In this document: positions 1 to 48,276 of the stretch, in pieces | How the letters are laid out: every line of letters starts with the position of its first letter | How positions within the stretch are numbered: the stretch's first letter is position 1 | Source: Candidatus Krumholzibacteriota bacterium | GTDB lineage: Bacteria > Krumholzibacteriota > Krumholzibacteriia > LZORAL124-64-63 | DNA length: 48,276 nt | Reading direction: 5' to 3' | Assembly: GCA_024275485.1 (NCBI GenBank) | Contig: JAJRZA010000046.1 | Span: forward strand, 1 to 48,276 | Translations under genes and position numbers: made by a program | Notes under the pieces: model-generated | The model's database searches: none | Told to the model about the DNA's origin: nothing | Seen by the model: only the letters and a program-made list of their open reading frames with translations

Positions 1-189
1 AACACTCACTTCGCCAACACTCACTTCGCGACCGAGTTTCAGCCGGGCCTGCTCGAGAGCCAGGTCGCGAATTCTTTCTGCAGGCAGAAAAACCTTCACC
101 GCCACGACGAGAATCAACAGCACGGCCAGTGCAATTGCCAGAATCCGGATGGATTTTCTGCCGACCAAACTTCTGCCTGACGGGGCCAT
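1..189 (-). CDS. AsmA-like protein, N-terminal fragment (cut by window edge)
   Basis: The reading frame is open from an ATG at 189 to base 1, giving 63 residues; the rest lies outside the window. The protein starts with a short basic stretch, then one hydrophobic segment (about residues 18-36), then a segment with residues of the type FLPAERIRDLALEQA and GREVSVGEVSV. This arrangement, a signal-anchor followed by a 'two-helix then beta-strand' start with a conserved GR..(S/T)(V/I)G, is what AsmA/TamB-type envelope proteins show. Members of that group are anchored in the inner membrane and are linked to lipid transport or outer-membrane assembly. The gene lies 25 bases after the DUF4139 gene on the same strand, so they are probably co-transcribed. 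The family call rests only on the N-terminus. Confidence 0.6.
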   Translation of the reverse strand, partial: MAPSGRSLVGRKSIRILAIALAVLLILVVAVKVFLPAERIRDLALEQARLKLGREVSVGEVSV

Positions 190-214
190 GATCAAATCCC
201 TTGGTTATGGATTC

Positions 215-1645
215 CTAGTGTTTCACCCGAACCGTATATGTCAATACGGTCGAGCCAAGAGCAGGAACCGGTACTTGCCAGACCGCAGTGTTGCTGGCTG
301 CTTTTTCATGGGGCAGCGATTCTTTCAACATTTTCCAGTCACCGGGAACCGGCTCCATCACCTTGACGGTGACCGCTTCCTCTTTGCCGTTCTTCAGTTC
401 GATTTGATAGGTGCTTTCGTATACATACTCCACACGCGAGGATCCGGAGATTTTTTCGAAGTTGGTCTGCTTCTTGTTGGCGGTGATGTCGAAGGCGTCA
501 CCCAGTTTCAGGCGAATGGTTTCATTTTTCGGGGTGTGGTCGATTCGATCTTCACCAACAAATTGCAGCCTGTCCTTGGAGTCTTTTTTGTAGACCCGAA
601 CGATGCCTTTGGGTAGGGGCATGCCCAGGTTGTTCTCTTCGCTGTTGATCAGTTCCACAAAGACGCCGACCTTGATTTTTCGACCAATTTCACCAACCTG
701 GCCACGGTAATAATGGCTGTTGCCCCGAAGCAGGAATTCTTTGCGGCAGGGCACCTGCCCGGCCTGCATCAAGGCCACTTGTTTGGTTTGGTTGTCTTTC
801 AGGGTGGTGGTGCGTTCGAGGGTGTAGAGGTGGTATTCGAACATTTGCTCTTCGCTCATGCCGTCGCTAAGATCGGGGGCTCTGCTTGCTTTCTCCATCA
901 TGCCGTATTGTAACTGCCGGTGTTCCGGCGGAGCCCGATGCACGTCGCCGGCAACCAGCTGTAAGTCGGCATTGTGGTAGGCGGCACCACTCTGGTTGGT
1001 CAGGGTAACCCATCCGCTGATATTCAAGGCGTCGTCCTTGGCGTTGAGTTCGGCCACATAGTCGGCTTGCCAACTCAACCCGCTGGTCAAGTAGCTGAGC
1101 TCAATATCCTGTTCCTTTTTGGTGTCGCTTTTGGCAAGCATGGCCAAGGTGGGGCGGTCGCGAAGGTTCTCCGGAACATCGGGAAAAATCAGACGCCCGG
1201 GGATACCGGATTCAATGTGATCGCCGATCTGCAGAACCACCCCGTTTTGGGCACTCAGCACCGTGGCCTTGACCTGGGTTTCTTCACCGGTGGTGGGATG
1301 GGTCTTGACCACCAGGACTTCCCGACCAACATACTTTTCAAGCAGGGCGTGGGGAGTCAGAAGATCGAATTCAAAATTCTGTTCGAGGATGGATATGTCG
1401 TCTCCAGTCAGCAAGGCGGTTTCGGGTTTGATTTGAGCGCTGACTTCCCGGAAATCCAAAACCTGGATTCCCTTGATCAGGGAGATGGTGCGTTGGTCCT
1501 TGATCAGGGCCAGGTTCTGGTTGTAGATGGTTACCGAAACTTTTGTCTGGTCCTCCAGGGTAGTGGTGGTTGCCGGTGGGGAGGCCAGGGCGGTTTGGGC
1601 GAGCAGGATCAAGAATATGAGGAGGGCGGTAGTAGAATTTTTCAT
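215..1645 (-). CDS. DUF4139 domain-containing exported protein
   Basis: A 476-residue protein. The ATG at 1645 is chosen because GGAGGA stands just upstream and the product then begins with a good signal peptide (MKNSTTALLIFLILLAQTALA); the frame stays open further upstream but that part looks non-coding. After the signal the sequence VTIYNQNLALIKDQRTI and the later SGLSWQADYVAEL, LTNQSGAAYHNADLQLVAGDVHR and C-terminal NGKEEAVTVKVMEPVPGDW are typical of DUF4139 proteins, which are exported beta-rich proteins of unknown biochemical role. It probably acts in the periplasm or at the cell surface. It is first in a unit with the AsmA-like gene and has its own sigma70-type promoter at 1685-1712. 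The family assignment is fairly secure; the function is unknown. Confidence 0.85.
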   Translation of the reverse strand: MKNSTTALLIFLILLAQTALASPPATTTTLEDQTKVSVTIYNQNLALIKDQRTISLIKGIQVLDFREVSAQIKPETALLTGDDISILEQNFEFDLLTPHALLEKYVGREVLVVKTHPTTGEETQVKATVLSAQNGVVLQIGDHIESGIPGRLIFPDVPENLRDRPTLAMLAKSDTKKEQDIELSYLTSGLSWQADYVAELNAKDDALNISGWVTLTNQSGAAYHNADLQLVAGDVHRAPPEHRQLQYGMMEKASRAPDLSDGMSEEQMFEYHLYTLERTTTLKDNQTKQVALMQAGQVPCRKEFLLRGNSHYYRGQVGEIGRKIKVGVFVELINSEENNLGMPLPKGIVRVYKKDSKDRLQFVGEDRIDHTPKNETIRLKLGDAFDITANKKQTNFEKISGSSRVEYVYESTYQIELKNGKEEAVTVKVMEPVPGDWKMLKESLPHEKAASNTAVWQVPVPALGSTVLTYTVRVKH

Positions 1646-1684
1646 GAGTTCCTCCAATGAAGAAAGTGCGGGCGGATGGTGAAT

Positions 1685-1712
1685 ATTATAAACCAAAATG
1701 GGGAATTCCCAA
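1685..1712 (-). promoter_or_regulatory. sigma70-type promoter for the DUF4139 gene
   Basis: On the minus strand TTGGGA (1712-1707), a 16-base spacer and a perfect TATAAT (1690-1685) precede the DUF4139 start by about 40 bases. The spacer contains the 10-base palindrome GGGAATTCCC (1701-1710), which could be an operator; that last point is inference. Confidence 0.7.
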
Positions 1713-1894
1713 ATGGGGTTTGGGGGGAGGTCATAGGGTATTGTTTGAACACCGAAAGGTTGTGGAGGTGCCCAATTTTTTTCGGGCCCCACAAGAGGCC
1801 GGGTCTTTTTCTTGACTTTCACTGTAATATGTAAACATTTCGTTTGGACAACCGATACCCAACAAATGGGAATTGTAGTCACACTTTGAAACAA

Positions 1895-1909
1895 GGGCGC
1901 CCGGCGCCC
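1895..1909 (+). promoter_or_regulatory. GC hairpin in the leader of the hydrogenase operon
   Basis: GGGCGC-CCG-GCGCCC forms a six-pair perfect inverted repeat that ends 19 bases before the hydB ATG and 6 bases before its GAGGGG ribosome-binding site (1916-1921). It could limit access to the ribosome-binding site or stabilise the transcript. No clear -10 was found upstream; the best -35-like element is TTGACT at 1812-1817. Confidence 0.4.
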
Positions 1910-1928
1910 AACCATGAGGGGTTCACAC

Positions 1929-2951
1929 ATGGTTCAATTCTTCCTGGAACGAGACCGCATCGCCGATTTCGTGTCCCATCTGATGAACCGGAAACCCGTT
2001 TACGCACCGCATGCCAAGGGGCAAAAGTCCTTCGCCTTTGAAAAGGTGGACAATGCGGCGGACGTGGTTCTGGATTATCCCCGTACGATGCAATCGGTGA
2101 AAAAGTTTTTCCTTCCGCCACGGGAGCAGTTGCTGAGTTTCAACCTCACGGACAATAGTTTTCAAGATGCGGACCCGCAACCTGTGGATGCCATTTTCTT
2201 TGGTGTTCATTCCTACGATTTGGCTGCGGTGCATCGCCTGGACTACAACTTCAGTGAAGGCAATCCCGAGCGGAATTACCTGACTCGTCGTCAGGGAGCC
2301 TTGTTTGTCGGGGTTTCCTATTCTCCGGACAAGTATCACTTCTCCGGTTCTGTGGGCATCGATCCTTTCGACACAGCCGGGTTCGATGTTTTTCTCACCA
2401 AATTGCTTGATGGTTATGTCCTGGAAGCAATCACCACCGAAGGCGAAGGACTGCTTTCGGGATTCGACTTGCCGCCCCATGAAGCGGGCAAGCCGGCCAG
2501 GGGGCACTTCCAGCAGCACATCTACCTGCCGCAGGCCAAGCTGTCCACTGTGATGGAGCACAGTTACAAAAACGAGGTTTGGGATGAAACAAAAGAAAAG
2601 TGTGTGGGTTGCGGCACGTGCAATTTGGTGTGTCCAACCTGTTACTGCTTCAACGTTGAAGATTCGGTCGACATCACCGTCACCGAGGGGTCCCGCAGTC
2701 GGCACTGGGACGGCTGCATGCTCAGGGGTTTCAGCGAAGTCGCCGGCGGCGAGGTCTTCCGCGAATCCCTTGCCGCCCGACAGCGACACCGCATCTTTCG
2801 CAAGTTCAAGTACATCAGTGAATCGACGGGCGAAGCGTGGTGCATCGGCTGCGGCCGCTGCACGGCTTATTGCACCGCAGACATTAGTATCGTGAACATC
2901 GTCAACCGGCTGGTGGCCGACTTCGAAAAAGCCACCGTCAGCAATTTGTGA
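1929..2951 (+). CDS. hydB: [NiFe] hydrogenase, HydB-type iron-sulfur subunit (beta)
   Basis: A 340-residue protein; ATG at 1929 has GAGGGG 8 bases upstream (an ATG at 1914 lies inside that site and is rejected). It resembles the beta subunit of group 3b soluble hydrogenases (sulfhydrogenase HydB) and AsrA-like proteins. Two ferredoxin-type motifs are visible: CVGCGTC with further cysteines at 225, 228, 231, 235, 238 and 240, and CIGCGRC with cysteines 305, 308, 311 and 315. These [4Fe-4S] clusters are expected to carry electrons between the hydrogenase dimer and the flavin subunit encoded next. The gene order beta-gamma-delta-alpha is the classic hydBGDA order. The enzyme should be cytoplasmic since no signal peptide is present. 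It opens the operon; a hairpin sits in its leader. Confidence 0.9.
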   Translation: MVQFFLERDRIADFVSHLMNRKPVYAPHAKGQKSFAFEKVDNAADVVLDYPRTMQSVKKFFLPPREQLLSFNLTDNSFQDADPQPVDAIFFGVHSYDLAAVHRLDYNFSEGNPERNYLTRRQGALFVGVSYSPDKYHFSGSVGIDPFDTAGFDVFLTKLLDGYVLEAITTEGEGLLSGFDLPPHEAGKPARGHFQQHIYLPQAKLSTVMEHSYKNEVWDETKEKCVGCGTCNLVCPTCYCFNVEDSVDITVTEGSRSRHWDGCMLRGFSEVAGGEVFRESLAARQRHRIFRKFKYISESTGEAWCIGCGRCTAYCTADISIVNIVNRLVADFEKATVSNL

Positions 2952-3008
2952 TGGAGTTTCGTCTGGCAAATCGATGGATGAACCGGACTGTATTCAGGAG
3001 AGAGGGAC

Positions 3009-3860
3009 ATGAACAAATTCAAAATGGCTGATCCCGCCGACCTGAAGGATCTCTACCTTCCCGTGATGGCGGAAATCAAGGAAGTGCGCAAGTTGACGGA
3101 GATGGAAAATCTCTACACCGTCGAGTTGCCCGATGGCATGGAGCTGGGTCACAAACCCGGTCAGTTTGTCGAACTTTCCATCTTTGGGGTGGGTGAGGCC
3201 CCGTTTTCCATCTCCTCGTCGCCCACACTCAAGGGCGTGTTCGAGCTGGGCGTTCGCAAGGTCGGCATGTTGACCGATGTGCTGGCGGGATTTGAAGCCG
3301 GTAAAAAAATCGGCATTCGCGGACCTTTCGGCAACGGCATCGATCTGGAGAAATTCAAGGGCAAGGATGTCTTGATCATCGCCGGCGGCATCGGGTTGGT
3401 GCCCATGCGTTCGATGATCAACTACGTAATTGACAATCCCGATGATTTTGGAACCCTGCACATTGTTTACGGCAGCCGCAGCGACAAGGAGTTGTTGTTC
3501 ACCGATGAACTGGCGCAGTGGACCGAAAACCCGAGGGTCAACTACCACGTCACGGTGGACAACGCATCTCCCGGATGGAACGGAAAAACCGGTGTGATCA
3601 CCACCCTGATTCCCGGCCTTGATCTGGATCTGCCCAACACCGTGTGCTGTGTATGCGGGCCGCCGATCATGTATCGTTTTGCCCTGATGGCCCTCAAAAG
3701 CCGTGGTCTGTCCGACGAGCGAATCTATATGTCCCTGGAGCGGCACATGAAATGTGGTGTCGGCAAGTGCGGACACTGTCAAATCAACAACTCTTACGTA
3801 TGCCAGGACGGCCCGGTGTACCACTACCCGGATATCAAGTCACTGCAGGAGGCTTTGTGA
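3009..3860 (+). CDS. hydG: [NiFe] hydrogenase, HydG-type FAD/NAD(P)-binding subunit (gamma)
   Basis: A 283-residue protein of the ferredoxin-NADP reductase type. The N-terminal part (about 15-110) is the flavin-binding barrel, with PFSISSS in place of the usual RxYS motif; a nucleotide-binding part follows with GGIGLVPMRS. The C-terminus has a cysteine set C249, C254, C257 and C265 that should bind a [2Fe-2S] cluster. In group 3b hydrogenases this subunit exchanges electrons with NAD(P)H. The start ATG follows an AGGAGAGAGGG ribosome-binding site. Its stop overlaps the next start by one base (TGATG). The symbol hydG here means the sulfhydrogenase gamma subunit, not the radical-SAM HydG of [FeFe] hydrogenases. 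Confidence 0.9.
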   Translation: MNKFKMADPADLKDLYLPVMAEIKEVRKLTEMENLYTVELPDGMELGHKPGQFVELSIFGVGEAPFSISSSPTLKGVFELGVRKVGMLTDVLAGFEAGKKIGIRGPFGNGIDLEKFKGKDVLIIAGGIGLVPMRSMINYVIDNPDDFGTLHIVYGSRSDKELLFTDELAQWTENPRVNYHVTVDNASPGWNGKTGVITTLIPGLDLDLPNTVCCVCGPPIMYRFALMALKSRGLSDERIYMSLERHMKCGVGKCGHCQINNSYVCQDGPVYHYPDIKSLQEAL

Positions 3861-4606
3861 TGGCGAAACCCCGTGTGGCTATATTCGATTTTACAGGCTG
3901 TGAAGGCTGTGAGCTGAATCAGCTGAATTTCGAAGACCAACTCCTGGATATTCTGGCCCATGTGGACATTGTCGAATGGCGTGAGGCCATGGATGGCAAG
4001 GCCGATTCCTACGATATCGCCTTTGTCGAAGGCAGCTTGTCGACTCCCGACTGTATCGAACGCATCCATGTGGTGAGGCGCAAAGCCAAAATCCTGGTGG
4101 CTCTGGGTTCCTGCGCCGTGCAGGGCGGCATCAACGGTTTGAAAAACACCCGGCCCATCGAAAAGGTGCGTGAGGAAGTGTACGGAGAGGACAAATACCT
4201 CTTTCCGACCCTGCCTGCGTTACCGCTTTCAGCGGTGGTCAAGGTGGACTACAATATCCGCGGTTGCCCCATGACACAAATCGAATTCCTCAAGGTTTTC
4301 ACCGCCCTGGTTATGGGCAAGGAACCCGTAGAACCCACCCAGGCCGTGTGTGTGGAATGCAAGCTGAATGAGAACGAGTGCGTCTACGAGAAGGGCATGA
4401 TTTGTCTCGGCCCGGTGACCCGTGGCGGATGCGACTCTCATTGCCCGAACTTCGGGCAATACTGCACCGGCTGTCGCGGCCTGGTGCCCGAGCCCAACCT
4501 CGAGGGCATGGAAGAGATCCTGGTCAGTTACGGCTTGTCCGTGGATGAGGCCTGGAAGCGTCTACAACTTTACAACGCCGTCGAACTGGAGGGGTTGAAG
4601 TCATGA
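3860..4606 (+). CDS. hydD: [NiFe] hydrogenase small subunit, HydD type (delta)
   Basis: A 248-residue protein homologous to the 20 kDa subunit of complex I and to small hydrogenase subunits. It begins at the A of the hydG stop codon; the frame is open further upstream but that is inside hydG. CEGC (C14, C17) near the N-terminus, a GSC motif in the middle and the cysteine-rich tail CVECKLNENEC ... CDSHCPNFGQYCTGC provide ligands for three iron-sulfur clusters that lead electrons from the NiFe site. No twin-arginine signal is present, as expected for a cytoplasmic group 3 enzyme. The gene overlaps hydA by four bases (ATGA). Confidence 0.92.
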   Translation: MAKPRVAIFDFTGCEGCELNQLNFEDQLLDILAHVDIVEWREAMDGKADSYDIAFVEGSLSTPDCIERIHVVRRKAKILVALGSCAVQGGINGLKNTRPIEKVREEVYGEDKYLFPTLPALPLSAVVKVDYNIRGCPMTQIEFLKVFTALVMGKEPVEPTQAVCVECKLNENECVYEKGMICLGPVTRGGCDSHCPNFGQYCTGCRGLVPEPNLEGMEEILVSYGLSVDEAWKRLQLYNAVELEGLKS

Positions 4607-5907
4607 GCAGCAACATGGACATCAACGTCAAACACCTGACCAGGGTGGAAGGCCACGGCAACATCGTGGTGAACATGAAAGAGGGGGTTTTGGAGAAGGC
4701 GGAACTTCAAATTGTCGAGGCCCCCCGTTACTTCGAAGCCATGCTCAAGGGGCGCAGCTTCCATGAAGCCGCCATCATCACCTCGCGCATTTGCGGAATC
4801 TGTTCGCTGGGTCATCAAATGGCCTCGCTGAAAGCCACCGAAAATGCCCTGGGTCTTGAGGTGAGCGAGCAGACGATATTGCTGCGCAAGCTGCTGACCA
4901 ACGGGGCGACCATGCAGTCCAACGTGCTGCACGCCTACTTCCTGGCCGCACCCGATCTGCTGGGTGTTGGTTCGGTGTTCCCCCTGGTGGGGTCGCACCC
5001 GGACGTGGTGCTGCGGGCTTTGCGGATGAAGCGTCTGGCCAACGACATCGGCGATGTGGTCAGCGGCCGGGCCGTGCACCCCATCACCCCGGTGCCGGGT
5101 GGCTTCACCCAGATTCCCACGGAAAAGGAATTGCTGGCGCTGAAAAAACGCCTGCAGGAAGATATGGTGCCCGACTTCCTGGCCACCGTGGACACCATGC
5201 AGGCACTGGCCGGCGGCTTGGTCGACTTCACCCGTGAAACCGAGTACATCAGTTTGCGCTGTGACGATGAGTATGCCCTGTACGACGGGGATATCTGCAG
5301 CAGCGACACCGGTTTGGTGCCCGACAGCGAGTATCTGAAAATGACCAATGAATTCGTGGTTCCCCACAGCACCAGCAAGCACTGCAAGGCCAACCGCAGC
5401 AGCTATTTTACGGGAGCCTTGGCGCGCTGGAACAACAACAACGACAAGTTGCCCGAAGTGGCCCTGAAGGCGGCCGCGGATATGGGCCTGGCGCCAGACT
5501 GCTGCAATCCGTACATGAACACCATCGCCCAGGTGGTGGAGGCGGGCTATTGCGCCCTTGATTCGGTGGCTATTATCGACAAGCTGTTGTCCGATGGTTT
5601 GAAAAACGAACTGCCCAACCAGGAACCGACCAAATACGGAACCGGTGTGGGGTCCACCGAGGTGCCACGGGGAATTCTTTACCACGAGTACAGCTACGAT
5701 CGCCAGGGACGCATCACCGCGGCCAACTGCATCATTCCCACGGGTCAAAACCTGGAAAATATCGATGACGACATGAAGAAACTGGTACCGGAAATCATCG
5801 AAAAATCCAAGGAGGAGATCACTCTCGCCCTGGAGATGCTGGTGCGGGCTTACGATCCCTGCATCAGTTGTTCGGTGCACATGCTCGAAGTGGATTTTAT
5901 CGAATAA
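4603..5907 (+). CDS. hydA: [NiFe] hydrogenase large catalytic subunit, HydA type (alpha)
   Basis: A 434-residue large subunit carrying the NiFe(CN)2CO site. The N-terminal L1 motif is RICGIC (R62, C64, C67) and the C-terminal L2 motif is DPCISCSVH (C420, C423, H426), so all four nickel-binding cysteines are present. Eight residues (MLEVDFIE) follow H426; maturation proteases normally cut right after this histidine, and the protease gene is the next in the operon. Together with the three preceding genes the set is a complete group 3b-type, NAD(P)-linked, reversible hydrogenase; some members also reduce sulfur. The start has GGAGGGG about 6 bases upstream and overlaps hydD. Confidence 0.94.
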   Translation: MSSNMDINVKHLTRVEGHGNIVVNMKEGVLEKAELQIVEAPRYFEAMLKGRSFHEAAIITSRICGICSLGHQMASLKATENALGLEVSEQTILLRKLLTNGATMQSNVLHAYFLAAPDLLGVGSVFPLVGSHPDVVLRALRMKRLANDIGDVVSGRAVHPITPVPGGFTQIPTEKELLALKKRLQEDMVPDFLATVDTMQALAGGLVDFTRETEYISLRCDDEYALYDGDICSSDTGLVPDSEYLKMTNEFVVPHSTSKHCKANRSSYFTGALARWNNNNDKLPEVALKAAADMGLAPDCCNPYMNTIAQVVEAGYCALDSVAIIDKLLSDGLKNELPNQEPTKYGTGVGSTEVPRGILYHEYSYDRQGRITAANCIIPTGQNLENIDDDMKKLVPEIIEKSKEEITLALEMLVRAYDPCISCSVHMLEVDFIE

Positions 5908-5932
5908 GTGGACTTGATCGAATAGGCGTGGC

Positions 5933-6379
5933 GTGAAAATCTTTGCAGTAGGCAATTCGTTTTATGGTGACGATGGAGTCGGTGTGGCCGTCCTGGATCG
6001 CATCAGGGAGGCGAATACCTTCCCCGGAGCCGACCTGTTTGATGCCCATACGGACGCCTTGGTTCTGCTGGACCGGTTCAGTCCGGGTGAGCTCAACGTG
6101 ATCATCGACGCGGCCGATATGGGTCTTGAGCCCGGCGAAGTGGTGGCCTTCCGGCCGGACGAAGTGCACATGAAGATCAAGTCCGACCACCTGTCCATGC
6201 ATGGTTTCGGCCTGGGAGAAACCTTCATGCTGGCCGAGCAGTTGGGAACCATGCCTGAAAACCTGCTCATCGTGGGTGTACAGCCCGCGCGAATTGAAAT
6301 CAACCGGGGGCTGAGCGAGCCTGTGGCCGCCGCCGTGCCCCGTGTCATTTCCCTGATCGAAGCGGAGGCAACCGCATGA
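5933..6379 (+). CDS. hydrogenase maturation endopeptidase (M52, HycI/HyaD family)
   Basis: A 148-residue protein starting at a GTG (5933). The N-terminus has GNSFYGDDGVG, the family glycine/acid motif; D14, D62 and H90 correspond to the three nickel-contacting residues known from E. coli HybD. These proteases recognise nickel in the large subunit and remove its C-terminal tail, so the substrate is very likely the HydA encoded 25 bases upstream. The ribosome-binding site in front of GTG is weak (AATAGG), suggesting low expression or coupling to hydA. The stop overlaps the next start by four bases. Confidence 0.88.
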   Translation: MKIFAVGNSFYGDDGVGVAVLDRIREANTFPGADLFDAHTDALVLLDRFSPGELNVIIDAADMGLEPGEVVAFRPDEVHMKIKSDHLSMHGFGLGETFMLAEQLGTMPENLLIVGVQPARIEINRGLSEPVAAAVPRVISLIEAEATA

Positions 6380-6771
6380 ACAAGAAGACCATCCTGATCA
6401 TTGATGACGACATCGATTTGTTGGAGATCATTCGCGTTACGCTGGAGAATGAAAACTACGAGGTCATTGATGCCCAGAACGGTGATCGCGGAGTGGCCAT
6501 GGCCAGAGAGCGAAATCCCGACCTGATTTTGCTGGACGTGATGATGAGCAAGGTTGACGAGGGTTTCCAGGTGGCGTATGAGTTGCGAGGTGATGCCGCC
6601 ACGAAGGATATTCCGATCCTGATGCTGACGGCGGTGGTGGATCAGAGCGGTTTCGAATTCAACCCGGACAAGGATGCCGAATTCCTGCCTGTGGATGAGT
6701 TCCTGGAAAAACCGATCAGCCCGCGCAAGTTGGTGGATATGGTGCGCAAGCATCTGCCGACCAGCGTTTAA
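6376..6771 (+). CDS. CheY-like single-domain response regulator
   Basis: A 131-residue receiver domain with no output domain. It has the acidic pocket D10-D11-D12, the phospho-acceptor D54 in LILLDVMM, a threonine in MLTA and the lysine in EKPIS. Regulators of this sort act by protein contact or pass phosphate on. It starts with ATGA inside the stop of the maturation protease gene and is followed by the kinase gene after 8 bases, so the kinase is its likely partner. Because it cannot bind DNA itself, any effect on transcription would need another regulator not seen here. Confidence 0.9.
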   Translation: MNKKTILIIDDDIDLLEIIRVTLENENYEVIDAQNGDRGVAMARERNPDLILLDVMMSKVDEGFQVAYELRGDAATKDIPILMLTAVVDQSGFEFNPDKDAEFLPVDEFLEKPISPRKLVDMVRKHLPTSV

Positions 6772-6779
6772 AGGAGACC

Positions 6780-8174
6780 ATGGCAGCGGTCCGCAACAAT
6801 TCCCTGGTTTTACCGGAGTCATCCCAGTTCGTTTCGACCGCTTCCCTGCGCGTTCGGCTGGATTGGTTCAACAAGCTGCGCTGGGGAGCCGCTGTCGGCA
6901 TTCTGGTGGCGGTGACGGTGACCCGGTTCTTGCTCCCCCAGTCGCTGCCGTTGATTCCCCTGCTGGCAACTACCGGTATTCTATTGCTGATGAACCTGGG
7001 TTATGTGGTGCGCAACCATCGTCTCCCACCGAAGGACATTGATGCCGAACTGCGGCTGGTCAAGTTGCAGATGCTGGGTGATCTGGTGGTGCTGACTACT
7101 CTGTTGAACCTGACCGGGGGCGTCGAAAATCCCTTTTTATACATCTATGTGGTGCATGTGATGCTGGCCAGCCTGCTGTTCAAGGGCAGTGAAATCTACC
7201 AGATTTCCTGGCTGGCCATTTTCTTGTTCACGGCCGAAGTGATGGGCGAGTATCTCGATTTCCTACCGCATCACCACCTGCTGGGTTCGGGCGGTTTGAC
7301 CCACGAATTTCTTTTTATCAGCGTGTCTCTGGCATCTTTTTGGCTGGTGATGCTTTCCTGCGCCTACATTGGTGCTTCGATCATGAGACACAACCGCGCC
7401 ATCAAGGATGAACTGGTGGTGCGCCAGACCGAATTGGTCAAGGCGGACCAGGCCAAGATGGACTTCTTTCGCTTTGTCACCCACGAGGTCAAAAGCCCCA
7501 TCAACACGGCCCAGAGTGCGGTGGAGACGGCGTTGGAGGTGGGTGACGGCAAGATGTCGCCGACGATGGAGGATATGCTGTCCAGGGCGGTGCGGCGCCT
7601 GCACCAGGCCACGGAAATTGTCAAGGATCTGGCCGATCTTACCCGCGGGGGAATGCTGAAAAATGAAAATCTGCAGGCTGTGGATTTGAGCCGCCTGGTG
7701 GATCGTTTGGCTGCCCGTCAGCGGGATGTGGCCGACCGTAGCAGCCAGAAAATTGCAGTGCAGGTTCCTGTTGAGCCGGTGGTCATCACCACCAATTTGT
7801 CCATGGTGGACAAAATCATCACCAACCTGGTGAGCAATGCCGTGCGATACAACAAGGAAGGCGGCCAGGTGACGGTGACCTTGACCGGCAAACCAAAACT
7901 GGTAGTGCTGACCGTGACCGACCAGGGCATCGGAATTGGCCCGGAAGACCAGTCGCGTATTTTCGAAGAATTTTTTCGCTCAGCCGAAGCACAGAAAAAA
8001 ACCACCCTGGGCACGGGTTTGGGATTGGCCATTGTGCGCAAATTCGTCGATGATCTGGGTGGATCCGTGGACCTGGAAAGCAAGGTGGGGCACGGTTCCA
8101 CCTTTACAGTGACTTTGCCTCGAATTCCAGGCAAAGCCGACTCGTCCAGCCTGGATGGAAGGACAATGCCATGA
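6780..8174 (+). CDS. RegB/PrrB-like membrane sensor histidine kinase
   Basis: A 464-residue kinase; AGGAGACC precedes the ATG. About six hydrophobic segments fill residues 35-205, without a large periplasmic domain. In the loop after the third segment stands GGVENPF (113-119), matching the GGXXNPF heptapeptide that RegB/PrrB kinases use to sense quinone redox state. A dimerisation domain follows with H235 in THEVKSPI, then a GHKL ATPase domain with N (SNAVRYN), G1 (VTDQGIGI) and G2 (GTGLGLAI) boxes. No cysteine is seen after the H-box where RegB has its redox cysteine. RegB systems are known to control hydrogenase, nitrogenase and respiratory genes; here the kinase sits in the hydrogenase operon itself. 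The kinase call is secure, the RegB relation is likely. Confidence 0.88.
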   Translation: MAAVRNNSLVLPESSQFVSTASLRVRLDWFNKLRWGAAVGILVAVTVTRFLLPQSLPLIPLLATTGILLLMNLGYVVRNHRLPPKDIDAELRLVKLQMLGDLVVLTTLLNLTGGVENPFLYIYVVHVMLASLLFKGSEIYQISWLAIFLFTAEVMGEYLDFLPHHHLLGSGGLTHEFLFISVSLASFWLVMLSCAYIGASIMRHNRAIKDELVVRQTELVKADQAKMDFFRFVTHEVKSPINTAQSAVETALEVGDGKMSPTMEDMLSRAVRRLHQATEIVKDLADLTRGGMLKNENLQAVDLSRLVDRLAARQRDVADRSSQKIAVQVPVEPVVITTNLSMVDKIITNLVSNAVRYNKEGGQVTVTLTGKPKLVVLTVTDQGIGIGPEDQSRIFEEFFRSAEAQKKTTLGTGLGLAIVRKFVDDLGGSVDLESKVGHGSTFTVTLPRIPGKADSSSLDGRTMP

Positions 8175-8650
8175 CGGGAAAAATCCCATGCGGCGGTTTG
8201 ATGGAGCGCGGTGATTTGTGCCTGGTGGAGGTCCTGGGATTTGATTGGCGTCCTGGAGAGGCTTGTGGAATCCTGGGCAAGTTTGGCAAGCTCGGGATAT
8301 CACTTTCCTACCTGAGTGTGGGCAATGGCGCCGCCGACGAAAAGAATATGAGCTTTTGCGTCAAAACCGAAGAATTGGCTGCCCGCCGGGAAGTTATCGA
8401 ACAGATCAAGGACGAATTCGACCCCAGCATGATCAAGGTCAATGCGCCGGTGGTTATTCTCACACTTTATGGGCCCCATTTTTTGGAGCGCCATAACTTG
8501 GCCAGCGAGGTGTTCTCATCCCTGTGCGTGGATGGCATCAATAGCCATACCGTGGTTTCGTCCATCAACAGCATTTCGGTGGTGATTGATGTTCCAGACC
8601 GGGACCGGGCCGTGGCCTGTTTCCGGGAAAGGTTTGAGTGGCCGGATTAA
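8171..8650 (+). CDS. tandem ACT-domain protein
   Basis: A 159-residue protein with two ACT-like halves (about 14-90 and 93-157). The second half contains SSINSISVVIDVPDRDRAV, which closely resembles the regulatory ACT region of aspartokinase. ACT domains usually bind small ligands such as amino acids and change the activity of a partner; no catalytic domain is attached here. It overlaps the kinase gene by four bases and ends the hydrogenase operon, so a regulatory link to the kinase or to the hydrogenase is plausible but unproven. The next gene runs in the opposite direction and its stop is only 8 bases away. Confidence 0.75.
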   Translation: MTGKIPCGGLMERGDLCLVEVLGFDWRPGEACGILGKFGKLGISLSYLSVGNGAADEKNMSFCVKTEELAARREVIEQIKDEFDPSMIKVNAPVVILTLYGPHFLERHNLASEVFSSLCVDGINSHTVVSSINSISVVIDVPDRDRAVACFRERFEWPD

Positions 8651-8657
8651 CAGCCTG

Positions 8658-9056
8658 CTAAACAGGATTGCCGGCCAATATTACCACTACCAAGTCCACC
8701 GAGGCTCTCGAGCAGGCATTTTCCATAACGGACAAATAGGGCCTGATGGAAGCAACCATGTCCGGGTCCGCCGTGTGATATTCAATTTCTCTCACACCGG
8801 CCATGCAAAGAGTCGTCGCCACCCTGTTGCCGAGCTTGTCGACTTCCCACGATTGCAAAAGATGGTCGTAAAAAGGGAGGGGATACTCCCGGTCGATGAG
8901 GCCGTACTCTCCCGACAGGATCATGAACTCCAGGCCATTGGCATCGGCGAGGTTTCCCAACTCGAGAATACGATCACTTTGGTAACGACGCAATGCGGGT
9001 AAGAACCCGCCATCATCGCGCTTGGTTTTAGAACAGTAGGTGCAGATTATTTTCAT
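8658..9056 (-). CDS. DUF6884-like small protein
   Basis: A 132-residue cytoplasmic protein. It begins with MKIICTYCSKTKR and contains LSGEYGLIDREYPLPFYDH (47-65), resembling the 'cysteine/small residue near the N-terminus plus S(A/G)xYGL' layout of DUF6884/YaaA-like proteins, which are thought to bind nucleotides or DNA bases; the role of this one is unknown. It lies 21 bases after the epimerase gene on the same strand, so it probably closes that transcription unit. It is convergent with the hydrogenase operon and no clear terminator lies between the two stops. Confidence 0.6.
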   Translation of the reverse strand: MKIICTYCSKTKRDDGGFLPALRRYQSDRILELGNLADANGLEFMILSGEYGLIDREYPLPFYDHLLQSWEVDKLGNRVATTLCMAGVREIEYHTADPDMVASIRPYLSVMENACSRASVDLVVVILAGNPV

Positions 9057-9077
9057 GGTGTTTCGCCCCCCAGCAAA

Positions 9078-10103
9078 TCAACCATTTTTGTTGTGCCAGT
9101 ACTCCAGAAATTTCCCCTCCCGTTCACTCGATAGACCTGCACGCATAGGTTTCTTCTTGCGTTCAGCAGGAACCGTCGCCCACCAGACCAGCGTATCTCT
9201 TATCGTCTCTGAAATGGGGCGGAATGTCAACCCCTGACGAAGAGCTTTGGTCACATCTATGTAGGGATGACCGGCATCTTCTCCATCCAGGGGGACATAA
9301 ACCGGCATATCGCTCCAGGCCGCTATTTCATGATCCTCCATGAATTTTTTGCTCACGTAGGTGAAAGTTGCGTCCGAGCCCGAGACGAGGCGGCAAGCAT
9401 TAAAGATTTCCCCCATGGTCAGCTCTTCAGCCGGGGAAGTGGTGTTGAAGGTGCCGGTGATGTTGCGTTCGGCGCAACGCACGATGAACATGGCCAGGTC
9501 ATTAACATCGATGACCTGGGTGATGATGTCGGGGCTGTCCGGGGTCAGCACTTCGCCGCCTTTGGCAATGCGCACTGGCCAGTAGGTGAAACGGTCGGAT
9601 CGGTCCATGGGGCCGACAATCAGACCTGGCCGGATGGTGGTCGCTCGGCCGCGCATTTCCCGCTCAGCCGCCTGCTCGCAGAGAGCCTTCAAGGGGCCGT
9701 AGGTCAGGCCGGTGATTTTTTCGTCCGTTTCATCTTCCATGATGCCCACCGCTGAAGATTCGTTCAAACCTTTCTGGGTAAAATCGGCAAAGACGGAAAT
9801 GGAAGAGATGAAGATATACTGCCCAATGCTACCGGCCAACAGACGGGCGGAGTCGGTCACGATGCGGGGCACATATCCACTGGTGTCGATGCACACGTCC
9901 CAGCTGCGACCTTTCAACGCCTCGAGATCACCGTCACGATCGCCCACCAGCATTTCGATGTCGGGAAAGAGGCCGGCGTTGGTGCGGCCGCGTGTGAACA
10001 GCGTCAACTCATGGCCCAGGCTGCGGGCATGACGAACAATGGCGGGACCCAGAAAGGCAGTGCCACCGAGGATGAGGATCTTCAACGACGGCGCGGCCCG
10101 CAC
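9078..10103 (-). CDS. NAD-dependent epimerase/dehydratase (extended SDR family)
   Basis: A 341-residue protein. The Rossmann motif GGTAFLG is at 13-19 and the catalytic pair YGPLK at Y135/K139. The length and layout fit extended short-chain dehydrogenases that act on nucleotide sugars or related substrates; the substrate cannot be read from the sequence. The most upstream likely start is a GTG at 10103; a TTG at 10085, giving MKILILGG, would match the usual start of the family. Neither has a good ribosome-binding site. The 5' end lies exactly where the reading frame of the upstream transporter fragment loses its family similarity, so the original upstream region of this gene may have been deleted. 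Confidence 0.85.
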   Translation of the reverse strand: MRAAPSLKILILGGTAFLGPAIVRHARSLGHELTLFTRGRTNAGLFPDIEMLVGDRDGDLEALKGRSWDVCIDTSGYVPRIVTDSARLLAGSIGQYIFISSISVFADFTQKGLNESSAVGIMEDETDEKITGLTYGPLKALCEQAAEREMRGRATTIRPGLIVGPMDRSDRFTYWPVRIAKGGEVLTPDSPDIITQVIDVNDLAMFIVRCAERNITGTFNTTSPAEELTMGEIFNACRLVSGSDATFTYVSKKFMEDHEIAAWSDMPVYVPLDGEDAGHPYIDVTKALRQGLTFRPISETIRDTLVWWATVPAERKKKPMRAGLSSEREGKFLEYWHNKNG

Positions 10104-10725
10104 GGGTTGAACCTGAACCGAGTATCATTCTGCCAAGCCGGATAACCACCAACGCGGCAGCGAGCATGAAGGCCGAAGATACGAGAATCAGATTGGGCCG
10201 TCCCACAATCTCCACAAGGAGCGAGGTGATGGACGAGCCCAGCACCGCACCAAGGCTGCCGCCCACGGCGATGAGCCCAAACAGTCGTTTGCCGCTTTCG
10301 AGACCGAATCCGTCGGCCATGAAGGCCCAGAACATCGACACCGCCCACATGTTGTAAACGCTGACCCAAACATAGAAAACCCGACCAAGAAAGAGCTGCT
10401 TTTCGACGGGAATGACCTTCATGGCAATGAAGAACATCAGCATGTTGGCCATGAAGAAAAAGTAGATGGCAGGGACAAAAGTACGACGGGCCCAGCGGGT
10501 GGCCACGGCTCCAAACACCGGGGCGAGGGCGAGCATGAAGCCCAGGTTGGCAAGATAGAGCCAGGGCAGGTTTCTTACGCCGCCGGCCAGGCCCATTTCT
10601 TCACGCAGGGGGCGCAGGATATAGTAGCCGCAAAGAATCAGAAAAAAAAGCAAACCGGACATGAGGGCCGGCTTCAGTTCTCCTTTTTTTATGGCAAAAA
10701 ATCTTTTGATGGCTTTGGTAGGCAC
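10009..10725 (-). pseudogene. transporter gene remnant (MFS / NTP-transporter-like), N-terminal half only
   Basis: From a GTG at 10725 about 205 residues look like the first six membrane segments of a roughly 420-residue family of MFS-like transporters: GELKPALMSGLLFFLILCGYY, LRPLREEMG, FMADGFGLESGKRLFG and a GGSLGAVLG loop are visible. Near 10107 the similarity stops and the frame runs into the epimerase gene in another frame until a stop at 10009. The second half of the transporter is not found on either strand. This is best explained by a deletion that fused the two genes, although a half-size transporter made on purpose or an assembly error cannot be excluded. Substrate unknown. Confidence 0.6.
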
Positions 10726-10793
10726 GCGGGCAATCCTGACAAGCTATGGGCTGAAAGAAAAAAGCTCTACGCAACAGGCGGGGAAATGATTCA

Positions 10794-11381
10794 CTAATGT
10801 TTTCGAACCTTACGCCATCGGCCCACCAGCATGCGTATAGTGCGCGAAATCATAAACACCACCACCGCCAGGGCAGCCAGGGGCACCAAAATTGCCAAGA
10901 GCGTCAGGGCGGTGGCCCCACCCAGCTCCATGGTGGCAAAAACAGGGTTGGCCAGTCCGCCGGTGGACGCGGTGCTGCCAAGGCGCAAAGCACTGGTCGC
11001 CGCATGAATCAACCCGGTGGTTCCGCCACCGGCTACCATGGCGATGGCCCAGCGTAGCCAGGGTTCCATTTCAACGAGGGTTGAGGCCATCAGCAAAGTA
11101 CCGGCACCAACGGCAACGGGCGCGCTGATGGTATCGAGCAGATGATCCAAGAAAGGGAAAAAGTAGGCTGAAATTTCCACTAACGCCGCAATACCCAGCA
11201 TTACGATGGCCAGGTTCGATCCCAGCCATTCAAAGCCGCCGGCCAAATGGATATGCCCGGTTTTTGCGGCGATACCCACCAGCAGCATGGGCGCAAATAT
11301 CCTGAACCCGACGGCGGCGGCCAGGCTGATGCCAACGGCTCCAGCCAGAAGCATTTCAGGCAGGGCCAGGTTGTCGACCAT
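10794..11381 (-). CDS. DUF4126 family membrane protein
   Basis: A 195-residue integral membrane protein with about five to six hydrophobic segments. GISLAAAVGFRIFAPMLLVGIA near the N-terminus, DTISAPVAVGAGTLLMAS and GGLANPVFATMELGGA are features of the DUF4126 family, whose function is unknown. The start ATG has GAGGT at proper distance. The gene follows the DUF3943 gene with a 3-base gap, so the two are co-transcribed. The genes up- and downstream are also envelope-related. Confidence 0.85.
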   Translation of the reverse strand: MVDNLALPEMLLAGAVGISLAAAVGFRIFAPMLLVGIAAKTGHIHLAGGFEWLGSNLAIVMLGIAALVEISAYFFPFLDHLLDTISAPVAVGAGTLLMASTLVEMEPWLRWAIAMVAGGGTTGLIHAATSALRLGSTASTGGLANPVFATMELGGATALTLLAILVPLAALAVVVFMISRTIRMLVGRWRKVRKH

Positions 11382-11384
11382 AAT

Positions 11385-12797
11385 TTACCTCAAAAGGGAA
11401 GTGGCGAAGAATCTCATCTCGGGACGGCGAACACTGACGTCTTCAAAATCCTTGTAGAGACGTTTGGCGAGCATGAGTTGATACTCTGCACCGATGCTCC
11501 AGTTTTTGTGCAACGGAACAGCAACTCGGGCGGTGGTGATGGAAAAATGGTGCTCGGATCGCGTGCCGTTGACGGTATGGATGAAATACTGTTCATGGTT
11601 GATGGTCAAAAACTGGTGGCCGTTGCTGATGAATTCCGCTTCGAAGATGGCACTGGCACCGGGTCCGTAGTCGTAGTCGCGTCCGCTGAGGTTGGCGTAG
11701 TCGCTGGAAGAGGCGCCCAGGATGATGGCGCTGAGATCCAGGTAGGTTCGCAATTCCAGGCCGCTGCTGGTTTCAAAGCGGGACAGCAGCCCGCCTCCGA
11801 TGCTTTGGGCCCCAAATTCAAACTGGTAGTTGCTGATGTAATCGAAGTGGTGCCAGGCGGCCAGGATATGGGAAGAATTGGTTGTTTCGCTCAGGAAGGT
11901 ACCCGCCAACAAACCGTTGACCTGCAAACCTCCGATGACGCTTTTATCCCCGAAGTTCAACTGCAAATCCAGATCAAAATGATCGTAGGGGATGTTCATG
12001 TCGCCAAAGAACGGATCACCGTAATCAAACTCGAAACGCAAATAGACGCGAGTAGTATCGGCGTCCCACAGTTTGTACTCCCCGGTTTGACGCACGCCCA
12101 TGTCCATCTGGGATCGGTAGTTCAGGGCAAATCGCTCGGAGCTGTTGGCGTGGTAGCGGTTGGCGTCGCCGTCAATAATACGATTCAGTCCGTTGACGGG
12201 GTTGACGACAAAGCCGCCGATTTCCCGCCAGGTGCGCTCGCTGCCGCGGGCCTCGTTGTCCCGAATCATTTCACCGAAACGATGCAGCACTTCACCGAGT
12301 CCCGCGCCGCCGACGCTGGTGGCAATCCAGTCGTTCATGCTGGCGTGATGGGTTTCGCCGAAAAATTCCCAACCGTAACTGCCGGCGAAGGTGAAAGGAA
12401 CCGATTCCCAAAAGGAATACCCGTTGCTGCGGGCCGCGTTGAAATAGAGACTGCCGTGATAGGGATGGGCAAACTGGTTGGTGCCGAAATTGTTGTCATC
12501 CCACTCGAAACCATTGGTCAGGTTTTCTTTCCAGCTGTTGAAGCTGATGCGGAAACCTTCACCGCCACCTTCGCGGATGTAACGGTCATAGGACCATATC
12601 AGGAGGTTGAGGCCGACGACTTCCACAGCCGCACGGACAAAGTTTTTTTCCATGATGAAGGTATCCTGAAGGGCGGATGCCGTGTTCTGTTGCCAGTCGA
12701 TGGGTTCGGCAGCGGCGGCCTTGGGAACCTGGGAATAGGCTGACCCAAGCAAGCCCAGCAAAATAAACACCATGATGATATTTGTCAGTTTTTTCAT
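11385..12797 (-). CDS. DUF3943 domain outer-membrane-associated protein
   Basis: A 470-residue exported protein with signal peptide MKKLTNIIMVFILLGLLGSAYS. The middle holds the DUF3943 signature: NNFGTNQFAHPYHGSLYFNA, the ESVPFTFAGSYGWEFFGE stretch, and SVGGAGLGEVLHRF. The C-terminal half is made of alternating hydrophobic strands ending in a hydrophobic residue pattern, as in outer-membrane barrels. The function of the family is unknown. The start is only 3 bases after the stop of the LA_2272-repeat gene and lacks a ribosome-binding site, so its translation is probably coupled to that gene. Confidence 0.85.
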   Translation of the reverse strand: MKKLTNIIMVFILLGLLGSAYSQVPKAAAAEPIDWQQNTASALQDTFIMEKNFVRAAVEVVGLNLLIWSYDRYIREGGGEGFRISFNSWKENLTNGFEWDDNNFGTNQFAHPYHGSLYFNAARSNGYSFWESVPFTFAGSYGWEFFGETHHASMNDWIATSVGGAGLGEVLHRFGEMIRDNEARGSERTWREIGGFVVNPVNGLNRIIDGDANRYHANSSERFALNYRSQMDMGVRQTGEYKLWDADTTRVYLRFEFDYGDPFFGDMNIPYDHFDLDLQLNFGDKSVIGGLQVNGLLAGTFLSETTNSSHILAAWHHFDYISNYQFEFGAQSIGGGLLSRFETSSGLELRTYLDLSAIILGASSSDYANLSGRDYDYGPGASAIFEAEFISNGHQFLTINHEQYFIHTVNGTRSEHHFSITTARVAVPLHKNWSIGAEYQLMLAKRLYKDFEDVSVRRPEMRFFATSLLR

Positions 12798-12800
12798 AAA

Positions 12801-14003
12801 TCAAAAAAGAGAAATCCCACCGAAGACATGACCTTCGGTTTGGGATCGGGCATGAGTGGTGTATTCGGAGAAGATGGTGCTGAAGCCACCACCTGCGACA
12901 AGGGCGACGGTTTTTCCAAGACCATAGTAGGCGAACAAGCGCATCTGCATGGCAAAATGCGGGTTGTCGTTGATGGCCGGGTCGTCATAATCCTTGGGGA
13001 TGATGTGGAGATAGCCGGCGTCCAGGGTGAGGGCTGCTTTTTCGCCTACGGAAAACTGACGCCCAAAGTGCCAGCCTATGAAACCGGCGTTGACAGCGTA
13101 CGAACTTTGATCCGAATACCCAAGCGAAAGGATGGACGACCATTTGTTGACCACCGTGCGTGCGCCAACGTTGTACAGGGACAGGTTGCTGCCGTAGGCC
13201 AATCCCTGAAGCTTGCTGTCGTCGGTAATATTGACCACACCCACAGGGAGTCCTTCGAAACGATGGGATATGTTGACGACGCCGATCTGCAGCCCGGACA
13301 TTTCTTCGGACATATTTACCAGCCCGATCTGGGCACCTTCCATTTGTCCGGCATAGTTAAGAACGGCGATCTGGGTGCCGAAGGTTTCTTCACCGGCAAA
13401 ATTCATGATGGCGGCAATTTGGACACCACCAAATGCCTTGACGTTGACATTGGCCACGGAGCTGACCTGCAGGTAGCCGCCGTAACCATCATTCAGGTTC
13501 ATCAGGCCGCTGAACTGGGCGCCAACAAAGCCTTTTCTGGTGTAGTTCAACGAACCGGCAAGCTGGGCACCGGCGAAAAAATCCTGATGAAAGTTGGCCA
13601 GGCCGGCAAACTGGATTCCGGTGGCCGGGGCAAGGTGATTCTGAACACCGAAATTGAAGGAAACACCCTCGAAGGAGCCTTCGATCCGGCTGTACAGACC
13701 GGTCAATTGCAGACCAGTAAAATCGCCACCGGTGACCGAGGCCACTGCGCTGGCATCAAATCCGTGAATATGCCCGGATCGGCCAAATAGAAGTGACAAC
13801 CGGACATTGGTGCTGGTCTCGGGGTCGCTGCTGGTGGCTATGGGATGGAATATTTGCAAGCTTGCTGGATGGTGTGGAGGGTGGGCTGCACTGGCCAGAC
13901 CGGGGCAAACCAGCATCATCACAACCACTGATATCCGGATACAAGACTGAACTGAAGTGAAACGAAACCCCAGCCAAGAATGATTTTTTCTTGTCATAAA
14001 CAT
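12801..14003 (-). CDS. LA_2272-type surface repeat protein
   Basis: About 400 residues if it starts at the ATG at 14003 (13997 is the next in-frame ATG; neither has a convincing ribosome-binding site). A hydrophobic signal segment ending in GLASA precedes the mature part. The centre consists of about ten repeats of roughly 20 residues of the form G-hydrophobic-Q-hydrophobic-G/A-hydrophobic-hydrophobic-N, for example GTQIAVLNYAGQ, GAQIGLVNMSEE, GLQIGVVNISHR and GLPVGVVNITDD. This is the LA_2272 surface repeat known from Leptospira and FCB bacteria, probably a beta-structured surface or outer-membrane protein. It heads the minus-strand cluster and is divergent from the next outer-membrane gene. 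Confidence 0.75.
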   Translation of the reverse strand: MFMTRKNHSWLGFRFTSVQSCIRISVVVMMLVCPGLASAAHPPHHPASLQIFHPIATSSDPETSTNVRLSLLFGRSGHIHGFDASAVASVTGGDFTGLQLTGLYSRIEGSFEGVSFNFGVQNHLAPATGIQFAGLANFHQDFFAGAQLAGSLNYTRKGFVGAQFSGLMNLNDGYGGYLQVSSVANVNVKAFGGVQIAAIMNFAGEETFGTQIAVLNYAGQMEGAQIGLVNMSEEMSGLQIGVVNISHRFEGLPVGVVNITDDSKLQGLAYGSNLSLYNVGARTVVNKWSSILSLGYSDQSSYAVNAGFIGWHFGRQFSVGEKAALTLDAGYLHIIPKDYDDPAINDNPHFAMQMRLFAYYGLGKTVALVAGGGFSTIFSEYTTHARSQTEGHVFGGISLF

Positions 14004-14030
14004 GAAGAGAATTCTACTGGAGAATCCCCA

Positions 14031-14059
14031 TTGCTGCCACCTTAACTTTGGGCTAATAT
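14031..14059 (+). promoter_or_regulatory. promoter that predicts a leaderless transcript
   Basis: TTGCTG (14031-14036), a 17-base spacer and TAATAT (14054-14059). The start codon ATG is at 14066, only 6 bases after the -10, which is where transcription should begin. There is no ribosome-binding site between them. Confidence 0.5.
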
Positions 14060-14065
14060 GAGCCA

Positions 14066-14698
14066 ATGCAAAAAATACCAAAATACAATCTGTGGCGATG
14101 GCTGGTTCCCATGGGCCTGGTTGTTGCTGTCCTGTTGCCCGGCCGTCCTGTTCTTGCCGAGGATCACATTCGTGACGGCTGGTTTATCGGTATGGGTTAC
14201 GGGTATGGGCGCGGGGTTATCACGGCTTCCAATGGCCAGGATTTCTCCTACCGCGATGGAGCCACTCCCCAGATTCGCTTTGGGCATTCCGTCAGTGAAC
14301 ATTTTGCGGCCGGTGTGGAGTATGGCGGATGGATGTTTGAAGAAGGCGATGTCGATATCAAGTACCGGTACAGTCTTCAGAGCGTCAATGCGGCTTTGAC
14401 CTGGTATCCTGGTCCGGTTGATGCCAATTGGGGCGGCTTCTATGGTCGAGCCGGGATTGGTTTGGCTTGGGGGCGTGTGGTTGTGGTTACCCTCGAGGAT
14501 CAAGAGCAGGTTCACTCCAAAAATATTACCGAAAGTGGTCTGGGGTTGATTTTTCAGGTAGGATACGAGTTTCGAATTACCCACAACGCGGCCGCCGGCT
14601 TGAGTTTGGGGTATAGTCATTTGGCTATTGATAAGGATTTGTTTGACGAGGCGCGGTATGCGTCTGTGGCTATGACTTTGAATTGGTATTGGAATTAG
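14066..14698 (+). CDS. outer-membrane beta-barrel protein
   Basis: A 210-residue protein with signal peptide ending in PGRPVLA. The mature part alternates polar and aromatic/hydrophobic residues in strands typical of an eight-stranded barrel (for example GWFIGMGYGYGRGV, FYGRAGIGLAWGRVVVV, LGLIFQVGYEFRI) and ends with YASVAMTLNWYWN, a typical aromatic C-terminal strand of outer-membrane proteins. The function is unknown. It is divergent from the LA_2272 repeat gene with a 62-base gap. Its start codon lies at the predicted transcription start and no Shine-Dalgarno sequence is present. Confidence 0.75.
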   Translation: MQKIPKYNLWRWLVPMGLVVAVLLPGRPVLAEDHIRDGWFIGMGYGYGRGVITASNGQDFSYRDGATPQIRFGHSVSEHFAAGVEYGGWMFEEGDVDIKYRYSLQSVNAALTWYPGPVDANWGGFYGRAGIGLAWGRVVVVTLEDQEQVHSKNITESGLGLIFQVGYEFRITHNAAAGLSLGYSHLAIDKDLFDEARYASVAMTLNWYWN

Positions 14699-14715
14699 CC
14701 GGCCCATTTTTTCTC

Positions 14716-14740
14716 TGGGATTATATCCCATAATTTTAAT
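14716..14740 (+). terminator. possible weak terminator after the barrel gene
   Basis: TGGGAT-TAT-ATCCCA (14716-14730) is a perfect short hairpin followed by the AT-rich TAATTTTAAT. The stem is short and the tail is not a pure T run, so strength is doubtful. Confidence 0.35.
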
Positions 14741-14808
14741 ATGATTTATAACCAGTTTAGTTTCAGGTAGTTATTCTCATTGCAAATTCATCTTCATATC
14801 GACATGGG

Positions 14809-14837
14809 TTGAAAAAACATTCTCGGTGTGGTATAGT
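14809..14837 (+). promoter_or_regulatory. strong sigma70-type promoter for the secreted-protease operon
   Basis: TTGAAA (14809-14814), a 17-base spacer and TATAGT (14832-14837), in an AT-rich stretch. Transcription from here gives a leader of about 90 bases before the small exported protein at 14935 and probably reads on into the large secreted protein. Confidence 0.75.
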
Positions 14838-14934
14838 ACTATCTTCATCCGGTGAAAAAGGGGGGGACTTTTCGGTTGAAACTACTTCTATCTTCCCCGT
14901 TTTTTGTCATCACCCGTAACCCCTGAGGTGTGTC

Positions 14935-15441
14935 ATGAACGTCATCGCCCGTATTGCTCTCGTCATTTTCCTTTTCTCCCTCGCCATGCCTGTGATGGCT
15001 GCCGACCCGGAACCCCAATTGCCCACCACCCCTCCCGCCTCCACCGAGAGCCAGCCCACGCCGAGTTCGGGTGTCGATGAAGCCGGGATCCCCGCTGAAC
15101 AATTGGATGCCAACAAGACCCTGGAAGGCCAGAACCCAACCTCACCCATGATGAACGAAATCCGTGTCCTCATGGATGTGAGTCGAGGCGAAGTGGCTGA
15201 ACTGGTCCTGCTAGCGGCCAACACTACTGACCGCGAGGCCAGCCAGGCCATCCAGATGGAAATCTCCACTATCAAACAGCAGGCAGAGCTGGATATCCTG
15301 GCCATCCAGGCCCGGTACGCCCGCTCCGCCGGCAACGCAGAACTGGCCCTGCAGATAGAGGCCTCCATCGCAGCCATAATTTCACCCCCGGCTCCGAGCG
15401 CCCCGGCCGAGACACGTCCGGCTCCCACCAACCAGAGATAG
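14935..15441 (+). CDS. small exported alanine/proline-rich protein
   Basis: A 168-residue protein of no recognised family. Signal peptide MNVIARIALVIFLFSLAMPVMA, then a proline/threonine/serine-rich linker (about 24-65), then a helical region of about 90 residues rich in Ala, Glu and Gln (ASQAIQMEISTIKQQAELDILA) that may form a coiled coil, and a Pro/Ala tail. TGAGGTG lies upstream of the ATG. The next gene, a 1456-residue secreted protein, begins 10 bases after the stop, so they form one operon and the small protein may serve as a partner, chaperone or regulator of the large one; that is inference. Confidence 0.75.
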   Translation: MNVIARIALVIFLFSLAMPVMAADPEPQLPTTPPASTESQPTPSSGVDEAGIPAEQLDANKTLEGQNPTSPMMNEIRVLMDVSRGEVAELVLLAANTTDREASQAIQMEISTIKQQAELDILAIQARYARSAGNAELALQIEASIAAIISPPAPSAPAETRPAPTNQR

Positions 15442-15451
15442 GAGGTCAGCC

Positions 15452-18400
15452 ATGAGCAGAATATTACGATACCTGCTGTTGCTGGCGGTCCTTGTGGGAT
15501 TGTCCGGTACGGCCATGGCAGACGTCACACCCGATGTGGAAGTCCGCCTCGTTTCTCCCTTTATTGCGGTGAACACAGGTGACACCTACGAAGGTCGCCT
15601 GGAAATTATCTGCCGCGAGGATGGGACCCTGTCCCAGTTCAACCTGGGCAGCAACGGCTGGACCGCCAGCCTCGATAGGTCTCCAGGGTCAACAGCAATG
15701 AAGGCCGGCGACCGCATGACGGTCGAGTTCACGGCTAGCGCCCTGGATCCCGAGCAACGCCTCGAATTCGCCTGTGACTTCAATGGTCACCCCATTCTCT
15801 TCGCCATGGATCTCTCCCAGGAGAACGTCCGCAACATGACCGAGGGCGCCCCGGTGAAGGCGGTCCCTGATTTCATGGATATCCCCGGCGACCCCAGCTG
15901 GGGCGAGACCGACAGGATCCTCGAGATTATCCCACCGACGGTAACCAGGGACGAATCGCGCCGCACCATCACCGTGCACGGCCGTTTCGGATGCACCCTG
16001 GACGGTGGCGGCTACCTGCCCGCCCATTCCATCACCGTGGAGATCTGGGACCAGGATTCCGGTGCCGACGACCTTATGGGCAGCGGCTCCACCAACTTCG
16101 ATGGTTACTACACCATCGATGTTAACAGCGCATCCGGCGATCTATTCAGTGATCCGGACATCTACGTCAAGTTCATCCTCGTCAACTCCCGTATGCGGGT
16201 CTACGAACCCTCCAGCGGCAACAACTATTCCTACGTCACCGGTGTGACCAACAACTACTCCGGCTCCAACCTTGACATGGGATCTCTCATTCCGGCCAAC
16301 CCGGATCTCCAACCCTCGGTGTTCCTGCACACCCAGGGTTCTCGCGCCTGGGTCCACGACTACCTGTTGAGCTACGATGTGCCGCAGGCCAGGGTCGAAT
16401 GGCCCTCTGCCGCCTGGCCCAACTGCAGTCCAAGTGGCCGCATCCAGATGCGCAACGACTTCAGCTGGCGCGACGGCGTCCTCTGGCACGAATACGGCCA
16501 TTGGTTCGACCACGAAATGGCCAGTTGGGAGCCCTGGGACTACTGCAATGGTGTGTGTGACAACTCATCCACCGATTGCGGACACTGTTTCTGGTGCCAG
16601 GAGAGCCAGACCATCGCCTGGCTTGAGGGCTGGGCTCAATTCCATGGCTACGCCGTGGGTGCCTGGACCCCGGGCTACTACGGCAGCACGCCGCTGTCGG
16701 CGATCAACGCCGAAAACCTCGGTTCTTGCGGAGGCTCGTGGGATGTGCCCCTGCTCACCGAAGGCTTCATCGCGGCGTTGACCCAGGATATCGCCGACGG
16801 CAACCAGGACAGCCACGGTGTCTATGGCAGTTACACCGATGCCCTGTCTACCGGTGTGAGCACAGTCTTCGCCGTCAATGCCCTGGACAATCCCACCGGG
16901 AGCCAGGATTTCGCCAACAAGTTTGTGGCGCGGTATCCGGGTCATCGGGAGAATTTCTGGGAGACCGCCGCAAATTGCGGCTTCTGGTTCGACACGACGG
17001 CACCGGGCGTGGTCTCCTCGCTGACTTCAACCAGCCACTCCGCCGGGGTTCCTTCGCCGGATCCCACGGTCTCGTTCACCTGGAACCGAGCAACGGACAA
17101 CTACTCGGGCATCCAGGGTTATGGACTGAGCGTCACATCGGGTGGGCCGGCCAGGCCGTCGGCGGTGATGGATATCGGTGACGTGACCGGTTACACCACC
17201 GACCCCCTGAGCCCTGGCTCTTACTACTTCAACATTCGCGCGGTGGACAACGCCGGCTACTGGAGCAGCAGTTATCGGTATTGGGGACCCATCGTGATCC
17301 GCGATCCCGATCCCGCCGACCTTACCAGTTATCTGGCCACCGGCTGGGATTACCCCCTGGTTCCACGCACCGCCAACGATACGAATACCGGCTACGCCCC
17401 GGTCCCGGCGACCCTGCCGGGGGATGCGGCATTGACCTACTGGAACATCTTCGGTCGGAACATAGGCGAGGCTGCCACGGGCAGTGGCTTTTGGGGCTGG
17501 TTGAACATCGACGGCGAGTATAACGGCGGCGCATTCTGGGGAGAGATAGGACCCGGAGGGCTCTACTACGGTCCCAACCGGGGTCCGGTCTACGTTCAGG
17601 CCGGCCGCCACGCGTTCACTTGTCGCCACGACGCTACCGATCTGGTCGCCGAAGTTGACGAGTTTAACAACAACTTTGGCCGGCAGTTCATCTGGACTGC
17701 AGCGACGGTGGCTGCAAACCAGCTTGCCCTGCGCGATAGCCCCCCTGTGAGTAACGGCGGCTGGGATGAAGTTACATCCGGAATCCTTTACTACAACTGC
17801 GACGGCCTGGCCATGCCCACGAGCGGAGGCTGGTGGCACGCCATGGCCGTGTGGGCAGATTCGGACGCCAACGACTACGACTGTCGTCTCCATGATACAT
17901 CCACCGGTGCGCAGGACGGTTTCGGCACGAGCCTTGCCTACAGCTACACCGGTGCCGGCTATCTGGATGCCGTGATCGTCAACCGCAACATATCCCCCGG
18001 AACATCCTGGGACGTGGGCGTTCTGTCCTTCTACGGCAGCGGCGACTACAAGGCTTATCACGCCAGCAGTCAGATCCTGGCCTTCGGTGACTCGGTCACC
18101 GTTGCCATGACCGCGAACCAGCCCATCTTACTGCGCGAGTTCTACCTCTCCAGTGACAACTTGGGCCCCGTGAGCGTGACCGTTAGCGGTGATCCCGCCG
18201 ACGGGCCTGTGCGGCTGGTGTTCTTAAACCGTGATTTTGACAAGGGCACCCTGATATCAGGCTCCCAGGTCGGCTCGTCCTGGACCGACGGCACCGGGTT
18301 TGCCCGGGTGTCGGCAACTCTTGATGGTAACCCCGGGGACATAGGCTGGTACGGCATCGCCGTGTACCGCAACCAGTCCGATGGCCTGGCCGCCCGCGAT

Positions 18401-19822
18401 GTGACCATCGAAATCTCCACCACTCCACCCGACCTTGCACCGTGGACCCCGCCCGGCTGGCACGCGGCCATCACTCCGCGACCAGCCCTGGATGGCTCGC
18501 CCACTTCGTGCCCGCAACCTGACACTCTCTACAGTGCGCCCGCAGGCACCTATCTCAACGTGGCCGCCACCAACCTGGGGCCCGTATCATCCATCCTGCC
18601 TACGCGGGTCTTCCGCGACGATGTCTACCAGGGTTACATCAACTGGGGAAATGCTGGACCAGGAACGCAGGTTTCCTTCAACTGGACTGCTTTCTTCGCC
18701 TACAGTGCGGGACGCCACGTCCTGTCCTATCGTGTCGACGCTCTTGACCAAGTTGAGGAGACCAACGAGGGGAACAACATCCGCGGCGAGCAATGGATCT
18801 GGTCCCCGTACGTCTTGCCTCCTCCTATGGCGGTCAGTCGCCTGGCGCCTCCACCGAGCACCGCCGGTTGGAGTGACATCACCACCGGCGAGGTCTTCTG
18901 GTACAACTGCGACGGCCTGCGTCTCGTGGGAACAGGCGGTGGTTACTGGAAGGCCCTGGCCATCCTGCCCGCCGTCGGGTCCGACTTTGATCTCCGCCTG
19001 CATGAGCCAGGCGTGGGTGCCAAAAGCGGTTTTGCATCCTCGTTAGGTGGATCTTTCGAAGCGGGCACGACCACCGAGTACGTGCTCATCGACCAGAACA
19101 GCGTGTATTTCCAGGACTACGACGTAGGCGTTCTGCGCTGGAGCGGTGACGGCACCTACCGTGCACATTCCGCAGCGGCTAACTACTACGGCAACAGCCC
19201 CAGCGGCACTTGGGGTCCGTATGATATTCCGAGCGGCGGACTGATCATGATGTTTGAGTTCTACATGCCACCTCAGGTCTACGGAATCAGGTTGGAAAAT
19301 CTCTCCGGTTCTGATCTTGGCTTTGCCGTTCACCAGGCAGGTGTTGCCTACCAGAACCGCCTCTCCGCCGTGGGTGACGCAAATGAAAAGGGTCCGGGCC
19401 TTGACGAGGTTCTGGATCTCGAGGTTGTAGATTATGGCTACTATTGCATCGTTGTGTACCGGAACGACCAAGGAACGGGTCCCGCTCCCTTCCGGCTGGC
19501 AATCGGCAGTGGTCTTTCCCCTGTTGAGGACCAAAGGTTGCCGCAAGTGACGCAGCTCACTGGTGCCTTCCCCAACCCCTTCAACCCCCAGACCAAGGTG
19601 GCGTTCGACCTGGCTCGCGCCGATCACGCCCGTGTTTCAATCTACGACGTGCAGGGTCGACTGGTCCGGCGTCTTGTGGACGATACCCTTCCCGCCGGCA
19701 GTCATTCAGCCGTGTGGATGGGACGTGACGACAACGGTCGCGGCGTGGCCAGCGGCGTGTACTTCGCGCGGCTGGAGGCGTCCAGTGGCAACAGCATTAC
19801 CAAACTGGTTCTTGTGAAGTGA
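15452..19822 (+). CDS. large secreted HEXXH metalloprotease-like protein with duplicated CARDB units and FlgD-like C-terminal sorting domain
   Basis: A 1456-residue exported protein; GGAGG precedes the ATG and a signal peptide ends in SGTAMA. HEYGH at 346-350 is a zinc-metalloprotease motif; E392 in LEGWAQF is a candidate third ligand. A fibronectin-III-like domain follows (about 513-616). Then come two copies of a unit of about 371 residues beginning at D623 and D994, each with a CARDB-like beta domain (ending near DEFNNNFGRQFIW / ETNEGNNIRGEQWIW) and a second domain with the motif YNCDGL (C783 and C1153). The last 90 residues hold PNPFNPQT, an Ig-like FlgD domain and a terminal LVK, the C-terminal sorting type of FCB-group bacteria. 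It should act at the surface or outside the cell. Protease activity is inferred from the motif only. Confidence 0.85.
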   Translation: MSRILRYLLLLAVLVGLSGTAMADVTPDVEVRLVSPFIAVNTGDTYEGRLEIICREDGTLSQFNLGSNGWTASLDRSPGSTAMKAGDRMTVEFTASALDPEQRLEFACDFNGHPILFAMDLSQENVRNMTEGAPVKAVPDFMDIPGDPSWGETDRILEIIPPTVTRDESRRTITVHGRFGCTLDGGGYLPAHSITVEIWDQDSGADDLMGSGSTNFDGYYTIDVNSASGDLFSDPDIYVKFILVNSRMRVYEPSSGNNYSYVTGVTNNYSGSNLDMGSLIPANPDLQPSVFLHTQGSRAWVHDYLLSYDVPQARVEWPSAAWPNCSPSGRIQMRNDFSWRDGVLWHEYGHWFDHEMASWEPWDYCNGVCDNSSTDCGHCFWCQESQTIAWLEGWAQFHGYAVGAWTPGYYGSTPLSAINAENLGSCGGSWDVPLLTEGFIAALTQDIADGNQDSHGVYGSYTDALSTGVSTVFAVNALDNPTGSQDFANKFVARYPGHRENFWETAANCGFWFDTTAPGVVSSLTSTSHSAGVPSPDPTVSFTWNRATDNYSGIQGYGLSVTSGGPARPSAVMDIGDVTGYTTDPLSPGSYYFNIRAVDNAGYWSSSYRYWGPIVIRDPDPADLTSYLATGWDYPLVPRTANDTNTGYAPVPATLPGDAALTYWNIFGRNIGEAATGSGFWGWLNIDGEYNGGAFWGEIGPGGLYYGPNRGPVYVQAGRHAFTCRHDATDLVAEVDEFNNNFGRQFIWTAATVAANQLALRDSPPVSNGGWDEVTSGILYYNCDGLAMPTSGGWWHAMAVWADSDANDYDCRLHDTSTGAQDGFGTSLAYSYTGAGYLDAVIVNRNISPGTSWDVGVLSFYGSGDYKAYHASSQILAFGDSVTVAMTANQPILLREFYLSSDNLGPVSVTVSGDPADGPVRLVFLNRDFDKGTLISGSQVGSSWTDGTGFARVSATLDGNPGDIGWYGIAVYRNQSDGLAARDVTIEISTTPPDLAPWTPPGWHAAITPRPALDGSPTSCPQPDTLYSAPAGTYLNVAATNLGPVSSILPTRVFRDDVYQGYINWGNAGPGTQVSFNWTAFFAYSAGRHVLSYRVDALDQVEETNEGNNIRGEQWIWSPYVLPPPMAVSRLAPPPSTAGWSDITTGEVFWYNCDGLRLVGTGGGYWKALAILPAVGSDFDLRLHEPGVGAKSGFASSLGGSFEAGTTTEYVLIDQNSVYFQDYDVGVLRWSGDGTYRAHSAAANYYGNSPSGTWGPYDIPSGGLIMMFEFYMPPQVYGIRLENLSGSDLGFAVHQAGVAYQNRLSAVGDANEKGPGLDEVLDLEVVDYGYYCIVVYRNDQGTGPAPFRLAIGSGLSPVEDQRLPQVTQLTGAFPNPFNPQTKVAFDLARADHARVSIYDVQGRLVRRLVDDTLPAGSHSAVWMGRDDNGRGVASGVYFARLEASSGNSITKLVLVK

Positions 19823-19831
19823 TCTTCTTTT

Positions 19832-19863
19832 GAGCTGACGGGCGCCCTTGGCGCTCGCAGCTC
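19832..19863 (+). repeat. inverted repeat after the large secreted protein
   Basis: GAGCTG (19832-19837) pairs with CAGCTC (19858-19863), with a second GC-rich pairing (GGCGCC / GGCGCT) inside. No T run follows, so it is more likely a transcript-end stabiliser than a terminator by itself. A proper terminator lies 35 bases downstream. Confidence 0.4.
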
Positions 19864-19897
19864 AACGCTTACTTGAAGAAGCAACCAGCAACCAACG

Positions 19898-19933
19898 GGC
19901 CGCGTGACCAATCCGGGTGACGCGGCCTGTTTT
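19898..19933 (+). terminator. rho-independent terminator of the secreted-protease operon
   Basis: GGCCGCGT (19898-19905) and ACGCGGCC (19920-19927) form a perfect 8-pair stem with a 14-base loop, followed by TGTTTT. It lies between two convergent genes. Confidence 0.75.
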
Positions 19934-19949
19934 CAATTTGGCAGAAAAT

Positions 19950-20612
19950 TCAGCGATAAAGGGTTTTGATACGGTCCAGATAAATGGCGTCCGTCGATAC
20001 CACCGGGTTGATCACCAGGACATTGTCCACCTGAAGCAGCTGGTGTTGGGCCACGCCGCCGGTGTAGCTGAGCAGGGCCTGGCGACCCGAGAGCAGGGGA
20101 GCGTTCTCATCGACATAATCAAAAGCCTGCTCGCCATTCACAAAAAAAGTAAGTCTGGTGAAGTCGGCAACAACTTCCAGATGATGCCAATCGTTCAGGG
20201 TGTTGGAAAATTGGCCGGTAAACAGCAGGATCTGTTGCCCGTCCACCATTTTGAACAAAAAGACATCCTTGTAGGGCTCGCCGCGCAGGGTGGCCACATA
20301 CATGTTTCCGTTCTCCTGGATCCGGAAGCCCACAGAATTGTGAACGCTGTCATGGGTGAGCATGTCCAGCGAAAGATGGAAATCGCCCCACCAATATTCG
20401 CCGAAATAGCTGGCGGAGTGGATTTCGAAACCCCAATTCTCGATTTCATACTGCCCGGAGCTGTTGACCACCCAGAGTTCACTGTCGGGGAAAAAACCGT
20501 CGGCCACCCCATCGTCGAAGTCCTCTTCGAACATGACGATTTGGGCATTCAAGCCGGATGCCAATATCATCAAGGCGAGAAGAAGAAAGGCCTTGAGGGC
20601 GAATGAGGACAT
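19950..20612 (-). CDS. exported concanavalin-like (LamG / 3-keto-disaccharide hydrolase-like) protein
   Basis: A 220-residue protein with signal peptide ending in SGLNA. The mature part starts with FEEDFDDGVADGF and reads DSELWVVNSSGQYEIEN, then VGFRIQENGNMYVATLRG, WHHLEVVADFTRLTFFVNGEQAFDY and LLQVDNVLVINP. This is the jelly-roll pattern of LamG / DUF1080-like domains, which bind or hydrolyse carbohydrates; no catalytic residue can be named with confidence, so a binding role is equally likely. It has its own promoter at 20661-20690 and is convergent with the secreted-protease operon. Confidence 0.7.
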   Translation of the reverse strand: MSSFALKAFLLLALMILASGLNAQIVMFEEDFDDGVADGFFPDSELWVVNSSGQYEIENWGFEIHSASYFGEYWWGDFHLSLDMLTHDSVHNSVGFRIQENGNMYVATLRGEPYKDVFLFKMVDGQQILLFTGQFSNTLNDWHHLEVVADFTRLTFFVNGEQAFDYVDENAPLLSGRQALLSYTGGVAQHQLLQVDNVLVINPVVSTDAIYLDRIKTLYR

Positions 20613-20660
20613 GCTGAACTCCCTATGATAAGAGCGCTTGGTGCAGGGCTGGGATGAGGT

Positions 20661-20690
20661 ATTATAGCTTAAATGCTACCTGAATATCAA
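20661..20690 (-). promoter_or_regulatory. sigma70-type promoter for the LamG-like gene
   Basis: On the minus strand TTGATA (20690-20685), an 18-base spacer and a perfect TATAAT (20666-20661) stand about 50 bases upstream of the ATG at 20612. The promoter lies downstream of hypE, so the LamG-like gene is not dependent on the hyp operon. Confidence 0.75.
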
Positions 20691-20740
20691 TTACAAAAGG
20701 GGGAGGCCAAAGGGGACGCAAACGCAGGGTTATGCGTGTA

Positions 20741-21799
20741 TCAACAAATGCGCGGCAACTGCTCACCAACTGGCATATCGACAATCCGCTCCGATCCCAG
20801 CCCAGTAAGCAGGGTGACCATGCCGGGATGTTCGGCAACAACATCCCCCAGAATGACCGCCTCCCTGCCCAACTCATTGGCCCGCATTATTTCAAGCACC
20901 GCTTCGGCATCCTGCCCCGGCACCACCGCGATCAATTTGCCTTCATTGGCCACATACAATGGATCGATTCCCAAGATCTCACAGGCACCCATCACTTCAG
21001 ACAAAACGGGGATGCGTTCGTCTTCCAACCGAATGCCGGTATTGCTTCCGGCAGCAAACTCATTCAAGGTCGTGGCCACCCCGCCACGAGTAGGATCCCG
21101 CAGGGCCTTTACATTGGGGCAGGCATCCAGAATACTGCGGATCATTCCGTTAAGCGCCGCCGAATCACTTTGAATAGGTGCTTGAAAACTGAGTTCTTTC
21201 CGGGCGGTCATCACGGCCATCCCATGATCGGCCAGGGTCCCGGAAAGTAATATCTTATCACCGGGTGCAATCAAGCGACTGTCCAGATTGAGATGCGAAG
21301 GGATCACGCCCAAACCCGAAGTATTGATAAAAATCTTATCACAGGCCCCGTGTCCAACCACTTTGGTATCCCCGGTGACGATGCGCACGCCAGCGGTAGC
21401 GGCAGACTTTTCCATGCTGCACAATATGCGATGAAAATCTGCCATGGGCAGACCCTCCTCCAAAATAAAACCCACACTCAGGGCAGTCACCTCGGCGCCG
21501 CTCATGGCCACGTCGTTCACGGTGCCGTTGATGGCCAAATCCCCAATATCACCACCGGGGAAGAAGATGGGATTGACCACAAAAGTATCCGTGGAGAAAG
21601 CAAGTTTCCCGGCGGGCAGGTCCAGAACCGCCTGGTCTTCGAGACGATTCAGTTCTTCGCAGCTGAAACGAGGTAAAATAAGTTTCTCGAGCAGGTCGGC
21701 AGACATTCGTCCACCAGCTCCGTGGGCCAGTTGTATGGTGTCGTGATCCATCAAGGGCAGAGGGCAGGCCATGCCGTCGAAATCCGGTTTCCGGCTCAC
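20741..21799 (-). CDS. hypE: hydrogenase maturation protein HypE
   Basis: A 352-residue member of the PurM/ThiL fold. It starts with [16 protein letters not shown] (ATP-binding region in this family), has [26 protein letters not shown] and a conserved [13 protein letters not shown], and ends in PRIC. In HypE the C-terminal cysteine receives the carbamoyl group from HypF, which is dehydrated to thiocyanate and donated as cyanide for the NiFe site. It overlaps hypD by four bases and is the last gene of the hyp operon. The hydrogenase it serves is most likely the one encoded at 1929-5907. Confidence 0.94.
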
Positions 21800-22890
21800 A
21801 GCGCTCCCTTTCGACTGTATTTGTGATAAGCGGCGCAGGCTCCCTCACTGGACACCATGGTAGCCCCGAGGGGGTTCATGGGAGTGCATTCCTTGCCGAA
21901 GGCGGGACACTCGTCGGGCTTTTTCAATCCCTGCAAAATTTCACCGGCGATGCACTGGGTCGGCTCTTCCGTGGATATTCCTGTCACATCGAATTTTCGT
22001 TCCGCATCAAAGGCGGCCAGGTCATCGCGAATGCGCAAACCGCTCAGGGGGATGGTACCGATGCCACGCCACTTGCGGTGGCATACTTCATAAACTTCAT
22101 CCACCACCGCTCGCGCCGCCGGGTTGCCCTGCTTGCGCACAGCACGCAGGTACTGGTTGGCCACACCGGGGTTACCGTCTTCCAAAAGCTCAACGGTTTT
22201 GAGGATGCCGTCGAGAATATCCACGGGTTCAAAACCGGTGGGCACGATGGGAACACCATAGGTTTCGGCCAGGGGTTCGTATTCCTCCCAACCGGTGATG
22301 GCGCAAACATGACCGGCGGCCAAAAATCCCTGCACTCGATTATCGGGGGCCGAAAGGATGGCTTCCATGGCGGGCGGAACCAGAACGTGGCTGACGATTT
22401 GGCTGAAATTGGTCAGACCTTCGCCCGCGGCCTGCTTCAGGGCCAGGGCGTTGCCCGGGGCGGTGGTTTCAAAACCCACTGCCAGGAAAACCACTTCATG
22501 ATCAGGATTTTCGCGGGCGATTCTCAAGGCCTCAAGGGGTGAATAAACCATGCGCACATCACCGCCGCGGCTCTTGACTCGAAACAAATCATCCGAACTT
22601 CCCGGCACCCGCAACATGTCGCCAAAGGAAGTGAATATTACTTTTTCGCGGACGGCAATGGCCAACGCCCGGTCAATGGTTTCCAGGGGTGTGACACACA
22701 CCGGGCAGCCGGGGCCATGCACCAAAGTAATTTTATCAGGCAGAAGCTGGTCGATGCCGTGGCGCATGATGCTGTGGGTTTGGCCGCCACAGATTTCCAT
22801 GATCACCCAAGGCCTGGTCACGGTGCGGTGGATTTTTTCAACCAAGCCCCGGGCCAGTTCAGGGTCGCGGAATTCGGCAAGGTATTTCAT
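21796..22890 (-). CDS. hypD: hydrogenase maturation protein HypD
   Basis: A 364-residue iron-sulfur protein. [14 protein letters not shown] with C34 and [11 protein letters not shown] with C62 and C65 are the signature motifs; C-terminal cysteines ([16 protein letters not shown] and [10 protein letters not shown]) bind the [4Fe-4S] cluster. HypD with HypC forms the scaffold on which the Fe(CN)2CO unit is built. The start overlaps hypC by four bases and the stop overlaps hypE by four bases, so the three are translated together. Confidence 0.95.
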
Positions 22891-23153
22891 TCTTCACCGC
22901 TTGGACCTGTCGAGGCATCGGCCTCCATCAATGCCGAAAGCCTGGTCAGCTCCCGCAAGGATGCCATGGCCTCATCTTCGTTGAGAACCTGAAGGGCAAA
23001 CCCCGCGTGCACGATGACGTAATGGCCCACTTCCGCTTCCGGGGTGTAGGATAGGCAGGCATTGTTGCGTGCCCCACTGAAGTCGATCAAGCCCATGGGT
23101 AAACCGTTTTCCACAAATTTTTGCACGATTTTGCCGGGGATGGCCAGGCACAT
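22887..23153 (-). CDS. hypC: hydrogenase maturation chaperone HypC
   Basis: An 88-residue protein when started at the ATG at 23153, which gives the essential N-terminal MCLAIPGK with Cys2 and has GAAAGGA upstream; a longer frame start at 23189 is therefore rejected. Cys2 and a conserved histidine ([13 protein letters not shown]) take part in carrying the iron unit from HypD to the large subunit. The C-terminus is somewhat long and acidic. It follows the ferredoxin gene after about 160 bases, so it may have an extra promoter there, although no clear one was seen. Confidence 0.93.
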
Positions 23154-23313
23154 GATGTGGTCCTTTCGGGATAGGTCAGGAGCCATCAATGGTACAGGAT
23201 GACATGCTCCAAAGATAGGAAAGGAATGTTTAATGTCTAAAAAAGAGCGAAGTGCACGCCTCGGGTAAGGTGCAGGATGGCTGGCCTGGAATCATCGAAC
23301 AATTCAGGAGAAA

Positions 23314-23607
23314 TCAGTCTTCCAAAAGTTCATTCATGATTTCGGGCAGGTCTTCTTGGGTGATGCCCAAAAGATATTCTCCATCAGGATACCGAACGGC
23401 AGCCGGACCGTGCTCGCAGGCACCCAGACAGCCACTGGTGAATACCTTCAGTTCATGATCCAGGCCCTTGGCTTTGACCATTTCCCGCAGTTCCTGGCGT
23501 AGGGCCATGCCGTCGCGATTGGCGCAACAGGGAACGGGGTGACCATCGGGGCGCTTTTGGGTGCAAATGAAGATGGCTTTGCGAAAAGGGGCGCCGAATT
23601 TTCTCAT
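23314..23607 (-). CDS. thioredoxin-like [2Fe-2S] ferredoxin
   Basis: A 97-residue protein; GGCAGGAGAG stands before the ATG. IFICTQKRPDGHPVPCC with C15 and C27/C28 and TSGCLGACEHGPAAVRYP with C60 and C64 are the cysteine pattern of thioredoxin-like [2Fe-2S] ferredoxins (the Aquifex Fd type, related to NuoE/HoxE domains). It is placed between hypF and hypC, so it probably serves hydrogenase maturation or acts as an electron partner of the hydrogenase; both are inference from context. No membrane segment or signal is present. Confidence 0.85.
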   Translation of the reverse strand: MRKFGAPFRKAIFICTQKRPDGHPVPCCANRDGMALRQELREMVKAKGLDHELKVFTSGCLGACEHGPAAVRYPDGEYLLGITQEDLPEIMNELLED

Positions 23608-23693
23608 GGAACTCTCCTGCCAAACAAGGGAACAGTTGTTGATATTCCTTTTCAGTAATACTCAAGGATTTGTTCAACCGCACGCTGGCAGCG

Positions 23694-26003
23694 TCAGTTT
23701 TCAGCCTGGGCTCGGGCGATCAGAGCCTGGCCCAGGGCAACGGAGCCGTCGTTGGCGGGTGCTTGTTCGGGGCGCCGGGGGTTCAGGCCAACCCTGTTGA
23801 GGGAGTCGGACAATCCGGTCAACAGGATTTCATTTTGAAACACGCCACCGGCGAGAACCACATCCGATAAACCGGAATTTTGAGCAGCAACAGTGGCTGC
23901 CTGTGTCAAAAGATCGATCAGGGAGCGATGGAATCGGGCGCTTATTTCCTGAGGGTCGGCCCCTTGGCTGACCAGCGTGGCCACGGCGGTCACCAGGGGC
24001 GCGGTGGGCAAGACCAGAGATGGGTCCAACGTGATTTCTACCAGTGCCTGGGCCTTCCGGACTTCATCCAGAGAAGTTAAAGCCATCAATTCCATGGCAG
24101 CCTGGGCTTCGTAATGGGCTTCAGACCAACGCCCGGTCAGGGCGGCGACGGCATCGAAGAGGCGTCCGCAACTGCTGGTAAGAGGGGAGTTGATTTCCTT
24201 TTGCAGCATTTCCAAAACGGCCGACACGGCCTTGTCGCCAAAGGATTCGGGGAGTAGATCGACAACGGCTTCCTCTCCAACTGCCTGCCGCAAATAACCG
24301 ACGGCGGTGCGCCAGGGAGCCTTGATGGCAGCATCTGCTCCAGGCAGGGGCACCGGTTCAAAATGCCCGAGGCGAGTGAAGCTGTCAGCATCGCCGGCAA
24401 TGATTTCTCCGCCCCAAATTGTCCCGTCGTCACCGTATCCGGTGCCGTCCATGATCAACCCTATGGCAGGCCGTTTCATTTGATGTTCCGCCATCACCGC
24501 GACCAGATGCGCGTGGTGATGCTGCACAGGAACCAACCTCTTGCCGGCAACCTTTTGCTTTAGCGCCCACTGTGAGCTGAGGTAACCAGGATGACGATCG
24601 TAGGCGATGATTTCCGGTTCGCATTCCAAAACACCCTGAAGGGTAGTGATGGTCTCCAGGAAAAAATCGTACGCCGGCAGATTTTCAAGGTCGCCGATAT
24701 GGGGACTGAGAAAAGCGCGGTCGCTTTTCAAAAGACAGATGGTGTTCTTAAGCTCAGGCCCAACCGCCAGGATGTCGGGTCCGCTTCCCCCGACAAAAAT
24801 GGGAATCGGAGCGAACCCCCGGCTGCGTCGGAGAAAAAGTGGCCGGTTGTCCAGCACTTGCAAAACCGAATCATCAGCCCGCCGGACGATGGCCCGGTCG
24901 TGCAGCAGAAAAGCGTCGGCGATCCGGTTCAGCTTTTCCCTGGCGTCGTCGTTGTCCAGGCAAATTGGTTCGTCACTGCTGTTACCGCTGGTCATGACCA
25001 GGGTGTTCAATCCGTGGTTCTGAAGATGATCAAAAAGAAGGTGATGCAGAGGGGTGTACGGGAGCATCACCCCAAGACGTCGATGGTTTCGGGCGACGGC
25101 CGAGGCCATCTTGTTTGGCTCACCTGGTATTCGTTCTTCCAACAGCACGATGGGTGCCTGGGACGATTGCAGCTGGGAACTTTCGTCGTTAGAAATATGG
25201 ACCAGGGAACAGGCGCTTTCCAGTGAGGCGGTCATCACGGCCAGGGGTTTGGCTTCCCGGTTTTTGCGGCGTCTCAGGCGCACCACGGCATCCTGATTGA
25301 AAGCATCCACCGCCAGGTGAAATCCGCCCAATCCCTTGATGGCCACGATTTTTCCCGCAGCCAGCAACCGGGCTGTTTCCTGTAAAGCGGTGTCTTCATC
25401 AAATAGCCGACCATCGTATTCCAGCCGGATGCGTGGCCCACAGGTGGGGCAGGCATTGGGCTGGGCGTGAAAACGTCGATGGCGGGGGTCGTCGTATTCC
25501 TGTCGGCAGGCCGGGCACATTGCAAACGGGGCCATGGAAGTGAAGGCGCGGTCGTAGGGAATACGGTCGATGATTGTCCAGCGCGGACCGCAGTTGGTGC
25601 AGTTGGTGAAGGGATAACCGAAGCGCCGGTTTCCTGGCTCGCGAATGTCGGCCAGGCAGTCGGCGCAGGTGGCGATGTCGGCTGGAATGATGGTGTTGGT
25701 GCCGGTAGTATTGCGCGATATTTCGATGGTGAAATGGACACATTCGGGGACAGCAGGGATGTCTTCGGTAACCAGCGAATCGATGCGTGAAAGGGGTGGG
25801 GTTTCGCTGCGCAGTCGGTTGCAAAAACTCTCCACCGCCTTGGCCGGACCCTGAACTTCGATTAGAACCCCGCCGCTGGTATTGCTCACCATGCCACCGA
25901 GGTTCTCTGATTCCGCGAGTTTGAAAACATAAGGTCGAAAACCGACTCCCTGGACGATGCCGCCCACCAGCATCCGCCGACGTTCATTCCTGAAATCAGA
26001 CAC
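23694..26003 (-). CDS. hypF: carbamoyltransferase HypF
   Basis: About 769 residues from a GTG at 26003, which overlaps the end of hypB by 8 bases; an ATG at 25973 is the alternative but would remove the basic start (ERRR) of the first strand of the acylphosphatase domain. Domains in order: acylphosphatase ([10 protein letters not shown]), two zinc fingers (CADCLADI...CTNCGPR and CPACRQEY...CPTCGPR), a YrdC-like domain ([14 protein letters not shown], KRxx region) and a Kae1-like domain with [13 protein letters not shown]. HypF makes carbamoyl-AMP from carbamoyl phosphate and passes the carbamoyl to HypE. The length is normal for the family. Confidence 0.94.
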
Positions 26004-26754
26004 GCCTGGCCCGCAACCAGTCGTACCACTGGTCCATGCCTTCGCCGGTGGTGGCTGAAACACGCAGGAATTCAAGTTCGGGATTTACCTGGACGGCCGC
26101 CTTTTCGCACTTGTCCACATCAAAGTCAACATAGGGCAACAAGTCGATTTTGTTGATGATGCAAAGGTCCGATGCAGCGAACATGGTGGGATACTTGAGA
26201 GGCTTGTCGTCGCCTTCGGTGACGCTGATGATGACAACCTTGCTAGCTTCCCCAAGGTCGAACAGGGCGGGGCAAACCAGGTTGCCGACGTTTTCCACCA
26301 TCACGATGGAGTTCTCGGCCGGAGCCAGCTTCTGCAGGGCCTTGCGGACCATTTCGGCATCCAGGTGGCACCCGTGGCCAGTGTTGACCTGCACCACTTC
26401 GGCACCAGTGGCGGCAATGCGGTTGGCGTCTGTCAACGTTTGTTGATCGCCTTCGATGACGCTGATTGGAATATCGGTTTTCAAATGGGTGATGGTGCGT
26501 ACCAGCAGTGTGGTTTTGCCCGATCCCGGCGAAGATACAAGGTTCAAAGCCAGGATGTTTTTGGCCTCGAACCACCCCCGGTTGCGCTGGGCAAGCATAT
26601 TGTTTTGCTGAAGGACATCCTGCTTAATATCTATGGTTCGACCGGAGCCATGGTCGTGGTCATGTGTGTGATCGTGATGATGATGCTCCATCTCGCCGGG
26701 CTTCCGAAAAGTAACCGCATCGGACGGTTGGCCGCACCCACAGGAATCGCACAT
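25996..26754 (-). CDS. hypB: hydrogenase nickel incorporation GTPase HypB
   Basis: A 252-residue GTPase. The N-terminus has CDSCGCG, the high-affinity nickel motif, then a histidine-rich stretch ([12 protein letters not shown], 24-35) that can store nickel. The P-loop SSPGSGKTT is at 74-82, and [13 protein letters not shown] carries the conserved Cys-His of the G-domain metal site; NKIDLLPY is the guanine-specificity motif. It delivers nickel to the large subunit, usually with HypA, which is not encoded in this window. AGAGG precedes the ATG; the nickel-transporter gene is just upstream. Confidence 0.95.
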
Positions 26755-26811
26755 GTTCGCCTCTTTCGATCAAGTTGTTTCATTCAGGTGGAGGAACCAC
26801 CCAAGCCCATT

Positions 26812-27522
26812 CTACAAGCCCAGAAAGCGAATGGCCAGTCCGCAGGACAAAATTGCCATTCCGGCCAGGGTGTGGGCGAACCGTTCCATTTTTTTCAGGG
26901 GCAACAAGGCCATACCGCGCTCGGCCAGGAAGACCATGGCCACCATGGTGCCCACCGTGACGATGGAAAAAACAGCCGTCACCAGAACCAGTCCACCGGT
27001 GTTGGCCCTGGCCGCTGGATACATCAGAATCGGGATCAACGGTTCGCATGGCCCCAGCACGAAAATTACAAACAGGGCCCAGGGAGTCAGTCCCCGGGTT
27101 TTTTGATCGTGAACATGGGTGTGTGAATGGTGGTGATGGTGCCGGTGGTCGTGAATGGTACCGTCGGCATGGGTATGGCTGTGGGTATGGGGGCGGTTCC
27201 GAAAGGCTTGCCGGGCGCCCCAGGCAGCATAAACCAGTCCAAATGAGATAAGCAACCAGGCTGCGAGTTCACCGCGCATTCCTTCAAGAATTTCCAGTTT
27301 TCCCACGGCGAGGCCCAGGGTAATACCCAGCAGACCCAAGGCAACGGAGCTGAGCACATGGCCAACTCCACAAACGGCTGTGGTCAGTAAAGTGCGTCGC
27401 AACTTCCAGTTACGGGCGCGGCCAATGACAACAAAGGGCAGATAATGATCAGGGCCGGCGATGGTGTGCACGAAACCAATGGATGCGGCTGTGGCGGCGA
27501 GGAGGCCCAGTTCCGATGTCAT
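26812..27522 (-). CDS. NicO/UreH-type nickel (cobalt) transporter
   Basis: A 236-residue membrane protein with about six hydrophobic segments. HTIAGPDHYLPF near the N-terminus (H19, D25, H26) and GVGHVLSSVALG in the second segment are metal-binding signatures of NicO/RcnA/UreH-type transporters. A cytosolic or periplasmic loop has some 16 histidines (from THSHTHADG to HVHD), a nickel-binding feature. It heads the hyp operon, 57 bases before hypB, so nickel supply for the hydrogenase is the likely role. Export rather than import cannot be excluded from sequence alone. Confidence 0.85.
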   Translation of the reverse strand: MTSELGLLAATAASIGFVHTIAGPDHYLPFVVIGRARNWKLRRTLLTTAVCGVGHVLSSVALGLLGITLGLAVGKLEILEGMRGELAAWLLISFGLVYAAWGARQAFRNRPHTHSHTHADGTIHDHRHHHHHSHTHVHDQKTRGLTPWALFVIFVLGPCEPLIPILMYPAARANTGGLVLVTAVFSIVTVGTMVAMVFLAERGMALLPLKKMERFAHTLAGMAILSCGLAIRFLGL

Positions 27523-27563
27523 GGTCAGACTCCAAGGGAAGGGAACAGATACTTACTCGATCC

Positions 27564-27579
27564 TGATATAAAAATATCA
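27564..27579 (-). promoter_or_regulatory. AT-rich palindrome upstream of the nickel-transporter/hyp operon
   Basis: TGATAT-AAAA-ATATCA is a perfect 6+4+6 inverted repeat about 45 bases before the transporter start. It is in the right place for a metal- or redox-responsive operator, but it does not match the known NikR or Fur consensus well. Confidence 0.4.
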
Positions 27580-27611
27580 TCTTTTTCCTGAGAGTCTACG
27601 ACCAATTGGAG

Positions 27612-28769
27612 TTAGAACGCCTCTCCAAGTGACAAATAGAAACCAGAATCCCCATTTCCAAATCCGAAATCAATCCTGATATTGACCCGTTCGTTGGGAT
27701 CAAGCATATACCTGAGCCCAAAACCTGCAGACCAAAGTTCTCCACCGAGAGTCAGTTTCCCGGGGGAAGGGGCGACATCTCCAATTCCGGCAAAAACCAC
27801 TGCTCCCAAGGGGCCCCACAATCGACTGCGTCTCATTTCCAGTCGCCCGAGAGCCCTGGTCTTATCCATAAACAAACTGCCCCGGTACCCCCGCAAGCCA
27901 TCATTGCCACCAAGCCTCGGCATGGCAAAAAATGGGGCCTCTCCTTCAAGACGGGTTGTCAGGTATTGACCGGCGAGAACTGTGTATTCCCCCAAGGGCC
28001 AATACCCCCGCAGGTCCAAGGTGTATTCCTGGTAGGTGTAGTCGCTGCCCAAATCAGTGCCGCCGAAGCGGGCGCCCGCCCACAACAGCCAACCTTGATC
28101 AGGGGCCCAGGTGTTGTCCCGGGAGTCCATCAGTAAAGAGGGTCCCAATCCTGAAAGCCAGGAGGTTTCGCTGCCGAGAATGTTGCCTTGGCCGAGTTGT
28201 CCGTCGGGGTCGGTTTCACTCAAACCATGTTTAACTACTTGATAACTCCCGCCCAGTCGCCAGTTATGCCATATCCGGCGGTTGTAATAGAGGTCCAGCC
28301 CCAAATTCTCGGAAGTGAAACTCTCTTCCTGGTCAAGGCTGACCGCGCGCCCAATGCCGTAAAACTGGTCGGGAAATTTGAAGAAATGAGGCACCAGATT
28401 CAAGGCATTGCGGTCCTGGTCCCAATTCAAACTCAAGCCAAGGTAGACCAGGATCTGGTTCTTCAGGGTGTAGATGAAAACGGGGCTGAAAACCGACGGT
28501 CGGGAATCGGCATACTCGGGTTCCAGATAGAAAAAACGCAGAACTGTTCCGCCGAGCATCAGGCCGGTGTCCGGGGTGTAGCCAAGAATGGGCAGCAGGA
28601 CCGTGTTGCCGGAATGGGCCAAACTGTCGGAAGCCGCGGTGGCTGTCAGGGCGTTGTCCAGGCGTTCTTTTTTGGCGGCATTCTGAGTTAGCCCGCTACT
28701 TGGTTGCAAAAGGCAAAGGCAACCAGCGATCAGAACGGTTCGAAGTCTTGGGATGGCAAATTTCAACAC
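27612..28769 (-). CDS. BamA/TamA (Omp85)-like outer-membrane protein
   Basis: A 385-residue protein starting at a GTG with AGGTG upstream; the first 25 residues are a signal peptide. It lacks recognisable POTRA domains and consists mainly of strands of a 16-stranded barrel. GLRGYRG near residue 295 matches the (V/I)RGF/Y-type loop motif of the Omp85 superfamily, and YLSLGEAF ends the last strand. It is therefore a short 'surface antigen D15' type barrel. The substrate is unknown. It is divergent from the penicillin-acylase-like gene, 249 bases away. Confidence 0.8.
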   Translation of the reverse strand: MLKFAIPRLRTVLIAGCLCLLQPSSGLTQNAAKKERLDNALTATAASDSLAHSGNTVLLPILGYTPDTGLMLGGTVLRFFYLEPEYADSRPSVFSPVFIYTLKNQILVYLGLSLNWDQDRNALNLVPHFFKFPDQFYGIGRAVSLDQEESFTSENLGLDLYYNRRIWHNWRLGGSYQVVKHGLSETDPDGQLGQGNILGSETSWLSGLGPSLLMDSRDNTWAPDQGWLLWAGARFGGTDLGSDYTYQEYTLDLRGYWPLGEYTVLAGQYLTTRLEGEAPFFAMPRLGGNDGLRGYRGSLFMDKTRALGRLEMRRSRLWGPLGAVVFAGIGDVAPSPGKLTLGGELWSAGFGLRYMLDPNERVNIRIDFGFGNGDSGFYLSLGEAF

Positions 28770-28843
28770 GGAGACACCTGTCCTGGCTTTTTATTTGGGC
28801 ATTGATTGAGGAATTCGAGGTTGTTCCACCCAGGGGAAACAAC

Positions 28844-28885
28844 TTAGAATTCAACTTCAGACGGCCATCCGTCAATTAGAATTCA
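28844..28885. promoter_or_regulatory. direct repeats flanking a hairpin in a divergent promoter region
   Basis: TTAGAATTCA occurs at 28844-28853 and again at 28876-28885, exactly 32 bases apart (about three helical turns). Between them is GACGG-CCAT-CCGTC (28860-28873). This looks like an operator cluster for the divergent Omp85-like and penicillin-acylase-like genes; the regulator is unknown. Confidence 0.45.
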
Positions 28886-29018
28886 CCAGAGAGCCATTCT
28901 GTTTACGACAAATAACAGGTATGGTAGTTTGTCCAAAACTAGAAGATTCACCAAATCAGCAGACTGATTTCATGCCCCGCCATAAGAATTTTTCTGTTTC
29001 TTTCCCTGGGAGACAAAT

Positions 29019-31418
29019 GTGTTCAAAAAGTTGCCTCGTATTCTCTGGATAATCTTAAGACCCTTGTTGACCATTGTCCTGGTGATTTTTCTAGTGGGCA
29101 GTTGTGCCCTGCGTGGCAGCCAGGCCAAGCTCAAGGGGACCGTTCTGCTGAAAGGCCTGACCCAACAGGTCATAGTCAATCGTGATGCGTTGGGAGTGCC
29201 GGACATCAAGGCCCAAAGTCGTCTGGACGCGGCCCGGGCTCTGGGCTATCTCCACGCCCAGGAGCGATTTTTTCAGATGGATCTGCAACGTCGTGGTGCC
29301 GCCGGGGAATTGTCCGCCTTGTTGGGCTCCGCCTTGCTTGTGATGGACCGCGATGTGCGCCGTCATCGTTTTCGGGATCGCGCCGAAGCCGTTGTGGGGG
29401 CAGCAAAAAAACAGGACCTGGAAATACTAGACGCCTACACCGTTGGTGTGAACAGCGGCCTTTCCGACCTGAAAGTCCGTCCTTTTGAATACATTTTTTT
29501 ACGCCAAAAGCCAGAGCCCTGGCAACCCACCGATTCCATCCTCACCTTGTACGCCATGTTCCTGGACCTGAGTCTGGATATAGCCAAAACCGAAGAAATA
29601 TGGGCTACGGTGCGAGACAATATGTCGCCCACCATGACCGAGTTTTTTCTGCCCAGGGGCAATCGCTGGGAAGCACCTTTGCAATCCGAACCGGTAACCG
29701 GGGTTGTCTTGCCAGACTCAACTGGTTTCGATATCCGCCAATGGGAATACGATACTCGCCCCGAAGATGAACACAGCAGCAACCTGAATATCCCCCGCCA
29801 GGATCTGGCCGGCAGCAACAACTGGGCGGTGGCCGGTGCGTTGACCGGCCACGGCGGCGCCATCCTGGCCAACGACATGCACCTGGGTCTTGGTCTGCCC
29901 AATATCTGGTATCGGGCGCGCATGAGTTGGCCCGAAGAGGGGCATGCACGCAGCGTGGTGGGCGTCACCCTGCCCGGAACCCCCTCGTTGATCGCCGGCA
30001 GCAATGGCCAGATCGCCTGGGGTTTTACCAACAGTTATGGCGATTGGGCCGATCTGGTGATTCTGGAATTTGATCCGGAAAACCCCTCTCGCTACCGCAC
30101 ACCCGATGGTTGGAAGAATCTCGATCACCGGGTGGAAATCATCGAGGTATCGGATGCAAAACCCGATACCCTGTTGTTTGCTGAAACCATCTGGGGACCG
30201 ATTTGGACCACCGATACCAAAGGCCGACAATTGGCCCTGCGGTGGACCGCGCACGATATCGAAGCGGCCAACATCAACCTGCTCGACCTCGAGTCGGCCG
30301 GTAATGTTGACGAGGCCATGGCCGTGGCCGCAGCCGTGGGTATGTCCCAGCAAAACCTGGTTTGCGCCGACGATCAGGGCCGCATTGCCTGGACCATCGC
30401 CGGTCCCATTCCCAACCGGGTGGGCTGGGATGGCCGCCTGCCGGTGTCCTGGGCGGACGGAACCTGTCGCTGGGATGGTTATCGCGATCCTGCCGACCAG
30501 CCACGCATCGTGGATCCGGAAGAAGGCCGGTTGTGGACAGCTAACAACCGCGTGACCGCCGGTTACGACCTGGCTGTGATAGGTGATGGTGGATATGGAC
30601 TGGGCGCCCGAGCCCGGCAAATTCGCGACGATCTGCGCGCCCTCGATCGTCCCCTTGAAAAAGATATGCTGGCGGTTCAACTGGATGACCGGGCCCTGAT
30701 GATGGGTGAATGGCGAGACATGATCCTGGAGGTCATGAGGCGCCATCCACCTGAAAGTGGAACCGCCAGGGCCGATTTTCTAAAGGTTGTGCGGGATGAT
30801 TGGACCGGCCGCGCCGAACCCTCTTCGGTGGCCTACCGTTTGGTCAGTACTTTCAGTTACGTTTGTGTGGATCGCGTTCATGGGTTGCTGCTGAGGCGGT
30901 TGACTCGGGGGCATCCTGATTTCCGCTCCAGTTGGTTGCCCTATCGTCACGCCGTGACCTGGGAAGTTCTGGCCACCCGCCCGGCCCACTTGCTGCCGCC
31001 CTGGAACAAGGACTGGGATGAGTTGTTGCTGCAGGCGGTGGATCGAACCATGGACAACCTTGGCCTACCCGAAGTGGATTTGAACGACTGCACCTGGGGT
31101 GCCATAAATACCGTGGTGGTGGCGCACCCGTTTACGCGGTTTGTTCCTCAATTGTCTCGGTGGTTGTCGGCACCACCGAAGGCCTTGCCGGGTGCTTCTT
31201 TCATGCCCAGGGTGCAGCATCGTCGCAGTGGAGCGAGCCAGCGAATGGTTGTCTCGCCGGGTAAGGAGGAGTTGGGGATTTTTCACATGCCGGGTGGGCA
31301 GAGTGGGCATCCCTTGTCGCCGTTCTTTTTGGCTGGGCATGAAGATTGGGAAGATGGGGCGGCTACGCCGTTGTTGCCTGGGGCGGTGAAGTATCGGTTG
31401 ATTTTGGTGGGTGAGTGA
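29019..31418 (+). CDS. penicillin acylase family (Ntn) amidohydrolase
   Basis: A 799-residue precursor starting at GTG (29019) with GGGAG upstream. A hydrophobic N-terminus (about 10-27) ends in VGSC, so it may be a lipoprotein (C29) or use a normal signal. NRDALGVPDI and YLHAQERFFQMDLQRR are typical alpha-chain motifs. GSNNWAV with S266 marks the autocatalytic cut and nucleophile of the beta chain; ILANDMHL follows as in the family. Such enzymes cleave amides: penicillins, acyl-homoserine lactones, or other N-acyl compounds; the substrate here is unknown. It should act in the periplasm. It is monocistronic. Confidence 0.9.
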   Translation: MFKKLPRILWIILRPLLTIVLVIFLVGSCALRGSQAKLKGTVLLKGLTQQVIVNRDALGVPDIKAQSRLDAARALGYLHAQERFFQMDLQRRGAAGELSALLGSALLVMDRDVRRHRFRDRAEAVVGAAKKQDLEILDAYTVGVNSGLSDLKVRPFEYIFLRQKPEPWQPTDSILTLYAMFLDLSLDIAKTEEIWATVRDNMSPTMTEFFLPRGNRWEAPLQSEPVTGVVLPDSTGFDIRQWEYDTRPEDEHSSNLNIPRQDLAGSNNWAVAGALTGHGGAILANDMHLGLGLPNIWYRARMSWPEEGHARSVVGVTLPGTPSLIAGSNGQIAWGFTNSYGDWADLVILEFDPENPSRYRTPDGWKNLDHRVEIIEVSDAKPDTLLFAETIWGPIWTTDTKGRQLALRWTAHDIEAANINLLDLESAGNVDEAMAVAAAVGMSQQNLVCADDQGRIAWTIAGPIPNRVGWDGRLPVSWADGTCRWDGYRDPADQPRIVDPEEGRLWTANNRVTAGYDLAVIGDGGYGLGARARQIRDDLRALDRPLEKDMLAVQLDDRALMMGEWRDMILEVMRRHPPESGTARADFLKVVRDDWTGRAEPSSVAYRLVSTFSYVCVDRVHGLLLRRLTRGHPDFRSSWLPYRHAVTWEVLATRPAHLLPPWNKDWDELLLQAVDRTMDNLGLPEVDLNDCTWGAINTVVVAHPFTRFVPQLSRWLSAPPKALPGASFMPRVQHRRSGASQRMVVSPGKEELGIFHMPGGQSGHPLSPFFLAGHEDWEDGAATPLLPGAVKYRLILVGE

Positions 31419-31718
31419 ATGGGAACTGGTGGTTTGTCCTCCGGCGAAAGTTCCCGCCGGCGGGAACAGATTCCTCAACCGTCTCAAACTGTGATCTCTA
31501 CCATGGCACAAACGATCCTGAAAATGCATCCATCGTTCTCTTCGAGCCGTTCGTCGGGGACCCTGAAGTTTCTTTCCTTCAAAAAATGGAAGGGAGCCAC
31601 CTTAACACATGAACCAAATTTTTGGGACCATCTCACTCCTCTTTGGGGATTTTACACCCTGACTGCTAACACAGTTAGAAATACACGCTCCGGGAACATT
31701 GGATCTCCCGCCACACTC
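31419..31718. other. gene-free stretch between convergent genes
   Basis: These 300 bases hold no convincing gene. An 18-base perfect palindrome, GTTCCCGCCGGCGGGAAC, is at 31450-31467, and a short inverted repeat CTAAC-ACA-GTTAG is near 31664-31676. Neither is followed by a T run, so no terminator is called. Confidence 0.5.
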
Positions 31719-32573
31719 CTAGCAGGAGGGGTCAATCCAATCCCCATAAAGCTCCGGCCTGCGATCCCTGAGAAAAAGCCGCCGGGCATTGGATTGGGCA
31801 ACCTGCTCCAAATCCAACTGGCAATGCAAAATCTCATCAGTGCCTTCGTGCGCCCTGGCCAAAACTTCCCCATTGGGCGCACACACGAACGACTCCCCTG
31901 CAAAAACCAGATTCTCTTCCTCCCCAACCCGGTTGCAAAGGGCGGTGAAATATCCGTTGTGGAAGGCGGTTACCTGCATTTCGGCTTCGTACAGCCCTTC
32001 TGGCCATTCACCCACGGATCCGGCCTGGGGTATGAAAACCACCTCGGCTCCCTGGACCGCCAGTGCCCGCATGTATTCCGGATAATGCCGATCGTAGCAG
32101 ATGGCCACCCCGAGGCGTCCGAAGCGGGTATCATACACCGGAACTCCTTTGTCACCCGGAGTGTAATAGCCCTGTTCATGAAAGAATTCATACTCGGTAA
32201 TATGAACCATGCGGGTGATGCCAAGCAGTTTTCCGTCAGCATCGATGACGGGGGATGAGTCGAAGGTTGGGCCGGGATTATCCGGATTATCCGGATTACC
32301 GGGGCCCTGTTCAAAGACATTCAGCACGATGACCACGCCCAATTCAGCGGCCAAGGCGCAGAAGGCTTCAGTCGTAGGGCCGGGAATCGATTCGGCCCGC
32401 TGCAGGTTCTCCAAGGTGGCTGGAACCTGAGGGTAAAAACGGTCGAAAGCCAACTCGGCGAAGGCGATGACCTGGGCGCCGTCGGCTGCCGCCTTGCGGG
32501 CCGCAGATAATCCGCGGGCCCGGTTGGCTTCCCGGTCCCAGGTGGCGTGCTGTTGGATGAGGGCAATTTTCAT
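31719..32573 (-). CDS. nitrilase-superfamily (carbon-nitrogen hydrolase) protein with altered catalytic Lys
   Basis: A 284-residue protein resembling N-carbamoylputrescine amidase-type enzymes. Catalytic E40 (AFAEL) and C159 (VAICYDRHYPE) are present, as is the structural E133 (HEQGYYTPGD). However, the usual catalytic lysine in (Y)RK(S/M)HIP is a methionine: the sequence reads TRMVHI with M122 at the lysine position. It may therefore have changed chemistry or be inactive. A small repeat NPDNPDNPG (92-101) lies before the conserved TFDSSPVI and comes from a 9-base tandem repeat. The ATG overlaps the stop of the asparaginase-like gene by four bases. Confidence 0.85.
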   Translation of the reverse strand: MKIALIQQHATWDREANRARGLSAARKAAADGAQVIAFAELAFDRFYPQVPATLENLQRAESIPGPTTEAFCALAAELGVVIVLNVFEQGPGNPDNPDNPGPTFDSSPVIDADGKLLGITRMVHITEYEFFHEQGYYTPGDKGVPVYDTRFGRLGVAICYDRHYPEYMRALAVQGAEVVFIPQAGSVGEWPEGLYEAEMQVTAFHNGYFTALCNRVGEEENLVFAGESFVCAPNGEVLARAHEGTDEILHCQLDLEQVAQSNARRLFLRDRRPELYGDWIDPSC

Positions 32574-33073
32574 GGGGTCTCCTTGATCTCTTCAAAAATC
32601 CCGGCATCCCGATTCTTCCGCACATTGTCCCAGTCAAAATACCGCCCATTCATGGCTATATAGACCCCGGCCGGCAAACTCTGGGCAAACGCCAAGGAGC
32701 TGCCCAAATTGAACAACCCATCACTGCTGCCAAATGCATAGGGAATCATCGCTCCGGTAAGAACAATCGTCTTGTCGGTAATATTTTCGCCCAACATCCG
32801 AGCCGTTTCTTCCATGGTATCGGTGCCATGAGTTATCACGATGGCCTCACGCGGGCATTTGCGGCATTGGGTGAGGATGGCCTGGCGGTCTTCGTCATCC
32901 ATTTCAAGGCTGTCGATCATCATCAAGGTGCGCACTTCCACGTCGAGCAGGCTGCGACCCAGATGGAGCATGTCGCGCAGGTGAGTGTCTTTGAAGTAGA
33001 GAGTCCCGTTGCGCTCGTTGTATTCCTTGTCGAAAGTACCGCCGGTGATGAAGAGGCGAATGGGCTGGTTCAT
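32570..33073 (-). CDS. single-domain asparaginase/glutaminase-like protein
   Basis: A 167-residue protein; the ATG at 33073 has AGGAG seven bases upstream and gives the normal start IRLFITGGTFDK, so the longer frame from 33112 is rejected. TGGTFD and HGTDTMEETA are the two threonine motifs of the asparaginase N-terminal domain. The second domain of ordinary L-asparaginases (about 330 residues) is missing, which is known for a group of short asparaginase-domain proteins. It is cytoplasmic. It lies between a HAD-like gene and a nitrilase-like gene, suggesting joint action on an amide or amino-acid derivative; this is inference. Confidence 0.85.
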   Translation of the reverse strand: MNQPIRLFITGGTFDKEYNERNGTLYFKDTHLRDMLHLGRSLLDVEVRTLMMIDSLEMDDEDRQAILTQCRKCPREAIVITHGTDTMEETARMLGENITDKTIVLTGAMIPYAFGSSDGLFNLGSSLAFAQSLPAGVYIAMNGRYFDWDNVRKNRDAGIFEEIKETP

Positions 33074-33111
33074 GATCAACTCCTGAATTAATCCTGCCGA
33101 AACCTGTGACA

Positions 33112-33756
33112 CTAGATAAGGATCACCAATCGGTCCCCATCCAGCAAAGCATGTTGGTAGACCATCAAACTAAAATCAAAGCCGGTGTGGCAGTTCCAGG
33201 CCTTGATCACCCGGCCTCCTTGCAAATCCCCCATCAACTCGGGCGCCGGATCGGAATTTTCGGCGAGGCGATGGAAGGCCTCAGGGAAGGTACCACCCTG
33301 TTTGCGCAGGATTTTGAGCAAAAAGCTGATCATGCCCGCGTTGACCACTTCGCCGTTTTGGTTGAACAGGATGGTGACAATCAGGTCGGTATCCGAAGGC
33401 AGATCCGCGCGAAGCCGGTCGCCGATGGCAATGCTGCATTCGGCCTGACCGCCAATTTTCTTCAGGATTGTTCCGTAGGGTTTACCCAAAGGGGTATACA
33501 AATCGCCAAAAACATCTTCAAAAAAAGGCAATAGTCCAAAGCCGGACAATAGATTGCGGGCGTTTTGGGTTTCGTCTCCAGTGGTCACTACCAGGCGGAA
33601 ATCCTTACCCATCTCCGGCAAAAACTCCTCGCTGCCTGGCAAAGTGCTTACCCGGCCGGTCAGGGAGTCGAACGGGATGAGTGTGCCCGCCATGTCCCAT
33701 AGCAGCACACCGGAGCTATTGCAGGGGTTATTTGTGCTATACTTGGTATCTGGCAT
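33112..33756 (-). CDS. HAD-like hydrolase with D-x-A-G-T motif
   Basis: About 214 residues from the ATG at 33756 (the ribosome-binding site is weak; the frame is open upstream but non-typical). Motif I reads LLWDMAGTLIPFD: the nucleophile D21 is present but the general acid/base aspartate is A23, as in phosphonatase-type HAD proteins (DxAGT) rather than phosphatases (DxDGT). Motif II is VVTTGD, motif III the lysine in LGKPYG, motif IV AIGDRLRADL. An unusual C-terminus (from about 165) may be a separate small domain. It heads an operon with the asparaginase-like and nitrilase-like genes. Substrate unknown. Confidence 0.7.
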   Translation of the reverse strand: MPDTKYSTNNPCNSSGVLLWDMAGTLIPFDSLTGRVSTLPGSEEFLPEMGKDFRLVVTTGDETQNARNLLSGFGLLPFFEDVFGDLYTPLGKPYGTILKKIGGQAECSIAIGDRLRADLPSDTDLIVTILFNQNGEVVNAGMISFLLKILRKQGGTFPEAFHRLAENSDPAPELMGDLQGGRVIKAWNCHTGFDFSLMVYQHALLDGDRLVILI

Positions 33757-33895
33757 GATGTTGGCTTTCAGGAAAACTCCTGACAAGGCCGGGCTGCAGT
33801 TCTCACTTGCATCCGGGACGAAATCGGAGTTTGATGTTAACGGATTAACCGGTTTAGCCGCCAACACTGGGGGAGGCGGAACCAATCGCAGTGAA

Positions 33896-33923
33896 ATTAT
33901 ACCCGATTTTCTGGGATTCACAA
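33896..33923 (-). promoter_or_regulatory. candidate promoter for the HAD/asparaginase-like/nitrilase-like operon
   Basis: On the minus strand TTGTGA (33923-33918), a 16-base spacer and a perfect TATAAT (33901-33896). It would give a leader of about 130 bases before the ATG at 33756. It overlaps the upstream region of the divergent DUF6588 gene. Confidence 0.5.
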
Positions 33924-33939
33924 ACAGAGGGAGTGGAAA

Positions 33940-34905
33940 ATGAAAAACAATCTCGTCGGAAAGGCTGGTTTTAAAGGCCTGATGACAGCAGGCTTGGTGT
34001 CTCTGGTGGCCATGGTAATCATGGTGCAACCAGTCATGGCCCAAAGCCTGGAAGAGCTGCTGGAGCAGGTTGGCGAAGATTACGCCATCAGCTATTCATC
34101 ACCATTTCTGTATGCCTTCGGGCCGAACCAGAACGCCGGCATGTACCAGACGGCCCACATCCCCTGGGGTGGAATCACCTTAGGGCTCGGCATCAAGGTC
34201 ATGGCGACTCACCTGAACTCGTCGGACCAGACCTTCTCGAAAAATATCGAAAACGTGGATTTGGGAGACTACGACCCCAACTACGCGGGTGAAGTCGGCA
34301 ATATTGTCATGAGTGGGCCCACTATTTTTGGCGATACCGAAACCAATGGTACGGTGACCGGCTATCTGCATGGCATTCCCGTCTTCCAACAGGAAACAAT
34401 CCCCGGTTTGATCGAGACCAACTTTGTTCCCCTGGCCACTCCGGAAGCCTACATCGGCGGAATTTTTGGTTTGAAGGCAACCCTTCGCTATTTTCCCGAA
34501 ATTGATATGAGCGACTATGGCAAAACCGAGTATCTGGGTTACGGTTTGCAGTGGAGTCCCAATGGGGTTCTGCCCGGCATTCCTTTTGATGTGATGGTCG
34601 GTTTCTTTACCCAGGAATTGAAGGTTGGAAGCTTGCTGGAGACCAGCGCCGATACCTACTTCGTGGGTGCCAGCCATGACTTCAGCCTCTTGCGTATTTA
34701 TGGTGGTTTGGCCAAGGACAAGTCGGACATGAAAGTTGCCTACCAGATCGAAGGCGACGGGCCAGATGTCACTTTTTCCATTGATGGCCGGCAGAAACAA
34801 CACATGACCATTGGTGTAGCCCTGAACTTCCTTCTGGGCCTGAATGCAGAAATAAACATGGGCGATATGACCACTTACAGTGCTGGTCTGATGCTCGGCT
34901 TCTAG
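33940..34905 (+). CDS. DUF6588-like exported barrel protein
   Basis: A 321-residue exported protein; GGGAGTGG precedes the ATG. The signal peptide ends in QPVMA. The mature part begins LEELLEQVGEDYAISYSSPFLYAFGPNQNAGMYQTAHIP and later has RYFPEIDMSDYGKTEYLGYGLQWSPNG, which is the pattern of DUF6588-family proteins of FCB bacteria; it ends with AGLMLGF, like an outer-membrane strand. The function is unknown. It is followed 29 bases later by a lipoprotein gene in the same direction, and the two likely share the terminator at 35647. Confidence 0.75.
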   Translation: MKNNLVGKAGFKGLMTAGLVSLVAMVIMVQPVMAQSLEELLEQVGEDYAISYSSPFLYAFGPNQNAGMYQTAHIPWGGITLGLGIKVMATHLNSSDQTFSKNIENVDLGDYDPNYAGEVGNIVMSGPTIFGDTETNGTVTGYLHGIPVFQQETIPGLIETNFVPLATPEAYIGGIFGLKATLRYFPEIDMSDYGKTEYLGYGLQWSPNGVLPGIPFDVMVGFFTQELKVGSLLETSADTYFVGASHDFSLLRIYGGLAKDKSDMKVAYQIEGDGPDVTFSIDGRQKQHMTIGVALNFLLGLNAEINMGDMTTYSAGLMLGF

Positions 34906-34934
34906 TAAATCGGAAAAAACGAAAGGATTACGTC

Positions 34935-35621
34935 ATGAAGATCAACAAAACAATCTACTTGCTGACAGCATTGACCTTGATGCTGGGAGCAGGCCTGTGG
35001 CTGACCGGTTGCGAAAGTGATACGGTGGCCCCCCACGATAATTTGCCGGAGCTGACGCCCGAGGATGTGGCCTATCAGGCAGGAGCCCTGGCAACGGCCT
35101 CCGGTCGTTTCCTGCCCCAACTGGTGGAGTTCTCGGGTACCGATAAAACCGAGTATACCTACACGTTTCCCGCCCAGGGTAGCGATGTAACGGGAACCGT
35201 TCATTTCGATTTCCGCCTTGGTGGAGCCGACGGTAGCAGCGCCGATTTTGACGCAGCCGACTGGGGCCACATGTACACCGGCATCGATTCTCCTCTTTCT
35301 TTTGCCGTTGGCGCCGGTGGCAATGTGGAATTGAAATTCAGCATCCTTGCCGATATCGTCCAGGCAACCCAAACCGCCACCTTACTGGAGGGAAGTGCCG
35401 GAACTTTTGTGGGGGGTGACTATTTGGCGGTCTTTTCTTTCGATGGTGTGGTCATCACCGCTGGGGAAGGCTATCCTTCGGCTGGAATCATCACTTTCAT
35501 CAGTAGCGGACATGTGCTGGTTGTAACCTTCGACGGTGACGAAACCGCCACCATCTCCCTGGACGACGTTCCAACCTGGATCGTCAATCTAAACAGTGGA
35601 GTCCTTGTTGAGGTGAGTTAG
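34935..35621 (+). CDS. lipoprotein of unknown function
   Basis: A 228-residue protein with a lipoprotein signal: LTGC with C26 as the lipidated cysteine. AAAGGA precedes the ATG. After a short linker the sequence is beta-rich (EYTYTFPAQGSDVTGTVHFDFRLGG, IVNLNSGVLVEV) without recognised motifs. It is co-transcribed with the DUF6588-like barrel gene, so it may be an accessory of that protein at the outer membrane. Confidence 0.75.
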   Translation: MKINKTIYLLTALTLMLGAGLWLTGCESDTVAPHDNLPELTPEDVAYQAGALATASGRFLPQLVEFSGTDKTEYTYTFPAQGSDVTGTVHFDFRLGGADGSSADFDAADWGHMYTGIDSPLSFAVGAGGNVELKFSILADIVQATQTATLLEGSAGTFVGGDYLAVFSFDGVVITAGEGYPSAGIITFISSGHVLVVTFDGDETATISLDDVPTWIVNLNSGVLVEVS

Positions 35622-35646
35622 GACTTTTTTGTATTCTTCAAAAAAC

Positions 35647-35677
35647 AAGGCGGAGTCCCTGAGGACTCCGCCTTTCT
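35647..35677 (+). terminator. strong rho-independent terminator
   Basis: AAGGCGGAGTCC (35647-35658), loop CTGA and GGACTCCGCCTT (35663-35674) form a perfect 12-pair stem; T residues follow. It ends the DUF6588/lipoprotein unit. Confidence 0.9.
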
Positions 35678-36027
35678 CCGCTAGTGACCGAACAATCTCA
35701 GACCCGGTTCCTTCCTATCCGGACCGGACCCAACCTTTCGGCTGTGAGTCGCAGGTCCAGTCTGGAGCCTGCGCCCGACACGACTTTGCGCTGCCTTGTA
35801 TTTCAGGACAGACCGTCGGGACCCAGGCCAGTACTCAGTTCGGTGGTTCTCCGCTGCCGCTCCGTCATGCAAAACCCAAGCTCCACCCAGGACCGCTCGT
35901 TCCAGGAAGAGTCTAAACTCACCTTGTCCGCATTATGAAACCACGAAACAAAAAACGCAAGAGAAGATTTTTTGGTGCAGAGTAAGAGGATCTGATTGGT
36001 TGTGCTGTTCTCCCACCCTGCAACTGG
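35678..36027. other. 350-base stretch without a recognisable gene
   Basis: No reading frame on either strand looks coding. The part 35690-35930 is C-rich on the plus strand and has several short inverted repeats. No similarity to RNase P RNA, SRP RNA, tmRNA or a tRNA could be recognised by eye. A 16-codon, very basic open frame (35935-35985) is present but has no ribosome-binding site. A structured RNA or a decayed gene is possible. Confidence 0.5.
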
Positions 36028-37767
36028 TTAATTCAATTTCCCGGTGATGACGGATTTACCACATCTGATTCCCTCAAACTCCACCATAAAGTCGCCTTTT
36101 CCCTGCACAAACCACTGAACTTCGCGGATTCCGAAGGCGCTGATGTAAGTACCGATTCGCCAGGGTCGATGTTCCACGGCATCAACTTCATCAAAAAATT
36201 CATTCTTCAGCACACCGCCGGACAGCACGGTGAGATTGTCCCCTTCAAGGGTGAACAAATCCTCCCGAACCAATTTTTTCTCCCTGGCTCTGGTCGATAA
36301 GGTTGGCAGCGCTCCGCTGTTGATGGCCCTGGCGCGCACCCTGAAAACATTCCCGCCCAGACCCTTTACCTCGATGATTTCAACTTCAACCCTGGGCAAC
36401 TGGCTGGCCGTCCAAATCACAAACATGGCGTTGCGGTGCAGCATATCCGGCAGCATCCAACCGGGGCTGCTGCGCACGCTGAATTCCCGCCAGCCGCCAA
36501 TCTCAATCTCACCATAAGTGGGATGATCGAAGGGATGCCACTCGGTGAACATTTCTCCCATCATGAGGTGATCGTTGAATTTTTGTCGTTCCACTAATTT
36601 GGGCCGACGCGACCACAGATTCCCGTCCTTGCCGTTGGTCTCTTCGCGATAGCCGCGGTAGGCCGCCTGGGCGCTCATGTACAGCTCACCCACGTAGGCG
36701 TAGGAGCCGAAGATCTGGTACAGGAACTCATCGAAATCACCATAGGTGGTGTAAAGGTCGCTCATGCTGACGAGGTAACGATAGCCGGGAACCGTGCGTT
36801 CGCCTTCGCGTCCGAGGTAGTCGAAGACGGCCAGGTCGGCATCCGGCAGGGGCGGCGATAGTTTGCTGCCCGGACCCCTCAGGAACATGCCGCCGTAGTT
36901 GTGAAAAGCGAATCCGAAGGCAATATTCTGGTGCTGCAAAAGGAAGTCGCCCACGGCTCGCGTATTGGTGGCGCTAAAGGGGAAATCACCACTGCCGCCC
37001 TGCACAAACCGCGGCTGCCACTGGTATCCCCAGTTGCGGTTCATGTCCAGATAGCCGGCCCCGTCTTCATTGATTCTGCCATCGCCATCGTCATCAATAC
37101 CTTCCAGATACAGGCGGGTCCATTCACCCTTTTCACCCGGTTTGATGCGCACCATCACCCGGGGATCGTCGGGATGGGATTTCCATCGGCCGTGAGGATC
37201 GCGAATGCGCATTTGCAGGATGCGTCCATCGCCGTCCAGGTCGTTGGGAGGGTCTTCATCGAACAGACCGTCCCCGTCGTCGTCGTAGGGTATGCGGGCT
37301 GAACGCCCGAGGTTGTAGCTGTTTGGATCGGTGAAGAAACGGGCACGGCTGTCCACATTCACGGTGGGGATGATGTAGAAGGAGGCGAGATCCAGCAACT
37401 CCGTGATGCGATCCCATTGGCCGTATTTGGTCAGCAGGGTCCAGGCCGTATACAGGCAAACCTCCGTAGCCTGGATTTCGTTGCCGTGGATGGCGCCGTC
37501 CACGTACATGGCAGGTTTGGTTTCGGCTTTCCCGGTTATTTCGTTGGTCACGGTCAAGCACCAGATGTCTCGGCCTTCGGCGCTTTTTCCCAGAGACTCC
37601 AATTCGGTAAGATCGGGCCAGGCTTTGTGCATTTCTTTCAGGGCCTTGGTGACCATGTCCTGGTCATAATAATGGTCCCAGGTCAGGTCCGGCTGGTCGG
37701 CCAGACTGTGGCTCGAAAGACAACTCAACAGGGTCAAAACGACAATCAACACACCCAGGTTTTTCAT
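36028..37767 (-). CDS. M14-family zinc carboxypeptidase with calcium-loop insertions
   Basis: A 579-residue exported protein (signal peptide ending in SHSLA). All M14 residues are visible: zinc ligands H94 and E97 in HGNE, H289 in FHNYGG, substrate-binding NVD/R (139-141) and NRNW (243-246), and E361 (VGELY) as likely catalytic glutamate. Between the ligands are EF-hand-like loops DDDGDGLFDED, DLDGDGR (161-182) and DDDGDGRINEDG (225-236) that should bind calcium. The C-terminal 130 residues form an extra beta domain. It should trim peptides in the periplasm or outside. Its ATG overlaps the stop of the upstream paralogue (TAATG), so the two are translated together. Confidence 0.92.
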   Translation of the reverse strand: MKNLGVLIVVLTLLSCLSSHSLADQPDLTWDHYYDQDMVTKALKEMHKAWPDLTELESLGKSAEGRDIWCLTVTNEITGKAETKPAMYVDGAIHGNEIQATEVCLYTAWTLLTKYGQWDRITELLDLASFYIIPTVNVDSRARFFTDPNSYNLGRSARIPYDDDGDGLFDEDPPNDLDGDGRILQMRIRDPHGRWKSHPDDPRVMVRIKPGEKGEWTRLYLEGIDDDGDGRINEDGAGYLDMNRNWGYQWQPRFVQGGSGDFPFSATNTRAVGDFLLQHQNIAFGFAFHNYGGMFLRGPGSKLSPPLPDADLAVFDYLGREGERTVPGYRYLVSMSDLYTTYGDFDEFLYQIFGSYAYVGELYMSAQAAYRGYREETNGKDGNLWSRRPKLVERQKFNDHLMMGEMFTEWHPFDHPTYGEIEIGGWREFSVRSSPGWMLPDMLHRNAMFVIWTASQLPRVEVEIIEVKGLGGNVFRVRARAINSGALPTLSTRAREKKLVREDLFTLEGDNLTVLSGGVLKNEFFDEVDAVEHRPWRIGTYISAFGIREVQWFVQGKGDFMVEFEGIRCGKSVITGKLN

Positions 37768-39656
37768 TATCGACCTTCCTTGGCGGCGACCGTCAATTGT
37801 TTGGTGATTTTACCCAGCGAGGGTGCTTCGGCGGTAATGTTGATTTCATTGCCGACGGCAACTCGTACCAACCAGCGAACTTTAACGCTGCCGTGGGCAG
37901 GCAGCTGATCCACAATGGTGCGGGCACGGCCTTCAAGAATTTCCGCGCCCTCGATATTCACCACCAGGGGGGGAACCCTCGAGGTGCGCAATCCTTGGCC
38001 AATGGGGTAGGGAATCGGGCCATCGTTGTTCAACCAAACCGTCAATTCATACACATCGGTGCCCCGGGAAGCTAAATTGACCTGGCCAAAATGCATCACC
38101 GGCAACCAGGAGGGCAAGGTCGAAAGAAATTGAACCGGGGTGGCCAGAAGCGAGTCCACCAGGGCTGCCGGAGGAGTTGTAGCGGCGAAAGGGGCTTCTC
38201 CGCCAACCAGAACCGTTTCTCCGGACGGGAGCTGGGTCTTTTGCCAGGTGAGCAGTCCGGCCCAATCACCGAGCTGATGGTTGTTGCTCGTTTGTTCCGT
38301 GTACTGCAACAGGGCTTCTTGTTTGTCGGAGATGGCGTCTTGGCCCTCGTCGTCAGCGTTGGATTCCGGATCACTTGATTGGTCAGGATTGTTCTCAGGG
38401 TTTTCATCCGATGTGGTTGAGTCCTCGTCAGCCACCTTGGGTAGGGACCAAAAATCCAAGGCAAAAGAAGGTACGCCGAATTGAAAATATCCCCATTCTT
38501 CAGCCGACCCGACGGATGATTTTGGCGAAGGCAGGCGCTCGCCGGTCAAGCCGCTTTCTTCGAGGAGTTCCAGGTATTGTTTGCTGATGGCTGACCACCA
38601 GGCGTGATCGGCGGGATCCATTTTGGTGGCCGGGTCTTCTTCCAGAAGGCCCAGGACTTGACCGTAGGTGAGCTTGTAAAACCCGTAGTTCTCGCGGAGC
38701 ACCGTTTTGAGTTGATCCAAAGTCAGGCTCTGTCCAGCCTTGATATTCCATTCTTCAGCCCGGCTGTCGGGGACGGTGTATTTTCCGTCTTTCCCCCTCT
38801 CTTCCACATCGGGCATCTGGCGCAGGTTGTTGACCTGGTCCAGAACCAGGACCATGGCAATTTGCGGATGGCTGAAGGCAAATTCCAAAATGTCCCTGGT
38901 CTCGGGCTGGTCGGCGGCCCAGTGGCCTCCTTCGTTGGTCCAGTGTTCAAATCGGTGGGGAAAGTTGCGGCCGGGATTCACGCCGCCTGGACCGTCTTCG
39001 TTGAACAGGCCGTCGCGGTCGTTGTCGTGGCCTTCGGTTTTCCTGCTGTAAAGACCTCGTTGGCCCCGGGCCGTTTCTGCTTTAACGGCCAGCAGGGGGT
39101 GTTCTTCACTGATGATCCATTGGCCGGCCGGATCGGGCACCAGCATGGTGGTGATCAGGCCGTCTCCATTCAAATCTTCAGTCGGGTCCTCCGAAAAAGA
39201 TCCGTCCCGATCTTCATCCACCGCGGTTCCGTTGAGGCCACCCGATTGCTGCACTTTGCCAAAAAAGGACGCCACTCCATCGGGATTGGCCATGGGGATG
39301 ATATGCCAGCGCACGGTTTCCGCCGGGCTGGAACCTTCGGCATTGAGAATCTCACCAATCAGTTTCAGGGCTGCTTCGGTCCCCAACGGAGCCATTCCGC
39401 TCAGGTTGCCAATGACCAAAACGGCGGGCCGGTCGTGGGATTCTACCGGATGAATGGTCAGCATTTGAAGTTTGGTTCCGGAGGGAGATTGGCCAATGCT
39501 TTCCAGGGCGGTGCGCTTGTTCTTGCTAAAGCCCTTGAGACGTTGTTCAACATCCTTGGCCGAGTGCCACCGGTAGCCGGTGTCTGCTTGAGCGGTCAGG
39601 GGTGAAATCATGAGCATCAGAAGAACATACAAAACCGGGAATTTCCGGAGAACCAT
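37767..39656 (-). CDS. M14-like pseudopeptidase (zinc ligands lost)
   Basis: A 629-residue exported protein from the ATG at 39656 (GAGGTG upstream; a TTG at 39668 is less likely). It aligns with the neighbouring carboxypeptidase (PAVLVIGNLSGMAPLGTE versus PAMYVDGAIHGNEIQATE): the HxxE ligands are S86 and A89, and the third ligand histidine is an aspartate (LVLDQV). The calcium loops are retained (DEDRDGSFSEDP, DLNGDGL, DNDRDGLFNEDG). An acidic low-complexity linker (about 425-465) and a C-terminal beta domain follow. It cannot bind zinc in the normal way, so a binding or regulatory role is likely. It is first in the two-gene operon. Confidence 0.85.
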   Translation of the reverse strand: MVLRKFPVLYVLLMLMISPLTAQADTGYRWHSAKDVEQRLKGFSKNKRTALESIGQSPSGTKLQMLTIHPVESHDRPAVLVIGNLSGMAPLGTEAALKLIGEILNAEGSSPAETVRWHIIPMANPDGVASFFGKVQQSGGLNGTAVDEDRDGSFSEDPTEDLNGDGLITTMLVPDPAGQWIISEEHPLLAVKAETARGQRGLYSRKTEGHDNDRDGLFNEDGPGGVNPGRNFPHRFEHWTNEGGHWAADQPETRDILEFAFSHPQIAMVLVLDQVNNLRQMPDVEERGKDGKYTVPDSRAEEWNIKAGQSLTLDQLKTVLRENYGFYKLTYGQVLGLLEEDPATKMDPADHAWWSAISKQYLELLEESGLTGERLPSPKSSVGSAEEWGYFQFGVPSFALDFWSLPKVADEDSTTSDENPENNPDQSSDPESNADDEGQDAISDKQEALLQYTEQTSNNHQLGDWAGLLTWQKTQLPSGETVLVGGEAPFAATTPPAALVDSLLATPVQFLSTLPSWLPVMHFGQVNLASRGTDVYELTVWLNNDGPIPYPIGQGLRTSRVPPLVVNIEGAEILEGRARTIVDQLPAHGSVKVRWLVRVAVGNEINITAEAPSLGKITKQLTVAAKEGR

Positions 39657-39707
39657 GCGGCACCTCAAAAAAAGGAAGGGGGAGAAGGCCGGAGATATTG
39701 TTCAGAG

Positions 39708-39736
39708 AGTATACCCCGGCCTCACCGGGCGGGCAA
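39708..39736 (-). promoter_or_regulatory. candidate promoter for the paired M14 genes
   Basis: On the minus strand TTGCCC (39736-39731), a 17-base spacer and TATACT (39713-39708), about 50 bases before the ATG at 39656. An imperfect hairpin, TGTGG-TCGGGT...ACCCGA-CTCCACA (39741-39774), lies just upstream and could be an operator. Confidence 0.55.
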
Positions 39737-39809
39737 GACCTGTGGTCGGGTCCGGGATTGAACCCGACTCCACAAGTTCAAGGGCTACGGCCCATCACCA
39801 AGGACAAAC

Positions 39810-39839
39810 GAAGAGGCCGGTTTGGCATCCGGCCTCTTC
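39810..39839 (-). terminator. terminator of the chemoreceptor operon
   Basis: An 11-pair perfect stem (GAAGAGGCCGG at 39810-39820 with CCGGCCTCTTC at 39829-39839) and an 8-base loop lie 55 bases after the chemoreceptor stop; on the minus strand it is followed by GTTTG. The T run is short. Confidence 0.6.
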
Positions 39840-39894
39840 TGGGGTTTGGCAAGTCGGGCGTACAGCATAACGCCCAGGGGAAAATTCGACTATC

Positions 39895-41490
39895 CTAGAA
39901 ATCGTCCTCCGTGAGTGGAATCACCTGCTCGGGCCCACCAACCGGAACTTTGGCCGCCATTGGCGGTGAATAGGTATCTGTTTGCATGGAGTAGTTTACT
40001 ACCGGTGGAACGATATTCGCCACCTGCACCTCATCCTGCAAGGAATAATATTCGGATTGAACGTTAAGGGATCCACCGTTGATGATGACCTGCAACTGTG
40101 AAACTATTCGGTTCAAATCGCCTGACAACGAGAACATTTCCCGACTGGCAGAGGCCGACTGCTCGGCGCTTGCGCTGTTGGTCTGCGTTACGGTGTCGAT
40201 CTGCGTGATGGCGGAGTTGATTTGGGAAATTCCCAGTGACTGCTCCGCAGCGGCGGAGGTCATTTCCCCCACCAGGCTGGCCGCACTCTGCACCCGGGTG
40301 CTGATTTCACCCAGGATGTCGCTGACTTCCTTGGCCATGTTCACGCCGTTGTCGGCGTTGGTCTGACTTTGGTCAATCAGGTTGCTGGTGTTTTGAGCCG
40401 CCTCGGCACTGCGCTGGGCCAGGTTGCGGACCTCTTCGGCCACCACGGCAAATCCCTTGCCCGCATCCCCTGCACGGGCCGCCTCGACGGCGGCGTTCAG
40501 GGCCAGCAGGTTGGTCTGGAATGCGATTTCATCGATGGTTTTGATGATCTTGGAGGTTTCATCGCTGCTGGCCTTGATTTTTTCAATGGCCTGGGTCATG
40601 CGTCCCATGGCGTCCTTGCCTTTTTCAGCAGCTTCCTGGGCCGTGTTGGTCTCACGGCAGGCCTCTTCGGCGTTCTCGCTGTTTTGTTTGGTTTGTGCAG
40701 CCAGCTCTTCAAGGGAAGCGGAGGTCTGCTCCAGTGCCGAAGCCTGATCGGCCGTGCCTTGGCTGAGGGTCTCACTCGAGGTGGAAACCTGTTTCGAGGC
40801 ACGCGAGACATCGGAACTGCTTGAGCTCAGTCCAGTCATCACATCGCCAATGGGCTTGGTGATGATTCGCCTCAACAGAAGCCAAGTCAACCCGGCCAGC
40901 AGAACCAAACCGGAAATGCTGATGATGGCGGACCAGAGAACCATTGCCCGGGAAGCTTTCTCTTGTTCCATAGCGGCATCGATGAGCATGGCGTCGATGT
41001 TCGATTTAACCCCGTCATAGATTCGGGCCGAACGCTCGTGGGACAAACCAACTACCAAGGACCCGATGTCTTCACCATCAAAGGTGATTGGGTGGGAGAT
41101 AGACTCCACACTTGATTGCTCCGAAGAGTATTCCTCAGTCAAGGCACTGCCATCAGAACCATAAAAATTGACGAATACAAAATCGGTGTCTTTCATGATG
41201 ATCTCAGCCAGGGTGACCAGGGCTTCGAAATCATAACCCACGATATAGGAAGCCGCGACTTCGGTCAGCAAGGCTGCCGTGCCAGCTTCTTTGCTCAGGA
41301 GTTCATTCTCCAGGACTTGTTTTTCTTCTTCCTGGATTTTCCTCATCAGCTTGACGAAACCATCAGCCTGAGTGGTCTGACTATTCCGACTTTGAATGAG
41401 GGAGAAAGCTCCCGACCCGGTCTGGATAACCATTATCGCCAAAGTAGTGGCCACCAGAAATTTTGCTGTAACACCCGACTTGCTTAACAT
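39895..41490 (-). CDS. methyl-accepting chemotaxis protein
   Basis: A 531-residue chemoreceptor; AAAGGGG precedes the ATG. Two membrane segments (about 10-30 and 184-207) enclose a periplasmic domain of about 150 residues with no recognised fold. A signalling region follows, with the highly conserved hairpin [40 protein letters not shown] and flanking methylation-type helices. The C-terminus ends in PLTEDDF; there is no clear CheR-binding NWETF pentapeptide. The gene starts 18 bases after a PhnD-like periplasmic binding protein gene, so that protein may be the ligand carrier for this receptor. No che genes are in the window. Confidence 0.92.
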
Positions 41491-41508
41491 TTTGGACCCC
41501 TTTTTCGA

Positions 41509-42399
41509 TTACTGAACTACAGCGAAGGCACCGTACTTGATGGTGGTCAGGCATTCCCGCACCGGGGCATAGTCGGCGGGAGCTTCCCAGCCAACGATTT
41601 TCGCCTTGGTGGCTGCAGGACTGTTCTTGTCCAGGGCCTTCAGAGCCGAGGCCATCTTCTGGGCCGTGGCGGCATCAGTCTGGCTGCAAGCGGCCATGGG
41701 CCATTCTGGATACAATTGTGTGGAGTGAATAAACGGGAAATCATCCTGCACCTGATTGATGATGCGGAAATCGGACAGGTTGATTGTTCCTTCATCGGCC
41801 ATGCGCTCAAGTGTATCGCTGCGCACAGTCCCGACATCACAGGCACCGTTTTTCACGGCCAGGACGACGTTGTCGTGCTTGTTGCCGAATAGGAATTCCG
41901 AGCAATCTTTTTCAGGATCGATGCCATGGTCCAACAGCAGCCGCCAGGCCATGTGGGCCCATCCAAAGGAAGATTTTTTCACAGCCATGAATTTTTTGCC
42001 GGCGATGTCGGCGATGGTCTGAATGGGGCTGTCGTTGCGAACCAGCACCACGCCACCAAATGTACTGAGAGCATGACCTTTGCGGCTGTTGATCAAAGTG
42101 GAGACGGCCTTGACGCCGTATTTTTTCTCCAGCACAACATAGAAGGCGCTGTTGGCCAGCACGAAATCAACCTTGCCGCCGGTGACCGCAGGTTCAACAG
42201 CTTCAAACTTCAGGGGTATAATGGTCACTTTAGTGCCCATTTGGTCAGTCAGGTATTTACCCAGGGGTCCCCATTTTTGCATGCATTTTGGGGCACCTCG
42301 TTTGGCCAGGACGCCGACTTTTACCTCGGCAAAGGCGCTGTGTGGAATTATCATGGCAACCAAGGCCACCAACAACAGTGTGATTGTGAATTTTCTCAT
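41509..42399 (-). CDS. PhnD-like periplasmic substrate-binding protein
   Basis: A 296-residue exported protein. The ATG at 42399 is chosen (GGGAGAAG upstream, signal peptide ending in HSAFA). VKVGVLAKRGAPKCMQKWGPLGKYL, PLKFEAVEPAVTGGKVDFVLANSAFYVVL and GKKFMAVKKSSFGWAHMAW are typical of the PhnD / phosphite-binding family of ABC solute-binding proteins. No permease or ATPase gene is nearby; instead a chemoreceptor gene follows directly. Binding proteins of this family without a transporter often serve sensor proteins. The ligand is not predictable. Confidence 0.9.
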   Translation of the reverse strand: MRKFTITLLLVALVAMIIPHSAFAEVKVGVLAKRGAPKCMQKWGPLGKYLTDQMGTKVTIIPLKFEAVEPAVTGGKVDFVLANSAFYVVLEKKYGVKAVSTLINSRKGHALSTFGGVVLVRNDSPIQTIADIAGKKFMAVKKSSFGWAHMAWRLLLDHGIDPEKDCSEFLFGNKHDNVVLAVKNGACDVGTVRSDTLERMADEGTINLSDFRIINQVQDDFPFIHSTQLYPEWPMAACSQTDAATAQKMASALKALDKNSPAATKAKIVGWEAPADYAPVRECLTTIKYGAFAVVQ

Positions 42400-42543
42400 T
42401 ACTTCTTCTCCCTTGTACACCTAGTTATTGGGTGATTTGACCGTAGTATGATCCATTGACACACCCGACTAGCCAGTTCTTCGGGGATAAATGGATAACC
42501 TTTAGTGATTTCCTAGGATATAAACCGACAGTCTTGGATTGAA

Positions 42544-42572
42544 TTGATTTGCGGGCCAACCGGTACTATGAT
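42544..42572 (+). promoter_or_regulatory. sigma70-type promoter for the outer-membrane protein gene
   Basis: TTGATT (42544-42549), a 17-base spacer and TATGAT (42567-42572), giving a leader of about 33 bases before the TTG start at 42612. Confidence 0.7.
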
Positions 42573-42611
42573 CAATGGTAGGTTTTCGACTATTCCTCAC
42601 AGGAGCAAATA

Positions 42612-43247
42612 TTGCTGAAATCAAAAATTCATCTTTTGGGAGCCTTGGCCCTGATTCTGGCCAATGGCTTGGCTTTGGCGGGGGAGAAACCGTCCAGCCA
42701 GGTTATTATCGAGGTGGGAGTGGCTGTTCCGTACGGAAATCTGGGTGCCGACTTTGAACGCACTCGCCTTGGTTTGAGTGCCACCAATGGTCTGGAAATC
42801 GGTTTTGGTTACCGGATTCCACTCTCGGAAACGGTGACCATTGCACCGACCTTCCTCTTTCTGGATTATGGAAATTATGAAGGTTTTGATGAGACGGTGA
42901 CCGATTTTCGCATTGAGTCCTCATCTTATCGCTATGGTGTGGAGTTGATGGTGATGAAGCCCGGCACCTTCAATATGCCCCGCCCCTTTCTGGGAATTGG
43001 AGCCGGATTGTATCGAAACCGCGTCACAGGCTTCATTCAGGACTTCTTCAAGGCCGTGGACCAATCGGTCAACACCATGGGTTATTCATTGCGCGCAGGG
43101 GTGCAGATCATCGGCCTGGAATTCAGCGTCATCTACAATATCAATCGATTCAACACCTGGCAGTTTCACCAATCCGATTATTCAGAACGATACAATTGGG
43201 ACAACATCAGCTTCCGGGCCGGTTGGTTGATTCCCTTCGGCGATTAA
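42612..43247 (+). CDS. outer-membrane beta-barrel protein
   Basis: A 211-residue protein that starts at TTG (42612): AGGAG at 42601-42605 is six bases upstream and no ATG gives a complete signal peptide (MLKSKIHLLGALALILANGLALA). The mature part alternates in barrel strands (EIGFGYRIPLSETVTIAPTF, GYSLRAGVQIIGLEFSVIYN) and ends with ISFRAGWLIPFGD. It resembles porin/OmpW-like small barrels; the function is unknown. It has its own promoter and terminator and is monocistronic. Confidence 0.75.
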   Translation: MLKSKIHLLGALALILANGLALAGEKPSSQVIIEVGVAVPYGNLGADFERTRLGLSATNGLEIGFGYRIPLSETVTIAPTFLFLDYGNYEGFDETVTDFRIESSSYRYGVELMVMKPGTFNMPRPFLGIGAGLYRNRVTGFIQDFFKAVDQSVNTMGYSLRAGVQIIGLEFSVIYNINRFNTWQFHQSDYSERYNWDNISFRAGWLIPFGD

Positions 43248-43267
43248 ATTTCCCTGCTGACAAAATC

Positions 43268-43304
43268 AAACCGCCGGCCGCTAAAGAGCAGCCGACGGTT
43301 TTTT
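43268..43304 (+). terminator. rho-independent terminator of the outer-membrane protein gene
   Basis: AAACCGCCGGCCGCT (43268-43282) pairs with AGCAGCCGACGGTTT with two mismatches, a short AAAG loop, and a run of six T (43299-43304). Confidence 0.85.
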
Positions 43305-43331
43305 GAGCCAGGGATTCCTGTTGAACCCAGT

Positions 43332-43694
43332 CTAGAAAAGAATCGGTTTACCCGGTTGTCCTGGAGGTCCCAGCTCAGGAGTGTAAGGATCACTGGCCAC
43401 GGAATAAGGACCTTGGCGAGCCTGATCATCGACCCCAGCCACGCGGATTTGGTGACTGTCGCCAATGCTGGCTATCAGGGTGTAGGTGTTGCCGGATGAA
43501 GTGGCGATCTGGGTCCAGGTTCCGTTGTTGACCGAATGTTGGATAACATAGTGGTTCACAGGTGATCCGGTGGTGGGGGCTGTCCAGGTGTAGTTGACGG
43601 AAACTTCTGTTTGGGCCAGGGCCGCTCCCTCGCCCAAGATCAGGCAAAGCAGTCCCATCGTCAGGATCAGAAGTGATTTGTTGATTCTTTTCAT
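43332..43694 (-). CDS. small exported fibronectin type III domain protein
   Basis: A 120-residue protein with signal peptide ending in EGAALA. The remaining 90 residues are one fibronectin-III domain (VNYTWTAPTTGSPVNHYVIQHSVNNG ... HQIRVAGVDDQARQGPYSVAS) with a short proline-rich tail. Proteins this small usually bind surfaces or other proteins and no catalytic part is present. It is convergent with the outer-membrane protein gene. The role is unknown. Confidence 0.8.
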   Translation of the reverse strand: MKRINKSLLILTMGLLCLILGEGAALAQTEVSVNYTWTAPTTGSPVNHYVIQHSVNNGTWTQIATSSGNTYTLIASIGDSHQIRVAGVDDQARQGPYSVASDPYTPELGPPGQPGKPILF

Positions 43695-43717
43695 TTGGCT
43701 TTCTCATTTCAGGGAAG

Positions 43718-43993
43718 ATGGCCGGTCAATGGTTGAGGGAACTTTTCTTGTTTGGGGGATTGCAAACCCGGTGCCAGATCCACCGAACCGTACTAGAGCT
43801 GGATAAAGCCGGTGGTAGAGTGGATATTAGGGCCCAATGGGAGCTGGAACCCGGGGGGCCAATGCCTGATAATTCCATCGCCATTGCACTGCATTCTGCA
43901 CCAAAAACACCTTTTGTATGCAACTTGCAAGCCGGCCAAAAGCCATTGGAAATGAAAACTAAAATCGGTAACTGCTTTGAAAACAACGATTAA
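43718..43993 (+). CDS. possible small protein upstream of the MFS transporter (doubtful)
   Basis: An open frame of 91 codons that starts at an ATG with GGGAAG upstream and overlaps the start of the transporter gene by 17 bases. The sequence matches no family I know and it is moderately rich in charged residues (RVDIRAQWELEPGG). The start of the transporter (a TTG with weak ribosome-binding site) would fit translational coupling to this frame. It may equally be a chance frame in an otherwise empty 280-base gap. Confidence 0.25.
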   Translation: MAGQWLRELFLFGGLQTRCQIHRTVLELDKAGGRVDIRAQWELEPGGPMPDNSIAIALHSAPKTPFVCNLQAGQKPLEMKTKIGNCFENND

Positions 43994-45215
43994 CACAAAT
44001 AGAACACCACTTTATACGGCAGGAATTGCCTGGTCCGGTCTCATTGTGCTCTACCTTGGGCTCATGGCCATGGGGGCCATGTTCCATTTGATTCCCCCCA
44101 TTCTTCCCTGGGTCATTCTGGATCTGGGGTTGAGTCACAGCCAAGGCGGCATGCTGATGTCGCTGTTTGCCCTTCCGGGCATCGTGCTTTCCTTGACCGG
44201 CGGCTGGCTGGTGGACCGTTTTGGCGCTCGCCTCATGAGCGCCCTGGGCATCCTGGTGATGGGAGCAGCCACCGTGGCCATGTCCCGGGGTGATACCTAT
44301 CCCTTGATATTGATGGCCAGGCTGGTCACTGGGGTGGGAGCGGTGATCGCAGTGGTGGCCATGCAGCGCATGGTGACTCGACTCTTCCAGGGCCGCCCTC
44401 TGGGGCTGCCCACCGGAGTCAGTGGCAGCGCCGTTCCCCTTGGCATCATTGTTATCTACACGGTGGCGGGCCCTTTGGCCGACAGCCTGGGCTGGCGAGC
44501 GGTTCCCTTGCGGGCAGGGGTGGTTTGCATCGTGGTGGCAGTGGTTTTTTTCCTGGCCGGCCGCACGCTGTTCAAACCCTCGACCAACATCAACACCAGC
44601 GATTCGACCAATTCAACCATGGATTCTTCGGAAGGCCTGCGCCTGATCTGGATTACCGGCCTGATATGGTTCTGCATCAACGGGGCCATGACCGCCTTCT
44701 TGACTTTCGCACCCGATCATTATCTGGAATTGGGGTTCGGCTCCCGGGATCGGGGTCTTTTCACCAGCATCCCCATGTGGTGCTCGGCCCTGCTGGGCCC
44801 GTTGACCGGGCTGTTGGCCGATCGCTTTGACCGCAAACCCTTGTTCATCGCCTCGGGCATGGGGTTGCTGACCTTGTGTCTGGCCCTGGTGGCGGCCGAT
44901 GGCATCACTCCCCTGGTGGTTGGTTTCGGCCTGGGCGCAGCCATGGCTTTGGTGGTTACCCCACTGCTCTCTTTGCCTGGCGAGTTGCTTCCCCCTTCCC
45001 ACCATGGGCGGGGATTTGGTATACTGAGCACCTGTGCCAACGCCGGCATTTTCGTTGTGCCGCCCCTTGCGGGTTTGGTGCGTGATAACAGTGGTGGCTA
45101 TTTTTGGCCTTTCGCCCTGATGGCGAGCCTGTCGTTGGCCGGTATCGCAGCCGCGGTGTTCCTGCACCGACAGGCTTATTTCCAGGACAATCGGAAAATG
45201 ACAAAAGTATCATGA
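43977..45215 (+). CDS. MFS transporter (CynX/NimT-like, 12 segments)
   Basis: A 412-residue membrane protein with twelve hydrophobic segments. The likely start is TTG at 43977, because the first membrane segment begins at residue 15 and the next ATG lies inside it. The loop 2-3 motif GWLVDRFGARLMSALG and the loop 8-9 motif GLLADRFDRKPLF are standard MFS signatures; the closest general type is the cyanate/nitroimidazole transporter group. Substrate unknown. The stop overlaps the start of a lipoprotein gene by four bases, so the two may act together. Confidence 0.85.
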   Translation: MKTTINTNRTPLYTAGIAWSGLIVLYLGLMAMGAMFHLIPPILPWVILDLGLSHSQGGMLMSLFALPGIVLSLTGGWLVDRFGARLMSALGILVMGAATVAMSRGDTYPLILMARLVTGVGAVIAVVAMQRMVTRLFQGRPLGLPTGVSGSAVPLGIIVIYTVAGPLADSLGWRAVPLRAGVVCIVVAVVFFLAGRTLFKPSTNINTSDSTNSTMDSSEGLRLIWITGLIWFCINGAMTAFLTFAPDHYLELGFGSRDRGLFTSIPMWCSALLGPLTGLLADRFDRKPLFIASGMGLLTLCLALVAADGITPLVVGFGLGAAMALVVTPLLSLPGELLPPSHHGRGFGILSTCANAGIFVVPPLAGLVRDNSGGYFWPFALMASLSLAGIAAAVFLHRQAYFQDNRKMTKVS

Positions 45216-47050
45216 AATCGATCACCTTGGTGTTGTTTGGTCTTGTCCCGTTGATGCTCTCCGGCTGTGGGAGTCAGGATAGGTATCAGGTGATGGAGCC
45301 TTCTCCCTATATGGAAATCCAGGAAGGTCGTTTTGCGACAATTTCCCGGGTTCCGTCCCTACACAATAGAGGAACCAGTTATTCCACTGCCGAAGTGGAC
45401 GGGGTTGTTTATTTCAGCTCCGGGTCGCAGATAGTATATAGAGTGACTGATGAAGGCTACGAAACCCTGCCGATAATCCCGGATTTATTTGTCAATCATA
45501 TGGTGGCCGACCCGGATGGGCAATTGTGGGTGACCGATCCATTTGCCCAGATGTACAGCTTTCAGGACGGGCAATGGGTCTTCGAGGTGGATTTGAATAT
45601 CTCAGGTCACCTAAATGGATTGCTGTCGGACAATCAGGGTCGCCTTTTTGCCTATGGAGATGATAACGGGCTGTGGTGCCGTGAATCATCGGGTGAATGG
45701 AACCTGAATATTCTGCCTGAAAACACTTCTTTGCAAGATGGTTGGTCTGATTTTGGCCAGGATCCCATCTTTGTTGACAGCCAATTGCGGTTGTTCACCG
45801 AGGGTGCCGATGGCTGGCAGTTGAGTGATTCTCTTGGGGAGGACCTCCAGCTTTATCGAGCCGAGATTCAAGGCAATCCCCAGGGTTGGTTGGCGGTGCC
45901 ATCGTTCGATGACCAGATTATTTTTCTGAACCATGGCGATGGTTGGCAGGAGATTCCCTACACGAGATATGTGAATCATGTGTTCTGGTTGGGAGATGAT
46001 CTTTACGCTACCTATTCAGGAAGCGATGATCTTTTACACTGGTCGGGTGCCGACTGGGAACCCTTTCTTTCCTTTGCCGGGACCAACCTCGCCAATTGTT
46101 TCAATTCTCAGTCATCGGGAACAGGTCGACAGCTGTTTTTCCACAATGGAGCTTCTCTTTATTTCGATGGCAGTTCCCTGGCTCTGGAAACGCCCGGCCT
46201 GGGAGACTTGTACGGGTTGGTTTCTTTTGAAAACTCCAATCATTTGATCCTGTCCAATGGATATCATTATCGAGATGGCGGGGGTGATGGCATCTGGCAA
46301 GAGGTTGGGGCGCCTCTCGCTGATGGCCGTTTTGTTGATGACCACAATATCATGGTGATCGACGACCGGGATCAGTTGGTTTTTTTCGGTCAATATGTGA
46401 TCAAGGTCTGGAATGGAAATTCCTCCTATCAGGAAATCCCAGTGGAACCTCGTTTGAAGGGAATCTATCCCCAATCCGATGGCCGGGTGGTGGTGGCGAG
46501 CAACTACATGCTGGGCCTTTGGGCGGAGGGTGGCTTTCGCTGGCTGGGTGAACATCATGAAAACTCCAGCGAAATCCAATCCTGTCTGTTGGAAGACGAT
46601 GATGGCGTTTGGGTGGTTGCCCATAGCCATTTGCGATGGGTTGAACCGGAACAATCCGCCATTACCCTTACCTTTCAGGGTTGGGTATGTAACGCCGCGA
46701 TTCTGGCCGAGGAATGGGGCTTGGTGTGCAGCGGGTCGGGACATCTGGTGGCGGTTGATGGAAGCAAAGTGCACAACCTGACTCCCGGTTGGGCAGATGG
46801 TTCGGATTGGAGAGTCACGACCATCCGTTCCCTGATTCCTGATGGGCAGGGTCGGTGGTTGGCCTTTGATAGCCAAAAAAGTTCCCTGTTGTTGTTCGAT
46901 GGGGTTCAGTGGTGGGGCCAGGAGGATGAAGAGCTGTTATGGATCGAGGGGTGGTTCATCAGGCCTCATTTTACGGATGTCCGGGACGGTACTATCCTAA
47001 TGCAAATCTGGAACATGGTTTTTATGGTGGAGCTGGAGGGAGGCCAATGA
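45212..47050 (+). CDS. large beta-propeller-like lipoprotein
   Basis: A 612-residue protein starting at the ATG inside the transporter stop (ATGA). The signal has LSGC with C19 as lipidated cysteine. The mature protein repeats blades of the type 'D..G..W(V)(T/A)......F.DGQW' (for example DPDGQLWVTDPFAQMYSF, DNQGRLFAYGDDNGLWCRES, DGRVVVASNYMLGLWAEGG), as in ligand-binding propellers. No enzymatic motif is seen. It should sit at the outer membrane or periplasm. It overlaps the next, similar lipoprotein gene by four bases. Confidence 0.8.
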   Translation: MKSITLVLFGLVPLMLSGCGSQDRYQVMEPSPYMEIQEGRFATISRVPSLHNRGTSYSTAEVDGVVYFSSGSQIVYRVTDEGYETLPIIPDLFVNHMVADPDGQLWVTDPFAQMYSFQDGQWVFEVDLNISGHLNGLLSDNQGRLFAYGDDNGLWCRESSGEWNLNILPENTSLQDGWSDFGQDPIFVDSQLRLFTEGADGWQLSDSLGEDLQLYRAEIQGNPQGWLAVPSFDDQIIFLNHGDGWQEIPYTRYVNHVFWLGDDLYATYSGSDDLLHWSGADWEPFLSFAGTNLANCFNSQSSGTGRQLFFHNGASLYFDGSSLALETPGLGDLYGLVSFENSNHLILSNGYHYRDGGGDGIWQEVGAPLADGRFVDDHNIMVIDDRDQLVFFGQYVIKVWNGNSSYQEIPVEPRLKGIYPQSDGRVVVASNYMLGLWAEGGFRWLGEHHENSSEIQSCLLEDDDGVWVVAHSHLRWVEPEQSAITLTFQGWVCNAAILAEEWGLVCSGSGHLVAVDGSKVHNLTPGWADGSDWRVTTIRSLIPDGQGRWLAFDSQKSSLLLFDGVQWWGQEDEELLWIEGWFIRPHFTDVRDGTILMQIWNMVFMVELEGGQ

Positions 47051-48276
47051 TGACCGCCCGGCTTCTTTTTGGGGGCATCTTGCTGCTGGTTGCCATGACC
47101 GGTTGCAGCGAAGGCGAAAGAATTCCTCTTTCACCGCCGTCGGTTCTTTGTGAGCGGCCCCTGGATTCTGGCTGGTACGCCCTGAATAATATTTGCGATG
47201 GCCGCAGCCCAAGGGATGTGGTTTGGCATGAGGGCCTGAATCCGGTGGTGGTGGGTGAGAATGGTCTTGTTCTGGAGGGTGAGGGGCCTGGCCACTGGAT
47301 GGTGCAGAATCTGGGATTGTCCGAAGACCTGACCATTGTTTCAGCCAATGCCCAGGGCGACCTGGTTGCTGCCGGAAAGAACGGTTCCTTGGTGGTTCGA
47401 TCCCATGGGCAATGGCAAATCGAAACTTCACTGGAAACTACAACCTGGCACGATGTTCGGGCCAACGGCCAGGAAATCTGGCTGGTGGGCGATGGTGGTG
47501 CCCTGGCGGTGGGAATCCCCGGTCAATCCTGGCGCACGGTCGATTTTCCCGACTCCACGGATCTGCTGACTGTGTGCGCTTTCGAAGATTCAGTTTTCGT
47601 AGGCGGACGCGGGGGGTTGCTGTCCGTATTGGTGGACAACCAGTGGCACAATGTTGCTCCAGCCAGGTGGGGCCAAGCGGATGTATCGTCAATGGTTCGT
47701 TTCCCTGATGGACGCCTGGTGGTTTGGGCGGACAGTCTCCGCTTTCGGGAGCTCAGTGGCTGGGCAACTTCCTACGGTCCATATTTCAACACCGCTCCTC
47801 GTGGTCGGCTGAAATATCGTGATGGGTATCTGTGGTATGCAACCAGCAGCTATAGGCGTTTTGACCTTTCCAGCTACGAATATCCCACCCGTTATTCCAA
47901 TTTCAGCGGTACAACAACTGAAGGAACTCCTGGTCCTGATGGCCAGGTCCTGGTGCTTTCGCAGGAAGGCGGTTTCAGCTGGCACCTGCTCCAGGAAGAC
48001 CAAACCATCCGGGGGGAAGGCGATCCGGCCGGCATTCTCCCGCTGAATAAATTGATTCGCCTGGACAATGGTACCGTGATTTCTCCCATCGACTACGGGT
48101 TGATGGAAATCACCAGCGGTGGTGTGGAGAAAGTTCCGGGTCTTTCTGCGGAAGTCGAGAGCATGATTTACGGCAGTTCCGAAATGGCTGGTCGGTCCCT
48201 GGCTGATTTCTATTTTATAAATAATTTTACGCTGGTGCATTGTCTGAACGGGGAGGTGGATTGGCAGGAAACTGTT
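47047..48276 (+). CDS. second propeller-like lipoprotein, C-terminus outside window
   Basis: Reads without stop from the ATG at 47047 to the last base, 410 residues. MTGC with C20 is the lipobox. The rest contains short repeats such as AANAQGDLVAAGKNGSLVVRS, GQEIWLVGDGGALAVG, DSVFVGGRGGLLSVLVDNQWH and DGRLVVWADS, resembling the blades of the lipoprotein just upstream, so it is likely a diverged paralogue. It begins inside the stop of that gene. Its true length is not known. Confidence 0.8.
   Translation, partial: MMTARLLFGGILLLVAMTGCSEGERIPLSPPSVLCERPLDSGWYALNNICDGRSPRDVVWHEGLNPVVVGENGLVLEGEGPGHWMVQNLGLSEDLTIVSANAQGDLVAAGKNGSLVVRSHGQWQIETSLETTTWHDVRANGQEIWLVGDGGALAVGIPGQSWRTVDFPDSTDLLTVCAFEDSVFVGGRGGLLSVLVDNQWHNVAPARWGQADVSSMVRFPDGRLVVWADSLRFRELSGWATSYGPYFNTAPRGRLKYRDGYLWYATSSYRRFDLSSYEYPTRYSNFSGTTTEGTPGPDGQVLVLSQEGGFSWHLLQEDQTIRGEGDPAGILPLNKLIRLDNGTVISPIDYGLMEITSGGVEKVPGLSAEVESMIYGSSEMAGRSLADFYFINNFTLVHCLNGEVDWQETV

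Follow-up and report, generated by a model that had tools for sequence, protein, structure and literature searches.

Two overlapping M14 peptidase genes in Krumholzibacteriota, a phylum of little-known uncultured bacteria, encode an apparently active carboxypeptidase and a zinc-dead sister, and our analysis points to this sister having been kept as a partner for the live enzyme. The pair was studied in a stretch of 48,276 nucleotides, referred to as the window, which belongs to a Krumholzibacteriia MAG. The dead protein is an old, selected pseudoenzyme. Together, the two genes probably specify a secreted peptidase unit, in which the live carboxypeptidase has its non-catalytic M14 paralogue as an obligate partner.

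The first-pass annotation had placed two M14 genes at 36028-39656, and indeed both ORFs are intact at these coordinates on the minus strand. Pfam Peptidase_M14 (PF00246), with the gathering score of 21.6 as threshold, matched both the live protein (E 5e-39, 135 bits) and the dead protein (E 2e-15, 57.8 bits). The locus is laid out as follows:

39810..39839, minus strand: terminator-like hairpin (11 pairs) at the end of the upstream chemotaxis gene
37767..39656, minus strand: first cistron, zinc-dead M14 homologue of 629 aa with a signal-peptide-like N-terminus (MVLRKFPVLYVLLMLMISPLTAQA)
37774..37781, minus strand: Shine-Dalgarno-like AAGGAAGG for the live gene, located in the final codons of the dead gene
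37765..37769, minus strand: TAATG stop/start overlap of the dead and live genes
36028..37767, minus strand: second cistron, M14 zinc carboxypeptidase of 579 aa with an intact active site and a signal-peptide-like N-terminus
37770..38279, minus strand: C-terminal beta-rich domain of the dead protein, residues 460-629
36031..36570, minus strand: C-terminal beta-rich domain of the live protein, residues 400-579

The proposed TAATG coupling signal was thus found, at 37769-37765. The dead paralogue had been described as the second gene, which is wrong: it is second by ascending coordinate only and is in fact upstream and promoter-proximal. Because the hairpin follows the chemotaxis gene, the pair is probably a transcription unit of its own. 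At the orthologous loci, the putative ribosome-binding sequence in front of the live gene is of the GGAGG type. The two proteins are paralogues over their whole length, sharing the M14 domain, a triple acidic-loop insert and a common C-terminal domain (hhalign 98.8%, E 1e-16). In both of them, about 50 residues at most precede the M14 domain.

The live protein carries the residues that define an active M14 metallocarboxypeptidase:

37477..37488, minus strand: HGNE (H94, E97), the zinc ligands H69/E72, in 14/14 orthologues
36901..36903, minus strand: H289, the third zinc ligand (H196 equivalent), in 14/14 orthologues
36685..36687, minus strand: E361, the general base (E270 equivalent), in 14/14 orthologues

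Together with N243-R244 and Y339, these residues are invariant in all 14 live orthologues, and the protein is therefore predicted to be active. Its single-chain model was too poor to use (mean pLDDT 52.6), so the fold was assigned by sequence alignment to carboxypeptidase T instead.

The corresponding positions of the dead protein have changed:

39390..39401, minus strand: SGMA at residues 86-89, where HxxE with the zinc ligands H69/E72 would be expected
38838..38840, minus strand: D273, in place of the third zinc ligand H196
38454..38456, minus strand: D401, at the position of the catalytic Glu270

The replacement of HGNE by SGMA had already been proposed, and it is present; among the orthologues this position is varied (S/E/L/G ... 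T/L/A/S/C). The proposed exchange of the third ligand from His to Asp is true of the copy in the window but does not hold for the whole family, in which Gly occurs in 9/14 and Asp in 5/14 copies. H69, E72 and H196 are each absent in 14/14 dead copies with visible sites, so that not one of these orthologues retains any zinc ligand. At the Glu270 position Asp is found in 14/14 dead orthologues, a change that the first-pass annotation had left out. In a joint alignment of both families, the equivalents of Y248, N144 and R127 are gone as well, and a normal C-terminal peptide pocket is therefore unlikely in the dead protein. R145, the anchor for the substrate carboxylate, is retained in 13/14 copies. 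Modelling of the dead protein gave an M14 fold (pLDDT 72.9). A Foldseek search with this model returned carboxypeptidase D domain II as the best match (E 1e-9); TM-scores were modest and did not exceed 0.57. With its conserved fold, lost catalytic residues and signs of selection, the protein has the hallmarks of an M14 pseudopeptidase and, as the annotation had predicted, is most likely catalytically inactive.

While the zinc site has been erased, the loops of the DxDxDG type have been kept, three in each protein, in line with the earlier count of up to three:

39186..39218, minus strand: putative calcium loop 1, dead protein, DEDRDGSFSED, residues 147-157 (D3, D5, E10 and D11 in 15/15)
39159..39176, minus strand: putative calcium loop 2, dead protein, DLNGDG, residues 161-166 (D1 and D5 in 15/15; position 3 D/N)
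38994..39026, minus strand: putative calcium loop 3, dead protein, DNDRDGLFNED, residues 211-221 (D1, D3, D5, N9, E10 and D11 in 14/14)
37252..37284, minus strand: putative calcium loop 1, live protein, DDDGDGLFDED, residues 162-172
37225..37242, minus strand: putative calcium loop 2, live protein, DLDGDG, residues 176-181
37063..37095, minus strand: putative calcium loop 3, live protein, DDDGDGRINED, residues 225-235

Acidic residues occupy the calcium positions and are essentially invariant among the dead orthologues. Judged by these residues, the loops of both chains presumably bind Ca2+. With its zinc site lost and its calcium-type loops frozen, the dead protein is a natural case in which catalysis and scaffold are separated with unusual clarity.

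The dead gene is present in 16 of 80 Krumholzibacteriota genomes. In 15 of them a closely related live orthologue was found too (E < 1e-200), and in G032, the remaining one, the contig breaks off shortly after the live gene begins. A close live orthologue without the dead gene was not found among the 80 genomes; in those that lack the dead gene the best candidate reached 58.8 bits, versus at least 719 for the orthologues. In 16/16 genomes the two genes are adjacent in one unit with one homologue dead, the dead gene is the first cistron, and the stop and start codons overlap (ATGA, TAATG or TGATG), which makes translational coupling probable. The genes around the pair mostly change from genus to genus. 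A scan of named genomes for relatives beyond the phylum returned two close relatives only, both Krumholzibacteriia, and a search of plasmid records yielded single-gene relatives from haloarchaea and no pair. The recurrence of the same losses, loops and overlap in 16 genomes is far beyond chance, and the check proposed in the first-pass annotation, conservation of the pair in other genomes with its ligand losses, comes out in favour of that annotation.

For the dead gene we obtained a dN/dS of 0.19, taken at an unsaturated dS of 0.63 (all pairs: 0.12-0.46), versus 0.09 for the live partner. No frameshift was found in 12 full-length dead copies, and none of the related genomes has intact ligands in both genes, which agrees with the earlier suggestion that the dead gene is under selection and not decaying. 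All dead copies group in a single clade with a support of 100/100, next to a live clade with 97/97; zinc ligands and most catalytic residues were lost before the present lineages split. We also observed that the N-terminus and a linker vary among the dead orthologues, and that the dead protein has a helical insertion of its own:

38328..38438, minus strand: low-complexity, low-confidence linker of the dead protein, residues ~407-443 (dN/dS 0.67 vs 0.12-0.17 elsewhere)
38556..38768, minus strand: helical insertion found only in the dead protein, residues ~297-367, after the third-ligand strand and before the Tyr248 loop

This insertion is about 55 residues longer than the equivalent part of the live partner, contains the nearly invariant D350 and W354 and lies near the rim of the former active-site funnel.

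A partnership between the two proteins is strongly implied by these data. In the mechanism that accommodates them best, the dead protein would serve the live carboxypeptidase as an obligate subunit without catalytic activity or as a partner in secretion. The dead chain would be synthesised first, from the upstream cistron; both chains would then be exported, take up Ca2+ in their acidic loops and assemble into a putative heterodimer. Here the dead chain could act as a scaffold or substrate-presenting subunit, much like MPP-alpha for MPP-beta or, in cis, domain III of carboxypeptidase D; candidate contact surfaces are the wall of acidic loops and the helical insertion of the dead chain. More specifically, and only tentatively, the pair may form an obligate M14 heterodimer scaffolded by calcium, whose zinc-dead subunit gates substrate or presents it to the live carboxypeptidase; this would be an independently evolved bacterial in-trans version of the M16 alpha/beta arrangement. 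Several points speak against an obligate partner. Operon conservation and coupling also fit a functional link without binding; the roughly 2-fold faster evolution of the dead gene implies that much of the protein surface is not tightly constrained; and in haloarchaea, relatives of the live enzyme that share its architecture stand as single genes, so that a partner is no intrinsic need of its fold.

Alternatively, the dead protein, being made first, could cap the funnel of the live enzyme as an inhibitor or secretion chaperone, comparable to a separately encoded pro-domain or an immunity-like partner, and be freed or removed outside the cell, perhaps given Ca2+. The invariable position of the dead gene as first cistron, the helical insertion next to the rim of the former funnel and the lack of a funnelin-type N-terminal pro-domain in both proteins would suit such a function. 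However, the dead protein has been retained over its whole length, with the C-terminal domain, the acidic loops and the M14 fold; a capping segment would need less, and we consider this explanation unlikely. Somewhat less likely still is a role as an independent binder of peptides or wall material, secreted and stabilised by calcium, that would serve the enzyme's pathway without contact to the enzyme, modelled on the collagen-binding AEBP1/CPX pseudopeptidases (PMC11266112). Such a binder would have precedent in the eukaryotic M14 pseudopeptidases reviewed there and would agree with the retained R145, the invariant D270 and the faster evolution of the dead gene, but the invariable overlap and joint occurrence in 16/16 genomes argue that the synthesis of the two proteins is coupled, and the loss of the N144, R127 and Y248 equivalents speaks against a normal peptide pocket.

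That the dead protein is a true enzyme with a rearranged metal site is very improbable: H234 and D401 are invariant and near the former site, but the only other invariant His, Asp or Glu residues outside the acidic loops are D126 and D350, the former ligand columns hold varied residues, and neither a conserved HxxE..H set nor any alternative His/Glu set emerged from the orthologue alignment. A decaying duplicate heading for loss, which the doubled dN/dS and the variable N-terminus and linker might recall, is the least credible reading and is refuted by intact ORFs in every full-length copy, a dN/dS well below 1, invariant acidic loops, losses ancestral to two families and the single clade.

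Among known systems, carboxypeptidase T of Thermoactinomyces, likewise a bacterial secreted M14 enzyme, is the PDB entry that matches the live sequence best, and its ligands and catalytic residues align. In contrast to the pair, it is encoded by a single gene, and its aligned sequence has neither the DxDxDG triple insert (R127 to N144-R145) nor the C-terminal domain. The Halomontanus rarus enzymes WP_276256041 (27.7% identity over 94% of the live protein) and WP_276256068 share the two-domain layout, intact zinc ligands and loop 2, but differ in that loops 1 and 3 are missing, no signal peptide is seen and no dead partner is adjacent.

In the literature searched, M14 pseudopeptidases come from eukaryotes, and how they relate to live family members is known in cis only, from carboxypeptidase D; a prokaryotic live-dead M14 counterpart was not found there. 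AEBP1/ACLP, CPXM1, CPXM2 and Ecm14 resemble the dead protein in their conserved M14 folds without detected activity and are mostly secreted, but most keep two or three zinc ligands, and an adjacent or coupled live paralogue is not described for them (PMC11266112). Another parallel is domain III of carboxypeptidase D (H69, A72, D196, Q127, T145, Y270), a dead M14 unit beside live ones that has lost nearly all active-site residues and is believed to offer substrate to its active neighbours (PMC11266112). Its exchanges Glu72 to Ala and His196 to Asp recur in the window (S69, A72, D196, D270). However, domain III acts in cis within one animal membrane protein with transthyretin-like domains, whereas the dead protein has a bacterial gene of its own and carries the triple acidic-loop insert, R145 and Asp270. 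A small secreted two-gene version from bacteria would allow a direct test of how a dead peptidase domain serves a live one.

Live-dead gene pairing as such is described for M16B peptidases, where TTHA1264/TTHA1265, SPH2681/SPH2682 and AlbF/AlbE are adjacent genes of which one has the zinc motif (PMC12731061). In these pairs, as in the mitochondrial processing peptidase, function depends on the dead subunit (PMC12731061, PMC11266112). The likeness lies in the two adjacent genes with one homologue lacking the zinc motif; the M16B enzymes are HxxEH clamshell endopeptidases of unrelated fold and motif, and Pfam gave M14 matches only for both of our proteins. Their heterodimer is established by crystallography; that of the M14 pair is a prediction. 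The M14 pair would also test whether enzyme-pseudoenzyme pairing, as in M16, arose again in M14.

Two overlapping genes on the reverse strand of the window, located in a 3.98 Mb MAG whose closest named relatives are Candidatus Krumholzibacteriia MAGs, encode a zinc-dead M14 homologue (dead protein) and an M14 carboxypeptidase with intact ligands (live protein):

39839-39810 (-): strong terminator-like hairpin, 3' of the upstream chemotaxis gene
37767-39656 (-): upstream cistron, dead protein, 629 aa
36028-37767 (-): downstream cistron, live protein, 579 aa

The end of the upstream and the start of the downstream cistron share the sequence TAATG. The dead protein had been described as the second of the two, but in the direction of translation on this strand it is the first cistron. 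Since the hairpin follows the chemotaxis gene, the pair is probably transcribed as a separate unit. Judged by reading the sequence, each protein begins with a signal-peptide-like N-terminus.

Elsewhere, the window encodes a nickel-dependent hydrogenase large subunit, the maturation genes hypD and hypF and a sensor kinase (4603-26075), together with a 1456-aa protein (15452-19822, +) carrying CARDB and FlgD-Ig domains and a Por-secretion-tail-like C-terminus that scores below Pfam's cut-off. This C-terminus suggests type IX-like sorting signals in the phylum.

Both the live and the dead protein match Pfam Peptidase_M14 above the curated cut-off. The zinc and catalytic residues of the live protein align with carboxypeptidase T, and the dead protein's sequence matches M14 structures weakly. 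Its predicted structure (mean pLDDT 72.9, 16-row alignment) matched M14 enzymes, the best being carboxypeptidase D domain II (E 1e-9). Inserts and uncertain loops keep the TM-scores modest (<=0.57 by target length), and the model thus supports the fold class and nothing beyond. In hhalign comparisons of dead versus live, the M14 parts reached 99.9% and the C-terminal beta-rich domains 98.8% (E 1e-16), and by sequence the two proteins are paralogues across their whole length.

Residue states were scored in one joint alignment (16 dead, 14 live sequences), using bovine carboxypeptidase A numbering. All 14 live proteins have H69, E72, H196, E270, N144, R145 and Y248. In the 14 dead rows showing each site, H69 is replaced by S (5), E (4), L (4) or G (1), E72 by T (5), L (4), A (2), S (2) or C (1), H196 by G (9) or D (5) and N144 by G (10) or A (4); Y248 is lost in all 14 and R145 retained in 13. 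The Glu270 position (residue 401; 38454-38456, -) is fixed as Asp in 14/14 dead orthologues, even though the remaining active-site columns drift. An insert bearing three DxDxDG-type acidic loops, which by their motif would bind calcium, lies between R127 and N144 in both proteins. The residues of these loops show essentially no variation among the dead proteins: D3, D5, E10 and D11 of loop 1 and D1 and D5 of loop 2 in 15/15, and D1, D3, D5, N9, E10 and D11 of loop 3 in 14/14. This bears out the first-pass annotation, which had proposed loss of the zinc ligands with retention of calcium-type loops, and taken with the varied ligand columns it indicates that the zinc site drifted once lost whereas the loops were maintained. 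Between the third-ligand strand and the Tyr248 loop, the dead protein further contains a helical insertion that exceeds its live counterpart by about 55 residues.

The dead gene was found in 16 of 80 phylum genomes: five of the six of the window's genus, four further genera of the same family, and a single genus from a second family. A close live orthologue (E < 1e-200) accompanies it in 15; in the 16th (G032) the start of the live gene is visible and the contig stops shortly past it. No close live orthologue without the dead gene was detected among the 80 genomes (best score in genomes lacking the dead gene, 58.8 bits). The sole same-genus genome without the pair (G005, 93% complete) lacks both genes together. 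Stop and start overlap in 16/16 genomes (13 ATGA, 2 TAATG, 1 TGATG), and the final codons of the dead gene contain a GGAGG-like ribosome site. Flanking genes recur among genomes of the genus but mostly not across genera. Near the pair, the window encodes a DUF6588 protein and, after it, a small putative lipoprotein without Pfam match (33940-35621, +); in several other genera, one or both have homologues close to the pair, which may indicate a functional link.

In the M14-domain tree, the dead copies form one clade (100/100) and the live copies another (97/97), so the zinc site was most likely lost a single time, ahead of the divergence of the two families. That both clades have the insert and the C-terminal domain argues for their being mutual closest kin among all M14 proteins, a relation left unsettled by this tree. 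For the closest unsaturated within-genus pair, dN/dS was 0.19 (dead) and 0.09 (live); across all pairs it was 0.12-0.46 and 0.07-0.52, rough values with many dS saturated. By region of the dead gene, dN/dS is 0.67 in the freely evolving linker, against 0.12 in the acidic-loop part and 0.13 in the C-terminal domain, both of which are conserved. The earlier proposal of selection over decay is upheld: in the 16 genomes the ligands are lost in all 14 visible dead rows, and every full-length dead copy has an open reading frame free of frameshifts.

Judging from the overlap, the live enzyme's translation would depend on ribosomes reading the dead gene to its end, so that the dead partner would be synthesised first and close to the live enzyme. 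Overlap and strict co-occurrence argue for partnership, and we lean towards the dead protein being a non-catalytic subunit or partner of the live protein, with physical assembly and carboxypeptidase activity both putative. A role as inhibitor or chaperone seems unlikely, and an independent binding protein slightly more so.

For such a non-catalytic partner, the two best precedents are carboxypeptidase D domain III and the M16B alpha/beta peptidases. The former is an M14 unit (Glu72 to Ala, His196 to Asp) that backs its live neighbours in cis (PMC11266112), and the dead protein likewise lacks Glu72 and His196. In bacteria, the latter come from a pair of adjacent genes, and one of the two subunits is dead yet essential (PMC12731061, PMC11266112), an arrangement resembling the two adjoining genes found here. 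A review of metallopeptidase pseudoenzymes names four vertebrate M14 proteins and one fungal (PMC11266112). A prokaryotic M14 pseudopeptidase or live/dead pair was not found in the literature searched, which is weak evidence as most subscription journals and preprints fell outside its scope. In a shallow search beyond the phylum (named genomes, plasmid records), the haloarchaeal relatives of this layout occur singly and have intact ligands. Halomontanus rarus has two proteins (records L089, 4977-6608, and L090, 3974-5632) that share the M14 plus C-terminal domain layout; both retain the ligands but, of the three loops, only the middle DxDGDG; the triple loop may therefore be a secretion or calcium adaptation. 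Pseudoenzyme pairing is already known; as a two-gene M14 unit in bacteria, with the acidic loops frozen, it appears new.
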